DNA of 64,000 bases from Methylobacter sp. (GTDB taxonomy: Bacteria; Pseudomonadota; Gammaproteobacteria; Methylococcales; Methylomonadaceae): positions 1 through 64,000 of the forward strand of contig JAUXTH010000101.1 of the NCBI GenBank assembly GCA_030679035.1, read 5' to 3'. Each line of letters begins with the position of its first letter. The stretch's first letter is position 1. Positions 1 through 64,000 of this stretch are shown here, in pieces. The notes beneath the pieces are model-generated. The model saw nothing but the letters and a program-made list of their open reading frames with translations, did no database searches and had not been told where the DNA came from. Position numbers and translations under genes: made by a program.

Positions 1-44
1 CGCGACTTTAGTTGCGCTAATGATTTAGCGCAACTAAAGTCGCG
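1..44. repeat. Palindromic repeat (19-bp perfect arms)
   Basis: Arms at 1-19 and 26-44 are perfect reverse complements around a 6-base loop. The arms end in GACTTTAGTTGCG-type sequence followed by GGCTCC, and the same GCGACT...AGTCGCGGCTCC theme recurs at 21740-21811. This is a dispersed, probably REP/MITE-like palindrome. Bases 45-177, up to the LuxR gene end, hold no gene I can support. Confidence 0.8.
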
Positions 45-177
45 GCTCCATTTATGGTTTTCCCAGCATTTTAAAGTAGATGCGAAGAAATCATGTTGTA
101 TAGGCCGTTGCCTCTTATTTTGGTAAGGCTTGGCAGAGGGCTTTTGCTCAACAAAAATAAAGCCGTGGGAGTATCAA

Positions 178-1326
178 TCAATCTTTTATTACGGCGGCCT
201 TAGCCGGAGCTGCAAGCATGCCGAAACCTGTAGTCAGCAATTGTATGAGTTCGGATTGACGATGCGTTTGGGTTTTTGCCAGCACCTGCTTTAACTGCGT
301 TTTTACCGTATTGCTGCTGATGCCTCGGCTTTGGGCATAATTGCTAGCCGTTTGTCCTCGCAGCAAAGCGGTCGCGAGTCTGGCTTCGGTCGGAGAAAGA
401 CCGTAGCATTGCGTCAACAGGCTGTCGTCCAAATCGAGCGGCAGATCCGGGTCATAAATAAATAACGCAACGGCCGGCACCGAACCGGAAAAAGGTAACG
501 GCCGGTTTTGTAGCGATACCACTATCGCCGATAACGGACGGTTTGAATTGTTCCGATGCAAGCTCATCGCATTGCCTTGTCCCAGCTCTGCGGCGTTGCC
601 GATTAACTGACGCAAGGCGCGAGTTTCGTTAGCGTTAACCGCCAGACAGCGACTCGCGGCATTGAGACAAAAGCCATCTAAGGTTTCTGCCATGTGATTG
701 ACAAATACGGCTTGGCCGCATTTGTCGAACAAGACCAAGCCGACCGGCAAGCGGTTCAAGAGTTCGGTGTCCGTAGCCTGCACCCGCTTAACTTCGGAAA
801 GCTTTTTGTGAATCATGCAAGAGCGGCGCAAATGCGGCACCAATCGGGCGAACAATGCCGTTTCATCGGCGGAAAAAGGTTGCTGTTTGGATCTAAACAT
901 CGACAGTCGCACCGCCAGCGTATCCTGCTTGAGAAGATGACCGATCATGGCATGAAAATAATCCTGCGGTTTAAGCCAATCGTTATACCATTCAGTCTTG
1001 ACGAGTTCCCGCGCCGGAAACAAACGATCGGTTGTTATAAATTCGCCTTCAGGCAAATCGCTGGAGTTTTCAAACCAGACATTGACCTTGGAATAATAGC
1101 GCTCGTAAGACACGATGGTTTCAGGGTCGGTGCGGGCGGATTGAATAAATGAAACTTCATCGCTGCGGCAAGTGGGACTGCGGTTGGCAAAATCCATCAG
1201 ATAAATGACGGTACCTTTGCTATTGAAAGCCTCTGACAACTGCTCCAAAAAAACCGGCCATAACTCCGGCATGACCGCAGCATCGTAGATTTTTCCGATT
1301 AAATTATCATATTGGCTTTCGTTCAT
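178..1326 (-). CDS. LuxR-family transcriptional regulator
   Basis: A 382-residue protein with a C-terminal LuxR/GerE helix-turn-helix. The region around residues 305-365 carries LSPTEARLATALLRGQT and a recognition helix with SSNTVKTQLKQVLAKT, the usual spacing for this fold. The N-terminal 300 residues have no motif I can name with certainty; part of it (about 190-290) looks like a degenerate PAS-like sensor (LLNRLPVGLVLFDKCGQAVF). There is no response-regulator receiver domain. The gene lies 50 bases downstream of cheB on the same strand, so it may be co-transcribed with the cheR-cheD-cheB group, but its targets cannot be read from the sequence. The start is an ATG at 1326. Confidence 0.85.
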   Translation of the reverse strand: MNESQYDNLIGKIYDAAVMPELWPVFLEQLSEAFNSKGTVIYLMDFANRSPTCRSDEVSFIQSARTDPETIVSYERYYSKVNVWFENSSDLPEGEFITTDRLFPARELVKTEWYNDWLKPQDYFHAMIGHLLKQDTLAVRLSMFRSKQQPFSADETALFARLVPHLRRSCMIHKKLSEVKRVQATDTELLNRLPVGLVLFDKCGQAVFVNHMAETLDGFCLNAASRCLAVNANETRALRQLIGNAAELGQGNAMSLHRNNSNRPLSAIVVSLQNRPLPFSGSVPAVALFIYDPDLPLDLDDSLLTQCYGLSPTEARLATALLRGQTASNYAQSRGISSNTVKTQLKQVLAKTQTHRQSELIQLLTTGFGMLAAPAKAAVIKD

Positions 1327-1376
1327 AAGGCGGATTCAGCTCCGAAGTGCAATCTCAATAAGAGGGGGCGTAACGG

Positions 1377-2438
1377 TTAGGTTTTTTTAAACAGCGCCCG
1401 AGTCGGCGCCTGCATAATCAGTTGCGGAATCGCCGATAACGGCAAAATGCCATCGACGGCACCCAGTTTGACCGCTTCTTTGGGCATGCCGTAGACCACG
1501 CAACTGGTTTCGTCTTGGGCGATGGTCAGGGCTCCGGCATCGTGCATCTCTTTCATGCCGTGAGCGCCGTCATCGCCCATGCCGGTCAGGATGATGCCTA
1601 CTGCATTGGCTCCTGCCGACTGGGCGCTGGAACGGAATAATACGTCTACCGAGGGGCGGTGCCTGCTGACCAGCGGGCCGTCTTTGACCTCGACCTGATA
1701 TTGTGCGCCGCTACGTTGCAGCAACATGTGCTTGCCGCCGGGGGCGATTAAAACTACGCCGGGCAAGGCGCGATCATTATGGGCGGCTTCTTTTATCGTC
1801 ACTTGGCAAATGCCGTCCAGCCTCTTGGCAAAAGCTGCGGTGAAATGTTCCGGCATGTGTTGCACTACCACGATCGGCGGGGCAGTGCGCGGCAACTGGG
1901 TGAACAGGTATTCCAACGCCTGCGTGCCGCCGGTTGAGGTGCCGATGACGATTACCCGATCAGTCGTCTGCACCATTGGCTTAGGTGCGCTCGCGCCGAA
2001 CAGGCTGTTTGTGCTTGCAGCGACAGGTTTGATTGTTCTGGGTCGGGATCCTGCTGCGGCCTTAATAACGTCGATAATGGTGGCTTTGGATTCTTGCAGG
2101 AAGTTACGCAAGTTGACCTTCGGCTTGGTGATAATATCAACCGCTCCGGCGCTCATGGCTTGCATGGTCACTTCCGCGCCTTTTTCCGTCAAGGTAGAAC
2201 AGATGACCACCGGGGTAGGGTGTTCGCTCATCAGTTTTTTAAGGAAAGTAACGCCGTCCATGCGCGGCATTTCAATGTCCAACACAATGACATCCGGCCA
2301 TTCGGTTTCCATTTTCTTCATCGCAAAAATGGGGTCGGGGGCTGCGCCGATGACTTTTATGCCCGATACGCCGTCCAGTAAACCGGTTAATACCTGCCGC
2401 ACCACGGCGGAATCATCGACTATCAATACTTTAATCAT
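1377..2438 (-). CDS. cheB: CheB chemotaxis methylesterase/deamidase
   Basis: CheB removes methyl groups from receptor glutamates and is activated by phosphorylation from CheA. The N-terminal receiver domain has the acidic pair in [10 protein letters not shown] and the phosphoacceptor Asp in [13 protein letters not shown]. The C-terminal catalytic domain shows the Ser of GTSTGG, the His of [10 protein letters not shown] and the Asp of [11 protein letters not shown], the expected Ser-His-Asp triad. I chose the ATG at 2438 (MIKVLIVDD), which matches family N-termini; the longer frame to 2471 would read into the repeat element upstream. Length is 353 residues, normal for CheB. It is separated from cheD by the inserted element at 2474-2928, so its expression depends on read-through or on a promoter in that element. 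Confidence 0.96.
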
Positions 2439-2473
2439 TTGACATATTATTTGTTTTTGTTCAGCAGTCAAGA

Positions 2474-2928
2474 ATAGAACGCAGATGACGCTGATGGTTA
2501 TGATTAAATAAGATTTTTCTTTTTTGAAAAAACCTTGCGTTTAAACTCTGGCTTCTTTCCATAATTTAACAGCAAACCGACTTCAATTTCTGTGGCTTTG
2601 AGATAGTTGATTAATTGAAGTTCGTGCTCCTTACATAAGGTTTCAGCCGTTTTTAATTCAACAATTACGCATCTATCAACGACTAAATCAGCAAAATACT
2701 CTCCTACTTCTTTATCTTTATAATAAACTTTTATCTGTTTTTGTTTCTCAACGAACAAACCCATCGCGACAAGATCAATGAATAATACATTCTCATAAAC
2801 TTTCTCTAAAAAGCCATAGCCCAACGTATTGTATCCTTTGTAGAATGCCTCAATAATTTGTTCGGTAATTTCTGAGTATTTATAATTATCTGCGTTAATC
2901 ATATTCATCAGCGTTATCTGCGTTCCAT
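2474..2928. mobile_element. Inverted-repeat-bounded element carrying a GxxExxY gene
   Basis: The left arm (2474-2495) and right arm (2907-2928) are 22-base inverted repeats matching at 20 of 22 positions, built on GAACGCAGATGACGC. They enclose a single AT-rich gene. The same arm occurs at both ends of a 93-bp element at 27432-27524, which also shares the sub-terminal GATTAAATAAGATTTT just inside the left arm. The element sits exactly between cheD and cheB. No transposase is encoded, so mobility is inferred from the shared ends at two loci. No target-site duplication is obvious to me. Confidence 0.7.
2504..2908 (-). CDS. GxxExxY-family protein (PD-(D/E)XK-like)
   Basis: About 134 residues from the ATG at 2908 (another in-frame ATG at 2902). 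It carries the family signature GFLEKVY, and a nuclease-like core [14 protein letters not shown] in which Asp and Glu-x-Lys resemble the PD-(D/E)XK active site. The open frame extends to a TTG at 2950, but those extra codons are the inverted repeat of the host element, so I reject that start. The gene is much more AT-rich than the che genes around it. Family function is not established to my knowledge; the nuclease fold is an inference from the motif. It is carried as cargo of the 2474-2928 element rather than being a chemotaxis gene. Confidence 0.85.
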
Positions 2929-2943
2929 TGTATTTGATGTTAC

Positions 2944-3543
2944 CTACCAAAAATCAGCCTGATCCGAGGGCTGCGGGGTGTGTACGGCTGTATTTTTCTT
3001 CAGGAAATGTTGCTCCTGGTTAATGACAGCCTGTTGTTCAGCATGTTCAATGTTTTTAACATACACGGAAAAATCGCTCGCCAGGAAAAAAATGTTGCGT
3101 CCTATGTGGCCGCCCAGACCGGAGGCTACCAACGGTATACGTTCGGTGCTCAAAAAAGTTTTAATAAATTCGCAATTGACCGCGCCTATGGATTGTCCGC
3201 CGCGTAATTCATTGCCCAGTTTTAGCACATCGCCGCCGCCAAAGGCTTTGGCTTTTAAGTGTATGCGTTGCGCACCCTGTTTTAGCATTTGGTTAATCAG
3301 CAACTCCATCGCATGGATGCCGTAGCGTCCGCCTTCCGAACCTAACAAGGCTGCATTATGGGCCGGATGCTGCTGCGCCAGTAAAAAATGATTCATGCCG
3401 ATCACGCGATTAACCGGATCGTACAAACACGCTGCGACGCAGGAGCCCAGCAAGGTGGAAATAATTTCATCTTTTTTGGTCACATAACTTTCGCCGGGGT
3501 CGATGATGACCCGCGGCAGTCCCTGGTACTGGCCTACTTGCAT
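2944..3543 (-). CDS. cheD: CheD chemoreceptor glutamine deamidase
   Basis: CheD deamidates receptor glutamines and so tunes receptors together with CheR and CheB. The 199-residue product has the conserved catalytic region TLLGSCVAACLYD with the nucleophilic Cys, followed by GMNHFLL with the catalytic His, and the LKAKAFGGGDVL and IGAVNCEFIKTFL blocks typical of the family. Its ATG at 3543 lies inside the 3' end of cheR (10-base overlap), so translation is likely coupled. It has about 40 residues after the core, usual for proteobacterial CheD. Confidence 0.94.
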   Translation of the reverse strand: MQVGQYQGLPRVIIDPGESYVTKKDEIISTLLGSCVAACLYDPVNRVIGMNHFLLAQQHPAHNAALLGSEGGRYGIHAMELLINQMLKQGAQRIHLKAKAFGGGDVLKLGNELRGGQSIGAVNCEFIKTFLSTERIPLVASGLGGHIGRNIFFLASDFSVYVKNIEHAEQQAVINQEQHFLKKNTAVHTPQPSDQADFW

Positions 3544-4376
3544 GGTTTTTGATAAATGGAGGGGGTGATCATGGACAATTCAGTTTTAATGCTGTGCAAG
3601 GTTTCAGAATGGCTGATAAAAAAATAGCCGCCCGGCTTTAACGCCGAAATAACGCGCTGGACTATATCCTGTTTGGTTTCCGTATCAAAATAGATCAACA
3701 CATTGCGTAAGAAAATAACATCGAATTGCCCGAGGCTCTTGGGCAGCGGGGTTTTAAGATTGATCTGGCCGAAACTGACGCGGTTTCTTATTTTTTCATC
3801 GACGCGGAAATAGCCATCCTGAGAGCGTACGCCTTTCAGGCAGTATTTATCCAGATAGCGCTTGTCCATGTTATCCAGTCTGTCCATCAAATAAGCGCCT
3901 CTACGCGCGGTTTCCAGCACCTCGGTATTGACATCGGAGCCGAAGATCTCCCATTTTCTCATGCCCAAGCCTTCGGCTAAGGTCATGCCGATCGAGTAAC
4001 TTTCTTCGCCTGTGGAACTTGCAGCGCTCCACAGGCGGAAATTATCGCCCCGCCAAGGTTTGATAATCTGTTCTTGAAGAAAATCAAAATGCTTGGGTTC
4101 ACGAAAAAAATAAGTTTCATTGGTGGTCAGTATATTGACCATCAATTGAAATTCGTGAGGGTGTTGTCCTGAATTGAGCAGTTGGTAGTATTGTCCGTAA
4201 GTTTGCAAGCCGTAGTGCAACAGGCGTTTAGCTAACCGGCTGGCCACCATGATTTTTTTTTCCGGTGCTAACGCGATGCCTGCGTGATCGTAAATTGTGC
4301 GCCTGAAATGGGCGAACTCTTCGGCGCTGATAGGTTCAAGACTGATAAAAAACTCCCTGCTTAATAAAAAAATCAA
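3534..4376 (-). CDS. cheR: CheR chemotaxis methyltransferase
   Basis: CheR methylates receptor glutamates using S-adenosylmethionine. The N-terminal helical domain is followed by the Rossmann methyltransferase domain, with NETYFFREPKHFDFL, the SAM-binding WSAASSTGEESYSIGM and VIFLRNVLIYFD. The product is at most 280 residues. The start is uncertain: the first in-frame start-type codon is TTG at 4376, and AGGGAG near 4355-4360 lies inside the frame just upstream of where homologous proteins begin, with no ATG or GTG at the right spacing. Either the TTG or a rarer codon near residue 12 is used. It is first in the minus-strand che group and divergent from the plus-strand group. Confidence 0.94.
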   Translation of the reverse strand: MIFLLSREFFISLEPISAEEFAHFRRTIYDHAGIALAPEKKIMVASRLAKRLLHYGLQTYGQYYQLLNSGQHPHEFQLMVNILTTNETYFFREPKHFDFLQEQIIKPWRGDNFRLWSAASSTGEESYSIGMTLAEGLGMRKWEIFGSDVNTEVLETARRGAYLMDRLDNMDKRYLDKYCLKGVRSQDGYFRVDEKIRNRVSFGQINLKTPLPKSLGQFDVIFLRNVLIYFDTETKQDIVQRVISALKPGGYFFISHSETLHSIKTELSMITPSIYQKPCK

Positions 4377-4559
4377 GATAGTACATTTGAATGCAAACGC
4401 ATATTAGATTGCGTTTTTTACGAGAGCATGACATGCCGGAAATGGGTTTAAGACTAGAACAAACCTTTTTCTTCGTCATGGAAACTTAATAAAATCGAGA
4501 TGGCACTAAGTATAAATACATATTAAACTGCATCTCCCACAAGAACAATGAGGATTTAA

Positions 4560-5465
4560 ATGCCGCACATCCAAAATAGCAGCGACAGTAAGTTATTGTA
4601 CGGTTCACTGCCTGCATTGCCGATAATCTTGGGTGGGGTGATCGTTGGCTGGCAAGATGGCGCTACTTTATATAGCATATTGGTCAGCTTGCTGCTGGTG
4701 TTCTGCGGGATCGGCAGCGGTTTGTTTTTGTGGCATCGCCATGTTAATGAATTGGCGCAAACTAATTTCCGCTGGACTCAGGATGAAAGCAGCAAGATAG
4801 ACGCGGTTTCGACCTATACCTCCGAGTTGGAGCGGCTGCTGCTGACCATAAGCCCAATACTTTCCCAGCACGTCATGGTTTCGCGGGAGCATACCGAGCA
4901 GGAAATTACCTCGCTATCAAGCCGTTTCTCCGGCATGGTCAATGAACTCCAGCAGATCGTCGACAGCACCGATAATGCGCTGGGGGGCCAGCAATGCTAC
5001 CATCTGGACACGGTAATTGATACCAGCCGTGATTTGCTGCAACCGGTTCTGGACTTGCTCAGACAGATTCATCAGCTAGAACACAAGGTCGTTGATGATG
5101 CATTCTTGCTTCAGGCCGAAACCAATATCAATCAGACTTTATCTCTTTTAAGCCTAGCTTTAACCCATTACCGCAGCGATGTTGACGCGCTTAGAAACAA
5201 CGCCGAGCAAATTCGCGGCGAGATCAATAATGTGCTGGTGGCCTTGCAATTTCAGGATCGTGTTAGCCAGATATTAACGCAAGTCGAAAACAACTTGCTG
5301 AATCTGCAAAAAACCATTGAAAAGATACAACAGCAAGGCAGTAAGCGTGATGGCAATATGCTTCAAGTCGATGAAGCCGTCGAGCACATAGAAGAAAACT
5401 ACAAGTCGGTCAGCTCCAGGCCGGATCGTGGGTCGGACGGCTCAGACGACTTAACCTTTTTTTAA
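4560..5465 (+). CDS. Membrane protein with CheZ-like DxxxQ motif
   Basis: A 301-residue protein with two predicted membrane segments near the N-terminus (about residues 14-31 and 37-57), then a long helical, coiled-coil-like cytoplasmic part. There is no receptor signalling hairpin, so it is not a normal methyl-accepting protein. Residues 229-239 read ALQFQDRVSQI; Asp233 and Gln237 form a DxxxQ pattern as in the phosphatase site of CheZ (catalytic Asp and Gln on one helix). The C-terminus ends in an acidic stretch and DDLTFF, reminiscent of the CheY-binding tail of CheZ. It is 20 bases upstream of cheY. A membrane-tethered CheY phosphatase is therefore a reasonable inference, not a proven one. 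GAGGA at 4549-4553 supports the ATG at 4560. Confidence 0.6.
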   Translation: MPHIQNSSDSKLLYGSLPALPIILGGVIVGWQDGATLYSILVSLLLVFCGIGSGLFLWHRHVNELAQTNFRWTQDESSKIDAVSTYTSELERLLLTISPILSQHVMVSREHTEQEITSLSSRFSGMVNELQQIVDSTDNALGGQQCYHLDTVIDTSRDLLQPVLDLLRQIHQLEHKVVDDAFLLQAETNINQTLSLLSLALTHYRSDVDALRNNAEQIRGEINNVLVALQFQDRVSQILTQVENNLLNLQKTIEKIQQQGSKRDGNMLQVDEAVEHIEENYKSVSSRPDRGSDGSDDLTFF

Positions 5466-5485
5466 TTCAACAGTAGACCTTAACT

Positions 5486-5854
5486 ATGGCGAAAACAATT
5501 TTGATCGTGGATGACTCAGCTTCAATGCGACAGGTAGTCGGCATTGCGCTTAAAGGAGCAGGTTATGAGGTGATCGAAGCATGCGATGGCAAAGATGCGT
5601 TAAGCAAGATGACAGGGGTTAAAATTCACCTTATCGTCAGCGATATTAATATGCCGGTTATGGACGGCATTACCTTCGTGAAAGAAGTTAAACAGCTCGA
5701 CCAATACAAATTCACCCCCATCATTATGCTGACCACTGAAATGGAGGAGGATAAAAAACGGGCGGCCAAGGAGGCCGGCGCTAAAGCCTGGGTAACCAAG
5801 CCATTTCAGCCTCCTATCTTGCTCGCGGCCATCGCCAAATTAGTGCTGCCTTAA
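5486..5854 (+). CDS. cheY: CheY-type response regulator
   Basis: A single 122-residue receiver domain. It has the acidic pair Asp9-Asp10, phosphoacceptor Asp53 (VSDINMPVMDG), Thr83/Thr84 in MLTTE and Lys105 in WVTKPF, the complete receiver set. The residue aligning with Tyr106 of E. coli CheY is Trp102. There is no output domain, so it acts by protein contact, in chemotaxis with the flagellar or pilus motor. It lies between the candidate membrane phosphatase and the STAS gene and upstream of cheA, in one closely spaced operon. Confidence 0.93.
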   Translation: MAKTILIVDDSASMRQVVGIALKGAGYEVIEACDGKDALSKMTGVKIHLIVSDINMPVMDGITFVKEVKQLDQYKFTPIIMLTTEMEEDKKRAAKEAGAKAWVTKPFQPPILLAAIAKLVLP

Positions 5855-5872
5855 ACCTTATCGGGAGCTGTC

Positions 5873-6205
5873 ATGACCGCAAAAGCCAAGAAAAACGACG
5901 GGGTAGTGTGTCTGTCTATTATGGATGACATGACTATCTACAACGCACATTCGCTCAAGGAAACCCTGTTGGGATATTGCGTTCCTGGGACACAGGAGTT
6001 GCAACTTGATTTGTCGGCGGTTGCTGAAATAGACAGCGCGGGCTTGCAGTTGCTCTTGTCATTGAAGGCCGAGGCACAAAAATGCGGATTTACCCTGCGT
6101 TTGTTGCGGCACAGTGAGGCCGTGATCGAGGTTTTTGAACTGCTCAAACTCGGTACCTATTTTGGCGATCCCATCGTTTTCCCCGCTAATTGGAAAAAAT
6201 CATGA
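5873..6205 (+). CDS. STAS-domain protein
   Basis: A 110-residue single STAS domain of the anti-sigma-factor-antagonist type. The signature LDLSAVAEIDSAGLQLLLSL contains Ser55 next to Asp54, the position phosphorylated in SpoIIAA-like proteins. It overlaps cheA by four bases (ATGA at 6202-6205), so the two are co-translated. Small STAS proteins are known in some chemosensory operons, but the partner here is unknown: no anti-sigma kinase of the RsbW type is visible in the window. A role in regulating or scaffolding the CheA complex is inferred from position only. Confidence 0.88.
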   Translation: MTAKAKKNDGVVCLSIMDDMTIYNAHSLKETLLGYCVPGTQELQLDLSAVAEIDSAGLQLLLSLKAEAQKCGFTLRLLRHSEAVIEVFELLKLGTYFGDPIVFPANWKKS

Positions 6206-8382
6206 GCGAAATAAATCCCGCCCTGGAAACCTTTGCCCAGGAAGTTGACGAATTACTGACGGCCATGGAAGACGCCTTGTTGGTTCTGGAAGCGATGCCC
6301 GATGACGCCGATTGCATCAACAGTATTTTCCGAGCCATGCACACCATTAAAGGCTCTTCGGGGTTGTTCGGTTTTGACGACGTGGTTGCTTTCACCCATG
6401 AAGCCGAAACTGTATTAGACCGGGTTAGAAATGGCGAACGCGCGATTGACGCCGAACTGATTGCTGTTTTGTTAGCCTGTAAAGACCACACCGCACAGAT
6501 TATTCAACATTTTTTGATCAACGAAGATGAACCGTTGCCGGAGGCGCTGCAACAGCAAAGTCAGGCGCTGATTACTCAATTAACCGGTCAAGCGGCTGTT
6601 GCCGGAGGCATGCCCTCGACGCAACAGGAAAAAGCCGATCATTTTGAAGTGGATGTCAATACCTCGGACAGCAGCGACAACTGGGTTATCAGCCTGGCGT
6701 TCAAACAGAACTCCCTACGTAACGGCATGGATCCGTTGTCGTTTATCCGTTATCTGCAAACGCTGGGCAAAATCATTGAAGTGATTATTACCATGCCGAC
6801 GATTCCCCGTATCGAGGATATGGAGCCCGAAGACTGTTATCTTAACTTTAAGATAGCCTTCAACAGCAGTGTGGATAAGAAAACCATCGAAGACGTGTTT
6901 GAGTTTGCCGAAGATGATTGCGATATTCATATTTTGCCGCCACATTCCAGACAGGAACACTACTTGCAGCTGCTGGAAAATATGCAGGAAGACCAGGTTA
7001 AACGCTTAGGCGAAATGCTTATCGAGATCGGCGCCTTAACTGAAAAAGAAGTCACGCACACACTCAATGAACAGCGCGACGATGAAAGTGCTGAGACGAA
7101 ACCTCTCGGCGAAATGTTGCTGGAAAAAAATATTTTGCAGCAACCGGTCATCGAACAGGCGCTTAAAAAACAAGAATCAGTCAAACAAAAAATCAACAAG
7201 GAATCCAATTACATTCGGGTCGATGCGGCCAAGCTGGGTTATCTGATTAATTTGGTCGGTGAGTTGGTGATTTCAGGCGCTGCGATGCGGTTGATGGTTG
7301 ACAAGCACGGCTTATCCGATGTCGATGATGTCGCTTCGACGATGAGCCATCTGGTCGAAGATATACGCGACACCGCCTTGCAATTGCGCATGGTGCAAAT
7401 CGGCGAGACCTTTACCCGTTTCCAGCGCGTAGTGCATGACGTCAGCAAGGAATTGGGCAAGCAAATTCAGTTGCAAATCACCGGCGGCGAATCCGAACTG
7501 GATAAAACCGTCGTGGAAAAAATCAACGACCCGCTGACTCATCTGGTGCGCAATTCGCTCGATCATGGCATCGAAACCCCCGCAGAGCGAATGCGGGCAG
7601 GCAAGCCTGAAAAAGGCACCATACAGCTTAATGCTTATCATGACTCAGGACGTATCGTGATTCAGATCAGCGATGACGGCAAAGGCCTGGATTCTGAAAA
7701 AATCGTCGCCAAAGCGATAGCCAAAGGACTGGTTAAAGCGGATCAAGTGCTCAGTCAGAGCGAAATTTACAATCTTATTTTCGAGCCCGGATTAAGCACC
7801 AAAGAAGAGGCCAGCAACCTGTCCGGTCGGGGAGTCGGCATGGATGTGGTCAGACGCAATATCGAGGCATTACGCGGCAGCGTTTCTGTCGACAGTGAGT
7901 TGGGGCAAGGCACCACGGTAACGATACACTTGCCGTTAACGCTGGCGATTATTGACGGATTTATGGTGGAAGCGCAAAAGGAACGTTACATCATCCCGCT
8001 CAGCATGGTCGAAGAATGCGTCGAAATGAGCAGCGATGAATGGCAAATCGATGAAGTTCAACATTATGTCAATTTACGCGGCCAAGTTTTACCTTATTTG
8101 CGCTTGGGCGATTTCTTCCACAACAATAAAAAACACACTCATACGCAACGGGAAAGCTTGGTCGTCGTACGTTTTGGCGAGGCCAAAGCGGGGTTTGTCG
8201 TCGATGAATTGCACGGCGAAAATCAAACCGTGATCAAGCCGCTCGGCAAGCTGTTTGAGAATCTTAATGGCATTGGCGGCGCGACCGTGTTGGGTAGTGG
8301 CGATGTTGCGTTAATTCTCGATGTACAGGGACTTATTCAGCATGCGAAAAAACGGGTTAATCCCGCTTTAGCATTGTCATAG
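6202..8382 (+). CDS. cheA: CheA chemotaxis histidine kinase
   Basis: CheA phosphorylates CheY and CheB in response to receptors. In order: an HPt domain with His47 in RAMHTIKGSSG; a middle region of about 250 residues with an uncommon segment (about 280-330, LGEMLIEIGALTEKEV and LGEMLLEKNIL) resembling the N-terminal domain of type II secretion ATPases; a dimerisation helix pair starting YIRVDAAKLGYLINLVGEL; the ATPase with N box LVRNSLDHGIE, G1 DDGKGLD and G2 GRGVGMD; and a C-terminal CheW-like domain. I chose the ATG at 6202, which overlaps the STAS stop, over the TTG at 6190. Length is 726 residues. Normal CheA P2 motifs are not obvious, so the middle region may replace P2. Confidence 0.96.
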   Translation: MSEINPALETFAQEVDELLTAMEDALLVLEAMPDDADCINSIFRAMHTIKGSSGLFGFDDVVAFTHEAETVLDRVRNGERAIDAELIAVLLACKDHTAQIIQHFLINEDEPLPEALQQQSQALITQLTGQAAVAGGMPSTQQEKADHFEVDVNTSDSSDNWVISLAFKQNSLRNGMDPLSFIRYLQTLGKIIEVIITMPTIPRIEDMEPEDCYLNFKIAFNSSVDKKTIEDVFEFAEDDCDIHILPPHSRQEHYLQLLENMQEDQVKRLGEMLIEIGALTEKEVTHTLNEQRDDESAETKPLGEMLLEKNILQQPVIEQALKKQESVKQKINKESNYIRVDAAKLGYLINLVGELVISGAAMRLMVDKHGLSDVDDVASTMSHLVEDIRDTALQLRMVQIGETFTRFQRVVHDVSKELGKQIQLQITGGESELDKTVVEKINDPLTHLVRNSLDHGIETPAERMRAGKPEKGTIQLNAYHDSGRIVIQISDDGKGLDSEKIVAKAIAKGLVKADQVLSQSEIYNLIFEPGLSTKEEASNLSGRGVGMDVVRRNIEALRGSVSVDSELGQGTTVTIHLPLTLAIIDGFMVEAQKERYIIPLSMVEECVEMSSDEWQIDEVQHYVNLRGQVLPYLRLGDFFHNNKKHTHTQRESLVVVRFGEAKAGFVVDELHGENQTVIKPLGKLFENLNGIGGATVLGSGDVALILDVQGLIQHAKKRVNPALALS

Positions 8383-8456
8383 GCTGTTTAAAATCGGCAT
8401 TATTGTTGGGTTACGCTACGCTAACTCAACCTACTAACAATAGGCACGGGTACTCT

Positions 8457-8519
8457 ATGAATATTAACGATTTAATAATGAAAATAAGCATATCGACGGG
8501 AGCTTACCATGCTGAATAA
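8457..8519 (+). promoter_or_regulatory. Short overlapping leader ORF before the first receptor
   Basis: A 20-codon frame starting MNINDL and ending across the ATG of the receptor gene at 8509. A similar frame starting MNINHL stands at the same place before the second receptor (10774-10827). The pair may be a conserved leader giving translational coupling, or only a by-product of the duplication. No peptide function is claimed. Confidence 0.3.
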
Positions 8520-10200
8520 TCTCACTATCAAAGCCCGCCTGATTCTGGTGTTGGGTCTTATGTCCTTGCTCGCCATCACGCTGGGGGCGCTCGGTTTGAA
8601 CGGGATGAAAAAAACCAATGAAGGATTGAAAACTGTCTATGAAGACAGAACTGTTCCTTTGGCCGATCTTGCTGAAATAAAAGCAAGGTCATTACATGTC
8701 CGCACTGGGATTATTACGAGCATTGCTTTTCCTCAAGAAATGATTGGTCAACATGAGAAGGTTGAACAGGATATTATTAAAGCGACTACATTGTGGAACA
8801 AATACATAACAACGCATCTAACACCTGAAGAAAAAATTCTTGCGGACAAATTTGCTGCTGATAATCAGCATTTTGTTGCAAATGTGAAAACTGTTTTAGA
8901 ATTGCAACGTTCGTCTAAAAAAGAGGAAGCAGACAAATTCTATTTTGAAGATGTTAGATCTTCCTATGCACCCGTTTCAAAAGGCATTGATGAGTTAATT
9001 CAACTTCAACAAGATGTCGCCAAGCAGGAATATGACGCCGCTCAAATTCGCTATGAAGACAGCCGTTTTGTTTCAATAGCGCTTCTAGTGGTGGGCTTGT
9101 TACTGTCAATATTTATCGGCTTTATGCTGATTCGCGGCATTTCGCGATCCCTATTCGCGATGCAACAGTTTACAGAGTCTTTAGCGAAAGGCGACCTTAC
9201 TGCGCACATTGATCTCGACCAAAACGATGAAATCGGTATCTTGGCTCAATCAATGACAGGCATGCGCGACCAGCTCAGCGGTGTTGTGCAGCAAGTTCGC
9301 ACCAATTCCGATGCCTTGGGTAGTGCCTCGCAGCAAATCAGCGCAACGGCCCAATCCATCAGTCAAAGCGCGACCGAGCAGGCCTCTGGCGTTGAGCAAA
9401 CCACAGCTTCTATCGAAGAGTTGAGCGCATCGGTTAAACAAAACGCCGATAACGCTAAACTAACCAATGGCATGGCGACGGCCGCAGCGGAAGAAGCCGC
9501 CAATGGCGGACAGGCAGTGAAGCGCACGGTGGAGGCGATGAAGGAAATTGCTGAAAAAATCAGCCTGATTGAAGATATAGCTTATAAAACCAATTTGTTA
9601 TCGCTTAATGCCGCCATTGAAGCGGCCTTGGCCGGTGAGCACGGCAAAGGCTTTACCGTAGTCGCCGCCGAAGTAAGAAAGCTGGCGGAAAACAGCCGGA
9701 TAACTGCGCAAGAGATCAATAAGTTGGCTAAAAACAGCGTCAAGATTGCCGAAGATGCGGGCAATCTGCTAGAGCAAATGGTGCCCAATATCCAGAAAAC
9801 GGCAGATTTGGTGGAAGAAATTACCGCGTCTTCAGAAGAGCAAGCGCAAGGCATAGGCCATATCAGTGATGCGGTCGGGCAACTGGATAAAGCGGCGCAA
9901 CAAAATGCCTCGGGTTCGGAACAGCTTGCCGCCACAGCGGAAGAACTGAGCGGTCAAGCCATGCAACTGCAACAGGTTATGTCATTCTTTAAAGTGGATG
10001 CAAACTTAAATCACGCAGCTAAAGGTCAACCTGTTACCCAAGTTAGCAAGCAGACAGGTGTAAACAGAAATACCAACAAAAAAGCAGCTCCTCATATTAC
10101 TTCGGTTGAGTCTTCCCCGGTAACTTTTAAACCGGTGCCGATCAGCAAGGCGGGGGGCGTCAAACCTGAATTTAATGAGCATGATTTTGAACGATTTTGA
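8509..10200 (+). CDS. Methyl-accepting chemotaxis protein (receptor 1)
   Basis: A 563-residue transmembrane chemoreceptor. Membrane helix about 10-32, a periplasmic four-helix-bundle sensor of about 150 residues, second membrane helix about 187-209, HAMP domain, then the cytoplasmic signalling helix-hairpin. At the hairpin tip the motif reads AAIEAALAGEHGKGF: Leu374 stands where nearly all receptors, including receptor 2, have Arg. A tail of about 60 residues beyond the signalling domain ends DFERF, similar to the xWxxF CheR tether but with Phe for Trp. The signalling and HAMP parts are very close to those of receptor 2, while the sensor domains differ. GGGAGC at 8499-8504 is the ribosome site. 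Confidence 0.95.
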   Translation: MLNNLTIKARLILVLGLMSLLAITLGALGLNGMKKTNEGLKTVYEDRTVPLADLAEIKARSLHVRTGIITSIAFPQEMIGQHEKVEQDIIKATTLWNKYITTHLTPEEKILADKFAADNQHFVANVKTVLELQRSSKKEEADKFYFEDVRSSYAPVSKGIDELIQLQQDVAKQEYDAAQIRYEDSRFVSIALLVVGLLLSIFIGFMLIRGISRSLFAMQQFTESLAKGDLTAHIDLDQNDEIGILAQSMTGMRDQLSGVVQQVRTNSDALGSASQQISATAQSISQSATEQASGVEQTTASIEELSASVKQNADNAKLTNGMATAAAEEAANGGQAVKRTVEAMKEIAEKISLIEDIAYKTNLLSLNAAIEAALAGEHGKGFTVVAAEVRKLAENSRITAQEINKLAKNSVKIAEDAGNLLEQMVPNIQKTADLVEEITASSEEQAQGIGHISDAVGQLDKAAQQNASGSEQLAATAEELSGQAMQLQQVMSFFKVDANLNHAAKGQPVTQVSKQTGVNRNTNKKAAPHITSVESSPVTFKPVPISKAGGVKPEFNEHDFERF

Positions 10201-10215
10201 CAGGTAGAATGAACC

Positions 10216-10755
10216 ATGAACCAATTAATACAAAAAAAAGACAACAAAACCGAGTTAATGGCTCAGGATCAGCTACGCCAGTATCTGACTTTTCAGGCAG
10301 GTAAAGAAAATCTGGCTATCAGTATTTTAGATGTCAAAGAAATCATCGAAATCAACACGATTACCGACGTACCGATGACACCCGAGTATATCCGCGGCGT
10401 TATTAATCTGCGTGGCAACGTCGTGCCGGTAATCGATTTGTCGGCACGCCTGGGACGGCGAAGTAGCGAAATAACCAAGCGCAGCTGTATTGTATTGGTG
10501 CAGGTTGAATACAACGATGATGCCCAGTTACTGGGCATGTTGGTTGATGCCGTCGATGAAATTCTGGAAATTCCTGAAGCGAACATCATGCCGCCACCTG
10601 ACTTTGGCGCAGATATTCGGACTGATTTTATTCAGGCGATGGGGCGAGTGGGTGACGAGTTTATTATTTTGCTGAATATCAATCGGGTACTTTCGATAAA
10701 AGAATTATCTCAGCTCAAACAAGTTGCTGAGTATGAAGGAGCCCTCCCTACCTAA
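10216..10755 (+). CDS. cheW: CheW adaptor protein
   Basis: CheW couples receptors to CheA. The 179-residue product is a single CheW domain with the usual blocks YLTFQAGKENLAISILDVKE, TPEYIRGVINLRGNVVPVID and LLGMLVDAVDEILEI. It starts at an ATG 15 bases after receptor 1 and lies between the two duplicated receptors. It is the only stand-alone CheW in the window. Confidence 0.95.
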   Translation: MNQLIQKKDNKTELMAQDQLRQYLTFQAGKENLAISILDVKEIIEINTITDVPMTPEYIRGVINLRGNVVPVIDLSARLGRRSSEITKRSCIVLVQVEYNDDAQLLGMLVDAVDEILEIPEANIMPPPDFGADIRTDFIQAMGRVGDEFIILLNINRVLSIKELSQLKQVAEYEGALPT

Positions 10756-10773
10756 TAATAGGCACAAGTCTTT

Positions 10774-10827
10774 ATGAATATTAACCACTTAATGATAAAA
10801 ATATCAACGGGAGTTTCACCATGCTGA
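10774..10827 (+). promoter_or_regulatory. Short overlapping leader ORF before the second receptor
   Basis: A 17-codon frame starting MNINHL whose stop codon lies just inside the receptor gene that begins at 10821. It parallels the leader at 8457-8519, and the surrounding non-coding bases are also similar, showing that the receptor duplication carried its 5' region. Confidence 0.3.
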
Positions 10828-12323
10828 ACAACCTTACTATCAAAGCCCGCCTGATTCTGGTTATGGGTCTTATGTCCTTGCTCGCCGTCACCTTGGGGGG
10901 GCTCGGCTTGAACGGGATGAAAAAAGCCAATGAAGGCTTGCGCACCGTTTATCTCGATCGCACCATTCCGATGGGGCAATTGGCCGAAATCAAGGCAAAA
11001 TTGCTGGGTAATCGCCTCGCAATTACTAATTCTTTGGTGTTCAAGGAAGAAGCTCAGAAAAACGTCGAACTTGTCAGCCAAAATATTGTCGATATTAACA
11101 GGATATGGGATGAGTACATGGCAACCTTCCTGACCGTGGACGAAAAGAAACTGGCCGACAAGTTTGCAATGGATCGTAAGCGATTTGTTGTTGAAGGGTT
11201 AAACCCCACCCTGGAATATCTGGTTGCGGGAAATACAGAAGCAGTAGAAAAAACTATCAGAGAAGCTGTGCGCCCACTATTTATACCCGTCGGAGAAGGC
11301 ATAGATGCGTTGGCGCAATTACAGCTGGATGTTGCGAAACAGGAATATGACGCCGCTCAAGTTCGTTATGAAGACAGTCGCTTTATTTCGATAGTTCTTC
11401 TGGCGGTGGGATTGTTACTGGCAATGTTTATTGGTTTTATGCTGATTCGCGGTATTTCGCGCTCCTTATTTGCCATGCAACAGTTTGCAGGTTCCTTAGC
11501 GAAAGGTGACCTTACTGCTCGCATTGACCTTAACCAAAACGACGAAATCGGCATCTTGGCTCAATCAATGGCAGGCATGCGCGATCAGCTGAATGGTGTC
11601 GTACAGCAAGTTCGCACCAATTCCGATGCCTTAGGCAGCGCCTCGCAGGAAATCAGCGCAACGGCCCAATCCATCAGTCAAAGTGCGACTGAACAGGCCT
11701 CAGGTGTTGAACAAACCACAGCGTCCATCGAAGAATTGAGCGCATCGGTTAAACAAAATGCCGATAATGCCAAAGTCACCAACAGCATGGCGACAACGGC
11801 TGCGGAAGAAGCCGCCAATGGCGGGCAGGCGGTGAAGCGTACCGTAGAGGCGATGAAGGAAATTGCCGATAAAATCGGTTTGATTGAAGACATTGCTTAC
11901 AAAACCAATTTATTGTCACTTAATGCTGCGATTGAAGCGGCTCGAGCCGGTGAACACGGCAAAGGCTTTACCGTCGTCGCCGCCGAAGTAAGAAAGCTGG
12001 CTGAAAACAGCCGGGTAACTGCGCAAGAGATCAATAGTTTGGCTAAGAACAGTGTTAAAACGGCCGAAGAGGCGGGTATCCTGCTGGAAAAAATGGTGCC
12101 TAATATTCAAAAAACGGCGGATTTGGTCGAAGAAATTACCGCGTCTTCCGAAGAGCAGGCGCAAGGCATCGGTCAGATTAGCGATGCGGTTGGTCAACTG
12201 GATAAGGCGGCACAGCAAAATGCATCGGGTTCGGAACAGCTTGCGGCCACCGCAGAAGAGCTGAGCGGCCAAGCCATGCAGTTGCAGCAGGTTATGTCAT
12301 TCTTTACCGTGGATAATCGTTAA
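10821..12323 (+). CDS. Methyl-accepting chemotaxis protein (receptor 2)
   Basis: A 500-residue receptor with the same plan as receptor 1: membrane helix about 10-32, four-helix-bundle periplasmic sensor, second membrane helix about 188-210, HAMP and signalling hairpin. The tip keeps the canonical Arg (AAIEAARAGEHGKGF). It stops shortly after the signalling domain (MSFFTVDNR) and has no C-terminal tether, so it would rely on neighbouring receptors for CheR and CheB access. The cytoplasmic halves of receptors 1 and 2 are nearly the same while the sensor domains have diverged, pointing to tandem duplication followed by ligand-specificity change. A GTTACGG...CCGTAAC-like hairpin after the gene (about 12344-12370) may end transcription. 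Confidence 0.95.
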   Translation: MLNNLTIKARLILVMGLMSLLAVTLGGLGLNGMKKANEGLRTVYLDRTIPMGQLAEIKAKLLGNRLAITNSLVFKEEAQKNVELVSQNIVDINRIWDEYMATFLTVDEKKLADKFAMDRKRFVVEGLNPTLEYLVAGNTEAVEKTIREAVRPLFIPVGEGIDALAQLQLDVAKQEYDAAQVRYEDSRFISIVLLAVGLLLAMFIGFMLIRGISRSLFAMQQFAGSLAKGDLTARIDLNQNDEIGILAQSMAGMRDQLNGVVQQVRTNSDALGSASQEISATAQSISQSATEQASGVEQTTASIEELSASVKQNADNAKVTNSMATTAAEEAANGGQAVKRTVEAMKEIADKIGLIEDIAYKTNLLSLNAAIEAARAGEHGKGFTVVAAEVRKLAENSRVTAQEINSLAKNSVKTAEEAGILLEKMVPNIQKTADLVEEITASSEEQAQGIGQISDAVGQLDKAAQQNASGSEQLAATAEELSGQAMQLQQVMSFFTVDNR

Positions 12324-12454
12324 TTTGGTCGCAGTTTTGAGGTTGGGTTACGGTTTTTTGTAACCCAACATGAGCGCTTCGATAGGTTGGATTGCAAACT
12401 TAGACCTGCTAAAAATTTTTAAATTATTTGTTCCATTCCCAAGAAATACATCCC

Positions 12455-15277
12455 ATGAAAATTAACATGCCGATCACCAATGTTGAACATGCTCTTACAG
12501 AGACTGATTCCATTGTTACCAAGACCGACCTCAAGGGGATGATTACCTATGCTAATGAGGATTTTATCCAAATTTGCGGATTTACCAGGGAAGAGCTGGT
12601 CGGTGCATCGCACAACATAATACGCCATCCGGACATGCCGGTAGAAGCTTTCGAGGATTTGTGGAAGTCGATTAAAGCGGGACGGCCATGGACCGGCATG
12701 GTCAAGAATCGTTGCAAAAACGGCGATTTTTACTGGGTTCAAGCCAATATCACACCCTATTATGAAAACGATAAATTGGTCGGCTATATGTCGGTACGCA
12801 GCAAACCCAGCCAAAAGCAAGTTGCAGAGACTGCTGATGCTTACCGGAAGTTTCGCGAAGGCAAGGCGGGCAATTTAAAGATCCAGGACGGGAAAATCAT
12901 CAAAAAAACACTGTTGGGGAGATTTCCGTCATTAGAAAACATCAGCATCAAAGCCCGCTTGTTGATGGTCATCGCTATCATGTCAATTCTGCTGCTGGTT
13001 ATCGGCGGTATGGGGCTTTTCGGCATGAGCAAGGCCAGCGAGGGCTTGCGCACTGTTCATAATGACCGCATGCTGCCCTCGAACCAGATTTTCCAGGTTC
13101 AGAAGCTGCTGCTGACTAACCGGTTGCGTATTACCGCCAGTCTGTTCAACCCTACTCCGGAGTTGATTCAGAAAAACCTTGCCGAAGTAGAACAAAACAT
13201 CGCAACCATCAGCCGAATCTGGGACGCGTACATCGAAAACTCGCTCAGTCCGGATGAAAAAACGCTGGCGGACAAGGTCGCAGACGATAGACATCGTTTT
13301 GTAATGGAAGGTTTGCAACCGGCCATTTCGGCATTGCGCAGTAGTGATACCGCGCTTGCCGGCAAGATTATTGAGGACAGGGTCACTCCTCTTTACGAGC
13401 CGGTCAGTGAGGGGATTCAGAAGTTATTGCAGTTGCAGATCGGCATCGCCAGACAGGAATTTGAGGCAGGCCAATCGCGTTACTACAGCACTCGCGAGAT
13501 TACCAGCGTGTTGATCGCCTCGGGCATTTTTCTGGCTCTCTGGCTGAGCTTTTCTTTGCTGCGCTCCATCGTGCGTCCGCTTAATGCCACCATTGGCCAT
13601 TTTGGTCAAATCTCCCAAGGTAAATACAACGGCGCCATCGAAATCAAATCCATGGATGAAATCGGCAAAGTAATGGCGGCTCTCAAGGCTATGCAGATCA
13701 AGCTGGGCTTTGATGTCGAGGAGGCTAAACGCGTTGCCGATGAGCACCTGCGCGTTAAAATTGCGCTGGACAATGTCAGTACCGGGGTGATGATTGCAGA
13801 TAACGAGCGCAACATTATTTACGTCAATAAATCGGTGGTCAGCATGTTTGGCAAAGCTGAAGCCGGCATTCGCAAGCTGTGGCCGGACTTCGCCGTTGAC
13901 AGTCTGGTGGGCAGTAATATTGACGGCTTTCACAAGATTCCCTCATATCAGGCGCAGTTACTTGCCAACTCAACCAGCCCCAGCACGGCTAATTTTGAGT
14001 TGGGCGAACGCTCTATGGTGGTGACCGCCAGTCCGGTCATCAACCCACAAGGCAAGCGCATGGGTTCGGTGGGGGAATGGCAGGATCGCACCGCCGAGGT
14101 CATGGTGGAAAAAGAAGTGGCCGTTATTTTGGTTGCAGCGGTTATGGGGGATTTTACCCAGCGCATTGTCATGCAGGGCAAGACAGGCTTTTACCGTGAG
14201 CTGAGTGAATCGATCAATCAGCTGATGCAAACCAGTGAAAGCGGTCTCAATGAAACGGTACGGGTATTCAATGCCTTGTCCCACGGCGATCTGACCGAAA
14301 AAATTATTAATCATTATTCAGGTACCTTCGGACAGCTTAAGGAGGATGCCAATTCCACGGTGGATGACCTCACGAATACTATCGGTCAAATCAAGGATGT
14401 CGCTGAATCAATCCACACTGCGGCTAAAGAAATCGCCCACGGCAACACGTCGTTGTCGCACCGTACCGAAGTGCAGGCAGCCAGTTTGCAACAAACCACC
14501 GCCAGCATGCAAAAGCTGACCTTAACGGTGCATCAGAATAGCGATAACGCCAAACATGCCAGTGAGCTTGCCGTTAGCGCCTCGAACACCGCAGGCAAGG
14601 GCGTCACAGTGATTGACCAAGTTGTGAAAATGATGGAAGCGATCAATGAATCCTCGCGCAAGGTAGTCGAGATTATTACTGTGATAGACAGCATTGCCTT
14701 TCAGACCAATATATTGGCACTCAATGCCGCAGTAGAAGCGGCTCGTGCCGGAGAACAGGGTCGAGGCTTTGCCGTGGTGGCCGGAGAAGTGCGCAGTCTC
14801 GCGCAACGCGCGGCTTCTGCCGCCGGGGAAATCAAGAATCTGATTGGTGAATCGGTTGATAAGGTTGAAGACGGCAGCAAACTGGTCGCCCAAGCCGGAA
14901 GAACCATGGAAGACATCGTTAATTCTATCCGCGGCGTCACTGCGATCATGTCCGAGATCAGCGCGGCATCCGTGGAGCAGACTGCCGGTATTGAACAAGT
15001 GAATCTGGCCATTTGCCAGATGGACGACGTAACCCAGCAAAATGCCGCCTTGGTAGAACAGGCTACAGCGGCAGCTGATTCGCTTGAAGAACAGACGCAG
15101 CACCTGACTGTTACGGTAGCACATTTTAAAATGGATAGTGATACCAGTCGTAATGTGGACAGTTCGTTTGTTACAGAGTCGGTTGCGAAGGAAGCCGAAA
15201 TTGGTCATGGTCCCGTGGGGCATATGGTCAAACTGGATCCGCAGTCCGATGCCAGTGGCGGATGGGAAGAATTTTAA
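12455..15277 (+). CDS. PAS-domain chemoreceptor with GWEEF tether (receptor 3)
   Basis: A 940-residue receptor. An N-terminal Aer-like PAS domain (about residues 15-115, IVTKTDLKGMITYANEDFI and RHPDMPVEAF) is followed by membrane helix about 168-190, a four-helix-bundle sensor, membrane helix about 348-370, HAMP, a second PAS-like domain (about 435-545), further HAMP-like helices and the signalling domain (about 650-880, with LNAAVEAARAGEQGRGF). The protein ends GWEEF, a canonical CheR-binding pentapeptide. The PAS domain suggests sensing of redox state or oxygen through a cofactor, but no cofactor residue can be assigned here. I chose the ATG at 12455 over a TTG at 12428. Confidence 0.94.
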   Translation: MKINMPITNVEHALTETDSIVTKTDLKGMITYANEDFIQICGFTREELVGASHNIIRHPDMPVEAFEDLWKSIKAGRPWTGMVKNRCKNGDFYWVQANITPYYENDKLVGYMSVRSKPSQKQVAETADAYRKFREGKAGNLKIQDGKIIKKTLLGRFPSLENISIKARLLMVIAIMSILLLVIGGMGLFGMSKASEGLRTVHNDRMLPSNQIFQVQKLLLTNRLRITASLFNPTPELIQKNLAEVEQNIATISRIWDAYIENSLSPDEKTLADKVADDRHRFVMEGLQPAISALRSSDTALAGKIIEDRVTPLYEPVSEGIQKLLQLQIGIARQEFEAGQSRYYSTREITSVLIASGIFLALWLSFSLLRSIVRPLNATIGHFGQISQGKYNGAIEIKSMDEIGKVMAALKAMQIKLGFDVEEAKRVADEHLRVKIALDNVSTGVMIADNERNIIYVNKSVVSMFGKAEAGIRKLWPDFAVDSLVGSNIDGFHKIPSYQAQLLANSTSPSTANFELGERSMVVTASPVINPQGKRMGSVGEWQDRTAEVMVEKEVAVILVAAVMGDFTQRIVMQGKTGFYRELSESINQLMQTSESGLNETVRVFNALSHGDLTEKIINHYSGTFGQLKEDANSTVDDLTNTIGQIKDVAESIHTAAKEIAHGNTSLSHRTEVQAASLQQTTASMQKLTLTVHQNSDNAKHASELAVSASNTAGKGVTVIDQVVKMMEAINESSRKVVEIITVIDSIAFQTNILALNAAVEAARAGEQGRGFAVVAGEVRSLAQRAASAAGEIKNLIGESVDKVEDGSKLVAQAGRTMEDIVNSIRGVTAIMSEISAASVEQTAGIEQVNLAICQMDDVTQQNAALVEQATAAADSLEEQTQHLTVTVAHFKMDSDTSRNVDSSFVTESVAKEAEIGHGPVGHMVKLDPQSDASGGWEEF

Positions 15278-15404
15278 TCTTGGGAATGTTTTTGATAATT
15301 AATTAAGTGCAATCGACAATCAGCGATGCTTTTCGAGTGTTTTAAAAAAGCCTGACCTGCTCAATGTGTTGCATCAGGTTTCTTGAATGAGTGATCAGCA
15401 GAGT

Positions 15405-15728
15405 TCATTTGGCACATAGCGATTCGGCCCGGTTGCTGACCGGGGTTATGCTTCCGTCGGCGTTAACATGCCAGCGGAATCGAAGCTGCATGCTTTTATT
15501 CATCAAAAAGGCTCTTTCCACATCGAATTGGTCTTCTTCCTTGAAAACCTGCCAGCCTAAATCCCGCTGGGATCTGATCTTGATTTTGTCTTTTAAAGCG
15601 GCTTCAATGGTTAAACCGTCAAGACAGGGTGAGTTTTTTACCAGCTCTTCGACGGTGGTCTCATCTATTTGCGCATAAGCGGTATTGATAGCGATCAGTA
15701 AGCTCAAAACAATAAAAAGCAATTTCAT
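15405..15728 (-). CDS. Small exported protein of unknown function
   Basis: About 107 residues from the ATG at 15728, which starts a clear signal peptide (MKLLFIVLSLLIAINTAYA, cleavage probably after AYA near residue 19). The longer open frame to 15767 adds charged residues ahead of the signal and is less likely. The mature part of about 88 residues contains two Cys (PCLDGL and ESLC) that could form a disulfide, and is otherwise unremarkable. I do not recognise the family. It lies 60 bases downstream of nothing on its own strand except amtB further 3', so no operon assignment is secure. Confidence 0.7.
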   Translation of the reverse strand: MKLLFIVLSLLIAINTAYAQIDETTVEELVKNSPCLDGLTIEAALKDKIKIRSQRDLGWQVFKEEDQFDVERAFLMNKSMQLRFRWHVNADGSITPVSNRAESLCAK

Positions 15729-15787
15729 GGATTTTTTTCCGTGGGTCAAAAATTTCATATCATTCAAATCGTAAGATCATCAATCAA

Positions 15788-17071
15788 TTAAAAATTGTAG
15801 CCCTGCTGGTCATGCTGATTAATGTCCAGCCCGTTCGTTTCCGCTTCCTGATTCACGCGTATTCCGATGAATTTTTCAATCAGTTTAAATAATAAATAAC
15901 TGACCAATCCGCTCCAGATGACGATTACGGCTATGCCGAACAACTGGATTAAAAGCTGGTTAAGAATGCCTTGTTCGCTGACAATGCCTATGCCGCCGAA
16001 GCTGACATCGGCAAAGATGCCCGTTAACGCTGCGCCTAAAATTCCGCTTACGCCATGCACCGGGAATACATCCAGCGCATCGTCGATCACTAGGCGTTGC
16101 TTGATCAAGTGAATCGAATAAAAACAGGCGACACCGGCAACAATACCGATGATCAATGCGCCAAAAGGCGAAACGAAACCAGCGCCGGATGCAATCATGC
16201 CCAGCCCTGCCACCATGCCGGTCATTGCGCCGAGAACGCTGGGTTTGCCGAACTTAAGCCAGTCCATGACGATCCAGGTGATGGAGGCGGACGATGCGCA
16301 GAGATGCGTTGACAGCATCGCCATGCCGGCTGAGCCGTTAGCCATCAGAGCACTGCCGGCACTGAAACCATGCCAGCCCACCCAAAGGATTCCTGCGCCC
16401 ATGGCTGTCATGGTCAGGTTATGAGGCATTAACGGGGATCGAGGAAAGCCTTTCCGGGGGCCTATTATGATTGCGCCGACCAGTGCTGCAATACCGGCGC
16501 TGCCATGCACGACGATGCCGCCGGCGAAATCCATAACGCCCAATTCCGCCAACCAACCGTTTCCCCAGATCCAGTGGCAAATGGGAACATAAACCAGCAG
16601 TTCCCACAGAGCACAAAACAGCAGCAGGGGGAAAAATTTCACTCTTTCGACCAATGCACCGACAATCAATGCCGGGGCGAAAATAGCAAAGGTCATGTGA
16701 TACATCGCAAATACCGATTCCGGCAGGTTGCCCACCAGTTTGTCGGCATCCATGTTAATGAGGAACAATTGCGAAACGCCGCCGATAATCGATTGCCAGG
16801 GGCCGCCATTGGTCAAGGCCAGACTATAACCGGCTACAGCCCAAACCAATGAAATTAATGAAGTGATCGAAAAGCAGGCCATGATCACCGAAAGCACGTT
16901 TTTGCTGCGCACCAGGCCGCCGTAAAACAGGGCCAATCCGGGTAAAGTCATGAACAAGACCAAACCCGCCGAAGTCAATATCCAGGCCGTATCAGCCGAG
17001 TTCAATTCGTCATCGGCAAAAACCAGGGCGGGGGTTCCAAGGAGTGTCAGTAGCATCAGTATTTTTCGCAT
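15788..17071 (-). CDS. amtB: AmtB/Mep/Rh ammonium transporter
   Basis: A 427-residue multi-pass inner-membrane channel for ammonium. It has an N-terminal signal-like helix ending near FADDELN, then the Amt core: LPGLALFYGGLVRSKNVLSV, the first pore His in MPHNLTM and the second pore His in FPVHGVSGILGAAL. The usual GWFGFNAG appears as GWHGFSAG. No glnK is adjacent, although one usually is in proteobacteria. I looked upstream (17072-17276) for a sigma-54 promoter and found no convincing one. It provides nitrogen uptake. Confidence 0.95.
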   Translation of the reverse strand: MRKILMLLTLLGTPALVFADDELNSADTAWILTSAGLVLFMTLPGLALFYGGLVRSKNVLSVIMACFSITSLISLVWAVAGYSLALTNGGPWQSIIGGVSQLFLINMDADKLVGNLPESVFAMYHMTFAIFAPALIVGALVERVKFFPLLLFCALWELLVYVPICHWIWGNGWLAELGVMDFAGGIVVHGSAGIAALVGAIIIGPRKGFPRSPLMPHNLTMTAMGAGILWVGWHGFSAGSALMANGSAGMAMLSTHLCASSASITWIVMDWLKFGKPSVLGAMTGMVAGLGMIASGAGFVSPFGALIIGIVAGVACFYSIHLIKQRLVIDDALDVFPVHGVSGILGAALTGIFADVSFGGIGIVSEQGILNQLLIQLFGIAVIVIWSGLVSYLLFKLIEKFIGIRVNQEAETNGLDINQHDQQGYNF

Positions 17072-17276
17072 AATCTTCCCAGCATGTAATTATAATTATT
17101 GGTGTAAACATCGATTTGTCGGAATACGGATTTTAAGATAACGATGCGACTTAACGCTAAAAGCAAAATATAGTATCGAATCTCTATTAATAAATAATAA
17201 CTCGATTGTAACCGGATTGCTATGACAGGATACGTTCTATTTTTTGCTAAAGGCTGCCGTGGTTTGAAGTCGAGTT

Positions 17277-18491
17277 TTAAAATTCAATGACCATGTCCAT
17301 AGCGACTTCCAGCTGCTGGTTTTGGGTTCGATTATTGAATGTTAATGCATTTGATCCAGCCCAGTCATAGCGAACTTCAGGGCGGAATGTGAGCCAGCCT
17401 TGCGGCTTCCAGTTTACACCGGCGGTCAGCGCATAATAATTCCCTGCGCTGCCGATATTGAGCAGTGTGCCGTTACTGTCCCGAAACCATTCGCCCCTTA
17501 AACCCGCTGAAAAAGTATCGGTAAAATCATAAAACAGATTTTGATTGATGCCGTACCAATAGGCATCTTGGAGGGCGGCAGTGGCTTGCTGCTGGTAGCC
17601 GAAATCATGCTGAAAAACATATTGCAGCTTATCGGTAAAGCTGTGTGAAACCACTAAACTGGATACGGTTCTGTTTTTTGAGCCGGCATTATCCACATCG
17701 CCGCTGATCACGGACCAGGAGGCGGCGCTGGTTGCTTCGTCATTCGTCCATGACAAACCGCCCAGAAAATTCATGTTGGAAGGGTTTTTGTCGAAATTAT
17801 TCCAACCGGTAACGGAACCGGCATTTAACGTGAAGTCATCATTCAGCGCATAACTGAGCAGGACGCCGGTATGGGTGAAGGGTTCGCCATACTGCATGGC
17901 GTAGGAATGGGAGTAAAAAAAGTTGTTCGGCGCGGTAACGACTTCGTGCCCGATAATCGTATAGAAATGGCCTATTTTAGCGGTTACGCCATTGCCGATC
18001 GGCGCAAAAACTTCCAAATAAGCTTGCGGAATGGCAAGGTCATAAAAACGGAGATCTTGCTCGCTAATGAGTTTGTTATCCAGTCCGGTTGCCTGAATAA
18101 AGCGGCTGTCGGTGCCAAACATGACGTCCACCCGTCCGCCGACATTCCAGGTGTGGGACTCCAAATCTACGGCTTTCTGCAAAAAGAAATTTAACTGGTT
18201 AAGCTGGAATTCACCGCTACGGTCATTAAAAGTGGTCGGTGCATTGATGTGATTATTCGGATTATCCTTGTAGTAGGCTCCGCCCATTGACATCCAGCCG
18301 CCTATATTGATGTCATGCTCTTTAAGCAATTCGGATTGATTGATGTCTTTGCCGGTCAAAGTCTTGAGGGCGCTTTGCTCTTGAGCCGAAGCCGTTTGGA
18401 CGAAATTACCCAATAAAATAAAGGCAAGCCCTTTGATCAATCTTATAAGAAGCATCAAGGATTGGTTTTGGGCGGTTTTTAATTTCGTCAT
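17277..18491 (-). CDS. Outer-membrane beta-barrel porin (BBP2-like)
   Basis: About 404 residues from the ATG at 18491. A signal peptide (LIKGLAFILLGNFVQTASA) leads into a beta-rich protein with alternating aromatic strands, e.g. TFRPEVRYDWAG near the C-terminus, and a terminal aromatic residue (MVIEF), as expected for outer-membrane insertion. The pattern fits the OmpL-like beta-barrel porin family. An open frame extends to 18629 but adds a segment unlike a signal peptide. Located 205 bases upstream of amtB on the same strand, so a role in nitrogen or small-solute entry is possible but only inferred. Confidence 0.75.
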   Translation of the reverse strand: MTKLKTAQNQSLMLLIRLIKGLAFILLGNFVQTASAQEQSALKTLTGKDINQSELLKEHDINIGGWMSMGGAYYKDNPNNHINAPTTFNDRSGEFQLNQLNFFLQKAVDLESHTWNVGGRVDVMFGTDSRFIQATGLDNKLISEQDLRFYDLAIPQAYLEVFAPIGNGVTAKIGHFYTIIGHEVVTAPNNFFYSHSYAMQYGEPFTHTGVLLSYALNDDFTLNAGSVTGWNNFDKNPSNMNFLGGLSWTNDEATSAASWSVISGDVDNAGSKNRTVSSLVVSHSFTDKLQYVFQHDFGYQQQATAALQDAYWYGINQNLFYDFTDTFSAGLRGEWFRDSNGTLLNIGSAGNYYALTAGVNWKPQGWLTFRPEVRYDWAGSNALTFNNRTQNQQLEVAMDMVIEF

Positions 18492-18786
18492 GATACTAGC
18501 TAAGCATTGCCATTGATAACTTCCACGATCTAAGGAAGTTATTTTAACAAACATGATGCGATCAGCCCTGAAAAAATGACCGAAAATCAGGGTAAATTCA
18601 TTTGTAGGGTGAAGAATGCAAATATGCATTGGGGCACAGTTTCTTAAACGAAGCTGGAAATTATTTCACAAGATATTTACTTTCGAATCGATACTACGTA
18701 ACATATCAGAACATCTTTTGCGCCTTACCAAAATAGCGTGTCTATCAAGCAGAGGCCTTCCATAATGGCTTAGAGGGAAGAAATAT

Positions 18787-19113
18787 ATGTTTAGATTAAC
18801 AACTTTCAAATTAAATCGGGACAATCTGCCCAAGGGCTTAACAGCTATTTTCCTGTTACTCAGCATTCCTGCTGTTTCTCTAGCTCAGCCGCTAGAGGTA
18901 TCGGCCGCCAATGTGCAAAACTGCCATTTTGTAGACAGGATTGAAGGCACATCAGGGTATGGAAAGAAACCTGAATGGCAAAGCTTCGCCAAATATTCAG
19001 CGTTAACGCAGGCTGAAAAATTAGGTGCAAGCCATGTTGTTTGGGAGCGATTTACCCCTATCGGCGCTTTCAATGGAACTGCGACCGCCAAAGCCTATAA
19101 TTGTAATTCATAG
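18787..19113 (+). CDS. Small exported DUF4156-like protein
   Basis: A 108-residue exported protein. A basic N-terminus and hydrophobic stretch (GLTAIFLLLSIPAVSLA) form the signal peptide, cut after SLA near residue 33. The mature part has the pattern of DUF4156-like periplasmic or lipoprotein-like small proteins: an early Cys (VQNCHFVDRIEGTSG), a helix with ALTQAEKLGASHVVWE, and a late YNC. The two Cys probably pair. Function is unknown. It is divergent from the porin gene, with ribosome site GAGGGAAG at 18772-18779. Confidence 0.7.
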   Translation: MFRLTTFKLNRDNLPKGLTAIFLLLSIPAVSLAQPLEVSAANVQNCHFVDRIEGTSGYGKKPEWQSFAKYSALTQAEKLGASHVVWERFTPIGAFNGTATAKAYNCNS

Positions 19114-19229
19114 CAAAAATAGGCGTGTGTGAAACCCACCGATGCAGTGATCACACTGATTATTGTCATGGAAATGATTACAGTGGGTATAGAAACGGAA
19201 GAACAACTTGCCCTATGAAATTTTACAAA

Positions 19230-20525
19230 TCAGCAAAACAATTGCGCGGCGGCTATAGGGTTTGAAGCAAAATAGCAGTGTAGGTAACTGGCGGTTAACC
19301 GGTTTAGCTGATAAATAGCTTCCCCTGCTGACGTGTTATGTAGGCACTCACCAAATGCGACAGGCGCAAGCGGTGTTTCTATCAGGGAATGGTGGAAAGT
19401 ATGACTGCGCAACAGTCCGCCGGGCATAGGTGCGGACTGGTAGCCCAAGCCTTTTAGCCTATTCTGCATGATGGCGTGTCCGGGCAACAGGCCAGCCATC
19501 TCACCGCGATTACCGGCTTTAGCAGTCAATGATTCCAGCAAATACAACATGCCGCCACATTCGGCGTATATCGGTTTGCCTTGTTGACCATGCGTTTGCA
19601 ATGCCGACTTCATCGCCTGATTATTCTGTAGCGTTTTCAAATGCAGTTCGGGATAACCGCCCGGCAGATAAATGCTGTCTACATCCGGCAGCGCAGCATC
19701 GGCAAGCGGCGAAAAGAAGGTTAGCGTGGCGCCCATTGCCCGCAGCAAATCCAGATTGGCGGCGTAAATAAATGAAAATGCAGTATCGCGGGCAATGCCG
19801 ATGCGGATACCGGAAAGCAGCTGAGGCGGTGCTTTATGATCGGGTGATACGAACTCCACAGCCTCCGGCAAGTTAGTCAGCCCGGTCGAGGCAATTGCTG
19901 TTGCCGCAGCCAACATCCGCGATTCGAGATCAAGCACTTCCTCAGCCTGAACCAAGCCCAGATGCCGTTCCGGCAATACAAACCGGCTATCGCGCGGTAT
20001 CCCGCCGAAGTAGCGCAGATCGGACGGCATGCCTTGCATGATCATTTCGTTATGCCGGAGGCTGGCAACGTTATTGGCTAAAACACCGGCGAATTTGAGT
20101 CCAGGCCGATAGCCGGCAAGCCCGTAGGCAAGTGCGCCCAGCGTTTGGGCGGAGCCGGTTGCATCAATCACCGCAAGCACTGGCACTGAGAATAGTTCGG
20201 CCACATCGGCGCTGCAAGGTTCGCCATCGAACAAGCCCATGACGCCCTCAATCAAGATCAAGTCGGCTTCCAGCGCAGCTTCGTACAGCAGCCGCCGACA
20301 TTCCGCTTCCCCCATCATCCACAGATCGAGCTGGTATACCGGCAGGCCGCAAGCGCGTTCGAGTATCATCGGGTCGAGAAAATCAGGGCCGCTTTTGAAT
20401 ACCCGGACTTTGCGGCCTTGTTCGACATGATAGCGGGCAAGAGCGGCGGTTATCGTGGTCTTGCCGTGATTGGAGCCGGGTGCGGTGATGAACAGCGCAG
20501 GGCAGTGAGTTCTTGGAATGCTCAT
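19230..20525 (-). CDS. cbiA: Cobyrinate a,c-diamide synthase (CbiA/CobB)
   Basis: Amidates the a and c acetate side chains of (hydrogeno)cobyrinate using glutamine and ATP. The N-terminal synthetase domain has the P-loop-like APGSNHGKTT (residues 15-24), KSGPDFLDP and GVMGLFDG; the C-terminal class I glutaminase-like domain has LPGGYPELH and the nucleophile Cys in YAECGGMLYL. Length of 431 residues is slightly short of the usual 450-480. Its ATG overlaps the cobW stop (ATGA at 20522-20525), showing translational coupling. It is the last gene of the cobalamin operon. Whether it works before or after cobalt insertion depends on which pathway branch operates here. Confidence 0.95.
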   Translation of the reverse strand: MSIPRTHCPALFITAPGSNHGKTTITAALARYHVEQGRKVRVFKSGPDFLDPMILERACGLPVYQLDLWMMGEAECRRLLYEAALEADLILIEGVMGLFDGEPCSADVAELFSVPVLAVIDATGSAQTLGALAYGLAGYRPGLKFAGVLANNVASLRHNEMIMQGMPSDLRYFGGIPRDSRFVLPERHLGLVQAEEVLDLESRMLAAATAIASTGLTNLPEAVEFVSPDHKAPPQLLSGIRIGIARDTAFSFIYAANLDLLRAMGATLTFFSPLADAALPDVDSIYLPGGYPELHLKTLQNNQAMKSALQTHGQQGKPIYAECGGMLYLLESLTAKAGNRGEMAGLLPGHAIMQNRLKGLGYQSAPMPGGLLRSHTFHHSLIETPLAPVAFGECLHNTSAGEAIYQLNRLTASYLHCYFASNPIAAAQLFC

Positions 20526-21643
20526 TTCCAGACAGTCCCGGTCAATTTGGATAACAGCGCCGCCACCCTGTAACGGTTCAGGTGGTAACCGATAAAAACC
20601 AGTTCCGATTCGTTTGAGGGTTGTCGGCCTGTATGGGAACTTATCGCCACGCGTGTGCGCACGGCCTGCACCAGAACGGATTGATCCGGGGCCGTCTTGA
20701 TAAAGCCTTTGCTACGCAATAATGGTTCCGCTTTAGCCACCTCGATTAATGCGTGCTTTAGTGTTTCCGCTTGCTGCGGCTCTGGGCTGCGCAATACGAA
20801 CGAGAGCCAGCCAGGATCCTGTTCATGAAAATGTTTGTGCGTTGCCAGCCCGTGGCTGTGGCCTGCCAAACCGGAATGGGCATGGCCGTTCAGTCTTACA
20901 TGGCTAGCCAAGGTCGGCGTATCAGAACCGGGTATAGGCGTGAACCGATGGTTGTGTGCGGTAAATGTGGGTTGGTGCAGCCGCAGGCCTAGGGCGAGTC
21001 GGACATCCAGTTGCGCGTTGTAAGCGAGTTCGAGGAAGCGCACGTTCGGCGCGCGGTCGCGGACTCGTTGTTCAGCGAGCAGCAAGGCATCTTCATCCAG
21101 CGTGTCGATTTTGTTCAACACCACCACATCGGCATATTCAAGCTGCTGCTCAAACAGGGTTGCGACTGAATCGGCAACCGCTGCATGCGGGCTATCTGGA
21201 TTTTGTTCACGGTCGAATTGGTCGGACAGCAGTAAAGGCGTATCGACCACGGCCAATGTCGCATCGAGGATAAAATCCCCGGCCAGTTCGGCTGATTGCA
21301 ACAGTTCCATGACCGCTGTAGGCAAGGCAAGACCGGAGGTTTCTATCAATACATGATCGACGTTGGCCCGTCGCTCGGCGATGGCCTGTAGGGTCGGGAT
21401 GAAGTGCTCGTCATCGCCGTAGGCAATCAGGCCGTAAGGAAAATCATGAATCCGCACATGCGCGTCGCCGCCAACGCTGTCGTTAATCAGCGTGCCGTCG
21501 ATCGAAACCTCGCCGAACTCATTGATCAACAAAGCAAGGCGGCGGCTTTGCCGAGCTTTAATCAGGCTGCTTAATAAAGTGGTCTTACCCGAACCGAGAA
21601 ACCCGGTGACGATGGTGACCGGAATTAGCTGTTGATATTCCAT
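20522..21643 (-). CDS. cobW: CobW-family GTPase lacking the CxCC motif
   Basis: A COG0523/CobW GTPase, thought to deliver metal during cobalamin synthesis. GxxGxGKTT is intact (GFLGSGKTT, residues 14-22), as are the Glu-Phe-Gly switch, a Walker B-like LIETSGLALP and NKID (NKIDTL). The metal-binding GCxCC that normally follows the first domain is replaced by YGLIAY (residues 70-75), with all three Cys lost. A His-rich loop (NGHAHSGLAGHSHGLATHKH) follows at about 250-270 and could bind metal instead. The C-terminal CobW_C domain is present. Length is 373 residues. It is coupled to cbiA. Confidence 0.9.
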   Translation of the reverse strand: MEYQQLIPVTIVTGFLGSGKTTLLSSLIKARQSRRLALLINEFGEVSIDGTLINDSVGGDAHVRIHDFPYGLIAYGDDEHFIPTLQAIAERRANVDHVLIETSGLALPTAVMELLQSAELAGDFILDATLAVVDTPLLLSDQFDREQNPDSPHAAVADSVATLFEQQLEYADVVVLNKIDTLDEDALLLAEQRVRDRAPNVRFLELAYNAQLDVRLALGLRLHQPTFTAHNHRFTPIPGSDTPTLASHVRLNGHAHSGLAGHSHGLATHKHFHEQDPGWLSFVLRSPEPQQAETLKHALIEVAKAEPLLRSKGFIKTAPDQSVLVQAVRTRVAISSHTGRQPSNESELVFIGYHLNRYRVAALLSKLTGTVWK

Positions 21644-21680
21644 GATAACTTCTCATTAACCCAGGTAAATCAGTAATAAA

Positions 21681-21731
21681 TTTCACCACGAAGACACGAA
21701 GTATTATTCGGTGTCTTTGCGGTGAATTTTA
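21681..21731. repeat. Imperfect inverted repeat (CACCACGAAGACACGAAG type)
   Basis: TTTCACCACGAAGACAC is answered by GTGTCTTTGCGGTGAA across a short centre. Related CACGAAAAGCACGAAA sequence occurs at 29829-29849 and at 32190-32225. It is one of several dispersed palindromes between the cobalamin genes. Confidence 0.7.
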
Positions 21732-21739
21732 CATAAACG

Positions 21740-21811
21740 GAGCCGCGACTTCAGTCGCGGTGATGGTTCATAATCACTGTAACACTCAGGCGCGACTGAA
21801 GTCGCGGCTCC
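21740..21811. repeat. Palindromic repeat (GAGCCGCGACTTCAGTCGCG type)
   Basis: Outer arms GGAGCCGCGACTTCAGTCGCG (written 5' to 3' from 21739, given here only as its core GCGACTTCAGTCGCG) and their complement near 21791-21811 flank a 27-base centre. It belongs to the same family as the palindrome at 1-44. It lies between cobJ-cobK and cobW. Confidence 0.75.
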
Positions 21812-21835
21812 AAATGCCCTTTGCAATATAAAACG

Positions 21836-23401
21836 TTAGTTTATTTGCCAGTCTTGCAATTGCCGCAATACCTCGTCGAACGTTGACGTAGTAAACGGAT
21901 ATTCAAGTTTCGGGCGCTTGATGACCAGCAACGGGATGTCCAGCGCCTGCGTCGCCGCCACTTTGGCTTGATAGCCGCCTGCATCGCCGGAATCCTTGGT
22001 GATCACGCAATCGATTTCTAAATCCCGCCATAAGGCTGTGTTGAAAGCTTCAGAGAACGGCCCTTGCATCGCGCAAATGTGGCTGCGCGGCACGCCCAGG
22101 TCGATAGCTCTCTGGATGAATTCAGGCTCAGGCGTTACGCGTACAAACCATTCGCGTTCGTTAGCTTCAGGCGCCTGCAAAAAACCAGCCAAATCCTTGG
22201 AGCCCGTAGTCAGGAAAATACGCTGGCCGAGTCTAATGGCCTGTTCGGCGGCTTGCTCTGTGGAGTCACATTCAATGCCGCTATCTGCTGCAAAAGAGCT
22301 GGGCCGTTCAAAACGCAGATAGGGAATATTCAAGCTTTGCGACAAGCCCATCAATTGTTCCGAGATCAGGTTGGCGTAAGGATGCGTTGCGTCGACAATT
22401 ACCCGAGCCTGATTTTGACTTAGCGCCTGTTTTCGCGCTTCAACGCCTTGATGCCCGGCCCAGACCGACACGCCGGAACAATGCTGGGCGGCAACTTCGC
22501 CGCCGTATTCCGTCGCGGCGGACACCACAACCGGATAGCCTTGCAGCGCCAACTCGTTAGCCAGTTGGTTGCCGTCGCTGGTGCCGGAAAAAACCCATAG
22601 CGCATGCTCGGGCAGTTCAGGGCAACCACAAGGGATTGCCCCTACGTCGGGCGCATCCCAGTTATTGTAGCCGCGAGGCGTAAAAATAAAGCCGCGTTTG
22701 CGCTGGGTAAAGCGGTTGCCGATCACGATGGTGGTCAGCATGTCGAACTGCAAAGACAGCAGGTCTTCCAGGTGGTGAATGCTGACTTTCTGGCCGGGCC
22801 GATAGGCGTTGTGTATCACACCGCACAGCGTCTTCGGAGATTTTGATTCCAGCATGATGTTGAGGATACGGTACACGCCTTCCTGGCGACCGGCGCTTTG
22901 CACGTTATATAAAACACAGGCGAGGTCGGCCTGGGCGATATGCCGTCCGCGCTGCTCTATCCAGTCCCAGGGGCACAGCAGATCGGACAGGCTCAGCGTG
23001 GCAAAGTCGTGCGACAACGGCGAACCCAATAACGAGGCGCAGGCGTTAGCGGAGGTAATGCCGGGTATTACGTTGACTTCATAGTCGTCGTCTTCGCGCA
23101 TTTCATCAAAAGCCAGTGCCGCCATTGCATAAATGCCGATGTCGCCGCTGGAAATCAGCGCGACTTTAGCGCCGCTGCGGGCCTTTTCAATCGCCAATAA
23201 AGCGCGCTCGCGTTCCTGAGTCAGCGGTGGCGTGTGGATTTCCTTGCCGGTAATCCACGGTTCAATCCAGCGCAAATACAGATCATAAGCCACGATCACA
23301 TCACTATCCCGCAATGCCGCTTCGGCGCGCGGGACGATCAAATCGCTAAATCCGGGACCTACCGAAACCAAATTCAATACACCTTTCATTCTTTTATCCA
23401 C
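21836..23401 (-). CDS. cobJ-cobK: CobJ-CobK fusion: precorrin-3B C17-methyltransferase / precorrin-6A reductase
   Basis: A 521-residue two-domain fusion. Residues 1-246 are a CobJ/CbiH SAM-dependent methyltransferase (LVSVGPGFSDLIVPRAEAAL, SSGDIGIYAMA, PGITSANACASLLGSPLSHD, ending FTPRGY as stand-alone CobJ does). Residues 268-521 are CobK/CbiJ, the NAD(P)H-dependent reductase (LWVFSGTSDGNQLANEL, VIVDATHPYANLISEQL, TTGSKDLAGF, VITKDSGDAGGY). The linker at residues 253-260 (GAIPCGCP) is encoded by a 25-base dispersed repeat at 22621-22645. Both ring contraction and reduction would thus be carried by one protein. The ATG at 23401 is preferred; MKG at residue 5 is an alternative. Confidence 0.93.
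   Translation of the reverse strand: MDKRMKGVLNLVSVGPGFSDLIVPRAEAALRDSDVIVAYDLYLRWIEPWITGKEIHTPPLTQERERALLAIEKARSGAKVALISSGDIGIYAMAALAFDEMREDDDYEVNVIPGITSANACASLLGSPLSHDFATLSLSDLLCPWDWIEQRGRHIAQADLACVLYNVQSAGRQEGVYRILNIMLESKSPKTLCGVIHNAYRPGQKVSIHHLEDLLSLQFDMLTTIVIGNRFTQRKRGFIFTPRGYNNWDAPDVGAIPCGCPELPEHALWVFSGTSDGNQLANELALQGYPVVVSAATEYGGEVAAQHCSGVSVWAGHQGVEARKQALSQNQARVIVDATHPYANLISEQLMGLSQSLNIPYLRFERPSSFAADSGIECDSTEQAAEQAIRLGQRIFLTTGSKDLAGFLQAPEANEREWFVRVTPEPEFIQRAIDLGVPRSHICAMQGPFSEAFNTALWRDLEIDCVITKDSGDAGGYQAKVAATQALDIPLLVIKRPKLEYPFTTSTFDEVLRQLQDWQIN
22621..22645. repeat. 25-base repeat inside cobJ-cobK linker
   Basis: GGCAACCACAAGGGATTGCC plus CCTAC. The exact same 25 bases occur in the opposite orientation inside cbiG at 24297-24321. 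Here it encodes the linker between the two fused domains. Confidence 0.85.
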
Positions 23402-23654
23402 TGATTATTAATCTGTAATATATGTGTTTTTTTTAATGACCAAAGCAAGCTTTCGACCCCAAAAAAGGTTGGAGTTCAAAGCTGGCTTTGAACTATTCAA
23501 CATAGAAGGGCGTGCCATGCGCGCCTTTCCGATGTTCGCGATGGTTTCCAAGCTCCAGCTTTCAGTGTCTCGGGAAGCTGGAGCTTCCAATACGGCATTC
23601 CCAAGCCAGAGTTTGGGAACGAGCGATCAAGCTCATTGGCGCGTACGGCGCGCC
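23402..23654. repeat. Repeat-filled gap between cbiG and cobJ-cobK
   Basis: No gene is seen. It contains GGAGTTCAAAGCTGGCTTTG at 23470-23489, a sequence also found at 49443-49462, and at 23544-23625 a compound palindrome of the TTCCCAAGC...GCTTGGGAA family also present at 29880-29993 and 31907-32066. At 23641-23656 a GTACGGCGCGCC stretch reaches the cbiG stop. I see no terminator with a T run. Confidence 0.75.
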
Positions 23655-24431
23655 CTACATATTATCTTCAACCACGGCCACGGCCACCCCGTCTAAAGCC
23701 ATTTTCGGCACAATCAATTTTCCGCGTGTGCTGGCAATCAACGCGCAGGGTTCGCAGACTCCAGGCAAGCCCACATTCTGCTGCACCCAGTCCGAAGCTT
23801 TAGTCACCCAAGGCCGCGCCGCCACTGTAGCACTTGCCAATACGCGCAACGGCAAAGCGTGTTGCCGACAAAACTCCAGCAAGCCCGGTTCGTTTCTCTT
23901 CAAATCTATAGTCGCTATTTCGCGTACTTCGTTTAACTGTCGCTCGCCCAACGCCTGATGCACGGCTGCGGCGATTTGTCCGGCAGTTACATCTTTACGG
24001 CACCCGATGCCGACGACCAAAGGCTTTAATGCTTCGGTTGCCGTAGTGATGACCGGTACCGCACCAATGGCATTGGCGACGCGGTAAGCTAAACGGTTAG
24101 CACCGCCTTCATGCCCGGCCAGCAACGAAACCGCGAATCGTCCCGCTTCGTCCAGCACCACGACGGCCGGGTCGCTATGCTTGTCCTGCGCCAAGCCATC
24201 GAGAAAGCGCACGGCGATGCCGCTGGCCGCGATCATGATCCATTGCGTGTGCTTTCGGTAGGCGGAGGCAAACTGTTGTTTCTGGGTTTCGGCGCTGTAG
24301 GGGCAATCCCTTGTGGTTGCCTTGATGGTATGGAGCCACGGCCGATACAGCACACCGCCCAGCTGCTCTTGCAAGGCTAAAGCCAAGGCTTCGCTTTCCG
24401 GCCGAACCAGCCAGATGCCGCAATCAGTCAT
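23655..24431 (-). CDS. cbiG: CbiG, cobalt-precorrin-5A hydrolase
   Basis: CbiG opens the delta-lactone and removes the two-carbon fragment as acetaldehyde in the oxygen-independent pathway. About 258 residues from the ATG at 24431. The N-terminal domain has IMIAASGIAVRFLDGLAQDK, DPAVVVLDEAGRF and SLLAGHEGGANRLAYRVA; the C-terminal CbiG_C domain follows directly (VGIGCRKDVTAGQI). The middle domain of full-length CbiG is absent, giving a short form. Residues about 37-45 (ATTRDCPYS) are encoded by a dispersed repeat (24297-24321). The open frame continues to 24509, but those codons lie in a repeat, so I use 24431. CbiG, not CobG, marks the ring-contraction chemistry as anaerobic-type. Confidence 0.92.
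   Translation of the reverse strand: MTDCGIWLVRPESEALALALQEQLGGVLYRPWLHTIKATTRDCPYSAETQKQQFASAYRKHTQWIMIAASGIAVRFLDGLAQDKHSDPAVVVLDEAGRFAVSLLAGHEGGANRLAYRVANAIGAVPVITTATEALKPLVVGIGCRKDVTAGQIAAAVHQALGERQLNEVREIATIDLKRNEPGLLEFCRQHALPLRVLASATVAARPWVTKASDWVQQNVGLPGVCEPCALIASTRGKLIVPKMALDGVAVAVVEDNM
24297..24321. repeat. 25-base repeat inside cbiG
   Basis: Reverse complement of the 25-base repeat at 22621-22645. It adds about eight codons in frame near the N-terminus of cbiG. Confidence 0.85.
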
Positions 24432-24570
24432 ACCGGGATGGACAACCCTGAGTTTTGCCATCCCTGGCCTCTGGATTCCGGCACAAATCTGTCTGGAACA
24501 GATTTGCATTAACCCGAAGGGTGTCAGGCAGGATAGTTTGACATGAATCCCTGCCGGAATGACGTAGTGG
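24432..24570. repeat. Repeat upstream of cbiG (TTCCGGCA...TGCCGGAA type)
   Basis: GGATTCCGGCA near 24472-24482 pairs with TGCCGGAATGACG near 24551-24563, and CAAATCTGTCTGG / CAGATTTG forms a second hairpin within it. There is no gene. It separates cobM from cbiG and supplies the spurious N-terminal codons in the longer cbiG frame. Confidence 0.6.
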
Positions 24571-24590
24571 GTATTTATGTTTTTTGTGGG

Positions 24591-25361
24591 TCATAATTTT
24601 TCCTTTTTCACGACGCGGAATATATGCGTGAAGTCTTTCGAATACAGACTGGATTCGGTTTGTTCTCCGCGTCCCAAAGCTTTGCCCACCAATAACATCG
24701 TTGTCAGGTTCCACTCACTTTTCTTGGTTTCTTTAAGGATGGTCCCCAAAGTGCCTTGGTAAGACCTTTCTTCCGGCCAAGTAGCTTTATAGATCAGCGC
24801 CACCGGCGTGTCGTCCGAGTAATGCAAGCGCAGGTCGGCGACTATTTTTTTCAAATGCGGCCCTGACAGGAAAATGCACATAGTCGCTTGGTGTTCGGCC
24901 AGCCGCGCAATCGATTCCAGTTCCGGCACGGCGGAGGCGCGTCCCGAAACGCGGGTCAGGATCACGGTTTGCGATACTTCCGGCTTGGTCAGCTCGGCTT
25001 TAATGGATGCCGCCGCCGAGGTGAACGAGGACACGCCCGGCACGATTTCGTAGTCGATACCGAGGGCATCGAGCCTGCGCATCTGTTCGGCGGTTGCGCC
25101 GTAAATGGCAGGGTCGCCGGAATGTAAACGCGCCACATCGCAATCGGTTTCCTGGGCGCGACGGTAGCAGGCTTCCTGTTGCTCAAGGTCGAGCGTGGCC
25201 GTGTCGATCAGTTCGGCATCAGCACGGCAATGCTGCAACATGTCGGTAGGCACCAAGGAGCCTGCGTACAACACCATGCTGACCCGGCCAAGAATATTCG
25301 CGCCGCGCAATGTGATCAGATCGGAAGCGCCGGGGCCTGCGCCGATAAAATAAACCTTCAT
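24591..25361 (-). CDS. cobM: CobM/CbiF precorrin-4 C11-methyltransferase
   Basis: SAM-dependent methylation of C11 of the corrin precursor. About 256 residues from the ATG at 25361 (MKVYFIGAGPGASDLITLRG). It shows the tetrapyrrole methylase blocks: glycine-rich start, ARLHSGDPAIYGATAEQM, YEIVPGVSSFTSAAASIKAE, a family-typical LTRVSGRASAVPELE and MCIFLSGPHLKKIV. The ATG overlaps the cobI stop (ATGA, 25358-25361), so cobI and cobM are coupled. The frame continues upstream to 25433 but inside cobI. Confidence 0.95.
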   Translation of the reverse strand: MKVYFIGAGPGASDLITLRGANILGRVSMVLYAGSLVPTDMLQHCRADAELIDTATLDLEQQEACYRRAQETDCDVARLHSGDPAIYGATAEQMRRLDALGIDYEIVPGVSSFTSAAASIKAELTKPEVSQTVILTRVSGRASAVPELESIARLAEHQATMCIFLSGPHLKKIVADLRLHYSDDTPVALIYKATWPEERSYQGTLGTILKETKKSEWNLTTMLLVGKALGRGEQTESSLYSKDFTHIFRVVKKEKL

Positions 25362-26092
25362 GTGTGTCTTCTCTCTCTGGGTGTTTTGCGTATGAGTAAA
25401 GTGGCGAGATAGCCCATCGCCGAGGTCGCGCATAAGTCACTGACATCATCGGCCAGCATTTCGTCGGCCAAGCCGATGCGGCGGGCAAAGGCGCAGTGTT
25501 CGGCGATGCCCATTTCACGGAGCAGAGCCAGCACCCAAGGCAGGCGCGCGCCGATCTTCATCAGCACCACGATGTCATGGCTTTCGATGTCCTGTCTCAG
25601 TGCCGCCGCATCTTCGGGGCAGGGCAAAATCAAGGTGCGCTCCTTGCCTACGCCCAGTGACCAGCCCATAGCTGAGGCCGCTGCGGCATAACTAGTGATG
25701 CCGGGGAAGGTGCGGTGCGGCAAATCCGGCAAATACTCGCGCAAGGCGGCCAATATATAGCCGTAAGTGGAATAGGTGAGGCTGTCGCCTATGGTTAGAT
25801 AAGCCACGTTCAGCCCTGCGCGTAAATCGACGGCGATGGTCTCGGCCAGCTGGGCGTAATGCTCGCTCAGCACCGTGCGGTCAGGGTCCATGGTGAACTC
25901 GATTTCCCGTATCCGATCCGAATCGATGTTGACGCCTTTTAAGCATTGCAAAGCCACCGAGGTTTCCGAGCTGTGCGCACGGGGGGCATAAATAATATCG
26001 GCCTGTTGCAGTGCTTCGACTGCCGCTAGCGGAATGTAACCCGCAGGTCCCGGCCCTACGCCTATGCCCCAGAATGTACCTAACAAACTCAT
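25358..26092 (-). CDS. cobI: CobI/CbiL precorrin-2 C20-methyltransferase
   Basis: Methylates C20 of precorrin-2 (or cobalt-factor II). The 244-residue tetrapyrrole methylase begins GTFWGIGVGPGPAGYIPLAA, has LTIGDSLTYSTYGYIL, FPGITSYAAAASAMGWSL and VVLMKIGARLPWVLALL. The CXXGDP-like block reads IGDSLTYST, typical of CobI. It is the first of the coupled pair cobI-cobM. Sequence alone does not decide whether the substrate is metal-free or cobalt-loaded; the presence of both CbiX and CobN in the operon leaves this open. Confidence 0.94.
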   Translation of the reverse strand: MSLLGTFWGIGVGPGPAGYIPLAAVEALQQADIIYAPRAHSSETSVALQCLKGVNIDSDRIREIEFTMDPDRTVLSEHYAQLAETIAVDLRAGLNVAYLTIGDSLTYSTYGYILAALREYLPDLPHRTFPGITSYAAAASAMGWSLGVGKERTLILPCPEDAAALRQDIESHDIVVLMKIGARLPWVLALLREMGIAEHCAFARRIGLADEMLADDVSDLCATSAMGYLATLLIRKTPRERRHT

Positions 26093-26161
26093 ATTGCTCC
26101 TATCATAAATTAAGTGTTACCTCGTTTCGACGCGTTGCGTCACCGTAAGCACAATGACACC

Positions 26162-26245
26162 GTAGGAGCGGGCCGTGCCCGCGATATTTGGGCGGCGATT
26201 TTACGAAGATGCAGCACCTTCATCGCGGGCACGGCCCGCTCCTAC
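26162..26245. repeat. Perfect 24-bp inverted repeat between cbiD and cobI
   Basis: GTAGGAGCGGGCCGTGCCCG (first 20 of the 24-base left arm, 26162-26185) is repeated in reverse complement at 26222-26245 around a 36-base centre. It is a strong GC-rich hairpin without a T run. It could weaken transcription or stabilise the mRNA, but is more simply a dispersed repeat. Confidence 0.8.
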
Positions 26246-26278
26246 AAAGATTAACTTAATTGAGTATATGCAGATCTC

Positions 26279-27409
26279 TCATACTTCACCCAAAGCATCG
26301 CCTTGTAAATTAAATAGCCGCACTTCAACCTTTTTCACAGTAGGCACTTTGGTCTGAACAAGCGCGGCGATACGCTGTTCGATGACTGTCCATAGCGCCT
26401 GTGCGCCGGGTTCGTTCATTAACCTTTCTATTGCGGCTTCCACTGTGTTTGCCTGTTCCAGTTCTTGTGCGAGACGACTGTTAAATCCTCGTTCAGCCGC
26501 TATCCGTGCGACAACACTCATGGCCATGTCGCTCTTGCTGGAATGTGTGTCCCATACACCGTCGAGCACTTTGGCCAGTTTGCCCGGATGTCCCAGTACC
26601 CACAACACATCCAGGTCACGTTGTTGTTCAGCCAATGCCTGCTGCGTAAAGTCGAGTGCATCGCCAAGAAAATTGGCGATCTGTACCGAGCGTTGCTCTG
26701 GCAAACTCAGCGTCTCTTTGGCATAGGCGCGGCCGATTTTGCCCGGCAGCAAGGCGATGCTGCTTGCATCATTACCCAATGCGACACGCACATAAACCTC
26801 TATCGAGGCAACCCAGGAGGCCAGCGACAAGGGTTCGACTATGCCCGAAGTGCCGAGTATCGATATGCCGCCGACGATGCCGAGTTTCGGGTTGAAGGTC
26901 TTCTTGGCAATAGCCTCGCCGTTGACACAGCCTATGGTCAGGTCGAAGCCTTCATCCTTATTATTGGACACTTCGGCGACCGCCTGCCGCATCATCTTGC
27001 GCGGCGTTGGGTTAATTGCAGGCTCTCCTACCGCTACGCGCAAGCCCGGCTGGGTCGCGGTGCCTACACCGTTTCCTGCGAAAAAGCGTATCTGTCCCAT
27101 ATCGTTCCTTCGCACCTCGGCGAAGATAGTTGCCCCGTGTGTGTTATCCGGGTCGTCGCCGCCGTCTTTCAGCACTTCGGCGCGTGCTGTGTGTTCGTTC
27201 AGGCTGCGGCAGTCTTGAATCGGTACGGTCAGGTAATGCGTATCGTCAGGCAATGTTATTTGCATCTGGGTGCGGCGCTCACCGTGCAGCAGCAGATAAA
27301 GCGCGGCTTTAACCGCCGCCGTGGCGCAACTGCCCGTGGTGCGCCCGCGCCGCAAGCCGTTCGGCGCGAGTACGCTGAGATCGAATTCTTTAAGCTCCGA
27401 TTGAATCAT
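26279..27409 (-). CDS. cbiD: CbiD, cobalt-precorrin-5B C1-methyltransferase
   Basis: Methylates C1 in the oxygen-independent route. The 376-residue product has the family start LRRGRTTGSCATAAVKAALY, GDDPDNTHGATIFAEV, the GNGVGTATQPGL block, INPTPRKMM and GTSGIVEPLS. Length is normal. With CbiG it defines an anaerobic-type branch; the aerobic equivalents CobF and CobG are absent. It lies between the cbiX-cbiC fusion (100-base gap filled by a repeat element) and cobI. Confidence 0.96.
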   Translation of the reverse strand: MIQSELKEFDLSVLAPNGLRRGRTTGSCATAAVKAALYLLLHGERRTQMQITLPDDTHYLTVPIQDCRSLNEHTARAEVLKDGGDDPDNTHGATIFAEVRRNDMGQIRFFAGNGVGTATQPGLRVAVGEPAINPTPRKMMRQAVAEVSNNKDEGFDLTIGCVNGEAIAKKTFNPKLGIVGGISILGTSGIVEPLSLASWVASIEVYVRVALGNDASSIALLPGKIGRAYAKETLSLPEQRSVQIANFLGDALDFTQQALAEQQRDLDVLWVLGHPGKLAKVLDGVWDTHSSKSDMAMSVVARIAAERGFNSRLAQELEQANTVEAAIERLMNEPGAQALWTVIEQRIAALVQTKVPTVKKVEVRLFNLQGDALGEV

Positions 27410-27431
27410 GCTCGGTACAGCAGTTAAAAAA

Positions 27432-27524
27432 ATGGAACGCAGATGACGCAGATTATTAAGATTAAATAAGATTTTATTGAATCATCTGTGTTCATCACAT
27501 TTATCTGCGTCATCTGCGTTCCAT
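27432..27524. mobile_element. 93-bp MITE-like element with GAACGCAGATGACGC ends
   Basis: Perfect 22-base inverted arms at 27432-27453 and 27503-27524, with no gene inside. The arms match those of the GxxExxY element at 2474-2928, and GATTAAATAAGATTTT follows the left arm in both. It looks like a short derivative without a gene. Its right end overlaps the 3' end of cbiX-cbiC and supplies the last four codons (MERR) and the TGA stop. Confidence 0.75.
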
Positions 27525-29093
27525 CGCAATTGCTGAGCCATACTCAGCAAGCTGATTCACCGCATCGATCATCAAGCCGTTGACCACAGTTGCTGCCCAC
27601 GGCGACCCACCGCGTGTGCCGGTATTGGTGATGCGCGGCACTTGCAGGCAGCGTTTTAATTCGTCTTTCGACTCGCAGGTGCCGACAAAGCCGACCGGCA
27701 AGCCGATCACCAGTTGCGGCCGCCAGCCGTGTTCGCGAATCAGGCGCACCGCTTCCCTGATCGCCGTCGGTGCGTCGCCTATCGACAGTATGATGTTGTT
27801 GCCGAATTTTTCAAAGGCGCGTCGTATTCCGGCTGCGGAACGGGTGATGCCTTGCGTTTGCGCCATCAGCGCCGTTTCATGGTCATGCACGCCGCACCAG
27901 GTTTCGATGCCGAGTTGTTCAAGCAGCGCGCGCTTTAGGCCGGTCTGCACCATGGTTACGTCGGTCACCACGCGCTTGCAACGCAACAAGGCACGGATGC
28001 CGGTTTCGACCGCACCCGGCGAAAAATAAATGTCATCGACCGCGTTAAAATCGCCGCTGGTATGCACCAGCCGTTGCAGCACGGTCAGATGCGCCTCGGG
28101 AAAGACTGACCAGTCGCGTCCGGCAGCGATGATGCGGAAACTTTCGGCCTCTATCGGATGCGGCACGTAAGGCGCAAATTCTGTTGCAGCTTCATCTGCT
28201 GCGGCTTTTTCAAACAGTCCGCGCACCTGAAGATGATGGGGGCGTTGCGGTTCGCCGACCTGCTGTTCAAAGCCGACGATTTGCACCCGGTATTTACACA
28301 GCGAGCAGTTCATCTCCGCACGGCCTTCTACCGCTTCTTGCGCCCTGGCGATGATCACATCGGCCACGTTCGGATGCACGCCGAGGTAGCCTGCCTTGAG
28401 CACTTCCAGATCGGGTTCGCGTTCCTGCATCGCATCGGCGGCCTCATAAATACGCTTAACCAAGATGCCGTCGAACAGGAAAAACGGCACGACGATCAGC
28501 CGTGCGTGGCCCAGTTTAGCGGCGGCGCGCAGGCCGTCGGCGACCAGCGGCTTGGCCGTGCCTGAATAGCACACGTAGGACGCGCCAAAGCCCATGCCTT
28601 CTTCGATCATCCGCGCGAACTTGGCGACCTCGCCATTAGCATCGGGATCGGTGGTGCCGCGACCGACCAGCACCAGGCAAGTGTCGTCTCTGCGGACGGT
28701 TTTAGCCGATGTCGCTTCAGCTTCGACGATGCGTTGCTGAACCACTTGCAATAACAGCGGATGCAAACCCATCGGCGCGCCGAAATGAAAATCGATGTCG
28801 GGGTGTTCGCCTGCGAAGGTCAATAGTTCGCTGGGCATGTCGTTCTTGGCGTGGGTTGCGGCAAGCAATATGCCGGGTACCATGACGATTTGCTTGGCGT
28901 CAGCGCTTAGCTGATCGGTAATCGCCTGATCGATAGTTGGGCCGGCAAATTCCAGGTAACCGTGACGGACCACATGCTGCGGCGCGCGCTCTTTGACCAG
29001 TTCAACCAGCTGCTCGAACTCTCGTATGCCGTCGGCATCTCGGCTGCCATGACCTGCGATTACTATGCCGAATTGTTGTGTTTCAGCCTGCAT
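27510..29093 (-). CDS. cbiX-cbiC: CbiX-CbiC fusion: sirohydrochlorin cobaltochelatase / precorrin-8X methylmutase
   Basis: About 527 residues from the ATG at 29093. Residues about 5-260 are a two-domain CbiX chelatase ([20 protein letters not shown] with the metal-site His, and [20 protein letters not shown] in the second repeat), followed by the CbiX tail CSLCKYR. From about residue 305 the protein is CbiC/CobH, which moves the methyl from C11 to C12 ([20 protein letters not shown]-like [53 protein letters not shown]). The first and a late step of the pathway are thus joined in one polypeptide. It overlaps the cbiE stop by 11 bases. An upstream TTG at 29120 is a less likely start. Confidence 0.93.
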
Positions 29094-29802
29094 CCGGTAA
29101 CTGCTCCGTTGCTGGTTCAATTTGGCTGGACATAGGGCTGCGGGTACGGATCAACATGATGCTCATATCGCTGAATTCCTGTGTCGCACAGTCGGCGAGC
29201 GTGCCGTGCCATTCCGCTTCGGAACGAGTCAGATTTTCCCAAACTTCAGTCGGATGATCGGGTGATATGCCTTGCTCCAACAGGTAAGCCGCGATATGAC
29301 GCGGCATGAATGAACGCGCTTCGTCCCAAGGGCAGGGAATCACGATCGCATTGCGCTGGTCTTGCAGCACATGCACCAGATGTTGCTTGAACGGGGTTAA
29401 ATCGCCGCGGCGGTGAAAAGTAATAAATGTCGTTTCATCAAAACAGACTTTGGCGCGCGACGCGAGTATCTGCGCCGAAGAAATGCCAGGCACGGTTTCC
29501 ACCGGATGGCCGCAAGCGCGTTCGACTCGCTCCAGATACTGGAAGCCGCTGAAATGGATGTCGCCCATGAACACCACGACGCAGTTCTTGCCTGCATGGT
29601 GTTCAGTCGCCACTTTCGCCAACTGATCGGTTTGGTCGCGGTAATTCATCAGCACGGTTTGCGCGGTGGCGGGAATCAGGCTTTGGACGACGTTAATGAC
29701 GGCATCGAATCCGGCGACCACGTCGGCATTGCGGATCAGTTCCGCGCCGCGCTGGGTCAGATAAGCCACGTCGCCAGGACCTGCGCCTATGCAGATAATC
29801 AT
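29083..29802 (-). CDS. cbiE: CbiE, cobalt-precorrin-7 C5-methyltransferase
   Basis: A 239-residue tetrapyrrole methylase of the CbiE type (N-terminal half of CobL). It begins [18 protein letters not shown] and has [34 protein letters not shown] and [15 protein letters not shown] strong ribosome site AAGGAAC precedes the ATG. The decarboxylating partner CbiT, usually adjacent or fused, is not found in the window, so C15 methylation must be encoded elsewhere or by another protein. It is coupled to cbiX-cbiC downstream. Confidence 0.9.
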
Positions 29803-29821
29803 ATTTGTTCCTTATTAATTA

Positions 29822-29993
29822 GGTTTTTCTGTCCACGAAAAGCACGAAAAATTGTAGGGTACGCTGTGCGTACCTTACGCTCGTTCCCAAGCTCCAGCTT
29901 GGGAATGCAGTCTTGGAAGCTCCAGCTTCCTGTCCTGTCTCGCGAAGCAGGAGCTTCGCGTACTGGGTTCCCAAGCAGGAGCTTGGGAACCAG
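29822..29993. repeat. Compound palindromic repeats between chlID and cbiE
   Basis: GTCCACGAAAAGCACGAAAA (29831-29850) is followed by nested palindromes of the TTCCCAAGCTCCAGCTTGGGAA family: GTTCCCAAGCTCCAGCTTGG at 29883, GGAAGCTCCAGCTTCC at 29918, CGCGAAGCAGGAGCTTCGCG at 29940 and GTTCCCAAGCAGGAGCTTGG at 29970. A close relative stands at 31907-32066. No gene is present. Confidence 0.8.
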
Positions 29994-30006
29994 CATGACC
30001 TCATGT

Positions 30007-31899
30007 TCATTTAATACACCCACGTATCGTAAGCGCCAAATTTTCTGCCGATAATTCTTCCAGTGTCAGGTATTCAGCGCCCAAGGCTTGCGCCAGTTGG
30101 CGGGCTTTCCCCAGGCGCAAATAGCCGGTTTCGGTGTCGAGCACCAGTGCAGGCACACCGCGCTCGGCAAGCAATGCTGCGAATCTTAGCGACTCCTGCG
30201 AGGGATCGTTACCATCGGTCAGCGCAACATTGGCTTTGCCGTCGCTAAGCAGTACCAGTAACGGCGGCATGCCGGGTTTTTCCAATGTTTCCAGTGCCAG
30301 AGATAGCGCATGAGGCAATGGCGTGCGGCCGCCGGTAGGCAGCTCGCGCAGGTTCTGCTCGGCAAGATCGACGCTGCGAGTAGGCGACAGCAATAGCTGG
30401 GCGGATTCGCCGCGAAAGCTGATCACCGCGACTTCATCGCGCTGCTGGTAAGCGTCGGTAAGCAGCGATAGCACTGCGCCTTTGACCGCTTCCATACGCC
30501 GTTGCGCCGCCATGGAGCCGGAGGCGTCGACGACAAACAAGATCAGGTTGGCGTTTTTGCCGGAGCGGATTTGTTGATGCAGATCGTTTTTTGTCACCTG
30601 AAAATCGTCAGCGCCTCTAAGCGCCGCGCTACGCAATGTCGCGCCGACGGCGAGGCTGCTTGGATTCTGGTCGGGCACGGCGCGTACCACTCGGCCGCGC
30701 GGCGCATCTTGCGCAGTGCTGCGCTTGCCGGAAGCGTACCGATTGGCAATCGTATCGACTTCTATTTTCCGGACATTGCCGGTAGATGCGGCGGCGAAGA
30801 CTTGTTGTTGGTCTTCCGACTCACTGTTATTTTCAGCGTTTTCCTGCTCGGTATCTTCAGCGCCGGATTCGCCTTGATCCGGCGGCTGCAATGCCTGTTG
30901 CATCAGCTCATCAAGTTGTTGTTGATCCAGCCCCGGTTGCTCGAAGGGTTTGCGTCTGCGCCGGTGCGGCAGTACCAGTTCCGCCGCACCGCGTACGTCT
31001 TCCGGCGTCACCTGAGACCTGCCTTCGAGTGCCGCCAATGCGCGCGATGCTTTGTGCATGACGATGTCGGCGCGAAGGCTGGCTACCTCGAATTCGCAGC
31101 ATAAATGGCTGATCAAATCGAGCAGCGCATCATCCAACGTCACTTCAGGCAACAACTGCTGCGCCGTAGCCAGTTGATGCCGCAATTTGTTCTGTTCCTG
31201 CATCCAGGCGGCAGCGTAAGCGGTCGGGTTGGCCTCGAATGCGATGCGCCTACGAACGACCTCGGAGCGCAAAACTTTGTCGCGCGGCGCGGTCACTTCA
31301 ACCATCAGGCCGAAGCGATCCAGCAATTGCGGTCGCAAATCGCCTTCTTCCAGGTTCATCGTGCCGATCAGCGTGAAGCGGGCAGGGTGCGTGACCGACA
31401 AGCCTTCGCGCTGCACCGCGTTGACGCTCATCGCCGCCGCATCCAGCAACACGTCGACCAAATGATCGGGCAGCAGGTTGACTTCATCGATATAGAGTAT
31501 GCCACGGTGCGCCGCAGCCAGCAGGCCGGGCTTAAAAACGCGTTGACCGCCTTTAAGCGCCTGTTCCAAATCCAGGGTGCCGATAACGCGGTCTTCGGTG
31601 GCTCCCAGCGGCAAGGTGACGAAAGGCACACTGTCCGCTTGCGCCGTTGCGTGTTCGGCATTGCAGATTTCGCAGTGTTGATAAGGAGCACCGGGAGCGC
31701 AGTTGAACGCGCAACCGGCAACCCGCTCGATCAGCGGCAGGATGTCGGTCAGCGCCCGCGCCGCGGTGCTTTTAGCGGTGCCTTTGTCGCCGCGTATCAG
31801 CACGCCGCCCAGCGATGGATCGACGGCGCACAGCAGCAATGCAGTCTTGAGCTGGGTTTGTTCGACGATGGCGGAAAAAGGGAAGGTGGCGTGGTTCAT
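30007..31899 (-). CDS. ChlI/ChlD-type cobaltochelatase AAA+/VWA subunit
   Basis: A 630-residue fusion that powers metal insertion by CobN, taking the place of CobS and CobT. The N-terminal AAA+ module has Walker A GDKGTAKST (about residues 37-45) and Walker B-like GILYIDEVNLL, and a Cys cluster (CAFNCAPGAPYQHCEIC) as in related magnesium-chelatase I subunits. A proline- and acid-rich linker (about 330-370) leads to a VWA domain with the MIDAS motif DASGSMA (about 454) and later Thr/Asp positions. It is directly downstream of cobN. The architecture matches the family usually annotated as putative cobaltochelatase. Confidence 0.92.
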   Translation of the reverse strand: MNHATFPFSAIVEQTQLKTALLLCAVDPSLGGVLIRGDKGTAKSTAARALTDILPLIERVAGCAFNCAPGAPYQHCEICNAEHATAQADSVPFVTLPLGATEDRVIGTLDLEQALKGGQRVFKPGLLAAAHRGILYIDEVNLLPDHLVDVLLDAAAMSVNAVQREGLSVTHPARFTLIGTMNLEEGDLRPQLLDRFGLMVEVTAPRDKVLRSEVVRRRIAFEANPTAYAAAWMQEQNKLRHQLATAQQLLPEVTLDDALLDLISHLCCEFEVASLRADIVMHKASRALAALEGRSQVTPEDVRGAAELVLPHRRRRKPFEQPGLDQQQLDELMQQALQPPDQGESGAEDTEQENAENNSESEDQQQVFAAASTGNVRKIEVDTIANRYASGKRSTAQDAPRGRVVRAVPDQNPSSLAVGATLRSAALRGADDFQVTKNDLHQQIRSGKNANLILFVVDASGSMAAQRRMEAVKGAVLSLLTDAYQQRDEVAVISFRGESAQLLLSPTRSVDLAEQNLRELPTGGRTPLPHALSLALETLEKPGMPPLLVLLSDGKANVALTDGNDPSQESLRFAALLAERGVPALVLDTETGYLRLGKARQLAQALGAEYLTLEELSAENLALTIRGCIK

Positions 31900-31906
31900 T
31901 TGGTTG

Positions 31907-32230
31907 CGCTCGTTCCCAAGCTCCAGCTTGGGAATGCAGTCTTGGAAGCTCTAGCTTCCCGTCCGGTACACGAAGCTACGACTTGCATGGATGCAGGAGG
32001 TAGAGCAACGCAGGAGCAGCTGCCGAGAGCTTCGCGCACTGGGTTCCCAAGCTGGAGCTTGGGAACCAGCAGCCGGAGTTTTTGGCTAGCAGAAACTGAC
32101 CGGAGTGCAAGCTTTGCTTGCCAAAGCAGGCGAAGCCTGCACTCCAGCGTCAAGGTCATTTTGGTGTTAATGGAATCTTGACAGCTATACGAATATTTTC
32201 GTGCTTTTCGTGTATTTCGTGGACAAAAAA
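31907..32230. repeat. Repeat-filled 334-base gap between cobN and chlID
   Basis: Contains a longer relative of the 29880 palindrome (31909-32066), then GCAGGCTTCGCC-like inverted sequence around 32107-32145 (GTGCAAGCTTTGCTTGC / GCAGGCGAAGCCTGCACT) and a CGTGCTTTTCGTG...TTCGTGGACAAAAA block at 32190-32228 matching 29822-29850. No gene is seen. The transcript from cobN to chlID must cross several strong hairpins. Confidence 0.75.
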
Positions 32231-32233
32231 TCA

Positions 32234-35200
32234 TCATGCGCCGCGCGGTGTTTCGCCGCGCGCCTCCAGCAAGGTTTCGCTATGCAGGTATAAAGCCTGC
32301 AATGCTTCCAGCGTTTGTTGCTTTGGCTCGGCCCACATGCCGCGACCGGCGGCTTCCAAAAGACGCTCGGCAATGGCGTTTTGCGCCCATGGATTGGCCT
32401 GTTCCAGAAAGCGTTGCATTTCCGGGGCCATCGCATAAGTTTCTGCGACTTGCTCGTACATCCAGTCGTCCATCACTTGTGCGGTGGCGTCGTAGCCGAA
32501 CAAATAATCGACGGTCGCAGTCAGTTCCAGTCCGCCTTTGTAACCGTGACGGCGGATGCTGTCCAGCCATTTCGGGTTGACCACGCGCGAGCGGAACACT
32601 CGCAAGGTTTCTTCTTTTAAGTCCCGCACTTGCGCCCGTGACGGATCGTGGCTGTCGCCGAAATACTTGCGCGGCTGTGATCCTGTCAAGGCCCTGATCG
32701 TGGCGATCATGCCGCCGTGGAATTGCAGGTAATCGTCGCTGTCGAAAATATCGTGCTCGCGGTTGTCCTGGTTGTGCAACGCGACCTGGACGCCGGACAA
32801 GCGGGTGCGGAACGCGTCGCGCTCGTCTTTGCCCTGCTGGCTGCGCCCATAGGCATAGCCGCCCCAGTTGACGTAGGCTTCCGCAAAATCGGCGTCGGCC
32901 TGCCAGTTTTTTTCCTGGATCAGCGGTAATATGCCTGCGCCGTAACTGCCGGGTTTTGCGCCGAAGATGCGGAAGGCTGCGCGTTGAGAGGCTTCATCTT
33001 CGGTCAGGCCTTGGCCTATCCATTCGCCCAGCTCGGCAAGATAGTGCTTGCGCACAAAGTTCTGCGATAGCGGTTCGTCCAGCGCAATGACGGCATTGAC
33101 CGCGTCATCAATCAGATCGATTAGTTGCGGGAAAGCGTCGCGGAAAAAACCGCTGATACGGGTCGTGACATCGATACGCGGGCGTTTTAATTCGTCCAGC
33201 GGGATGACTTCGACGCCGGTCAGTCGGCGGTTTTCGGCTTGCCATACCGGGCGCACGCCGAGCAGCGCCAGAATTTGCGCCACGTCGTCGCCATGGGTGC
33301 GCATCGCACTGGTGCCCCAGATGCTGATCGCGACGCTCTCGGGATAATCGCCGGTTTCGCGGACGTAGCGCGACAGCACTTCGTGGGCGAGTTGCTGACC
33401 GACGCGCCAAGCCGATTGGGAGGGTACGCTACGCGGATCGACCGAGTAAAAATTGCGCCCCGTCGGCAGGATGCTGGCCATGCCGCGTGTCGGCGATCCG
33501 CTGGGACCGGCCGGTACATAGCCGCCCGCCAAGCCGCACAACAGGTTATCGATTTCGTCGGTGGCGCGGGCAAGATTGGGAGCCAGTTCGCGGCAGGCAA
33601 AGTTCAGTACGCGTTTTACGGCAGTGAAATCATCGTTCCCACGCTCTGCGTGGGAATGCAGGCTGAACCGCTCTGCGGTTCGGGACGCTGGAGCGTCCCC
33701 GACTGAGTTACTACGCAGAGCGTGGGAACCATAAACACTGGTATCAAAGGTTTTGCTGATGGCTTGGTCTATGGCTGATTCTGAGTAAGCGTGTGCCTGC
33801 AATTCAATGAATAAGCGTTTGCATAACGCTTCGATGGTTTCCAGTACATCTGCATGGGTCGCTAAAGAGCGTCCCGCCAGTTTTTCAAGCTCAGCGTTTA
33901 CGTGTTCCAATCGGCGGCCCTGATGATCCAACAACGAGTCCATACTCAGGCCAAATAACGTCGCAATTTCAATAGGCAGTCCGGGTATATCCTGATTCGG
34001 TAAGCGTGTCAGCGAAACCAACATATCTACAAGTTGTTCGTTTTCTGGAGCCAGTCCGAGTATATGTAAACCGTCACGGATTTGCGCCGCGCCCAATTCA
34101 CAAAGATAGCCGTCCAGATCCTCGATCAAATGCGCGACGTCGGCTCCGGCCATTTTGGTCAGTAGTTCGGGCAGTCCATTTTGATGATGCTCGTCGTGGT
34201 CGTGGTCATGATCATGGTGACTATGATGGCCACGGTGTCCTTCGCCGTGGTCATGATGGTGATCATCGTGTTTATGCCCATGACCGTGCTCGTGAGAGTC
34301 ATCGGCATGGTGATCATGTCCATGATGGTCGTCATCGTGGTCATGGTCGTGGTGTAACAACCGGGCTTGCAAATCAGCATCCAGATTGGTTTCTTTGACC
34401 AAGTCCCAGATCTGCTGCTGCAACAGCGGCAGTTTGGCCGGATCGAGCACTTCCACTTGGTAATATTCATCGACTAGCTGTGTCAATTGCGCCAGCGCGC
34501 CGTAAGTGTCGGCGGTGGTCATCGGCGGCGTCAGGTGATCGACAACGACGGCATGGGCGCGGCGCTTGGCCTGCGCGCCTTCGCCGGGATCGTTGATGAT
34601 GAACGGGTAAAACAGCGGCATATCGGCCAGCAGCGCATCGGGGAAACAGTTTTCCGACAAGCCCACGCCTTTGCCGGGCAGCCATTCCAAAGTGCCGTGC
34701 TTGCCGACATGGACAATCGCATCGGCTTTCCATTCGTCGCGCAACCAGCGATACAGCGCATAGTAATGGTGGGTGGGCGGCAAGTCGGGCTGGTGGTATA
34801 TCGCGTCGGGGTCCATGCCGTAACCGCGCGGTGGCTGCAATGCCACGAAGCTGTTGCCAAGTTCCAGGCCTGCCAGCGCGAGATGGCCGTCATGCACATA
34901 AGCCTCGCCCGGCGCAGCTCCCCATTGCGCGATCATTTTCTGTTGCATCTCAACCGGGAGGTCGTCAAACCATGCCTGATATTGGGCAGCCGGAACGCGA
35001 CCGACAGCATGAGCCAGCTGTTCGGTGGTCAGATAGATATTGTCGTAGGCGCAGCGGTCGATCAGTTCGTGTATCAATGCCGTGCCGCTTTCCGGCAAAT
35101 TGCCGATGTTATAACCGGCAGTCTGCATAGCTTTTAGAATCCGCATCAGTGACGCCGGTGCATCCAGGCCGACCGCGTTGCCGATTTGCGAGGCTTTGCT

Positions 35201-36328
35201 GTTGGAGTTGGTGAACACGAAGGCGATACGTTTATCGGCATTATTCAGGCGTTTCAGCCTTGCAAAGCGCGAGGCGATTTGAGCAATGCGCACGACCCGA
35301 TCCTGCACGGGTTCGTATTCGATCAGTTCGTTCGATAGGCCGGAGGCTTTCGCCTTGAACGACAGCGGTACGGTGATGATGCGCCCGTCAAACTCCGGCA
35401 GTACAACATTCATTGCCGCGTCCAGCGGATTGAGGCCGCGCGCCGATTGCTCCCACTGATGCTGCATCATACCGCTGGTGATGGCTTGCAGCACGGGCAC
35501 ATTGAGCCGCTCCAGCACCGACACCGACCAGCCTGCGGGTGTCGCACCACCGGGGGTGATTTCGCCCATCGCAAACGCGGTGGTGTTGATCAGCACGTCG
35601 ATATGCGCGCCTTGTTCGCCGCTAAAATAACTTAATGCGAAAGGCAGCACATCATCGCTATGGCTTGCGCGTAATGACGAGGTGAACACGGGTAATACAT
35701 TCATCCCGCGTTTTTCATGGGTATCAGTCAGTGCGTCGATAAAGCGCGTGTTGCCGCTCATCCAGTGGGCTCGGTAAAACACAATGCCGACGCTGGCCTT
35801 ATCCGGCGCTCGCAGCGCAAGCCAATCGTCTATGCCTGCATCTTGGGACAGATCGGGGTGATAAATGCCGTGTTCGGGCAAATCGACAGCCGGTTCAAAA
35901 CCAAAGCCGGTCAGTAAAAAATGATCGGAAAGGTAACGTAACAGCTGCGCCATATTAACGCTGCCGCCCGCCTGGAAATAGGCCTGTACCTGATGCAGCA
36001 CGTCGGATGATACGGTGGATGCGGCAGCCAGTTCGGGGTCAGGCTCTCCGGTGCCGCTGATCGCGAGCAGGTGCCGCCCCTGGCTTTTGGCATGACGCAG
36101 CAGATCGGCAAAGCCGGGCACACTACCGAGACGGCCCAGCACGCGCAGCACGATGATCCGCGCCGAAGCCAGCTGATGCTCCAACAGCTCGGCCATTTGC
36201 GCGTCGCTTTCCAATGCCTGCAAATTGATTCCGATGCATTGCGGGAAATCGTCCGGCATTTGGGCCAGTGCGCTTTGCAGCACCATCAGGTCGTTGGGCG
36301 CATGGGTCAGCAGCGCAATATCAGGCAT
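32234..36328 (-). CDS. cobN: CobN cobaltochelatase large subunit with His-rich loop
   Basis: A 1364-residue CobN/BchH-type subunit that binds the corrin ring and inserts cobalt with ATP-driven help from the I/D subunit. The family blocks [35 protein letters not shown] and [11 protein letters not shown] are present. Two features are odd. Residues about 659-715 are a stretch dominated by His and Asp (repeated HDHDHD units), probably a metal-binding loop. Residues about 867-898 (around [14 protein letters not shown]...HSHAERGND) are encoded by an in-frame 95-bp palindromic repeat. I chose the ATG at 36328, two bases after the ferredoxin stop; the frame open to 36484 lies inside that gene. Confidence 0.94.
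   Translation of the reverse strand: [1364 protein letters not shown]
33635..33730. repeat. Palindromic repeat inserted in frame in cobN
   Basis: GTTCCCACGCTCTGCGT (33636-33652) and its perfect complement (33714-33730) bound a 95-base element with an inner hairpin (AACCGCTCTGCGGTT). The inserted length of 96 bases preserves the reading frame and contains no stop codon in it. The sequence style (GTTCCCAxGC...GCxTGGGAAC) is that of the intergenic repeats nearby. Confidence 0.85.
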
Positions 36329-36623
36329 CGCCGGTACCCAAGCGGTGAAAAACGTGTTCGCTGACTTCGATGTTATTTTCCAGATGTTCGCTGACGATGC
36401 GCTCCAGCACTGCTTCATTGGTACAGGAATACCAGACGCCTTCAGGATACACAACCAGGATCGGGCCGTTTTTGCAGACGGCAAAACAGTTTGAGCGGGT
36501 GCGTTTTACTTTGAGCTGAGGGCGGGCATCGATTTTCCGGCCCAGCTGTTGAAACGCTTCTGTATTGTTTCCAGAGCAGCGCGGTCCTGTACACATCAAT
36601 ACGTGTTTGTTGTGGGTTCTCAT
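36321..36623 (-). CDS. Thioredoxin-like 2Fe-2S ferredoxin
   Basis: A 100-residue (2Fe-2S) ferredoxin-domain protein often placed with CobN. The cluster Cys are seen as LMCTGPRCSG near the N-terminus and NCFAVCKNGP in the middle, followed by VVYPEGVWYS, the standard family pattern. The ATG at 36623 overlaps the cbtA stop (ATGA, 36620-36623), and cobN follows two bases later. It probably supplies electrons in the pathway, perhaps for cobalt reduction, which is an inference from position. Confidence 0.9.
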   Translation of the reverse strand: MRTHNKHVLMCTGPRCSGNNTEAFQQLGRKIDARPQLKVKRTRSNCFAVCKNGPILVVYPEGVWYSCTNEAVLERIVSEHLENNIEVSEHVFHRLGTGDA

Positions 36624-37306
36624 GACTCTTTTTTGTAAAACTGCCCCATTAAACCGCCAATAGCCAGCCAAAAGACAGCGTTGGCAAAAACGGTGGCTGT
36701 TATAAATGATTGCGCCAGTTCGGCAGGCGCGGCGCTGCCAGGAACTTCCGGCTGCGGCGCACCGATTAAATGGGGTGCTGCAAGCAGTACGGCACCGAAA
36801 AACTTGTTGGTCTTGGTAAGGGCAAAAGCCAGTAGTGACAGACCGAAGCCGGTGTCGAGTACCGTTATCAGCCACCAGCTTTGCCGATCTGCCAGTTTGG
36901 CCGCTTCCGTGCCGGGAACTTCCGGTGGTAATCCCAAAGACGGTGCGACGAAAAAGGTCAGGTAGCCTGCCAGTCCCCACAACAGCCCTGTGCGCCAATG
37001 GCCGGGGCGGCCGCGCAAACACATGACTGCGCCAATCAGCAAGGCAAAGCCCACGCCCAGACTGATATTGGCCACCGCAGTAAAGATCGTTCGTTCCCAG
37101 CCGTTTTCAGGCTGCCATTCATGGTGTTCGTGGCTGATTTCCGCATTGGCAACAACCGCTGCTGCGGCGTTTTCTTCGTACACTTCGGCCTGGAGCAGGG
37201 TCGGGATGACTTGAATTTGTTGAACAGCGGTTAACAATAAACCCGCCAGTAAGCCCGTCCAGAGAGCCGCAATAACCAGCTCTCTGAAGGTAGTCAGATT
37301 AAACAT
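36620..37306 (-). CDS. cbtA: CbtA cobalt transporter subunit
   Basis: A 228-residue integral membrane protein with about five hydrophobic segments (VIAALWTGLLAGLLLTAV, ANISLGVGFALLIGAVMC, GLLWGLAGYLTFFVAPSLGL, a later SWWLITVLDTGFGLSLLAFAL, and AVFWLAIGGLMGQFY). LGLPPEVPGTEAA is the family signature. The start codon ATG overlaps the cbtB stop in TAATG. CbtA and CbtB form a B12-riboswitch-controlled cobalt uptake system in many proteobacteria. Confidence 0.92.
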   Translation of the reverse strand: MFNLTTFRELVIAALWTGLLAGLLLTAVQQIQVIPTLLQAEVYEENAAAAVVANAEISHEHHEWQPENGWERTIFTAVANISLGVGFALLIGAVMCLRGRPGHWRTGLLWGLAGYLTFFVAPSLGLPPEVPGTEAAKLADRQSWWLITVLDTGFGLSLLAFALTKTNKFFGAVLLAAPHLIGAPQPEVPGSAAPAELAQSFITATVFANAVFWLAIGGLMGQFYKKES

Positions 37307-37503
37307 TAATGGCACGGAAAGCTGGCGGAATGTCGTCCATCATGTGCAGCGTTATGGACTTGCGCGGCTTCGGCGAAACCGGCAGCATACAGCAGGCTCA
37401 AGCCCAGTATACCGGCCAGCATTGCGGGCAGTATTTTGTCTTTTAAGACTTCAGAACGGGCTTGTGTTTGAGCGTTGTCGAGCAAAACAGGTGTTGATGG
37501 CAT
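37306..37503 (-). CDS. cbtB: CbtB cobalt transporter small subunit
   Basis: A 65-residue single-span membrane protein. One hydrophobic segment (ILPAMLAGILGLSLLYAAGF) is followed by the C-terminal metal-binding motif HNAAHDGRHSASFPCH, the hallmark of CbtB. It is first in the riboswitch-controlled operon. GGAG at 37511-37514 on the minus strand (CTGGAGAAAAC) precedes the ATG at the correct distance. Confidence 0.95.
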   Translation of the reverse strand: MPSTPVLLDNAQTQARSEVLKDKILPAMLAGILGLSLLYAAGFAEAAQVHNAAHDGRHSASFPCH

Positions 37504-37654
37504 GTGTTTTCTCCAGAGTAAAAAGACAGCAAAGCAGGCAGCGTGCCATTCAAATCATGGCATTGCCGGCGGAAATAATCTGTACGGGGAGAAAAACAAG
37601 ACGGATGCGGGAGAGCAATCCATCCGAGCGCCCTCCGCGCACAAATTCGATTAT

Positions 37655-37852
37655 TACCTTAGGCCGGTCTCCGGGCTTGCAAGTGCAGGGCCGGCCGGCT
37701 GGTCGCCCCTGCGAGGTTAGCGCCTTCCCATGCATGACACAGTGGCGTTCACCAACCTTTTACTTGTTTACCGTTGCGGGGGCAGCGTGGGCTTTGTTTG
37801 CTGTGTTAAGCGAACTCACCAACTTCCCGTTTCAATTCTGCGGACGATAGTC
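37655..37852 (-). promoter_or_regulatory. Cobalamin riboswitch
   Basis: Read on the minus strand, all main conserved elements occur in order: GGGAAGTTGGTGAG, then GCTGCCCCCGCAACGGTAA, then CATGGGAAGGCGC, then the B12 box GCCCGGAGACCGGCC (complement at 37663-37677). Adenosylcobalamin-type ligand binding is expected to turn down the cbtB operon when B12 is plentiful. The expression platform lies in 37504-37654; a small hairpin GCCATGATTTGAATGGC is present there, but no clear T-run terminator, so control of translation is possible. Confidence 0.95.
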
Positions 37853-37971
37853 CATGAATACCTAAAGTAAGTTATACGCGGCTAGTATATTCACTCGGTA
37901 AAAAACTAGCAAGTTTGAGAGGGTGCCAATCATGGACGCGGCCGCTTGAAGTAAGGAAAAGATGTCGCGAC

Positions 37972-38595
37972 CTACCTGACTTCACTAATGTTGGCGAGAG
38001 TGAATTCAAATGCTGTGGCGTTTGGGCCTGCACCGCCGCCTGTTATTATAATGTCGGCACTGGAGACGCCAAATAGAATTAGTTCGATTGGGTGCATGGT
38101 AATGCTGGGGTTCATCACTGAGCCTTGCTCCACCTGAGACATTGCACCGATGAATAATTTCGGCTGGAACTGGAAGTTCGCTCCCGAGCCTGGAGGCACA
38201 TTTGCCGTGGAAGCCAACAATTTGCCATCGCGATAAATCTGCGCGTCTATGGAACCTAATGCCAGATTGTTCCACACTTCTACTTCGGTTGGATTGGCGG
38301 CTGGTGTAGGGGCTACTTGCAACACACGGCCTGTAGGAGTCATGACTACCTCGTAAGCATTACCGTTTTGCGCCAAGATTGGTGGGAAATGCTTGCCTTC
38401 AGCATCTTTTGCACCCACTGCAAATTCTATTGGATAGACAAACGGATGGTTGTCGCCTTTACCTAGGTTTTTAACAACTGTCCAGGCAATGGGTTGAATG
38501 TTCGCGTCAGTGGTAGCATTCTTCTGAAATATCACATAATCGCTGTTATTAATGTCTGAAGAATGATTGATAAGGTTTAATTTAATATCGGACAT
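37972..38595 (-). CDS. Unknown beta-rich soluble protein
   Basis: A 207-residue protein without signal peptide or membrane segment. It alternates hydrophobic and polar residues as in beta sandwiches (KLNLINHSSDINNSDYVIFQ, IAWTVVKNLGKGDNHPFVYP, and GGGAGPNATAFEFTL at the C-terminus). I recall similar hypothetical proteins in varied bacteria but cannot name a family or function. It lies just beyond the B12 riboswitch region and on the same strand, so the riboswitch is downstream of this gene and does not control it. Ribosome site AGAGAGGGGAAGC just before the ATG at 38595 supports the start. Confidence 0.65.
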   Translation of the reverse strand: MSDIKLNLINHSSDINNSDYVIFQKNATTDANIQPIAWTVVKNLGKGDNHPFVYPIEFAVGAKDAEGKHFPPILAQNGNAYEVVMTPTGRVLQVAPTPAANPTEVEVWNNLALGSIDAQIYRDGKLLASTANVPPGSGANFQFQPKLFIGAMSQVEQGSVMNPSITMHPIELILFGVSSADIIITGGGAGPNATAFEFTLANISEVR

Positions 38596-39032
38596 GCTTC
38601 CCCTCTCTGTAGGTTAATTAAATGTTTGCACCAAATAAATATGACAACGCGGTAAGGCGCACAATAGCATGGCTGCGTAGGTTAGGCTAACGGATTTACT
38701 GTATATCCAATATATCAAAGCCAAAAAGTTTGGTTGCTAAACAGCAGGAAAACCAACGCAGCTAGCAAGTTTTAGTCATGGTTTATTATGGACGCGCCTC
38801 TTATCTTTACGTTAGGTAGATTTAGTCGATTGCGCTAGAATCCGCTCATGGACTTTAGAATTAGGCAGCTGGACAGGACATGTTGCCCCGTTCGAAATGT
38901 TTTGGGTTGGTTAACGTGTAGTTACTTGGCTCAGACATCGTAAAAACGTTAGGGGCGGGGCTGCAAGCCCCGTCCCGCTTGGATGGTTGCCAAACAGCAG
39001 GCACCCCAACACAGCTATAATCACACAATTTA
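38596..39032. other. Non-coding gap with direct repeats and a GC hairpin
   Basis: No gene is seen. GGTTGCTAAACAGCAGG (38732-38748) is repeated as GGTTGCCAAACAGCAGG (38984-39001 region), each followed by a CCAAC-CAGCTA stretch, so the gap is flanked by a degenerate direct repeat of about 40 bases. AACGCGGTAAGGCGCA at 38646-38661 recurs near 40497. GGGGCGGGGCTGCAAGCCCC (38952-38971) forms a strong hairpin. A decayed mobile sequence is possible. Confidence 0.6.
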
Positions 39033-40056
39033 ATGAACTCGAAGACAAAAGAAAACATTCTAGCCCTAGAAATATTTGAACCTGGTTCTCAAACAGGGTA
39101 TGGAATCAACGCAATGCTACTGAATTCTAGCGAGTTATTGGAAGTCCCCAAAAGTGAGATTGTGGCGACGCTTACTAGCATGGAACAGGATGGACTTATC
39201 TCGTGCGAGAATGAATACTATCGATCCACGAGACTGGGGAAAATTGCCAGACAAACACTATTATCCCAGCAAGGAATAGTAGCAAAGGCGATAACCAATC
39301 AAAGACAACATGCTTTAGAGGACTTGATCCTCGCGATAGCTGCTAGTGAACATGTTGAATTTAGTTTCGGGACGGGGACCGTTCAAAAATCAGCAATCGA
39401 AGTATATTTGCACGATTTCCCGGAGACGGAAATCAATATTGCGCTTGAGATTCTTGTAAATTCCGGTCGCATCGAAAATGATGAATTTTCTTTTTTACAA
39501 GATTCGATCTACATTACTGGCGACGGTCTACAGTATTATCAGATGGAAGTCAGAGAAAGATTGAACTTGAACCGAGGCGAAGGAATACTAAAAATATCTC
39601 TCCCCCCCCGAACTCGACAATCGATTTTCACTGTTAGGTTTAGATCTATCTTTTACAGAAAATCTCCAGAGTCGCTGGTGGGAAATGAACGTCTGCGCGA
39701 GTTGTGGCGCTTATTTAGCATCCATAATTCTTCTTGGAAGTGTCCTAGAGGGGTTACTGTTAGCTCGTCTTAAGCGAGATATAAAAATTGCTATGACTTC
39801 TACTAGGGCTCCACTCGATAACAAGACAGGCTCAACAAGGACGCTGACAGACTGGACTCTCCAAGATTACATTGCTGTTTCGGTTGATATTGGTTTCGTA
39901 CCCAAAAGTGTTGAAAAGCATATCCATGAGCTTCGTGACACGCGAAATTTGGTGCATCCAAATAAACAAGTCACTTCCAACATAATTGCAGACGAGTCTC
40001 TCTATCGTATTTCAAGAGAAGTTGCCGAGACTGTTATTGATGCGTTAACGCGTTAA
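39033..40056 (+). pseudogene. Hypothetical gene split by a frameshift at a C8 tract
   Basis: Two overlapping frames read as one 340-residue protein if one C is removed from the run of eight at 39602-39609. The first frame (39033 onward) gives about 190 residues with a winged-helix-like start (EIFEPGSQTGYGINAMLL) and then turns to nonsense; the second resumes as ELDNRFSLLGLDLSF and continues through GAYLASIILLGSVLEGLLL to the stop at 40056. This last block resembles helical C-terminal domains of HEPN or DUF4145-like type, a weak guess. The cause may be mutation, slippage-based phase variation or a sequencing error. No function is known. Confidence 0.75.
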
Positions 40057-40169
40057 TGCGCAATCAGTGCATAAGATGGGCTGAGGTACGAAGCCCATCC
40101 TATAACTGCCGCTTATCTATATTCAGTGACGGCTATGAGCAAATCCAGCCAACAATAAATACCGCAACC

Positions 40170-40406
40170 CTACTCGGCCTTTTTAACACGGATTTTGCTG
40201 CCAGCCACATCCTTACCGTTGAGGGTATTCACCGCCGCCTTGGCTTCACCTTGCTTGGGCATCTCGACAAAGCCAAAGCCCTTGGAACTGCCGGTCTCTT
40301 TGTCTATCACCAGGGTGCAGGACTGCACTGTGCCGTGAGCCTCGAACATGGCCCGAAGCTCTTCTTCTGTGGTGGTGCGGGCGAGATTGCGTATCAATAG
40401 TTTCAT
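40170..40406 (-). CDS. RRM-domain RNA-binding protein
   Basis: A 78-residue single RNA-recognition-motif protein. RNP2 is LLIRNL (residues 3-8) and RNP1 is KGFGFVEM (residues 42-49), each with the aromatic residues that stack on RNA. It has almost no tail after the fold (KIRVKKAE). Similar small RRM proteins in bacteria and cyanobacteria are often cold- or stress-induced. It is a single-gene unit; the 260 bases upstream contain AACGCGGTAAGGCGC (40497) shared with 38646 and may hold its promoter. Confidence 0.93.
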   Translation of the reverse strand: MKLLIRNLARTTTEEELRAMFEAHGTVQSCTLVIDKETGSSKGFGFVEMPKQGEAKAAVNTLNGKDVAGSKIRVKKAE

Positions 40407-40667
40407 GGGATTACCGTATGGTTATAAATTGTTGAAATTATACAGCTAATCAACAAACCATTTACGATTACAATTTGCTCAACTTAACGCGGTAAGGCGC
40501 AATCTGTAGCGCCGCATGGTTCTACAGGCTATCAGATTGTTTCTGGCTTATAAAACCGGCTAGGGTGGTCATGGCGTGGCTAAGGTTGTAAAATAAAAAA
40601 CGCTACAAAAAATAAAGGTAATTTTTTAACGCGATTTTTCTAATAATAAAAACTTACGGAATAATTT

Positions 40668-41387
40668 ATGTGTTTTAGTGCTGATATGTCTCTTGGCCTG
40701 GGGCTGGCTGGACTGGCCGCATCTAGTGTTACTTTTCTGGATAAAAGCGAACCGTTTTGGGTTCGGGTTGCCAGGTTTTACGCCATTTTTCATTTTTCCT
40801 TGATGGAATTTATTCAGTATTTCGCCTATCCGGTCGTGGATCAGTGCGGTTACGGCACGAATCAACTTTTGAGTGAGCTGTCGGTTTACCATATCAGCTT
40901 GCAGGCGTTCGCGATTATGCCCGCGTTGGCGACTTACTCGTCCGACAAAACCGCGTTGAAAAAGGCGACCATTACCGGCGTAATGCTAAGCTCGTCATTT
41001 TTGGTTTTCAGCTTTTTACCCAAGGAATGGCAACTATCTGAAATTGCGCCGAATTTTATCGGCAATATGATCTCGTGCTTGTTTATGGGCAAATACCATA
41101 TCGGTTACCACATCTCCAGCGCCTTTGGTTTATTGGTTACCTGGGGTTCATTGTTTGCATTGGCGGTCAGCGGTTTTGTCTGGAAGGATAACTGGCGCAT
41201 CGCTAGCTATCATTTCGCCATGGCGATTATGACCTTATTTATGCCTCAGTGGGTATTCGGCGTGTCGACCGGTGAAGCGGCGGCGATGTATTGTTTTTAT
41301 TCCATACCGATTACTATCAGTTTTATGCCGCAATTTAAAAAGTTCTTCACTGCACCGGATGCAATGGCACAGCGCGAATATGCCTGA
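40668..41387 (+). CDS. Multi-pass membrane protein starting MCFSA (DUF6629/DUF5765-like)
   Basis: A 239-residue inner-membrane protein with about six or seven hydrophobic helices. It starts MCFSADMSLGLGLAGLAASS, the conserved opening of a group of uncharacterised membrane proteins in which the Cys at position 2 is followed by Phe-Ser. Other notable parts are HFSLMEFIQYF and FGVSTGEAAAMYCFYSIP. Function is unknown. No partner gene is obvious; it precedes the H4MPT island with a 140-base repeat-containing gap. Confidence 0.7.
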   Translation: MCFSADMSLGLGLAGLAASSVTFLDKSEPFWVRVARFYAIFHFSLMEFIQYFAYPVVDQCGYGTNQLLSELSVYHISLQAFAIMPALATYSSDKTALKKATITGVMLSSSFLVFSFLPKEWQLSEIAPNFIGNMISCLFMGKYHIGYHISSAFGLLVTWGSLFALAVSGFVWKDNWRIASYHFAMAIMTLFMPQWVFGVSTGEAAAMYCFYSIPITISFMPQFKKFFTAPDAMAQREYA

Positions 41388-41397
41388 TAGGCTTTTT

Positions 41398-41516
41398 AGC
41401 CACGGATTGACACAGATGTACGCTGATAAAAGATTGAAGGTTAAAGAGCCGATATTTGCGCTGTCCTCCTTTCGCTTTATAAAGCAATCTGGTTAATCTG
41501 TGTCAATCTGTGGCTG
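41398..41516. repeat. Imperfect inverted repeat before the H4MPT island
   Basis: AGCCACGGATTGACACAGAT (41398-41417) is answered by ATCTGTGTCAATCTGTGGCT (41496-41515), one mismatch over 20 bases. About 78 bases lie between. The style matches other dispersed palindromes in this window. No gene is inside. Confidence 0.8.
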
Positions 41517-41526
41517 AATAGTTAAT

Positions 41527-42453
41527 ATGTTTTTTGCCAAGGATTTTATCGAAACCGCTGAAGGGCTTATTTTTGCGGTGGTAGAGCAAGGCCTGGAAGA
41601 TGGCAAGGCGCTGTGTTTTTTACGCTATGCGTTGGAAGCTTCCGGCTGGAAAAAGGTCGCGACTGAACCGGCCAATCAACTCCTGCAACAACGGCATCCC
41701 GATTATCTGCATTACTCCCCGGTTTTAGATGCGCATTTGCATGCGGTCGCCGCAGACCGAATCGTCAAACATCATCAGCCTAAACACCGATTGCAGGAAA
41801 TTATGCAGGCATCCCGGCATGACGCGGTCGAACGGGATTTGTTCAGGCTGTGTGAATTATTCGGGCAGAACGGGCTGGAATTGGCGCAAACCGGAGTCAC
41901 TGGATCACTATTGGTTGGCGTGCAAAATCCAGATTCGGATATTGATCTGGTCTGTTACGGTCGGGATGTTTTTCACCAATGCCGGGCAATCACCCGCAAG
42001 CTAATCGAACAGGGGCATTTGCAGGATTTGAATGACCAGGATTGGCAGCAATCTTATCAGCGCCGTTCCTGCGATTTGAGTTTTGAAGATTATGTCTGGC
42101 ATGAACGGCGTAAATGCAACAAGGCCGTGATTAACGGGCGGAAATTTGATTTGAATTTTATCGATCATTGCGCAAGTCCTGAGGCTGTTGTGTATCAAAA
42201 ATGCGGGGCGATTACCTTGCAGTGCAAGGTGGTCGGCGATGTTCACGCGTTCGATTATCCTGCTGAATTTAAAATAGATCATGACGAGATCAGTTCTATC
42301 GTCAGCTTTACTGCGACCTATACGGGTCAGGCCGTCAGCGGCGAAAGGGTGGAAGTGTCGGGCGTACTCGAACAATCGGAACACGGTGTCAAACGGATTG
42401 TGGTCGGTTCCAGCCGTGAGGCGCACGGGGAATATATTAAGGTTATTCAGTGA
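41527..42453 (+). CDS. Predicted nucleotidyltransferase (COG1665-like)
   Basis: A 308-residue protein with a nucleotidyltransferase core: GSLLVGVQNPDSDIDL holds the Gly-Ser and Asp-x-Asp metal-binding signature. The first 120 residues and last 100 residues are extra domains; the latter (TLQCKVVGDVHAFDYPAEF onward) is beta-rich. The type is found with H4MPT genes in methylotrophs and in archaea, suggesting a step in cofactor synthesis, but the substrate is unknown. Its stop overlaps the GTG start of the next gene (GTGA at 42450-42453), so it belongs to the same operon. The ATG at 41527 is used. Confidence 0.75.
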   Translation: MFFAKDFIETAEGLIFAVVEQGLEDGKALCFLRYALEASGWKKVATEPANQLLQQRHPDYLHYSPVLDAHLHAVAADRIVKHHQPKHRLQEIMQASRHDAVERDLFRLCELFGQNGLELAQTGVTGSLLVGVQNPDSDIDLVCYGRDVFHQCRAITRKLIEQGHLQDLNDQDWQQSYQRRSCDLSFEDYVWHERRKCNKAVINGRKFDLNFIDHCASPEAVVYQKCGAITLQCKVVGDVHAFDYPAEFKIDHDEISSIVSFTATYTGQAVSGERVEVSGVLEQSEHGVKRIVVGSSREAHGEYIKVIQ

Positions 42454-43112
42454 TTAAGCTGGCTGATTTTTCGGCGGTCATTTTCGATATGGACGGCTTG
42501 GTTCTGGATACCGAGAGCACTTACATGCTCGCTTGGCAACAGGCTGCAAGCGCGATGGGCTATGATTTGTCCGAGGACTTTTGCCTGTCGCTGTCGGGGA
42601 TGCATTACCAGGATATAGAGCTGAAACTGGTTGAATACTGCGGGGTTGAATTTAATCTGCAAACTTTTAAGCGATTAAGCGGCGATTGCTGGCGCGACCA
42701 CGTTAATGTTCACGGCATAAACATCAAACACGGATTTGCCGGACTGCTGGACTTGCTGGACCGGCAAAATATTCCTTATTGTCTGGCGACTAACAGCTTG
42801 GCGGTGAATGCCCTGGAATGTCTTGAATTGGCCGGAATCAAGGATGTGTTTTCCATCGTCGTCAGCCGCGAGCACGTTCAGCACGGCAAGCCGGAGCCGG
42901 ATATTTTTTTAAAAGCAGCCGAATTGCTGCAAGTGGACATCAGCCGCTGTCTGGTGCTTGAGGATTCTCATGCCGGGATAGTGGCGGCATCTAAGGCGGG
43001 TGCTGTTTCAGTGTTTGTACCGTCGATAGCCCAGGTCGATTCGTTGACGGTTGAGCTATGCGATTTGATGATGGATGATTTGGCTCAATTGACAGACGCC
43101 ATCCGCGCTTAG
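42450..43112 (+). CDS. HAD-superfamily phosphatase
   Basis: A 220-residue HAD hydrolase of the beta-phosphoglucomutase/phosphoglycolate phosphatase type. Motif I FDMDGLVLD contains the nucleophile Asp13 and Asp15; motif II is ATNSL; motif III Lys in HGKPEPDIFLKA; motif IV LVLEDSHAGIVAA. The start is GTG, coupled to the nucleotidyltransferase. In this setting it may remove a phosphate in pterin or furan cofactor synthesis, an inference from position only. Confidence 0.9.
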   Translation: MIKLADFSAVIFDMDGLVLDTESTYMLAWQQAASAMGYDLSEDFCLSLSGMHYQDIELKLVEYCGVEFNLQTFKRLSGDCWRDHVNVHGINIKHGFAGLLDLLDRQNIPYCLATNSLAVNALECLELAGIKDVFSIVVSREHVQHGKPEPDIFLKAAELLQVDISRCLVLEDSHAGIVAASKAGAVSVFVPSIAQVDSLTVELCDLMMDDLAQLTDAIRA

Positions 43113-43180
43113 CTCGCAGCCGAAAGGCCGATCATGTATACTTCCAGCAATTATTTGCAGCGCAAACACAGTCATAACTC

Positions 43181-44143
43181 TTGATAGTCCAACATTCTAA
43201 AGTTTCAGTTATTGCCCCCGCCAGATTGCATATGGGCTTTATTGATTTAAGCGGATCGCTAGGCCGACATTTCGGCAGCATCGGCGTTGCGCTTAATGAA
43301 ATCAGCACCCGCCTGACGGTCACCGGAGCCGAGCAACTCACCATTAGCGGCCCCGCAGCACAGCGGGCTAAAAAGTGCGTGTCCCTGTTGTGCGAGGCGT
43401 TGCACGTATCCGACCAGCTCAATATCACCATTGAATCCGCGATTCCAGAACATGTAGGCTTGGGGTCAGGCACGCAAATGTCGCTCGCAATCGGCGCGGC
43501 GCTGAATGAATTTTACGGCTTGGAGCTGACTGTGCGTGAAATCGCCGCCGTGACTGACCGGGGCCTGCGTTCCGGTATCGGCATCGGCGTTTTTGAGCAG
43601 GGCGGGCTGGTGGTTGATGGCGGTCGCGGCGAAAAAACCATCACGCCGCCGGTATTGGCGCATATGGATGTGCCGGACGAGTGGCGGTTTATTCTGGTGT
43701 TCGATCAGCGCGGTCAGGGCCTGCACGGTCAGCAGGAAATACAGGCCTTTAATGAACTGCCGCCGTTCCCTCAGTCGGAAGCCGCGCGCTTATGCTATTT
43801 ATTGCTGATGCAGGGGCTACCTGCGGTGGCTGAAAACGACATCAGTAAATTCGGTGAGGTGATCAGCCGGCTGCAACGCTCGGTTGGCGAGCATTTCTCC
43901 TCGGCTCAGGGCGGTGTTTTTACCAGTCCCGAAGTTGCGGCAGCCATGCAATGGTTGGAGCGGCAAGGCGCGGTGGCTATCGGCCAGACCTCATGGGGGC
44001 CGACCGGATTTTGCGCCATTGATGGGGCCAAGTTGGCCGAATCGATTACCGAGCAGGCCAGGCTGGAGTTTGCGCACTTTGATAAGCTGAGTTTTGTGGT
44101 TGCCAGTGCGCGAAATAGCGGTGGGGAAGTTTTTGTCGGCTAG
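43181..44143 (+). CDS. mptG: Beta-ribofuranosylaminobenzene 5'-phosphate synthase (MptG)
   Basis: Beta-RFAP synthase joins p-hydroxybenzoate or p-aminobenzoate to PRPP, the first dedicated step toward the H4MPT side chain. The 320-residue GHMP-type product begins VSVIAPARLHMGFIDLSGS and has the glycine-rich EHVGLGSGTQMSLAIGAAL, GRGLRSGIGIGVFEQGGL-like sequence and GQTSWGPTGFC, all typical. The start appears to be TTG at 43181: the conserved N-terminal strand lies only seven codons in, and no ATG or GTG precedes it in frame. It is followed three bases later by an ATP-grasp gene. Confidence 0.93.
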   Translation: MIVQHSKVSVIAPARLHMGFIDLSGSLGRHFGSIGVALNEISTRLTVTGAEQLTISGPAAQRAKKCVSLLCEALHVSDQLNITIESAIPEHVGLGSGTQMSLAIGAALNEFYGLELTVREIAAVTDRGLRSGIGIGVFEQGGLVVDGGRGEKTITPPVLAHMDVPDEWRFILVFDQRGQGLHGQQEIQAFNELPPFPQSEAARLCYLLLMQGLPAVAENDISKFGEVISRLQRSVGEHFSSAQGGVFTSPEVAAAMQWLERQGAVAIGQTSWGPTGFCAIDGAKLAESITEQARLEFAHFDKLSFVVASARNSGGEVFVG

Positions 44144-44146
44144 AAT

Positions 44147-45298
44147 ATGACGCAGGACGGCAGTGTGGAAACGGTATTGATAGTCGCCAATTCAGCGCGC
44201 ATGTTGGCGCAGGCGGCGAAAAACGCAGGCTTGAAACCTCTGGTCATTGATCTGTTTGCCGATCTGGACACCCAAGGCTACGCAGAGGATTTTCGTCAGG
44301 TAAAATCATTAGCCGAACAAGACTTGGCGCCTGTCGTAGATTATTTTATCGAGCGTTATGCCGTCTCCCATGCCATTTACGGCAGCGGTTTTGAGTGTTA
44401 CCCGGAAAGCCTGAATTACTTGAACAATCGATTGATGATGCTGGGCAATTATCCTGATGTTTTTGCAAGGCAGCTGGATAAACAGGCGTTTTTTTCGACG
44501 CTGGATGAGTTAAACATTCCACACCCCGAGGTTGTTTTTAGTACGCCAGTTGATTGCGGCGGTGACTGGCTGCTTAAGCCTATGCAAGGGCAGGGCGGTG
44601 TTGGGATAAAACGTTACCACGCCGATGACAGTGCAAAGACATCAGTTTACTGGCAAAAATTTCAAGTCGGTAAGCCGCATTCGGTGCTGTTTTTGGCTGA
44701 CGGTCAGCATGTGCAAGTTGTCGGGTTTAACAGCCAATGGCCTGTTCGTTTAAGTGAAACTCAGGAGTTTGTTTTTTCAGGGGTGATCAACAGCACTGAT
44801 TTGTCGGATGCACACAAAGTTTTGATAACAGGCTGGCTAAAACAAATGGTTCCTGTGTTTGCGCTTAAAGGCTTAAATTCCCTGGATTTTATTTATGCGG
44901 ATGATTGCAGCTATGTCCTGGAAATCAATCCTAGGCCTTCCGCCAGTATGCAGTTATATGATCAGGATTTGCTGGTCGGGCATATTCAAGCATGTGTAGG
45001 GGCGACTTTAATCGCCCAGTTGCCAAAGACAGGGCGGCTAAAGTCGCCCCTACAGACGGGCTATCAAATTGTTTATGCCGAGCGTGATTTAATTATCCCC
45101 GATCATTTCGAATGGCCGGATTGGTGTATGGATTTGCCCAAATCCGGCGATATGTGTCGCGCAGGAGAACCGATTTGCAGTATTATTGCGCACCAAAAAA
45201 ACTCACGGTCGGTAGTGGAACAGCTGCGGACTAAACAACAACTTATCATTAGCAAACTAAAAGGTTTTGACCGTCATGGAATATACAGCCAGCGTTAA
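44147..45298 (+). CDS. ATP-grasp protein of the H4MPT island
   Basis: A 383-residue ATP-grasp ligase. A Rossmann-like start ([20 protein letters not shown]) leads to the ATP-grasp core with [18 protein letters not shown] and the metal-binding [15 protein letters not shown]. It is present in many methylotroph H4MPT islands, with substrate unassigned. Residues about 283-302 ([20 protein letters not shown]) are encoded by a palindromic repeat at 44995-45054 inserted in frame near the C-terminal domain boundary. Its 3' end overlaps mch. Confidence 0.85.
44995..45054. repeat. Palindromic repeat inserted in frame in the ATP-grasp gene
   Basis: TGTAGGGGCGACTTTA (44995-45010) and its perfect complement (45039-45054) bound a 60-base hairpin element, exactly 20 codons. 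The GACTTTA core resembles the palindrome at 1-44. The frame is kept and no stop is introduced. Confidence 0.85.
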
Positions 45299-46259
45299 TA
45301 AATTGACCCAGCCCTTGGTGCAGCATCTACTCGATAATGCAGACAAATTGCGTTTAGGTGTGGAAAGGTTAGCCAACGGCTGCACCATTATCGACGCAGG
45401 CATTAAAGTGCCGGGCGGGATCGAGGCGGGTCGCATTATTGCTGAAATTTGTCTCGGCGGCATGGGTACGGTAACCATCAGCCACAGCACTTATACCGAT
45501 AACTGGCCGTTGTCTGTGAATGTCCATACCGGCAATCCGGTTCTGGGCTGTTTGGGCAGCCAATATGCAGGCTGGAGCTTGTCACATGAGAAATATTACG
45601 CATTAGGTTCAGGCCCAGCGCGGGCTATGGCAACCAAGCTTAAAGACGGCAAGCAGGAACCGGTTGAAGAGTTGTACAAGGAATTGGCTTATCAGGACAG
45701 CAATGATACTACCGTTTTGGTTATTGAAAATGATGCAGTGCCGCCGGTTGAAATCGTCGAGAAAGTCGCTGCCGCCTGCAAGGTCGATCCGTCAAAACTG
45801 ACTATTATCGTTACCCCGACCAGCAGTTTGGCCGGCGGCGTGCAAGTGGTTGCCAGGGTGCTTGAAGTGGCTATGCACAAGGCTCATGCCCTACATTTCC
45901 CGCTGGAGAATATTATTGACGGTAGCGGCAGTGCGCCGATCTGCCCCCCGCACCCGAATTTTGTCAAAGCGATGGGGCGCACTAACGATGCGATTTTATT
46001 TGCCGGTCAGGTGCATATTTTTGTCAAAGGCACGGACGAAGCGGCTGAGAAACTGGCTAAGGAATTGCCCAGTTCAACCTCTAAAGATTACGGCAAACCG
46101 TTTGCGGACATCTTTAAGCAGTATGAATACGATTTCTTTAAGATTGACGCGATGTTGTTTAGCCCGGCCAGCGTTATTGTGACTGCGGTGGAATCAGGCA
46201 AAAGTTTTCGTGCGGGTAAGCTGGACAATGCCTTGTTGGATCAATCGTTTGGGGCGTAG
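45276..46259 (+). CDS. mch: Methenyl-H4MPT cyclohydrolase
   Basis: Hydrolyses methenyl-H4MPT to formyl-H4MPT in the formaldehyde oxidation route. The 327-residue protein has the family blocks [67 protein letters not shown] and [11 protein letters not shown]. The ATG at 45276 is preferred; AAAGG at 45259-45263 is the likely ribosome site, and a TTG at 45267 is too close to it. It overlaps the preceding ATP-grasp gene by 23 bases. Length is normal. Confidence 0.97.
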
Positions 46260-46267
46260 AGCATCGC

Positions 46268-47176
46268 GTGGGTCGTATAGTAATTTTTACCGATGATCCC
46301 GGCTGGCATGGCAAACAATTAAGTTTGGCTTTTGCCGGTCGCGGTTATACCGCTGACTATGTTTCGTTGACTCAATGCCGGTTTGCAATCGAATCCGGTC
46401 AACAACCGATCTTTATTCCAGGCTTTGAATACGCGCTACCCGATGCGGTTTTTGTCCGTGGCGTGCCCGGCGGTTCGCTGGAAGAAGTCGTGTTGTACCT
46501 GGATTTTCTGCATGCGCTAAAGGCGATGGGGATTCCTGTCTACAATGACGGGCATGCGGTAGAGCGCAGTGTCGATAAGGCCATGACCAGCTTTTTGTTG
46601 CACCATGCAGGGCTGCCGACGCCGATGACCTGGGTGCTGCGCGACCGTGAGGAAGCGTTAAGGATTGCGGAGGCCGAATTAAAAAAGGGGAATTTGCTGA
46701 TTAGCAAGCCCTTGTTCGGCTCGCAGGGCGAAGGTATACGCCGCATTGAAAAATCGACCGACTTGTTCTGGCTGACCGGCAGCCATGGCGTTTATTATCT
46801 GCAACGTTTTGTTCATTGCGAAGGCGAGGGGTTTTCAGATAACCGCGTGTTTGTGATTAACGGCAAGGCGGTTGCTGCAATGCGCAGGCGCGGAAAATTC
46901 TGGCTTAATAACGTTGCCAGGGGCGCGACCTGTGAGCTGATTGATTTGGAGCCTGAAATGGTCGATTTGGCCGTTAAGGCCACGACCGCATTGGCGATGG
47001 ATTATGCCGGTGTCGATATTATCAAGGACAGGGAAGGGCGTTGCACAATCATTGAAGTTAACAGCATACCGGCATGGAAAGGGCTGGAAAGCGTTTGCGA
47101 TGTGAATATTGCCGAGCTGATGGTCGACGATTTAATAAGCCGCAAGATGAACAAAAAAACTGTAGCCGCAGCATGA
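46268..47176 (+). CDS. RimK-like ATP-grasp ligase (MptN-like)
   Basis: A 302-residue ATP-grasp protein of the RimK group, like the archaeal ligase MptN, which adds L-glutamate to the tetrahydrosarcinapterin side chain. It has FTDDPGWHGKQL at the N-terminus, the ATP-binding LLISKPLFGSQGEGIRRI and the metal-binding IIEVNSIPAWKGLE. The start is GTG at 46268, eight bases after mch. Its stop overlaps the next start (ATGA at 47173-47176). A role in finishing the H4MPT side chain is inferred from family and context. Confidence 0.85.
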   Translation: MGRIVIFTDDPGWHGKQLSLAFAGRGYTADYVSLTQCRFAIESGQQPIFIPGFEYALPDAVFVRGVPGGSLEEVVLYLDFLHALKAMGIPVYNDGHAVERSVDKAMTSFLLHHAGLPTPMTWVLRDREEALRIAEAELKKGNLLISKPLFGSQGEGIRRIEKSTDLFWLTGSHGVYYLQRFVHCEGEGFSDNRVFVINGKAVAAMRRRGKFWLNNVARGATCELIDLEPEMVDLAVKATTALAMDYAGVDIIKDREGRCTIIEVNSIPAWKGLESVCDVNIAELMVDDLISRKMNKKTVAAA

Positions 47177-48015
47177 TTTCGCCAGAGCAACTCAGCGAAC
47201 TTTATCGGCAAGCCTGCGAGGTGGACGTGCAGGCATTTAAGCCCGGCAATGTCAGTGTTTATGCGGATGGTCATGATATGACTGTGGCCGATTTTAGGCT
47301 CAGCGCCAAGGTCAGCGCCGAGCCACTTTGTAATCCCGATTATTCCCTCGGTGAAAAAATCTATTATGCCGTCAAGGCGACGCGCGAGGCGGTAGGTTGC
47401 AATACTAATCTGGGTATTATTTTGCTTTGTGCGCCGTTGATTGAGGCAATCAGTCAGCATTCTGGATTAACGTTAAGGCAGGCGGTAAGCAAGGTTCTTG
47501 GCGAATCAACGATAGAAGATGCCGACTGGGTTTTTAAGGCTATAACATTGGCGTCTCCTGGGGGGCTGGGTAGCTCTGATCAGCAGGATGTTAATGAAAA
47601 AGCGTCGGTTACATTGCTTGATGCAATGAAAATAGCCAGTGAGAAAGATCGTATCGCACTCCAATACACAACTGATTATCAAGATATTTTTAATTTCGCA
47701 GTTTTAAGGTATACTATTGGTTTTAATCGGTGGGGCGACAGGAATTGGGCGGCGGTGGCAGTGTATGCTGACATGCTGAGTCACTTTCCCGACAGTCATA
47801 TCGAAAGAAAATACGGAAATCAGTACTCTGAGATGGTCACTATAAAAATGGCTCAGCTCAGTGAGGAGCTGTACAAAACTGATAATCCTGAGCACATAAA
47901 GCCGTTGCTTTTTTGTCTGGATCAGGAGCTTAAGTTTTATGGTATTAATCCGGGTACTACAGCTGACATGATCGTGGCTACAGTATTAACGGCATTTTTA
48001 GAGGAACTTAATTAG
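47173..48015 (+). CDS. CitG/MdcB-like triphosphoribosyl transferase homolog
   Basis: About 280 residues from the ATG at 47173. It has the CitG-family features VQAFKPGNVSVYADGHDM, RLSAKVSAEPL, a Thr-Asn-Leu-Gly-rich block (GCNTNLGIILLCAPLI) and ASPGGLGSSDQQDV. CitG makes triphosphoribosyl-dephospho-CoA, but this subgroup occurs in methylotroph H4MPT islands, where it may attach a ribosyl-phosphate group in cofactor synthesis. Its exact reaction is unknown. The frame open to 47074 lies inside the previous gene. Confidence 0.8.
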   Translation: MISPEQLSELYRQACEVDVQAFKPGNVSVYADGHDMTVADFRLSAKVSAEPLCNPDYSLGEKIYYAVKATREAVGCNTNLGIILLCAPLIEAISQHSGLTLRQAVSKVLGESTIEDADWVFKAITLASPGGLGSSDQQDVNEKASVTLLDAMKIASEKDRIALQYTTDYQDIFNFAVLRYTIGFNRWGDRNWAAVAVYADMLSHFPDSHIERKYGNQYSEMVTIKMAQLSEELYKTDNPEHIKPLLFCLDQELKFYGINPGTTADMIVATVLTAFLEELN

Positions 48016-48135
48016 TAACAATACTGTTACTAATAGGGCTTCAAAAGGAATTTGTTAAAAACAAATAAGGGGACATTAATAATGTCGATAGTAGATTCAA
48101 TTTTTTCATTTTTTTCTTCACAGGAGATAGTAAGC

Positions 48136-48645
48136 ATGGCTAAGATTAATAAATTATGCGTTGGCGAATCTTTAGTTGGTGAAGGCAACGAAGTTGCTCA
48201 CATCGATTTGATGGTTGGACCACGTGGTTCAGCTGCTGAAACAGCATTCGCAAACTGCTTAACAAACAACAAAGACGGCTTTTCCAGCTTGTTGGCTGTT
48301 GTTGCACCTAACTTGATGGTTAAACCTTCAACTGTTATGTTCAACAAAGTAACAATCAAAGGCGCAAAACAAGCTGTTCAAATGTTTGGCCCAGCTCAAC
48401 GCGGTGTTGCTATGGCTGTTGCTGATTGTGTAGAAGACGGCACAATCCCTGCTGCTGAAGCTGATGATTTATTCGTATCAGTTGGTGTATTCATTCACTG
48501 GGCTGCAGAAGACGATGCTAAAATCCAACAATACAACTACGAAGCTACTAAAGAAGCTCTGAAACGTGCTGTTGCTGGTACTCCTACTGCTGCTGAAGTT
48601 GTTGCAGCTAAAGGTACTGCTGTACATCCATTCGCTGCTAACTAA
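48136..48645 (+). CDS. fae: Formaldehyde-activating enzyme
   Basis: Condenses formaldehyde with H4MPT to methylene-H4MPT, the entry step for formaldehyde oxidation and detoxification. The 169-residue product starts [20 protein letters not shown] and has the catalytic His22 (AHIDLMVGP), [13 protein letters not shown] and [22 protein letters not shown] at 48122-48127 fits the ATG at 48136. An in-frame ATG with its own GGGGA site exists at 48082 and would add 18 hydrophobic residues. Codon choice is narrow (GCT, GTT, AAC, CCT preferred), as for a highly expressed gene. A strong terminator follows. Confidence 0.97.
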
Positions 48646-48670
48646 GATTTACTTAAGTTAAAGAATGCTA

Positions 48671-48700
48671 AAAATACCCCGGCTTAAGGGGTATTTTTTT
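48671..48700 (+). terminator. Rho-independent terminator after fae
   Basis: AAAATACCCC-GGCTTAA-GGGGTATTTTTTT: a ten-base perfect stem with a T run on the plus strand. The A run on the other side means it can also stop the convergent HisA-like gene, whose stop codon is just downstream at 48703. Confidence 0.92.
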
Positions 48701-48702
48701 GC

Positions 48703-49389
48703 CTAAAATTTAGGAATATCTTCGGCTTTAATGGTGCCGGAGTGTAAAGCACTGGCAACCAGTGCCAGATGAATTCCCACTTCACGCAAAGCGATTAAAT
48801 CCTGCTTATTTCTGATGCCGCCTGCGGCAATAAAGTTTTTGTCGGGGTATCGCCTGCAAAAACCAGTTAATTTCTCCAGGTCGGGGCCATGGCTGCTGCC
48901 TACACGATTTAACGTCATGATGATGATGTTTTCCGGCCAAAAAGTCGGGTCGGAAAAAAGACTAGGCGCGCCCAAAGCATCTGAACTTGAATAATCCAGC
49001 GACAGAATAAAGTTGTTTTTATAGGCTTTTATTTCCGAGATGGTTTCATTCCTATAGGATTCGCTGCCTAAGACGGGGAGAGTGTTGCCGGGATGCGCTA
49101 TGCTCTGATCGTATTTTTGATAACCCCGGTCTATCCAGAAGGTAACGTGCGGGAAGCGATTTAACACGTCCGCTATCAAGCGGCTATGGTCGCCCTGATC
49201 AGTAATTGCGTTCAAGTCTGCAATATAGAAAGTGTCAAATTCATAAACCCCCAGGAATGCCTCAATAACCTGAAAAATATCAGGCGACTTGCACAGTTCG
49301 GTGTTAATGGGTTGATAGTGTTCGCGATTGCCTTGTCGGGCGTGGACTACAACGCCGTCCTTTAAGTCGATTACCGGGATTATTTTCAT
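48703..49389 (-). CDS. HisA-like TIM-barrel protein (COG1411-like)
   Basis: About 228 residues from the ATG at 49389 (MKIIPVIDLKDG). It is a phosphoribosyl-isomerase-like barrel: IPVIDLKDGVVVHARQG at strand 1, FYIADLNAI at strand 2, FILSLDYSS in the middle and FIAAGGIRNKQDL near the end, where HisA binds phosphate. Divergence from HisA and its place in the C1 island suggest a role in methanofuran or H4MPT synthesis rather than histidine synthesis. It is convergent with fae and divergent from the next ATP-grasp gene. The longer frame to 49452 reads into a repeat. Confidence 0.82.
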   Translation of the reverse strand: MKIIPVIDLKDGVVVHARQGNREHYQPINTELCKSPDIFQVIEAFLGVYEFDTFYIADLNAITDQGDHSRLIADVLNRFPHVTFWIDRGYQKYDQSIAHPGNTLPVLGSESYRNETISEIKAYKNNFILSLDYSSSDALGAPSLFSDPTFWPENIIIMTLNRVGSSHGPDLEKLTGFCRRYPDKNFIAAGGIRNKQDLIALREVGIHLALVASALHSGTIKAEDIPKF

Positions 49390-49401
49390 AAAAACAGGAT
49401 T

Positions 49402-49468
49402 TGGGACCAAAGCCAGCTTTGGACTCCATAAATTATAGGTGCTGGAGTTCAAAGCTGGCTTTGAACTG
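49402..49468. repeat. Palindromic repeat between divergent genes (AAAGCTGGCTTTG type)
   Basis: ACCAAAGCCAGCTTTGGA (49406-49423) and GAGTTCAAAGCTGGCTTTGA (49445-49464) are two self-complementary units 20 bases apart. The second matches 23472-23491 between cobalamin genes. It fills the gap between the HisA-like and MfnD-like genes. Confidence 0.8.
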
Positions 49469-49513
49469 GTGATACAATATTGCGTTTTATTTTATAGCTG
49501 TTTATTGAGTATT

Positions 49514-50506
49514 GTGAAAATTCTGGTATTTGAGTATATCACTGGCGGCGGCTTTAATAAGCAGGAGTTGCCGGATTCCCTGGTTGATGAGGGGCGGTTG
49601 ATGTTGAATGCGCTGCTCGATAACCTGATCAGGATAAACCGTCTCGAAGTCACGGTCATGATGGACTGGAGACTTAATGAGTCAATCAGCATGGCAGGCA
49701 TAAACACTATTGTCATCAGGCCGGAGCATGACATTAGTGAAGAATTTGCGCGATTGGTTAAGCAATCTGACCTGGTATGGCCGATAGCGCCGGAATTTGA
49801 CGGTATCCTGCAAACCCTGTGTCAAACGGTTGAATCATTAGGCAAGATGTTACTTACAGCACCTGCAACAGCCGTTGCCATTGCCGGTAATAAACTCAAG
49901 ACTTATGAGCAGCTCAACTGTCATCAAATAACCGCCGTTTCTACCCGGATGCTTGAGAAAAATGATTATGCCCCCGGTGAGTGGATCGTTAAGCCGGTTG
50001 ATGGCGTAGGCTGTGCAGACAGTTATGTAATCACTAATCGGCAGGAGTTCGAACGGATGGCGGCACGAAAAGGCGAATACATCATCCAACCGCATCTTCA
50101 GGGCGCAAAAACCAGTCTTTCTTGTTTATTCAAGCAAGGTCGCGGTTGGCTGGTCTGTGCCAATTTGCAGCATTTTGACTTCATCAACCAGCAATACCAG
50201 TTGGCGGACATCGTGGTGAACCACCACCAAGACTTAGGCGTCTACCAGTCTGTGATAACTAAAATAGCCCAAGCATTGCCTGAGTTGTGGGGTTATGTCG
50301 GTATCGATTTGATAGAAACTGCTACACAAACATGGGTGCTTGAAATAAACCCCCGCCTGACCACCTCATTTGTGGGCATATACGAAGCTTTAGGCATCAA
50401 TATTGCCGAAGTGGTTTTGCAGTTACTGCATGGTGAGCCGACACTCATCCCGGTTTGTAACAGACCTGTTGCCGTTCAAGCAAAAAAGGAAGCTTATGCA
50501 AGCTAA
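49514..50506 (+). CDS. ATP-grasp ligase (MfnD-like, tyramine-glutamate ligase type)
   Basis: About 330 residues from GTG at 49514 (VKILVFEYITGGGF). ATP-grasp features are EWIVKPVDGVGCADSY and LEINPRLTTSFVGIYEAL. The opening FEYITGGG is typical of the group that includes archaeal MfnD, which joins glutamate to tyramine in methanofuran synthesis. Next to the MfnF-like gene, this supports a methanofuran branch. TTG at 49505 is an alternative start. It overlaps the next gene by 11 bases. Confidence 0.82.
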   Translation: MKILVFEYITGGGFNKQELPDSLVDEGRLMLNALLDNLIRINRLEVTVMMDWRLNESISMAGINTIVIRPEHDISEEFARLVKQSDLVWPIAPEFDGILQTLCQTVESLGKMLLTAPATAVAIAGNKLKTYEQLNCHQITAVSTRMLEKNDYAPGEWIVKPVDGVGCADSYVITNRQEFERMAARKGEYIIQPHLQGAKTSLSCLFKQGRGWLVCANLQHFDFINQQYQLADIVVNHHQDLGVYQSVITKIAQALPELWGYVGIDLIETATQTWVLEINPRLTTSFVGIYEALGINIAEVVLQLLHGEPTLIPVCNRPVAVQAKKEAYAS

Positions 50507-51554
50507 TAATATAGTTGGCTGGGATATAGGCGGCGCTCATGTCAAAGCGGCGGTAATCAAAGACGGTGAGATTATCTCCGTTTATCAGCAACCGTGCCCG
50601 TTATGGAAAGGACTGGCTGAACTGCAACAGGCTGTGAACACGATTATGTTGGAATTGGGCGGTTCGAATCGTCATGCTATCACCATGACCGGCGAGTTGG
50701 TTGATTTGTTCGACAATCGGGACGATGGCGTCAAACAAATCATCCAAACCATGACCGAGCTGTTGCCGGGATCTGAATTGCTGATTTTCGCAAGCCAGCA
50801 AGGTTTTCTGCAATGCTCGCAAATTGAAGCGAGGCATTTTTCCTCCATCGCCTCCGCCAACTGGCTGGCCAGTGCCTTGTTTGCCGCGCAAAAAGTCGGC
50901 AGCGGGCTATTTGTCGATTGCGGCAGTACCACCACTGATATACTGCTGCTCAATGACGGGCAAGTGCTGGCGGAAGGCTACACCGATTACCAGCGTTTAC
51001 TGTCTCAAGAGTTGATTTACACCGGTATCGTCAGAACCGCTGTGATGGCCGTTACCCAAACAGCGCAGGATCAGGGCAAAAAAATCGGCCTGATGGCCGA
51101 GTATTTCGCCACCATGGCCGATGTCTATCGCGTCACCGGCGAACTTAATGACGCCCATGATCAAACCGATACGGCGGATGGTGCGGAAAAAACAGTCCTG
51201 GCCAGCGCCAGACGGTTATCTCGGATGATCGGTTGTGATTTTTATCCCGACGAACTGCCGCGCTGGCAACAATTCGCCGAAAACATCCGCGCTCAGCAAA
51301 TACAGCAAATACAGCGCGGCTGCGAAACCCGGTTGTCCCAACATGAGCTTGCACAAAACAGCCCGTTGATCGGTGCCGGAGTAGGGCGCTTCTTGGTTAA
51401 ACGGGTTGCATTGAACTTGGATCGTCCTTATCTGGATTTTTCTGACTTATTGCCGGTAGTCGCAATTGGATCCGATATGACGGCTGCTGACTGCGCTCCA
51501 GCGGCGGCGATAGCGTATTTGGCAGAGGAGTTGGGCGATGTTTTTAATAAATAG
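50496..51554 (+). CDS. Hydantoinase-like H4MPT-linked protein (MfnF-like)
   Basis: About 352 residues from the ATG at 50496, with ribosome site AAAGGA. It belongs to the ASKHA/hydantoinase-A fold: VGWDIGGAHVKAAV as the first phosphate loop, LFVDCGSTTTDILLL as the second and PVVAIGSDMTAADCAPAAAIAYL near the end. It matches the family described as an H4MPT-linked C1 transfer pathway protein, related to archaeal MfnF, which couples the furan and tyramine-glutamate parts of methanofuran. It is co-directional with and coupled to the MfnD-like gene. Function is inferred from family. Confidence 0.85.
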   Translation: MQANNIVGWDIGGAHVKAAVIKDGEIISVYQQPCPLWKGLAELQQAVNTIMLELGGSNRHAITMTGELVDLFDNRDDGVKQIIQTMTELLPGSELLIFASQQGFLQCSQIEARHFSSIASANWLASALFAAQKVGSGLFVDCGSTTTDILLLNDGQVLAEGYTDYQRLLSQELIYTGIVRTAVMAVTQTAQDQGKKIGLMAEYFATMADVYRVTGELNDAHDQTDTADGAEKTVLASARRLSRMIGCDFYPDELPRWQQFAENIRAQQIQQIQRGCETRLSQHELAQNSPLIGAGVGRFLVKRVALNLDRPYLDFSDLLPVVAIGSDMTAADCAPAAAIAYLAEELGDVFNK

Positions 51555-51609
51555 CGATTCGATACCTTAATAGTTGTGTTAAAATATTTCTTTTTGTCAA
51601 CATTAATAA

Positions 51610-52179
51610 ATGTTTACAGGCTCTATGGAAAAAGTTGATGTATTTGAACTGATCGAACGGATGTCCGCGTTGATCCGCTCTGAAGAACGTAAAAAATGCA
51701 CAGAATTAGGCTTGCAGCCGGTTCATTTGCAGGTCATGGACTATTTATCGCGCTGTAACCGCTACAGCGACACTCCGGCTGCGCTGACCAATTACCTGGG
51801 CATGACCCGCGGCACCGTTTCCCAGACCTTGCTGCTGCTGGAAAAAAAAGGTTACATAAAAAAAACTGCCGATGTAAATGATCGGCGTATGGTGCATCTT
51901 AGCCTTTTGGTTGAAGGCGATGCCATCTTGAATAAAGCCCGTCCGGCAGATTTATACAGTCAGGCTTCGGCAATATTTAATGAAAATGAAAGCCAGGAAA
52001 ATGTTTTTGTTAATGCACTGACTGCGCTGCAAAAAGCCAATAAATCACAATCATTCGGGCTTTGTAAAACCTGCAAATACTTTACTACCACTTCGGGTGG
52101 CTTTGTTTGCGGCTTAACCAAAGAACAGCTTAGCCAAATCGATAGTGAGAAGATATGTCAGGAGCATACCGTTAGTTGA
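51610..52179 (+). CDS. MarR-family regulator with C-terminal Cys cluster
   Basis: A 189-residue regulator. Residues about 10-130 are a MarR winged helix (LGLQPVHLQVMDYLSRC, AALTNYLGMTRGTVSQTLLLLEKKGYI, DVNDRRMVHLSL, including the usual DxR in the wing). After residue 147 a tail has Cys152, Cys155, Cys167 and Cys183 (CKTCKYF, FVCGLT, KICQEH), suited to bind zinc or an iron-sulfur cluster. It is 55 bases after the MfnF-like gene, on the same strand, so it may control the H4MPT/methanofuran genes in response to metal, redox or oxygen. ATG at 51610 is used; 51625 is a possible alternative. Confidence 0.85.
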   Translation: MFTGSMEKVDVFELIERMSALIRSEERKKCTELGLQPVHLQVMDYLSRCNRYSDTPAALTNYLGMTRGTVSQTLLLLEKKGYIKKTADVNDRRMVHLSLLVEGDAILNKARPADLYSQASAIFNENESQENVFVNALTALQKANKSQSFGLCKTCKYFTTTSGGFVCGLTKEQLSQIDSEKICQEHTVS

Positions 52180-52312
52180 TGACGGCCGCACTTGCAAAAA
52201 AAGGAAGACCGGCAATACTTAAGCAACCTGTGAATTAGGTAGATGATTAACTGAGCTTTTTTCCAGGAAACTGCTAGGCTTACTAGGTTGCCCTAATTAA
52301 TCAGAGAAGAAC

Positions 52313-53422
52313 TTGGAAGAAGATCTAACTACCGATTTAGTCGTGCTGCAAAGTCATTTAGAATCCATGTTTGAGCGCGTTCAGCAAAACAGCGTTATCT
52401 TGCAGAAGTTTCGGGCGTTCGAAATAAGATTGCTAAAGCTCAATTCCTTATCGGACATTATTGACCACCTGCTTGAAGAGGCTAAAAATTACTTTGATCT
52501 TGACGTGATCAGCTTATGCTTGATCGACGAAACGGGTGAAATTGCAAAAACTCTCAACGACAACGGTTACCCGTCCAGCTCAAAAAAAGGTCTAATGCTG
52601 CTGGACAGCAGGAAGCCTTCAAAATTAACCGCCATTCAACCCTACATTGGCGTTTATGAAAACGCTCAATGCGCCGATTTTTTTCCGCATATTGAAAAAC
52701 AACCCATCAGCGTTGCCATTACGCCCTTAACTCGCCGGGGCAAATATCTGGGAGCTTTAAATCTAGGCAGCTATCAGCTTGACCGGTTCGCTGATAATAT
52801 GGCGACAGATTTTATAGAACACCTCAGCTCAGTAGTCAGTGTTTGTCTGGAAAATAATCTTCATGTCGAAGAGATTAGGCGGGTCAGCTATCTCGACGCA
52901 TTAACGGGGGTAAATAACAGACGCTTTTTGGAACAGCGCATAGGCGAAGAATTAAAGCGCAGTCAACGCAATGCAGAGCCGTTATCCTGCCAATTTTTTG
53001 ATATAGACTTTTTTAAGGCTATCAATGATAAACATGGTCATCAGGGCGGCGATCAGGTTTTGTCTTTGGTGGCCGCCGCGATAAGAGATCAGTTGAGGGA
53101 CAATGACATATTTGTCCGTTACGGCGGAGAAGAATTTGTCGCATTATTGTCTAATACCGACGAAGCCAAGGGGTTGGAAACTGCCGAGCGAGTTCGCAAA
53201 ACTATCCATGCGCTGGTCATTGCCTTTGATGATGCTTTCATCCCGGTTACCGTCTCTATCGGTATATCAACCTACCAGCCGGATAGCACATCGATTTCCA
53301 TAGATGAAGAAACTGCCAGTCGCCTGATTAAATCGGCCGATTCAGCCTTGTACAGAGCCAAACATAATGGCCGGAATCGTGTGGAAAATGGTGGGATTGT
53401 TTTGGACAGACAGGTTTTATAA
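52313..53422 (+). CDS. Diguanylate cyclase with GAF/DUF484-like sensor
   Basis: A 369-residue GGDEF protein that makes c-di-GMP. Residues about 50-190 form a GAF/DUF484-like domain (LNSLSDIIDHLLEEAKNYFDLDVISL). The GGDEF domain has the active site GGEEF (residues 271-275), substrate-binding NNRRFLEQRI and IDFFKAINDKHGHQGGDQVL, and the inhibitory I-site RDND (262-265), five residues before the active site. It should therefore be active and feedback-regulated. The start is TTG at 52313; the next ATG (about residue 20) would cut into the first helix. It is convergent with pntB. Confidence 0.92.
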   Translation: MEEDLTTDLVVLQSHLESMFERVQQNSVILQKFRAFEIRLLKLNSLSDIIDHLLEEAKNYFDLDVISLCLIDETGEIAKTLNDNGYPSSSKKGLMLLDSRKPSKLTAIQPYIGVYENAQCADFFPHIEKQPISVAITPLTRRGKYLGALNLGSYQLDRFADNMATDFIEHLSSVVSVCLENNLHVEEIRRVSYLDALTGVNNRRFLEQRIGEELKRSQRNAEPLSCQFFDIDFFKAINDKHGHQGGDQVLSLVAAAIRDQLRDNDIFVRYGGEEFVALLSNTDEAKGLETAERVRKTIHALVIAFDDAFIPVTVSIGISTYQPDSTSISIDEETASRLIKSADSALYRAKHNGRNRVENGGIVLDRQVL

Positions 53423-53451
53423 ACCTAAAAAATCGTAGTTATAAGTCGAAA

Positions 53452-53480
53452 TGTTGGGGGATGCGTAAGCTCCCCCAGCA
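53452..53480. terminator. Hairpin between convergent dgc and pntB genes
   Basis: TGTTGGGGGA and its complement TCCCCCAGCA surround nine bases. There is no strong T run on either side. It lies in the 67-base gap between two convergent genes, so a role as a bidirectional terminator is likely. Confidence 0.55.
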
Positions 53481-53489
53481 TAGTTCACC

Positions 53490-54884
53490 TTACCCCTTCA
53501 ACGCCTTCAACACCGCCTGCATGGTCGCATTGGCATCGCCAAACAACATGCGGGTGTTTTCCAGTACGAATAACGGATTGCCCACGCCCGCATAGCCGGA
53601 TGCCATACTGCGTTTAAGTACGACGGTGGTTTCGCCTTTCCAGCATTCCAGTACAGGCATACCGGCAATCGGGCTGTTGGGGTCATCCAATGCCGATGGA
53701 TTGACGATGTCGTTAGCGCCGATCACGATGGACACGTCAACATGGGCCCAATCTTCATTGATTTCGTCCATTTCATAAACAATGTCGTAAGGCACTTTGG
53801 CTTCGGCTAACAGCACGTTCATGTGGCCGGGCATTCTTCCGGCAACCGGATGGATGCCGAAACCGACTTTTTTGCCTTTATCGCGCAACAATTTGGTGAT
53901 TTCATTAACGGTGTGTTGAGCCTGCGCAACCGCCATGCCGTAGCCTGGAATGATCATGATGTTTTTAGCATCCAGCAATAATTGAGCGGTTTCTTCAGCA
54001 CTGATTGGTGTTACTTCGCCTTCAATAATAGCTTCTGGGCCACCTGAACCGGTACCGAAACCTCCTGCAATCACGCTGATAAAGTTGCGATTCATCGCGC
54101 GGCACATGATGTAACTCAAGATCGCGCCGCTGCTGCCGACTAATGCGCCGGTCACAATCAATAAATCGTTGCTTAACATAAAACCGGTTGCTGCTGCCGC
54201 CCATCCTGAATAGCTGTTCAGCATGGATACCACCACCGGCATATCAGCGCCGCCGATAGCCATGACCATGTGTATGCCGAACACCAGGGCAATCCCGGTC
54301 ATAATCCATAAGGGCAAAGAGCCTCCGCCGGTTTCCGTTTGTTGTAAAAACATCCAGCCCAGAACAATGGAGGCAATCAGCAGACCTAAATTAAACCAAT
54401 GGCGACCCGGCAGTAACAGCGGTTTGCCACTGATACGTTCGCTGAGTTTGCCAAAAGCAATCACCGAACCTGAAAAGGTAACAGCCCCAATCAATATGCC
54501 GATATAAATTTCTATTTCGTGAATGTTCTTTTCTACACCGCTCAGGTTTGTAGAACTGTCCATAAAATTGGCATAACCCACTAACACCGCAGCCATGCCC
54601 ACGAGGCTGTGCATGATGGCGACCAGTTCGGGCATTTGGGTCATTTCAACTTTTAATGCGGCTCTGGCGCCGATAGCTCCACCGATTAACAAGGCAACGA
54701 TTAAAATGGCGTATGAGGTAACCGACGCGCTTAATGTGGTAGCGATAATGGCAATCGCCATACCTAGCATGCCGTAATAATTGCCTCTGCGGGCTGTTTC
54801 CTGATTACTTAAACCACTCAGGCTGAAAATAAACAGAATGGTGGCGACGATGTAAGACATCGTGACTAAACTATGGGACATCAT
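53490..54884 (-). CDS. pntB: NAD(P) transhydrogenase subunit beta
   Basis: Membrane and NADP-binding subunit of the proton-translocating transhydrogenase, which makes NADPH from NADH using the proton gradient. The 464-residue product has about eight membrane helices (residues 8-270) and the C-terminal NADP domain ([73 protein letters not shown]). Length is normal. It follows pntA by nine bases. Methanotrophs need NADPH because their formaldehyde and formate oxidation yields much NADH, consistent with this context. Confidence 0.97.
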
Positions 54885-54893
54885 ATTCTCCGG

Positions 54894-56459
54894 TTATTTT
54901 CTGAACATTTCTAACATACGGCGAGTGACTAAAAAACCACCGGCAATATTGATAGATGCAATGAGTATCGCCAATCCGGCAAGGATGCTGATGGTCGAGT
55001 CGAGCGCAGAAACCTGCACCAGTGCGCCGATTACGATAATGCCGCTAATAGCATTGGTAACACTCATTAAAGGGGTATGTAGAGATGCAGTCACATTCCA
55101 TATCACCTGATAACCGATGAAACACGCCAGCACAAACACCGTAAAGTGCGTCATGAACGACGCAGGGGCAACCGAGCCGATGCCGAACAACGCCAATCCG
55201 CCAATAATTAAAGGTATAAATTGCTTAACCGATTCTGGAACGATTGATTTTTTTTGTTGTTCCTGTACCGATGCATAAGCGGGCGCTTCGGTCTGCGGGG
55301 CAGGGGCGGCGGAGAGTTTTGGCGGTGGTGGCGGCCAGGTGATTTTGCCTTCCTTAATCACCGTAGTGCCGCGTATCACCTCATCGTCCATATTGACGTT
55401 GATCGTGCCGTTTTTCTCAGGGCATAGTTCCGTTAACAAATGTCTGAGATTGGTTGCATAAAGCTGACTCGATTGGTTAGCCAAACGACTGGGTAAATTG
55501 CTGTAACCGATAATAGTTACGTCGTGTTTTACCACAACCTGATCTTTCTCGGTCAACGCGCAATTGCCGCCTTGTTCGGCTGCCAAATCAACAATAATAC
55601 TGCCCGGCTTCATGGATTTAACCATGCCTTCGGTGATCAGTTTGGGTGCCGGTTTACCGGGAATCAGCGCGGTGGTGATAATAATGTCCACTTCCATCGC
55701 CTGTCTTGCAAACAAGGCCATTTCAGCTTCTATAAATTCCTTGGACATGGTTTTGGCGTAACCGCCGGTGCCTGAGCCTTCTTCTTCAAAGTCCAGCATC
55801 AAAAACTCGGCATCCATGCTTTCAATTTGTTCTTTCACCTCGGGCCGGGTATCGAAAGCCCTGACGATAGCGCCCATGCTCTTTGCGGTGCCAATGGCGG
55901 CAAGACCTGCAACACCGGCACCGATTACCAACACCTTGGCGGGTGGAATCTTACCGGCGGCGGTAATCTGTCCGGTAAAAAACCGGCCGAAATGCTGTGC
56001 AGCTTCAATGATGGCGCGATAACCGGCAATATTGGCCATAGAACTCAATGCATCGAGTTTTTGCGCTCTGGACATGCGCGGTACGCTGTCCATAGCCAGT
56101 ACAGTGGCATTCTTGGCGGCCAGTTTCTGCATTAACTCTTCATTTTGCGCAGGCCAGATAAAACTGATTAAACGACCGCCTTCGGATAGCAGGTCGATTT
56201 CATCCAGTGCCAGCTCCGGGTGCCGCTCGGGAGCGCGAACTTTCATGACGATGTCCGCTGTGTCCCACAGCGTCTTGGCATTGTCGATGATTTCAACACC
56301 CACTTCTTTGTAGGCTTCGTCGGAAATATTTGCGCCAAGCCCCGCGCCGCTTTCGAGTAGGATGGAAAAACCCAGTTTTATAATTTGTTCTGCGGCTTCA
56401 GGTGTAGTTGCCACACGTTTTTCACCTGGGTGAATCTCTTTAGGTATACCAATCTTCAT
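54894..56459 (-). CDS. pntA: NAD(P) transhydrogenase subunit alpha
   Basis: The 521-residue alpha subunit in the fused (alpha1-alpha2) form. The N-terminal NAD-binding domain has [40 protein letters not shown] and [18 protein letters not shown] Pro/Ala-rich linker (about 370-395, including WPPPPPK) leads to four C-terminal membrane helices ([47 protein letters not shown] and a final [20 protein letters not shown]). It starts at ATG 56459 and heads the pntAB operon, whose promoter must lie in 56460-56560. Confidence 0.97.
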
Positions 56460-57343
56460 ACAATCTCCAATGGGAGTAGTTTAGAGCAGAGTGAACAGGT
56501 TTTAACCTTTAGTTAAAATCTCAGCGTGGAGGATATGAGATTAAGCCATGTTTTTCAATAGAAAACATAAAACGGGTGGGTGAATGTCGATTTTTCAAAG
56601 GGGTAGAGGCTTTTTACCTGTATGAAAGCCGCCACGTTCAATTTGGAGCTCTGATAGCTCTTGATTTATAAATAATCGGTTTAAGCTTACAAAAGAATCG
56701 GCTTTGGTTCTGAGGTATCTATATGTTTTATTGATATAAAACAATGCGATAATTTTCATTTTTGATTCATTTTAAATAAAAGTAGCGTTAGGATAATTTT
56801 CCACCCATAAAAATGGGCCAGAAGGAAAGTCTTATGTTCATCATTAACGCATTGGGTGCGTAGCAAGCCCTTATCAGGACAACTGGTAACTTTTCCGCAT
56901 ATTCTAAGACCGCAAACATCTCACGGTTCAGAAACGATCAGCCAAATCTAAGCATAGCCGCCAGCAGGCTATGCGTGAAAAGAGACGTGGCAACATCCTT
57001 AGAGAAATACGCGTGTAGACTATTACCGAACTCGGATGTAAATCAAGGAAGGGTTTCGCGACAGCAAGAGTCATTATTATGGATTGGATTTAGCTCGAGA
57101 AAGCAAGATTCAAGCTGAAAGCAGATTAGAGTCAATAGCAGTTCAAAACGTTCGCCGTATTCGGTTATCTTTCTCGGAAAAATGGCATGCTTTGGAGTGA
57201 CGGACGATTTTTAAAGCTGGTGTAGGCGTTGTTAGTCGATTATTTCGACACATTGGAGCAATGGGGTGTGGGGACACCTCAAATCTAGTCCATTTATTCC
57301 GAATGTAATGGTAGAGTCCTTGTTCTCACGCTATGAAATATAG
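56460..57343. other. Non-coding 884-base gap, probably decayed sequence
   Basis: No intact gene is seen. The first 100 bases must hold the pntA promoter. From about 56870 to 57310 several short plus-strand frames interrupted by stops read like remnants of coding sequence (for example FGYLSRKNGMLWSDGRF around 57165), but I cannot assign a family. The composition changes here from the mixed GC of the pnt genes to AT-rich sequence continuing into the next gene. Confidence 0.5.
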
Positions 57344-58045
57344 TTAAAAAGTTAATTCTTTTAGTGAATCTATATAGAAATCTATATGATGTGAAAGTCC
57401 TGAGCCATGCATTGGAAAAATAATATTTATTTTGTTTTCTTTTATTTTATCTAGTGCATGATTAAGATGGGTGCGTGATGGCAAGTAATTTTCTTTATAT
57501 ATTGAGTCAATAATTTCTGTTATACAATTTTCATCATTTATTCCCGTAAATTCACCTTTTTGTATGAATAGGTCGGAAGAAAATAGTATTTTTTGTTCAA
57601 TCCAGTAAACGACTAAGCTATCCCACTGGTGAACATGCTTTGTGTGTATGAACTTTAATGAGCATCCTTCGAATACAGATATGACTTCATTATCATTTAC
57701 AGGCTTTGCCCGCACATTAAAAATATCATTTAAACCAAATGTGCAAATAGGGTGTGCATATACCTTTAGTTTCTGCTTTGAGACTTTCAATATTTCAGGT
57801 ATAGCTCCCATTTCGTCTGCTTCGAAGTGAGGCACTATTACATTTTCTATATTCTCTGGAGATAATCCACAAGACGTTATGTTTGTTGATAATGCACTGA
57901 AGTCATTCCTGAAACCGGTTTCTATTATGGTTATTTTTTTATCTTTTGACACTACTATGAACTGGTTAAATGATAACCCTATTTTATCTATGAAAATAGA
58001 GTTAACATAAAGATTTTCCAGGATCTTAAATATTTTTGATGGCAT
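57344..58045 (-). CDS. Metallo-beta-lactamase-fold protein (ODP-like), altered metal motif
   Basis: A 233-residue MBL-fold protein resembling the diiron ODP domain of flavodiiron proteins, without flavodoxin domain. The metal loop reads HFEADE (His73, Glu75, Asp77, Glu78), where HxExDH is standard, so one His ligand is replaced by Glu. Other ligand candidates are HPICTFGL, HQWDSLVVYW, SSDLF and PMHGSG, in the usual order. The gene is strongly AT-rich: 19 of 60 bases are G or C in 57361-57420, far below the pnt or cobalamin genes, suggesting transfer. Redox sensing or oxygen chemistry is possible, not shown. It lies 75 bases from the DUF6875-like gene on the same strand. Confidence 0.75.
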   Translation of the reverse strand: MPSKIFKILENLYVNSIFIDKIGLSFNQFIVVSKDKKITIIETGFRNDFSALSTNITSCGLSPENIENVIVPHFEADEMGAIPEILKVSKQKLKVYAHPICTFGLNDIFNVRAKPVNDNEVISVFEGCSLKFIHTKHVHQWDSLVVYWIEQKILFSSDLFIQKGEFTGINDENCITEIIDSIYKENYLPSRTHLNHALDKIKENKINIIFPMHGSGLSHHIDFYIDSLKELTF

Positions 58046-58119
58046 AATGATCGGTTATGTGTTGATATTAGTTGGCAGTAATTTAATATTGGTTACGTTT
58101 TATTTTATACCGCTTAATG

Positions 58120-58800
58120 TTATCTTAACAGCATGTTTTTCTTATGCTCAATGAATTTTTTTAAAAACTGTTCTCCTTTTTCTCCAAAAATTTCTAAGTA
58201 TTTTTTTACAAAAATCGTGTTTTGCATTAAAAATGCAATATCCGTTATCGCCATACTTCTTATAGCCAATAAAGCAACTGGACTATCAAGAGGAAAAAAA
58301 TTATCATTCCATAGTCCCTTTTCTTTACATCCCGGATAAAACTGACCAATCATTAGACGTTCTTCTACAAATATCGGCTTTAATTCATTTTGAATGGATT
58401 CAACTTTAAAATATTCTGTGTTGGTAATATAGGGATAGACATTTATTATTACCTTGTAACTTTCCGCATGAGCGGTTTTTAGTTCTTTAAATAATTGAAT
58501 TTGACTTACTATCTTTTTTATCTCACTTTCTTTATCTAAGTGAAATGACCTTTCTATTGTAAAAAAAATACTGTCCTTATTGATTGCTTCTTTTGTGAGC
58601 GGACAAACATCTCCAGAGCGTCCTAATGATGGATGGGGACTGCATAAAAATTCAGTTATCCATTTTTTTATGCCGATTAATTCTTCCGCATCGCTATTCT
58701 TCCATGACAGTAAAGGGATTGGAGAGTGGGCTATTGGACTTGACTTGGATGTATTTAACTTTGAAGCATCAATGTTTTTTTCTACTGCTGACGAAATCAT
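58120..58800 (-). CDS. DUF6875-like protein
   Basis: About 226 residues from the ATG at 58800, with ribosome site AAGGA eight bases upstream. The conserved-looking parts are HPSLGRSGDVCPLTKEAI, with its single conserved Cys, and GLWNDNFFPLDSPVALLAIRSM, which I associate with the DUF6875 family found near peptide synthetase genes. No catalytic motif can be named. It is AT-rich like the neighbouring MBL-fold gene and probably in the same transcription unit. The frame open to 58833 adds eleven residues without a better ribosome site. Confidence 0.6.
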   Translation of the reverse strand: MISSAVEKNIDASKLNTSKSSPIAHSPIPLLSWKNSDAEELIGIKKWITEFLCSPHPSLGRSGDVCPLTKEAINKDSIFFTIERSFHLDKESEIKKIVSQIQLFKELKTAHAESYKVIINVYPYITNTEYFKVESIQNELKPIFVEERLMIGQFYPGCKEKGLWNDNFFPLDSPVALLAIRSMAITDIAFLMQNTIFVKKYLEIFGEKGEQFLKKFIEHKKNMLLR

Positions 58801-59591
58801 TGCTTTTTCCTTATTAAAGGGAGGACAGCGCACTTCTCATATATGAGTCATTGGTGGCAATGAAACAGTGAGTCGACTTAAGTTATGTGTAGAGGCTGGA
58901 CTCAGCGGTACAATGCAGGTACTCACGCCAAGGTTCTTAGTTTGTCCATGCCGCGATATAGCGCACCGTTGGTCAGTTAAGTATTCCAGATAAAATAACA
59001 AATCGAAGTTTTTCTGAAATTAATGTAATAACGTTCAATATCCGAAATTCACGCTGATATTTATGGACGTTAAAAAATTATTAACTCAAATAAATCGCTT
59101 AACGACTTGTTCACTCCAGCACTAAGTTCGTGTCAACTACCGATTAAAAATACCGTACTTCGAATTAAATAAATATACGTGTGGATACCTATTAGGCACT
59201 AGGTAGAGAAGTAGGCTTTGGTATTCCCACTGGCGTTGTTAGGGACAGAGGAATGGTGGAACGGTAAACGCATTTGCTTGTGTCTTTTTTTGGGGGGGGG
59301 GCTCAACTGGCGGCAATGCACTACTTTTCTGTGGAAGGCCTCATTAGGCGTCAATTAGAACCTATGGTAAAGCTAATACTGAAAGTAACTCACATTGGGC
59401 ACTGTCTTACGATTTAAGGTATTTAGTTCAACCTGATAGGTAATCGCACTTATTGATTGAGGAAGTTGAACCTTCTAATCTACATATACGTGAACAACAC
59501 CCACCAATCATTTCAAGCAGCTGCAACTGACTATGTCGATTTGGAACGCGCTGATTAAATCCCTTTCTAAAAACACCAACTTGTCTGGCAA
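58801..59591. other. Non-coding 790-base gap with a G10 tract
   Basis: No gene is seen in any frame. T7 followed by G10 stands at 59285-59301, the same T-then-G pattern as the G9 tract at 59662-59670 in the next gene. The region should contain promoters for the leftward DUF6875-like gene and the rightward NRPS. The missing N-terminal half of the NRPS condensation domain was not found here in any frame, so the sequence is probably unrelated material joined to the NRPS by a past rearrangement. Confidence 0.55.
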
Positions 59592-62500
59592 TTGTGGCTG
59601 ATAAGCAATTTGTTCAGGGCTTCCCCTGTCTCAACAGCAATACGAAAAAAACTCTTATTTTGGGGGGGGGATATGCAAATGTGCTTGTCTGATTTATCTG
59701 TCGAATTATCAGAGCCGCTCCAAAAACCGGCAGCTGAACAGTTTCTAGAATGGACAGAGCTAAAACCGGAAATGATTGAGGTGATGGCGCGGCGGCTGAA
59801 TTACTGGAAGCTACAGTTGGCGGATGCGCCAGTACTGGAATTGCCCACCGACAGACCGCGCTCAACGGGACAGTCATTCCGCAGTGAAACTCAGAAATTC
59901 AGCGTGTCGCCCTGCTTGGTAGAGGAATTGAAAGCCCTGAGCCGGCTCGAAGGCGCGACCTTGTTCATGACCATGATGTCGGCTTTTCAAATTCTGTTGC
60001 ACCGCTACAGCGGACAGGACGACATTGTGATCGGTACGCGGAGCAACGGGCAGAGCTATTTAAAGAGCGAAGGCTTGAACGGTCTTTTCGGTAACCTTCT
60101 GGCGTTGCGTACGGATCTATCAGGCAATCCCCGTTTCCGTGACCTGCTGGCACAGGTGCGGGAAGTCGTGCTTGGGGCTTACGCCAACCAGAATATACCG
60201 TTTGAAAAACTGGCCGATGCGCTCAATCTGCAACGCGACCGTAGCCGCAATCCGCTGTTTCAGGTCATGTTCATCATTCAACACCTCCCCGATGATAACG
60301 CTCCCTTAAATAAGATTACCCCTGATTTTCTACAGGCCTATACCGGAACTGCCCAATTCGACCTTATCCTCGAACTGTCGGAAACCCCGCATGGTTTGGC
60401 AGGCGAGGTGAAATACGCTACTGACCTGTTCGAGGCCGCGACCATAAGCCGCCTAATCGGCCATTTTCTGACTCTTCTCGGCGACATTGTCGCTCGCCCG
60501 GAGGCGCATCTGTCCGAATTTTCCTTGCTGACTGAGCCTGAGCGGCGACAATTGCTTGTGGAGTGGAATAATACCGCCGTAGAGTTTTCCGATGCCAAGT
60601 TTATTCATCAATTGTTCGAAGAACAGGTTAGACGCACACCTCAAGCCGTGGCTGTGGTTTACAAAAATCAACAGCTAACCTATGGCGAACTCAATGCGCG
60701 TGCTAACAAACTTGGACATTACCTGCGCTATATCGGTGTTGGACCGGAAGTGCTGGTCGGGATCTGTCTTGAGCGATCCATTGATCAAGTGATTGGTTGG
60801 CTCGCTATCCTTAAAGCCGGTGGCGCCTATGTGCCCCTTGATCCTTGTTATCCCAAGGAACTGCTGGCGTTTATGCTTGAAGACAGCGCCCCAGTAGCGT
60901 TGCTGACTAATGGTCGGCATGAGGCACTGTTCTCAGATATGTCGAAATGCCCGTATTTGATTGATTTGTCGACCCAGTGTCCAGTGTGGGCAATTTTTCC
61001 TGATACTAATCCTGATCACAAAAGAGTAGGACTCAAGTCTGAAAATTTAGCTTATGTTATCTACACATCCGGCTCCACCGGAAAGCCGAAAGGTGTAGAA
61101 ATAGTGCATCGAGGATTACAAAACCTGCTTCCCTGGTATATCAAAGAGGGCACATATCTTACTTGCGACGATGCGGTTTTGGTTGTGACATCTATGGCCT
61201 TCGATGTCACTCAAAAAGTTATTTACGGCCCTTTGCTCGCAGGCGCCCGTTTGGTTTTAGCGAGGGAGCCATTTGATCCGCAGGCAATCGTAAAGCTGGT
61301 ACTAAAAGAGCGCATTAGCATGATGACTATAACTCCGAGCGGGTTTTATACGCTGATTGATGCCAGCACAAACGGAGAACTCAGTGGGTTGCGGAAAGTT
61401 TTTCTGGGAGGTGAGCCCATGCAGCCAGCCAAGCTGCTGGAAATGCCGGAGCCACGGCCCGAGTTTTTCAACAATTACGGGCCGACTGAATGCACGATGA
61501 TGGCCACGTGTTACCGTATGTCTTCCGATCTTGAGCAATATCTCAATCGACCCGTACCGATTGGAAGCCCCATTAGGAACGTCCATATTTCCATCTTGGA
61601 TACCTATCGGCAACCGGTGCCCATTGGAGTCGCGGGAGAAATTTATATCGGCGGAGCAGCGGTTGGGCGTGGCTACCTAAATCGTCCCGAGTTGACAGCG
61701 GAGCGTTTTGTACGCGACCCATTTGTCCCGGAAGCTGGCGCACGAATGTATAAGACAGGCGACCTGGCTCGATGGTTGGCTGACGGTACCATTGAATTCT
61801 TATTCCGCAACGACTTACAGGTAAAGATCCGGGGCTTCCGCATCGAGTTGAGCGATATTGAAGCGACATTGCTTCAGCACCCGCAGCTACGTGATGTAGC
61901 GGTGGATGTGTATGAGTCTGTGCCAGGTGACAAACGGCTTGTCGCTTATCTGGTTTCCCGTGGCAATCACACTATCACCTCAACTGAAGTGCGGGACTTT
62001 CTGAAGCTAAAATTGCCGGAATTCATGATACCTTCAGCCTATGTGTTCCTCAAAGCCTTGCCGCTCACTCCTAATGGCAAGCTGAACCGTAAAGCCCTGC
62101 CACAGCCTTTGGCAGAAGTAGTAGCCAAAGGATGCTCTGCTACACGCAATGAGATCGAATGTAAACTGATTGATGTCTGGAAAAATTTACTGGGTGTGAA
62201 GAATATTGGCATTCACGACAATTTCTTCGAGCTGGGCGGACATTCCTTGCTGGCGGTCAAAATGGCTACTGAAATTAGCAAGCAGTTCAATTTTGACATG
62301 CCCTTGGGCGCAATTTACCGATCTCCGACCATTAAAGAAACAGCAAAAATAATAAGATCCTATGATAAGCACCCTTGGTATTCTCTTGTTCCAATTCAGA
62401 CGCAAGGTTTACGGCCCCCCTTGTTTGCGGTTCACACCATTTCGCTACTTGACCTGCCCCGGTATCTAGGAAATGATCAACCGCTCTATTTTCTCCGATA

Positions 62501-63152
62501 TGGCATGGCGGCAGAAAGCGGTAATCGTTCTGTCCATTTGCCGCCAATGGAAGAACTGGCCAGTCATTATATTAATGAGCTGCAACGGGTGCAGCCGCAA
62601 GGACCCTACTACTTGATAGGGTTTTCCTTTGGCGGCATGATTGCTTATGAAATGGCCTGTCAATTACTTGAAAATGGACACCGAGTGAACTTTGTGGGAA
62701 TGTTGGATACACACCTGACAGATGAAAAGCAGTTGCTACCCTATCATCGGATAATCCATAATTTTTTTAGGCAAAGCCCAAGCCGGCTCGTGAGAGGGAT
62801 AAAAAATAAAATCACTGACTTGGTAAAACCCTATAAATATGGCTCAGGCTTCTGGCCTCACATTTATACATTAGCTCCTGACAAGGCATGTCGCAATAAT
62901 TATCAACCGAAAAGTTATAAGGGGCGTGTGACACTATTTCAAGGATGGGATTGGGAAACTACGCTTTTTAGTAAGGCCCCAGCAGAACTAGCATGGACAC
63001 AACTTTTGGGTGATAGGATCGACGTTCAACAGGTTTCCGGTGCGCATTCTGATATATGCAAAGAGCCTCACGTCAAAATCCTGGCTGCAAAAATAATAGC
63101 TTGTATGGATAAGGCAATTAACGAAAGAGGTGATGAACCCTGTTCACGATAA
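59592..63152 (+). CDS. Nonribosomal peptide synthetase, partial C-A-T-TE
   Basis: A terminal NRPS module of at most 1186 residues. It begins inside a condensation domain: LNYWKLQLADAPVLELPTDR (residue about 67 on) to RNPLFQVMFIIQHL are its second half, but the first half with HHxxxDG is absent. The adenylation domain (about 350-860) has YTSGSTGKPKGVE, NNYGPTE, YKTGDLARW, QVKIRGFRIELSDIE and PNGKLNRKAL; its A4 region reads FDVTQKVIY instead of the common FDxSxxE. A carrier domain (FFELGGHSLLAV, Ser near 886) and a type I thioesterase (GFSFGGM, GAHSDI) follow. The first codons (TTG at 59592) precede a G9 tract; ATG at 59673 lies two bases after it. Product and activity are unknown. Confidence 0.85.
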   Translation: MWLISNLFRASPVSTAIRKKLLFWGGDMQMCLSDLSVELSEPLQKPAAEQFLEWTELKPEMIEVMARRLNYWKLQLADAPVLELPTDRPRSTGQSFRSETQKFSVSPCLVEELKALSRLEGATLFMTMMSAFQILLHRYSGQDDIVIGTRSNGQSYLKSEGLNGLFGNLLALRTDLSGNPRFRDLLAQVREVVLGAYANQNIPFEKLADALNLQRDRSRNPLFQVMFIIQHLPDDNAPLNKITPDFLQAYTGTAQFDLILELSETPHGLAGEVKYATDLFEAATISRLIGHFLTLLGDIVARPEAHLSEFSLLTEPERRQLLVEWNNTAVEFSDAKFIHQLFEEQVRRTPQAVAVVYKNQQLTYGELNARANKLGHYLRYIGVGPEVLVGICLERSIDQVIGWLAILKAGGAYVPLDPCYPKELLAFMLEDSAPVALLTNGRHEALFSDMSKCPYLIDLSTQCPVWAIFPDTNPDHKRVGLKSENLAYVIYTSGSTGKPKGVEIVHRGLQNLLPWYIKEGTYLTCDDAVLVVTSMAFDVTQKVIYGPLLAGARLVLAREPFDPQAIVKLVLKERISMMTITPSGFYTLIDASTNGELSGLRKVFLGGEPMQPAKLLEMPEPRPEFFNNYGPTECTMMATCYRMSSDLEQYLNRPVPIGSPIRNVHISILDTYRQPVPIGVAGEIYIGGAAVGRGYLNRPELTAERFVRDPFVPEAGARMYKTGDLARWLADGTIEFLFRNDLQVKIRGFRIELSDIEATLLQHPQLRDVAVDVYESVPGDKRLVAYLVSRGNHTITSTEVRDFLKLKLPEFMIPSAYVFLKALPLTPNGKLNRKALPQPLAEVVAKGCSATRNEIECKLIDVWKNLLGVKNIGIHDNFFELGGHSLLAVKMATEISKQFNFDMPLGAIYRSPTIKETAKIIRSYDKHPWYSLVPIQTQGLRPPLFAVHTISLLDLPRYLGNDQPLYFLRYGMAAESGNRSVHLPPMEELASHYINELQRVQPQGPYYLIGFSFGGMIAYEMACQLLENGHRVNFVGMLDTHLTDEKQLLPYHRIIHNFFRQSPSRLVRGIKNKITDLVKPYKYGSGFWPHIYTLAPDKACRNNYQPKSYKGRVTLFQGWDWETTLFSKAPAELAWTQLLGDRIDVQQVSGAHSDICKEPHVKILAAKIIACMDKAINERGDEPCSR

Positions 63153-63452
63153 TGCCATCAAACTGGGGCTGTCCTTGCTCTGTGTTGTGAACAAAGGTAT
63201 AAAATATTCATAGAACGTGTTTTTAAGAATCTTTATTTTTCCTTTGATAGATTCAGGGCGGACAGAAAAATTCTTAAACCGGTTGGTGGGATACGATTGC
63301 ATACGGATACCTGACCTTTGATCTGAGCATCATAGCTCTGACCATGATGGGCTATTACAATTCTGAGCTATACTGACAAATAAACGAAAAGTAGTAGCCC
63401 GTCATTCAAAAGTGTAGAGTTGATGTGTTTCTACCGTCTAATCACTTTATAT
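63153..63452. other. Non-coding 300-base gap
   Basis: I see no gene, hairpin with T run or known repeat here. It separates the NRPS from the next gene and marks the return from AT-rich accessory sequence to the host-like composition of the following gene. Confidence 0.5.
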
Positions 63453-64000
63453 ATGAGTCTATTCGTTAATAATTTTAGCTGTAACTTAAGGTCGGGAGTG
63501 CGTCTGGGATTTTTTCTTCCCTGCAAGCTCAGCGATTTCAGATTTAGTCTCGATCAGCTTGCTCTGTTGGTGATGCTGGATCTTCTGCTTGAAGTCGTTT
63601 CCGATTATGCGCAGGTGTTGCCCAAGCCGGAATTCAATCTGTATGCATTGCCAACCTATACTCTCAATTTGGCCTGCTTTTTTCTTGCGGTCTATTTAAT
63701 CGGTAAGTTGCTGCGACGGGATTTTGCCGCGCTGCAAATCGGCGTTATGGTTTATAGCTTCGGGCCATTGTCGATAGTGCTGGACAAGGCGCTTGCTCAT
63801 CCGTACATACAATCGGTGAGTTACAACTTGTGGCTATCTCATCTGTTTTCGATCTATGTCATCGCTATTCTTGGCAGGGTGCTGTATTTGGTCAGTGGGC
63901 GTTTAAAATGGCTGACTGCCGCTGCGTTAGTGCTGATGACGGTAGCGCTAAGCGTACCCCCTGTGTTTTTTGAGAAATATGCCCCGTTTTGGTTTGCTGA
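63453..64000 (+). CDS. Membrane protein, N-terminal part (runs off the window)
   Basis: An open frame from ATG 63453 to the window end, 182 codons without a stop. It has about four hydrophobic helices (LALLVMLDLLLEVV, LNLACFFLAVYLIGKLL, SHLFSIYVIAILGRVLYL, AAALVLMTVALSVPPVFF). The opening NLRSGVRLGFF and the FNLYALPTY block remind me of the membrane N-terminus of C13 (legumain-like) peptidases in proteobacteria, but the catalytic domain would lie outside the window. Treat that as a guess. Confidence 0.6.
   Translation, partial: MSLFVNNFSCNLRSGVRLGFFLPCKLSDFRFSLDQLALLVMLDLLLEVVSDYAQVLPKPEFNLYALPTYTLNLACFFLAVYLIGKLLRRDFAALQIGVMVYSFGPLSIVLDKALAHPYIQSVSYNLWLSHLFSIYVIAILGRVLYLVSGRLKWLTAAALVLMTVALSVPPVFFEKYAPFWFA

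Follow-up and report, generated by a model that had tools for sequence, protein, structure and literature searches.

What is a small GxxExxY gene doing inside a chemotaxis operon, framed by a long inverted repeat? The window analysed here is a 64,000-nucleotide stretch of a Methylobacter sp. contig (JAUXTH010000101.1; the genome is G000 below), in which the GxxExxY gene (2504–2902, minus strand; 132 amino acids counted from the likely ATG, in a reading frame that stays open to 2950) sits between its upstream neighbor cheD (2944–3543) and its downstream neighbor cheB (1377–2438), all on the minus strand, with cheR (3534–4376, minus) also part of the context. A sequence-only reading of this region had described arms at 2474–2495 and 2907–2928 that match at 20 of 22 bases and enclose this gene alone, and both points are borne out: direct reading gives the same match, and no other open reading frame of at least 60 amino acids lies inside on either strand. 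The inverted repeat exceeds the 22 bp first described, with 31 of 35 positions matching between a left arm at 2473–2507 (plus), composed of the iterons ACGCAGATG and ACGCTGATG and a conserved inner part, and a right arm at 2895–2929 (minus), which has iterons of the same kind and overlaps the start of the GxxExxY gene; this 35-bp arm pair scores 25, compared with a maximum of 11.5 in ten shuffles. Outside the left arm, 2459–2467 (plus) reads GTTCAGCAG, a probable damaged left GTAACTAYTCAGC end that reads GTTACTATTCAGCAG in the copy at the same site in genome G083; no right outer GTAACTAYTCAGC-type end was seen at the che-site unit. A separate palindrome, cgcgactttagttgcgc...gcgcaactaaagtcgcg, can be recognized by eye at the window edge (1–45).

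The encoded protein scores 127 bits against the TIGR04256 profile (curated cut-off 35) and 130 bits against PF13366, PDDEXK_3 (curated cut-off 22), and is a member of both families. At E ≤ 0.001 PDDEXK_3 is its sole Pfam domain and Transposase_17 is absent; the one open reading frame of at least 60 amino acids in the unit matches PDDEXK_3 alone, so no DDE transposase is encoded there, and the cargo is, as had been proposed, a PD-(D/E)XK-like protein and no known transposase. In an alignment of 53 family sequences E33, D72, E82, Q96 and Y100 are invariant and K84 is nearly so, giving the E, D, ExK, QxxxY pattern of a PD-(D/E)XK nuclease. An acidic pair with ExK and QxxxY is the family signature of Cas4/RecB-like PD-(D/E)XK nucleases, and we take the motif order of the window protein to be like that of Cas4/RecB. 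The family shares these motifs with the Cas4/RecB-like nucleases but differs from Cas4 in its length of about 130 amino acids and in scoring below the Cas4 cut-off (15.4 bits for the window protein, curated cut-off 22.7); the Cas_Cas4 profile finds weak matches in 29 of the 53 members, with a best E of 0.005. PADLOC returns weak matches to Cas4 and PDC-S02 and nothing else, PHROGs returns weak matches and none stronger, and a search of solved structures yields no convincing relative. Passages of one earlier paper record a gene annotated as cas4 by one program and as GxxExxY by another (PMC8934634). An end nuclease of the Cas4 kind with a short recognition motif would suit such arms.

The same arms bound a gene-less palindromic copy of 93 bp at 27433–27525, as first reported, which lies between two open reading frames and overlaps the 3' end of one of them by 16 bp. 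As single-stranded DNA it is predicted to fold into a long hairpin (−30.3 kcal/mol, z −10.2), and its ends and those of the gene unit are alike by eye over about 40 bp, beyond the arms. A 15-mer of the arm with up to 3 mismatches has 9 matches in the window where 1.96 are expected, and an 18-mer pattern with up to 2 mismatches has 163 matches in the genome against 1 for the reversed control (185 against 0 for a slightly wider pattern). Chance origin of these matches is excluded. G000 thus has a single GxxExxY gene and, depending on the pattern, 163–185 arm matches. A small palindrome like CCAAAAGTAGGCGCCTCTAGGCGA is inserted within iteron arms at L146 and L160 of this genome and at L047 of G015.

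Comparison of occupied and empty sites between cheD and cheB in relatives, which the sequence-only reading had called for, shows that the unit behaves as an element. The cheB-cheD junction can be judged in 14 of 23 genomes of the genus, of which three are occupied by the unit (G000, G083 and G122, the last with a broken operon), nine are empty (G110, G042, G120, G123, G124, G065, G131, G132 and G125), one has a different insert (G121) and one a decayed relic (G015). Since the site is empty in nine of the 14, the GxxExxY gene is an insertion and no conserved part of the che operon, and in none of the genomes judged is it conserved in the operon without arms. The insertion is not recent, because the two further genomes that have it each stand for another species. 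G121, again another species, carries at a different site a copy that is 89% identical over 483 bp (2461–2943 in the window), with homology stopping near the arms. The other insert at the G121 che site (L120) is about 730 bp long, between cheB and cheD. The rearranged site in G122 (L446, contig C42) has a 2522-aa open reading frame between cheB and a truncated GxxExxY/cheD piece, of which contig C154 carries a second copy at 95% identity.

Arms accompany the gene well beyond this genus. The survey comprises 184 loci, 10 of them without a full open domain, and yields 175 unique genes, of which 7 lie too near a contig end, leaving 168 testable genes from the family, phylum and named-genome scan samples combined. 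Enclosing inverted arms are present at 136 of the 168 and in 0 of 168 shuffles; the other 32 genes show no arms at the threshold used. The named-genome scan took the best 80 of 551 loci, from more than ten phyla by record titles and including one archaeon (Methanoperedenaceae), and leans to relatives of the window protein because that protein led the query. In this subset 58 of 74 testable genes have an enclosing inverted repeat at a score of at least 13.5, compared with 3 of 387 control windows obtained by shifts inside those loci; at a score of at least 18 the numbers are 40 and 0. The viral collection has two GxxExxY loci, and one query returned eight plasmid records. The pattern of a gene with enclosing arms is general across many bacteria and one archaeon, a spread over phyla that the sequence-only reading had not seen.

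The arms themselves are built alike, as tandem units of about 9 bp with the consensus C-R-C-N-R-A-x, in which the last base x is T, G or A. Of 128 arm pairs, 104 have a period of 9 or 10 bp, and a search with no preset motif gives C.C..A as the most enriched three-base pattern, present in 122 of 128 arms against 47 in shuffles. That GxxExxY genes merely happen to insert near ubiquitous repeats could appeal to several genomes in which such repeats are common and the gene is absent, but it is already contradicted by the shuffles, by the match of arm class to protein clade and by the different repeat vocabulary at PF05635 genes (both described below), and we regard it as scarcely credible.

The homology between related copies indicates where the unit ends. 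Gene pairs with at least 78% DNA identity give 40 alignments shorter than 700 bp and 14 of at least 1000 bp, the latter at shared sites, with none between. The boundary test uses 28 of the 40 short pairs, the others being without flanks or a scored arm pair, and the pairs are not independent; in these 28, the median offset of the alignment ends from the outer ends of the arms is 1.5 bp on one side and −10.5 bp on the other, and no alignment reaches further than 26 bp past the arms. Both ends lie within 40 bp of the arm ends in 16 of the 28; in the rest, one end or both fall within the element. One confined pair joins the genus of the window and a Bacteroidales contig, at 79% identity over 460 bp. 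Among 110 gene units, with lags of 1–14 and ends shifted by 0–9 bp, there is no target duplication beyond palindromic AT.

Some of the gene-less derivatives arose by internal deletion of a gene unit, at three sites, one of them common to four genomes with matching flanks and another common to two; the gene-less pairs within the loci (7 K and 3 E) are too few for a duplication test. Arms with a gene, homology ending near the arms, and internal-deletion derivatives support the pattern of an autonomous-looking element and its MITE that had been suggested from the window. That arms and gene go together, that homology ends near the arms, and that some gene-less copies are internal deletions is strongly supported, and gene and arms very probably constitute a mobile unit. 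The evidence points to an undescribed kind of mobile DNA; in the open-access literature searched, no paper was found that links GxxExxY or these repeats to mobile elements.

Dispersed copies are more often abundant where the gene is present, with more than 10 arm matches (four patterns) in 21 of 30 gene-bearing genomes of the family sample against 21 of 91 gene-less genomes (p=6e-6). Five arm-rich genomes have no GxxExxY gene (G110, G050, G102, G024 and G048). Arms independent of the gene had been named in advance as evidence against a gene-arm unit. Orphan copies do exist, also in gene-less genomes, but only as would be expected of gene-less derivatives, and 136 of 168 genes have arms.

A second layer is evident in the genus of the window, where many G000 units reach some 25–30 bp further out, to GTAACTAYTCAGC ends that in clear cases lie 24–35 bp beyond the arms. 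A GTAACTAYTCAGC-like end (up to 4 mismatches) lies outside 27 of the 52 G000 arms inspected, against about 6% in shuffles. Across 42 GTAAC-ended candidate units, which include some nested or spurious pairs, mean identity between the flanks is 0.54 at lag 8 and 0.24–0.37 at lags 2–7 and 9–13; seven of the 42 have perfect 8-bp target duplications, and the signal is there with or without iterons inside. Six loci in G000 (L142, L146, L156, L160, L164 and L167) are GTAACTAYTCAGC-ended units with exact 8-bp target duplications, and one perfect 8-bp duplication occurs in a Desulfuromonadales contig (L289). The GTAA start and the 8-bp duplication of this shell are IS66-like. The shell suggests a second mover in this genus, which may do some or all of the moving there.

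The main rival to a nuclease-driven unit starts from these ends: the units would be multiplied by a transposase of the DDE type that works in trans on outer ends like GTAACTAYTCAGC, with the nuclease as cargo. The 8-bp signal and its seven perfect cases are as this predicts, as are L164, where a CACGAAA-class element contains a GTAAC-ended unit that shows the duplication TATTTTTC, and eight near-identical E-type palindromes in G090 that sit, and have multiplied, inside another, larger repeated unit. Because G000 GTAAC units duplicate 8 bp and the G090 palindromes sit in another repeat, some copies have been multiplied by other movers. Against a passenger role for the family as a whole, only 4 of the 112 armed gene units from the phylum and scan sets have a GTAAC-like end within about 40 bp (shuffles give 1 of 112), and in the family set 4 of 22 do, all four in the genus of the window; the 110 gene units have no duplication, yet homology ends near the iteron arms; and arm class follows protein clade. 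The GTAAC shell was rejected as an explanation of the whole family on the 4 of 112 count, and we consider the passenger account unlikely, if still the strongest competitor.

Arm class was labelled by the commonest last base of the C-R-C-N-R-A-x unit in each element. Of the 136 arm-bearing genes, 135 enter the protein tree, with 63 T, 40 G and 12 A labels and 20 unlabelled, and the last unit base of the 115 labelled proteins fits the tree with two changes, the minimum for three states; 1000 label shuffles on this first tree need 35–51 changes, and an IQ-TREE tree likewise gives two changes, with SH-aLRT of 98 for the A and G clades. The nearest neighbor predicts the class correctly in 114 of 115 cases, in 110 of 115 once partners of more than 60% identity are excluded, and in 85 and 68 of 115 with the limit at 45% and 40%, where the nearest remaining partner often comes from another clade (chance is about 0.43). 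Genomes with two classes are consistent with this: in G065 (L051 and L138) and G049 (L038 and L377) the arms of every gene are of the class that goes with its own clade, and the same holds for each of the two genes at locus L269. Iterons of the CACGAAA class (the A class) also occur in the window at 29833–29849 (plus) and 32197–32222 (minus), with 108 in the genome, although its single GxxExxY gene belongs to the T class.

Because gene and arms are linked, part of the match between arm class and clade is co-inheritance. In the T and G classes the unit varies freely at positions 2 and 4 but retains its class base, a contrast that the search expression and labelling impose in part. Linkage accounts for some of the class match and not for this uneven freedom of positions, and the arguments for recognition are only the drift of the other unit positions and a match in trans. 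The trans comparison covers 19 genomes above the 10-copy limit, from the 30 that bear the gene; it includes G097, which has a broken gene (L035) with G-class arms, and leaves out G017, G020, G026, G043, G045 and G092, which have no clear arm class. In 13 of the 19 the dispersed copies are most often of the class to which the genome's own gene belongs (p=0.015), and the mean share of own-class dispersed copies is 0.65 where 0.43 is expected (p=0.0007), both by tests that ignore kinship. The commonest class differs from that of the gene in G015, G083, G039, G060, G106 and G097. Outside the genus of the window the effect in trans is weak: over 12 genomes the own-class share is 0.73 where 0.54 is expected (p=0.036), and the commonest class agrees with the gene in 9 of 12 (p=0.12). 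The suggestion that the GxxExxY protein may itself act on the arms gains indirect support from the agreement of arm class with protein clade.

The agreement of class and clade would also be expected if the protein were a selfish or defensive DNA-cutting nuclease and the arms its recognition or protection sites, with retention driving the link and homing-like spread by repair; repair-driven insertion would allow the lack of a fixed duplication, and there is the weak similarity to Cas4 profiles. The unit has only one open reading frame of at least 60 amino acids, however, and therefore no methylase or antitoxin partner inside; the PADLOC matches to Cas4 and PDC-S02 are weak; and inverted paired arms at the unit ends, together with internal-deletion derivatives, resemble the ends of an element. 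We think this improbable, and less probable than the passenger account.

A similar architecture surrounds an unrelated gene family. In the same genomes, inverted iteron arrays enclose PF05635 (23S_rRNA_IVP) genes in 14 of 25 testable cases and in none of the 25 shuffled ones, the set being 30 loci (L416–L445) of which 25 are long enough to test; G000 itself has no PF05635 match. The PF05635 arms have 7-bp units in 16 of the 18 with a score of at least 12, for example GTGAATG, AGGTTCA and GTTAGCG. Because an unrelated family shares the architecture with 7-bp units, the architecture does not depend on the GxxExxY nuclease; it is wider than that nuclease, and each gene family has a repeat vocabulary of its own. 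The available part of a paper on a TAACTGA heptamer (PMC4679880) makes no mention of 'intervening', 'S23' or 'nuclease'.

The PF05635 genes bring to mind the 23S rRNA intervening sequences that carry an S23/IVP four-helix-bundle protein, in which a small open reading frame likewise lies between inverted repeats, but the GxxExxY protein is unrelated and its arms have 9-bp units where the PF05635 arms have 7-bp ones; the unit in the window lies between che genes and encodes GxxExxY, not PF05635, and does not belong to these sequences. At the RNA level, the arms could pair in the transcript and the unit be cut out by RNase III, the protein having another role. The shared architecture at PF05635 genes is compatible with this, as is the position of the unit between che genes on the same strand, and intervening sequences end in inverted repeats and are cut by RNase III, according to portions of one paper (PMC4990558). 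Rfam, in contrast, has no match at the che site at its gathering threshold, the one gene-less copy examined (27433–27525) lies between two open reading frames, and pairing would not by itself account for a base-specific arm class. PD-(D/E)XK enzymes mostly act on DNA, which also counts against excision from RNA, and we judge an RNA-level origin very improbable.

Two systems of mobile DNA also offer parallels. For the REP/RAYT (TnpA-REP) system, whose transposase is related to IS200/IS605, excerpts of one study describe a gene with an inverted palindromic repeat on either side, the repeat numbering 37 to 427 perfect copies per genome in the case studied, compare protein and repeat trees, and state that the IS200/IS605 family makes no larger target duplications (PMC2817692). 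The GxxExxY gene likewise lies between inverted repeats of which the genome has many copies (one gene and 163–185 matches in G000), but its enzyme is a PD-(D/E)XK nuclease where RAYTs are Pfam Transposase_17, and its arms are arrays of iterons of about 9 bp where REPs are single GT(A/G)G-headed palindromes. The MITEs of DDE insertion sequences share with these units inverted ends and internal-deletion derivatives and, in the genus of the window, the GTAAC ends and 8-bp duplications; GxxExxY matches no DDE transposase, however, and most units tested have neither GTAAC ends nor duplications. On the best reading the arrangement is RAYT/REP-like, with a different enzyme.

A mobile GxxExxY unit that its own nuclease reads and moves, with the GTAAC shell as an addition, is as a whole the best explanation, to which we give a probability of a little under 0.6. 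The GxxExxY gene and its two inverted iteron arrays would form one mobile unit of a family found across bacteria and archaea. A Cas4/RecB-like nuclease would recognize C-R-C-N-R-A-x, with x set by the protein clade, in palindromic ends that are probably extruded as hairpins or single strands, and by cutting at these ends it would move or copy both its own unit and, in trans, the gene-less palindromes. Within the genus of the window the core in addition often lies inside a GTAACTAYTCAGC-ended shell making 8-bp duplications, presumably through a DDE transposase in trans, and the che-operon copy retains a probable relic of this shell on one side.

We tentatively extend this to a wider proposal, at somewhat less than even odds: an undescribed superfamily of mobile DNA whose movers are the GxxExxY nucleases. 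In it a Cas4-like end nuclease would read an iteron code of about 9 bp, with the last base as its specificity class, and disperse palindromes in bacterial and archaeal genomes. The superfamily may be a single branch of a broader architecture in which inverted iteron arrays enclose a small gene, and which the IVP family reached independently with 7-bp units. If this is true, a protein family known only by the name of a motif would gain a function, and repeats that occur tens to hundreds of times in many genomes of the survey would gain an origin. With a one-letter arm class that tracks protein clade, recognition is directly testable with short oligonucleotides, and if it is confirmed, a PD-(D/E)XK nuclease would join the RAYTs as an enzyme behind bacterial palindromic repeats.
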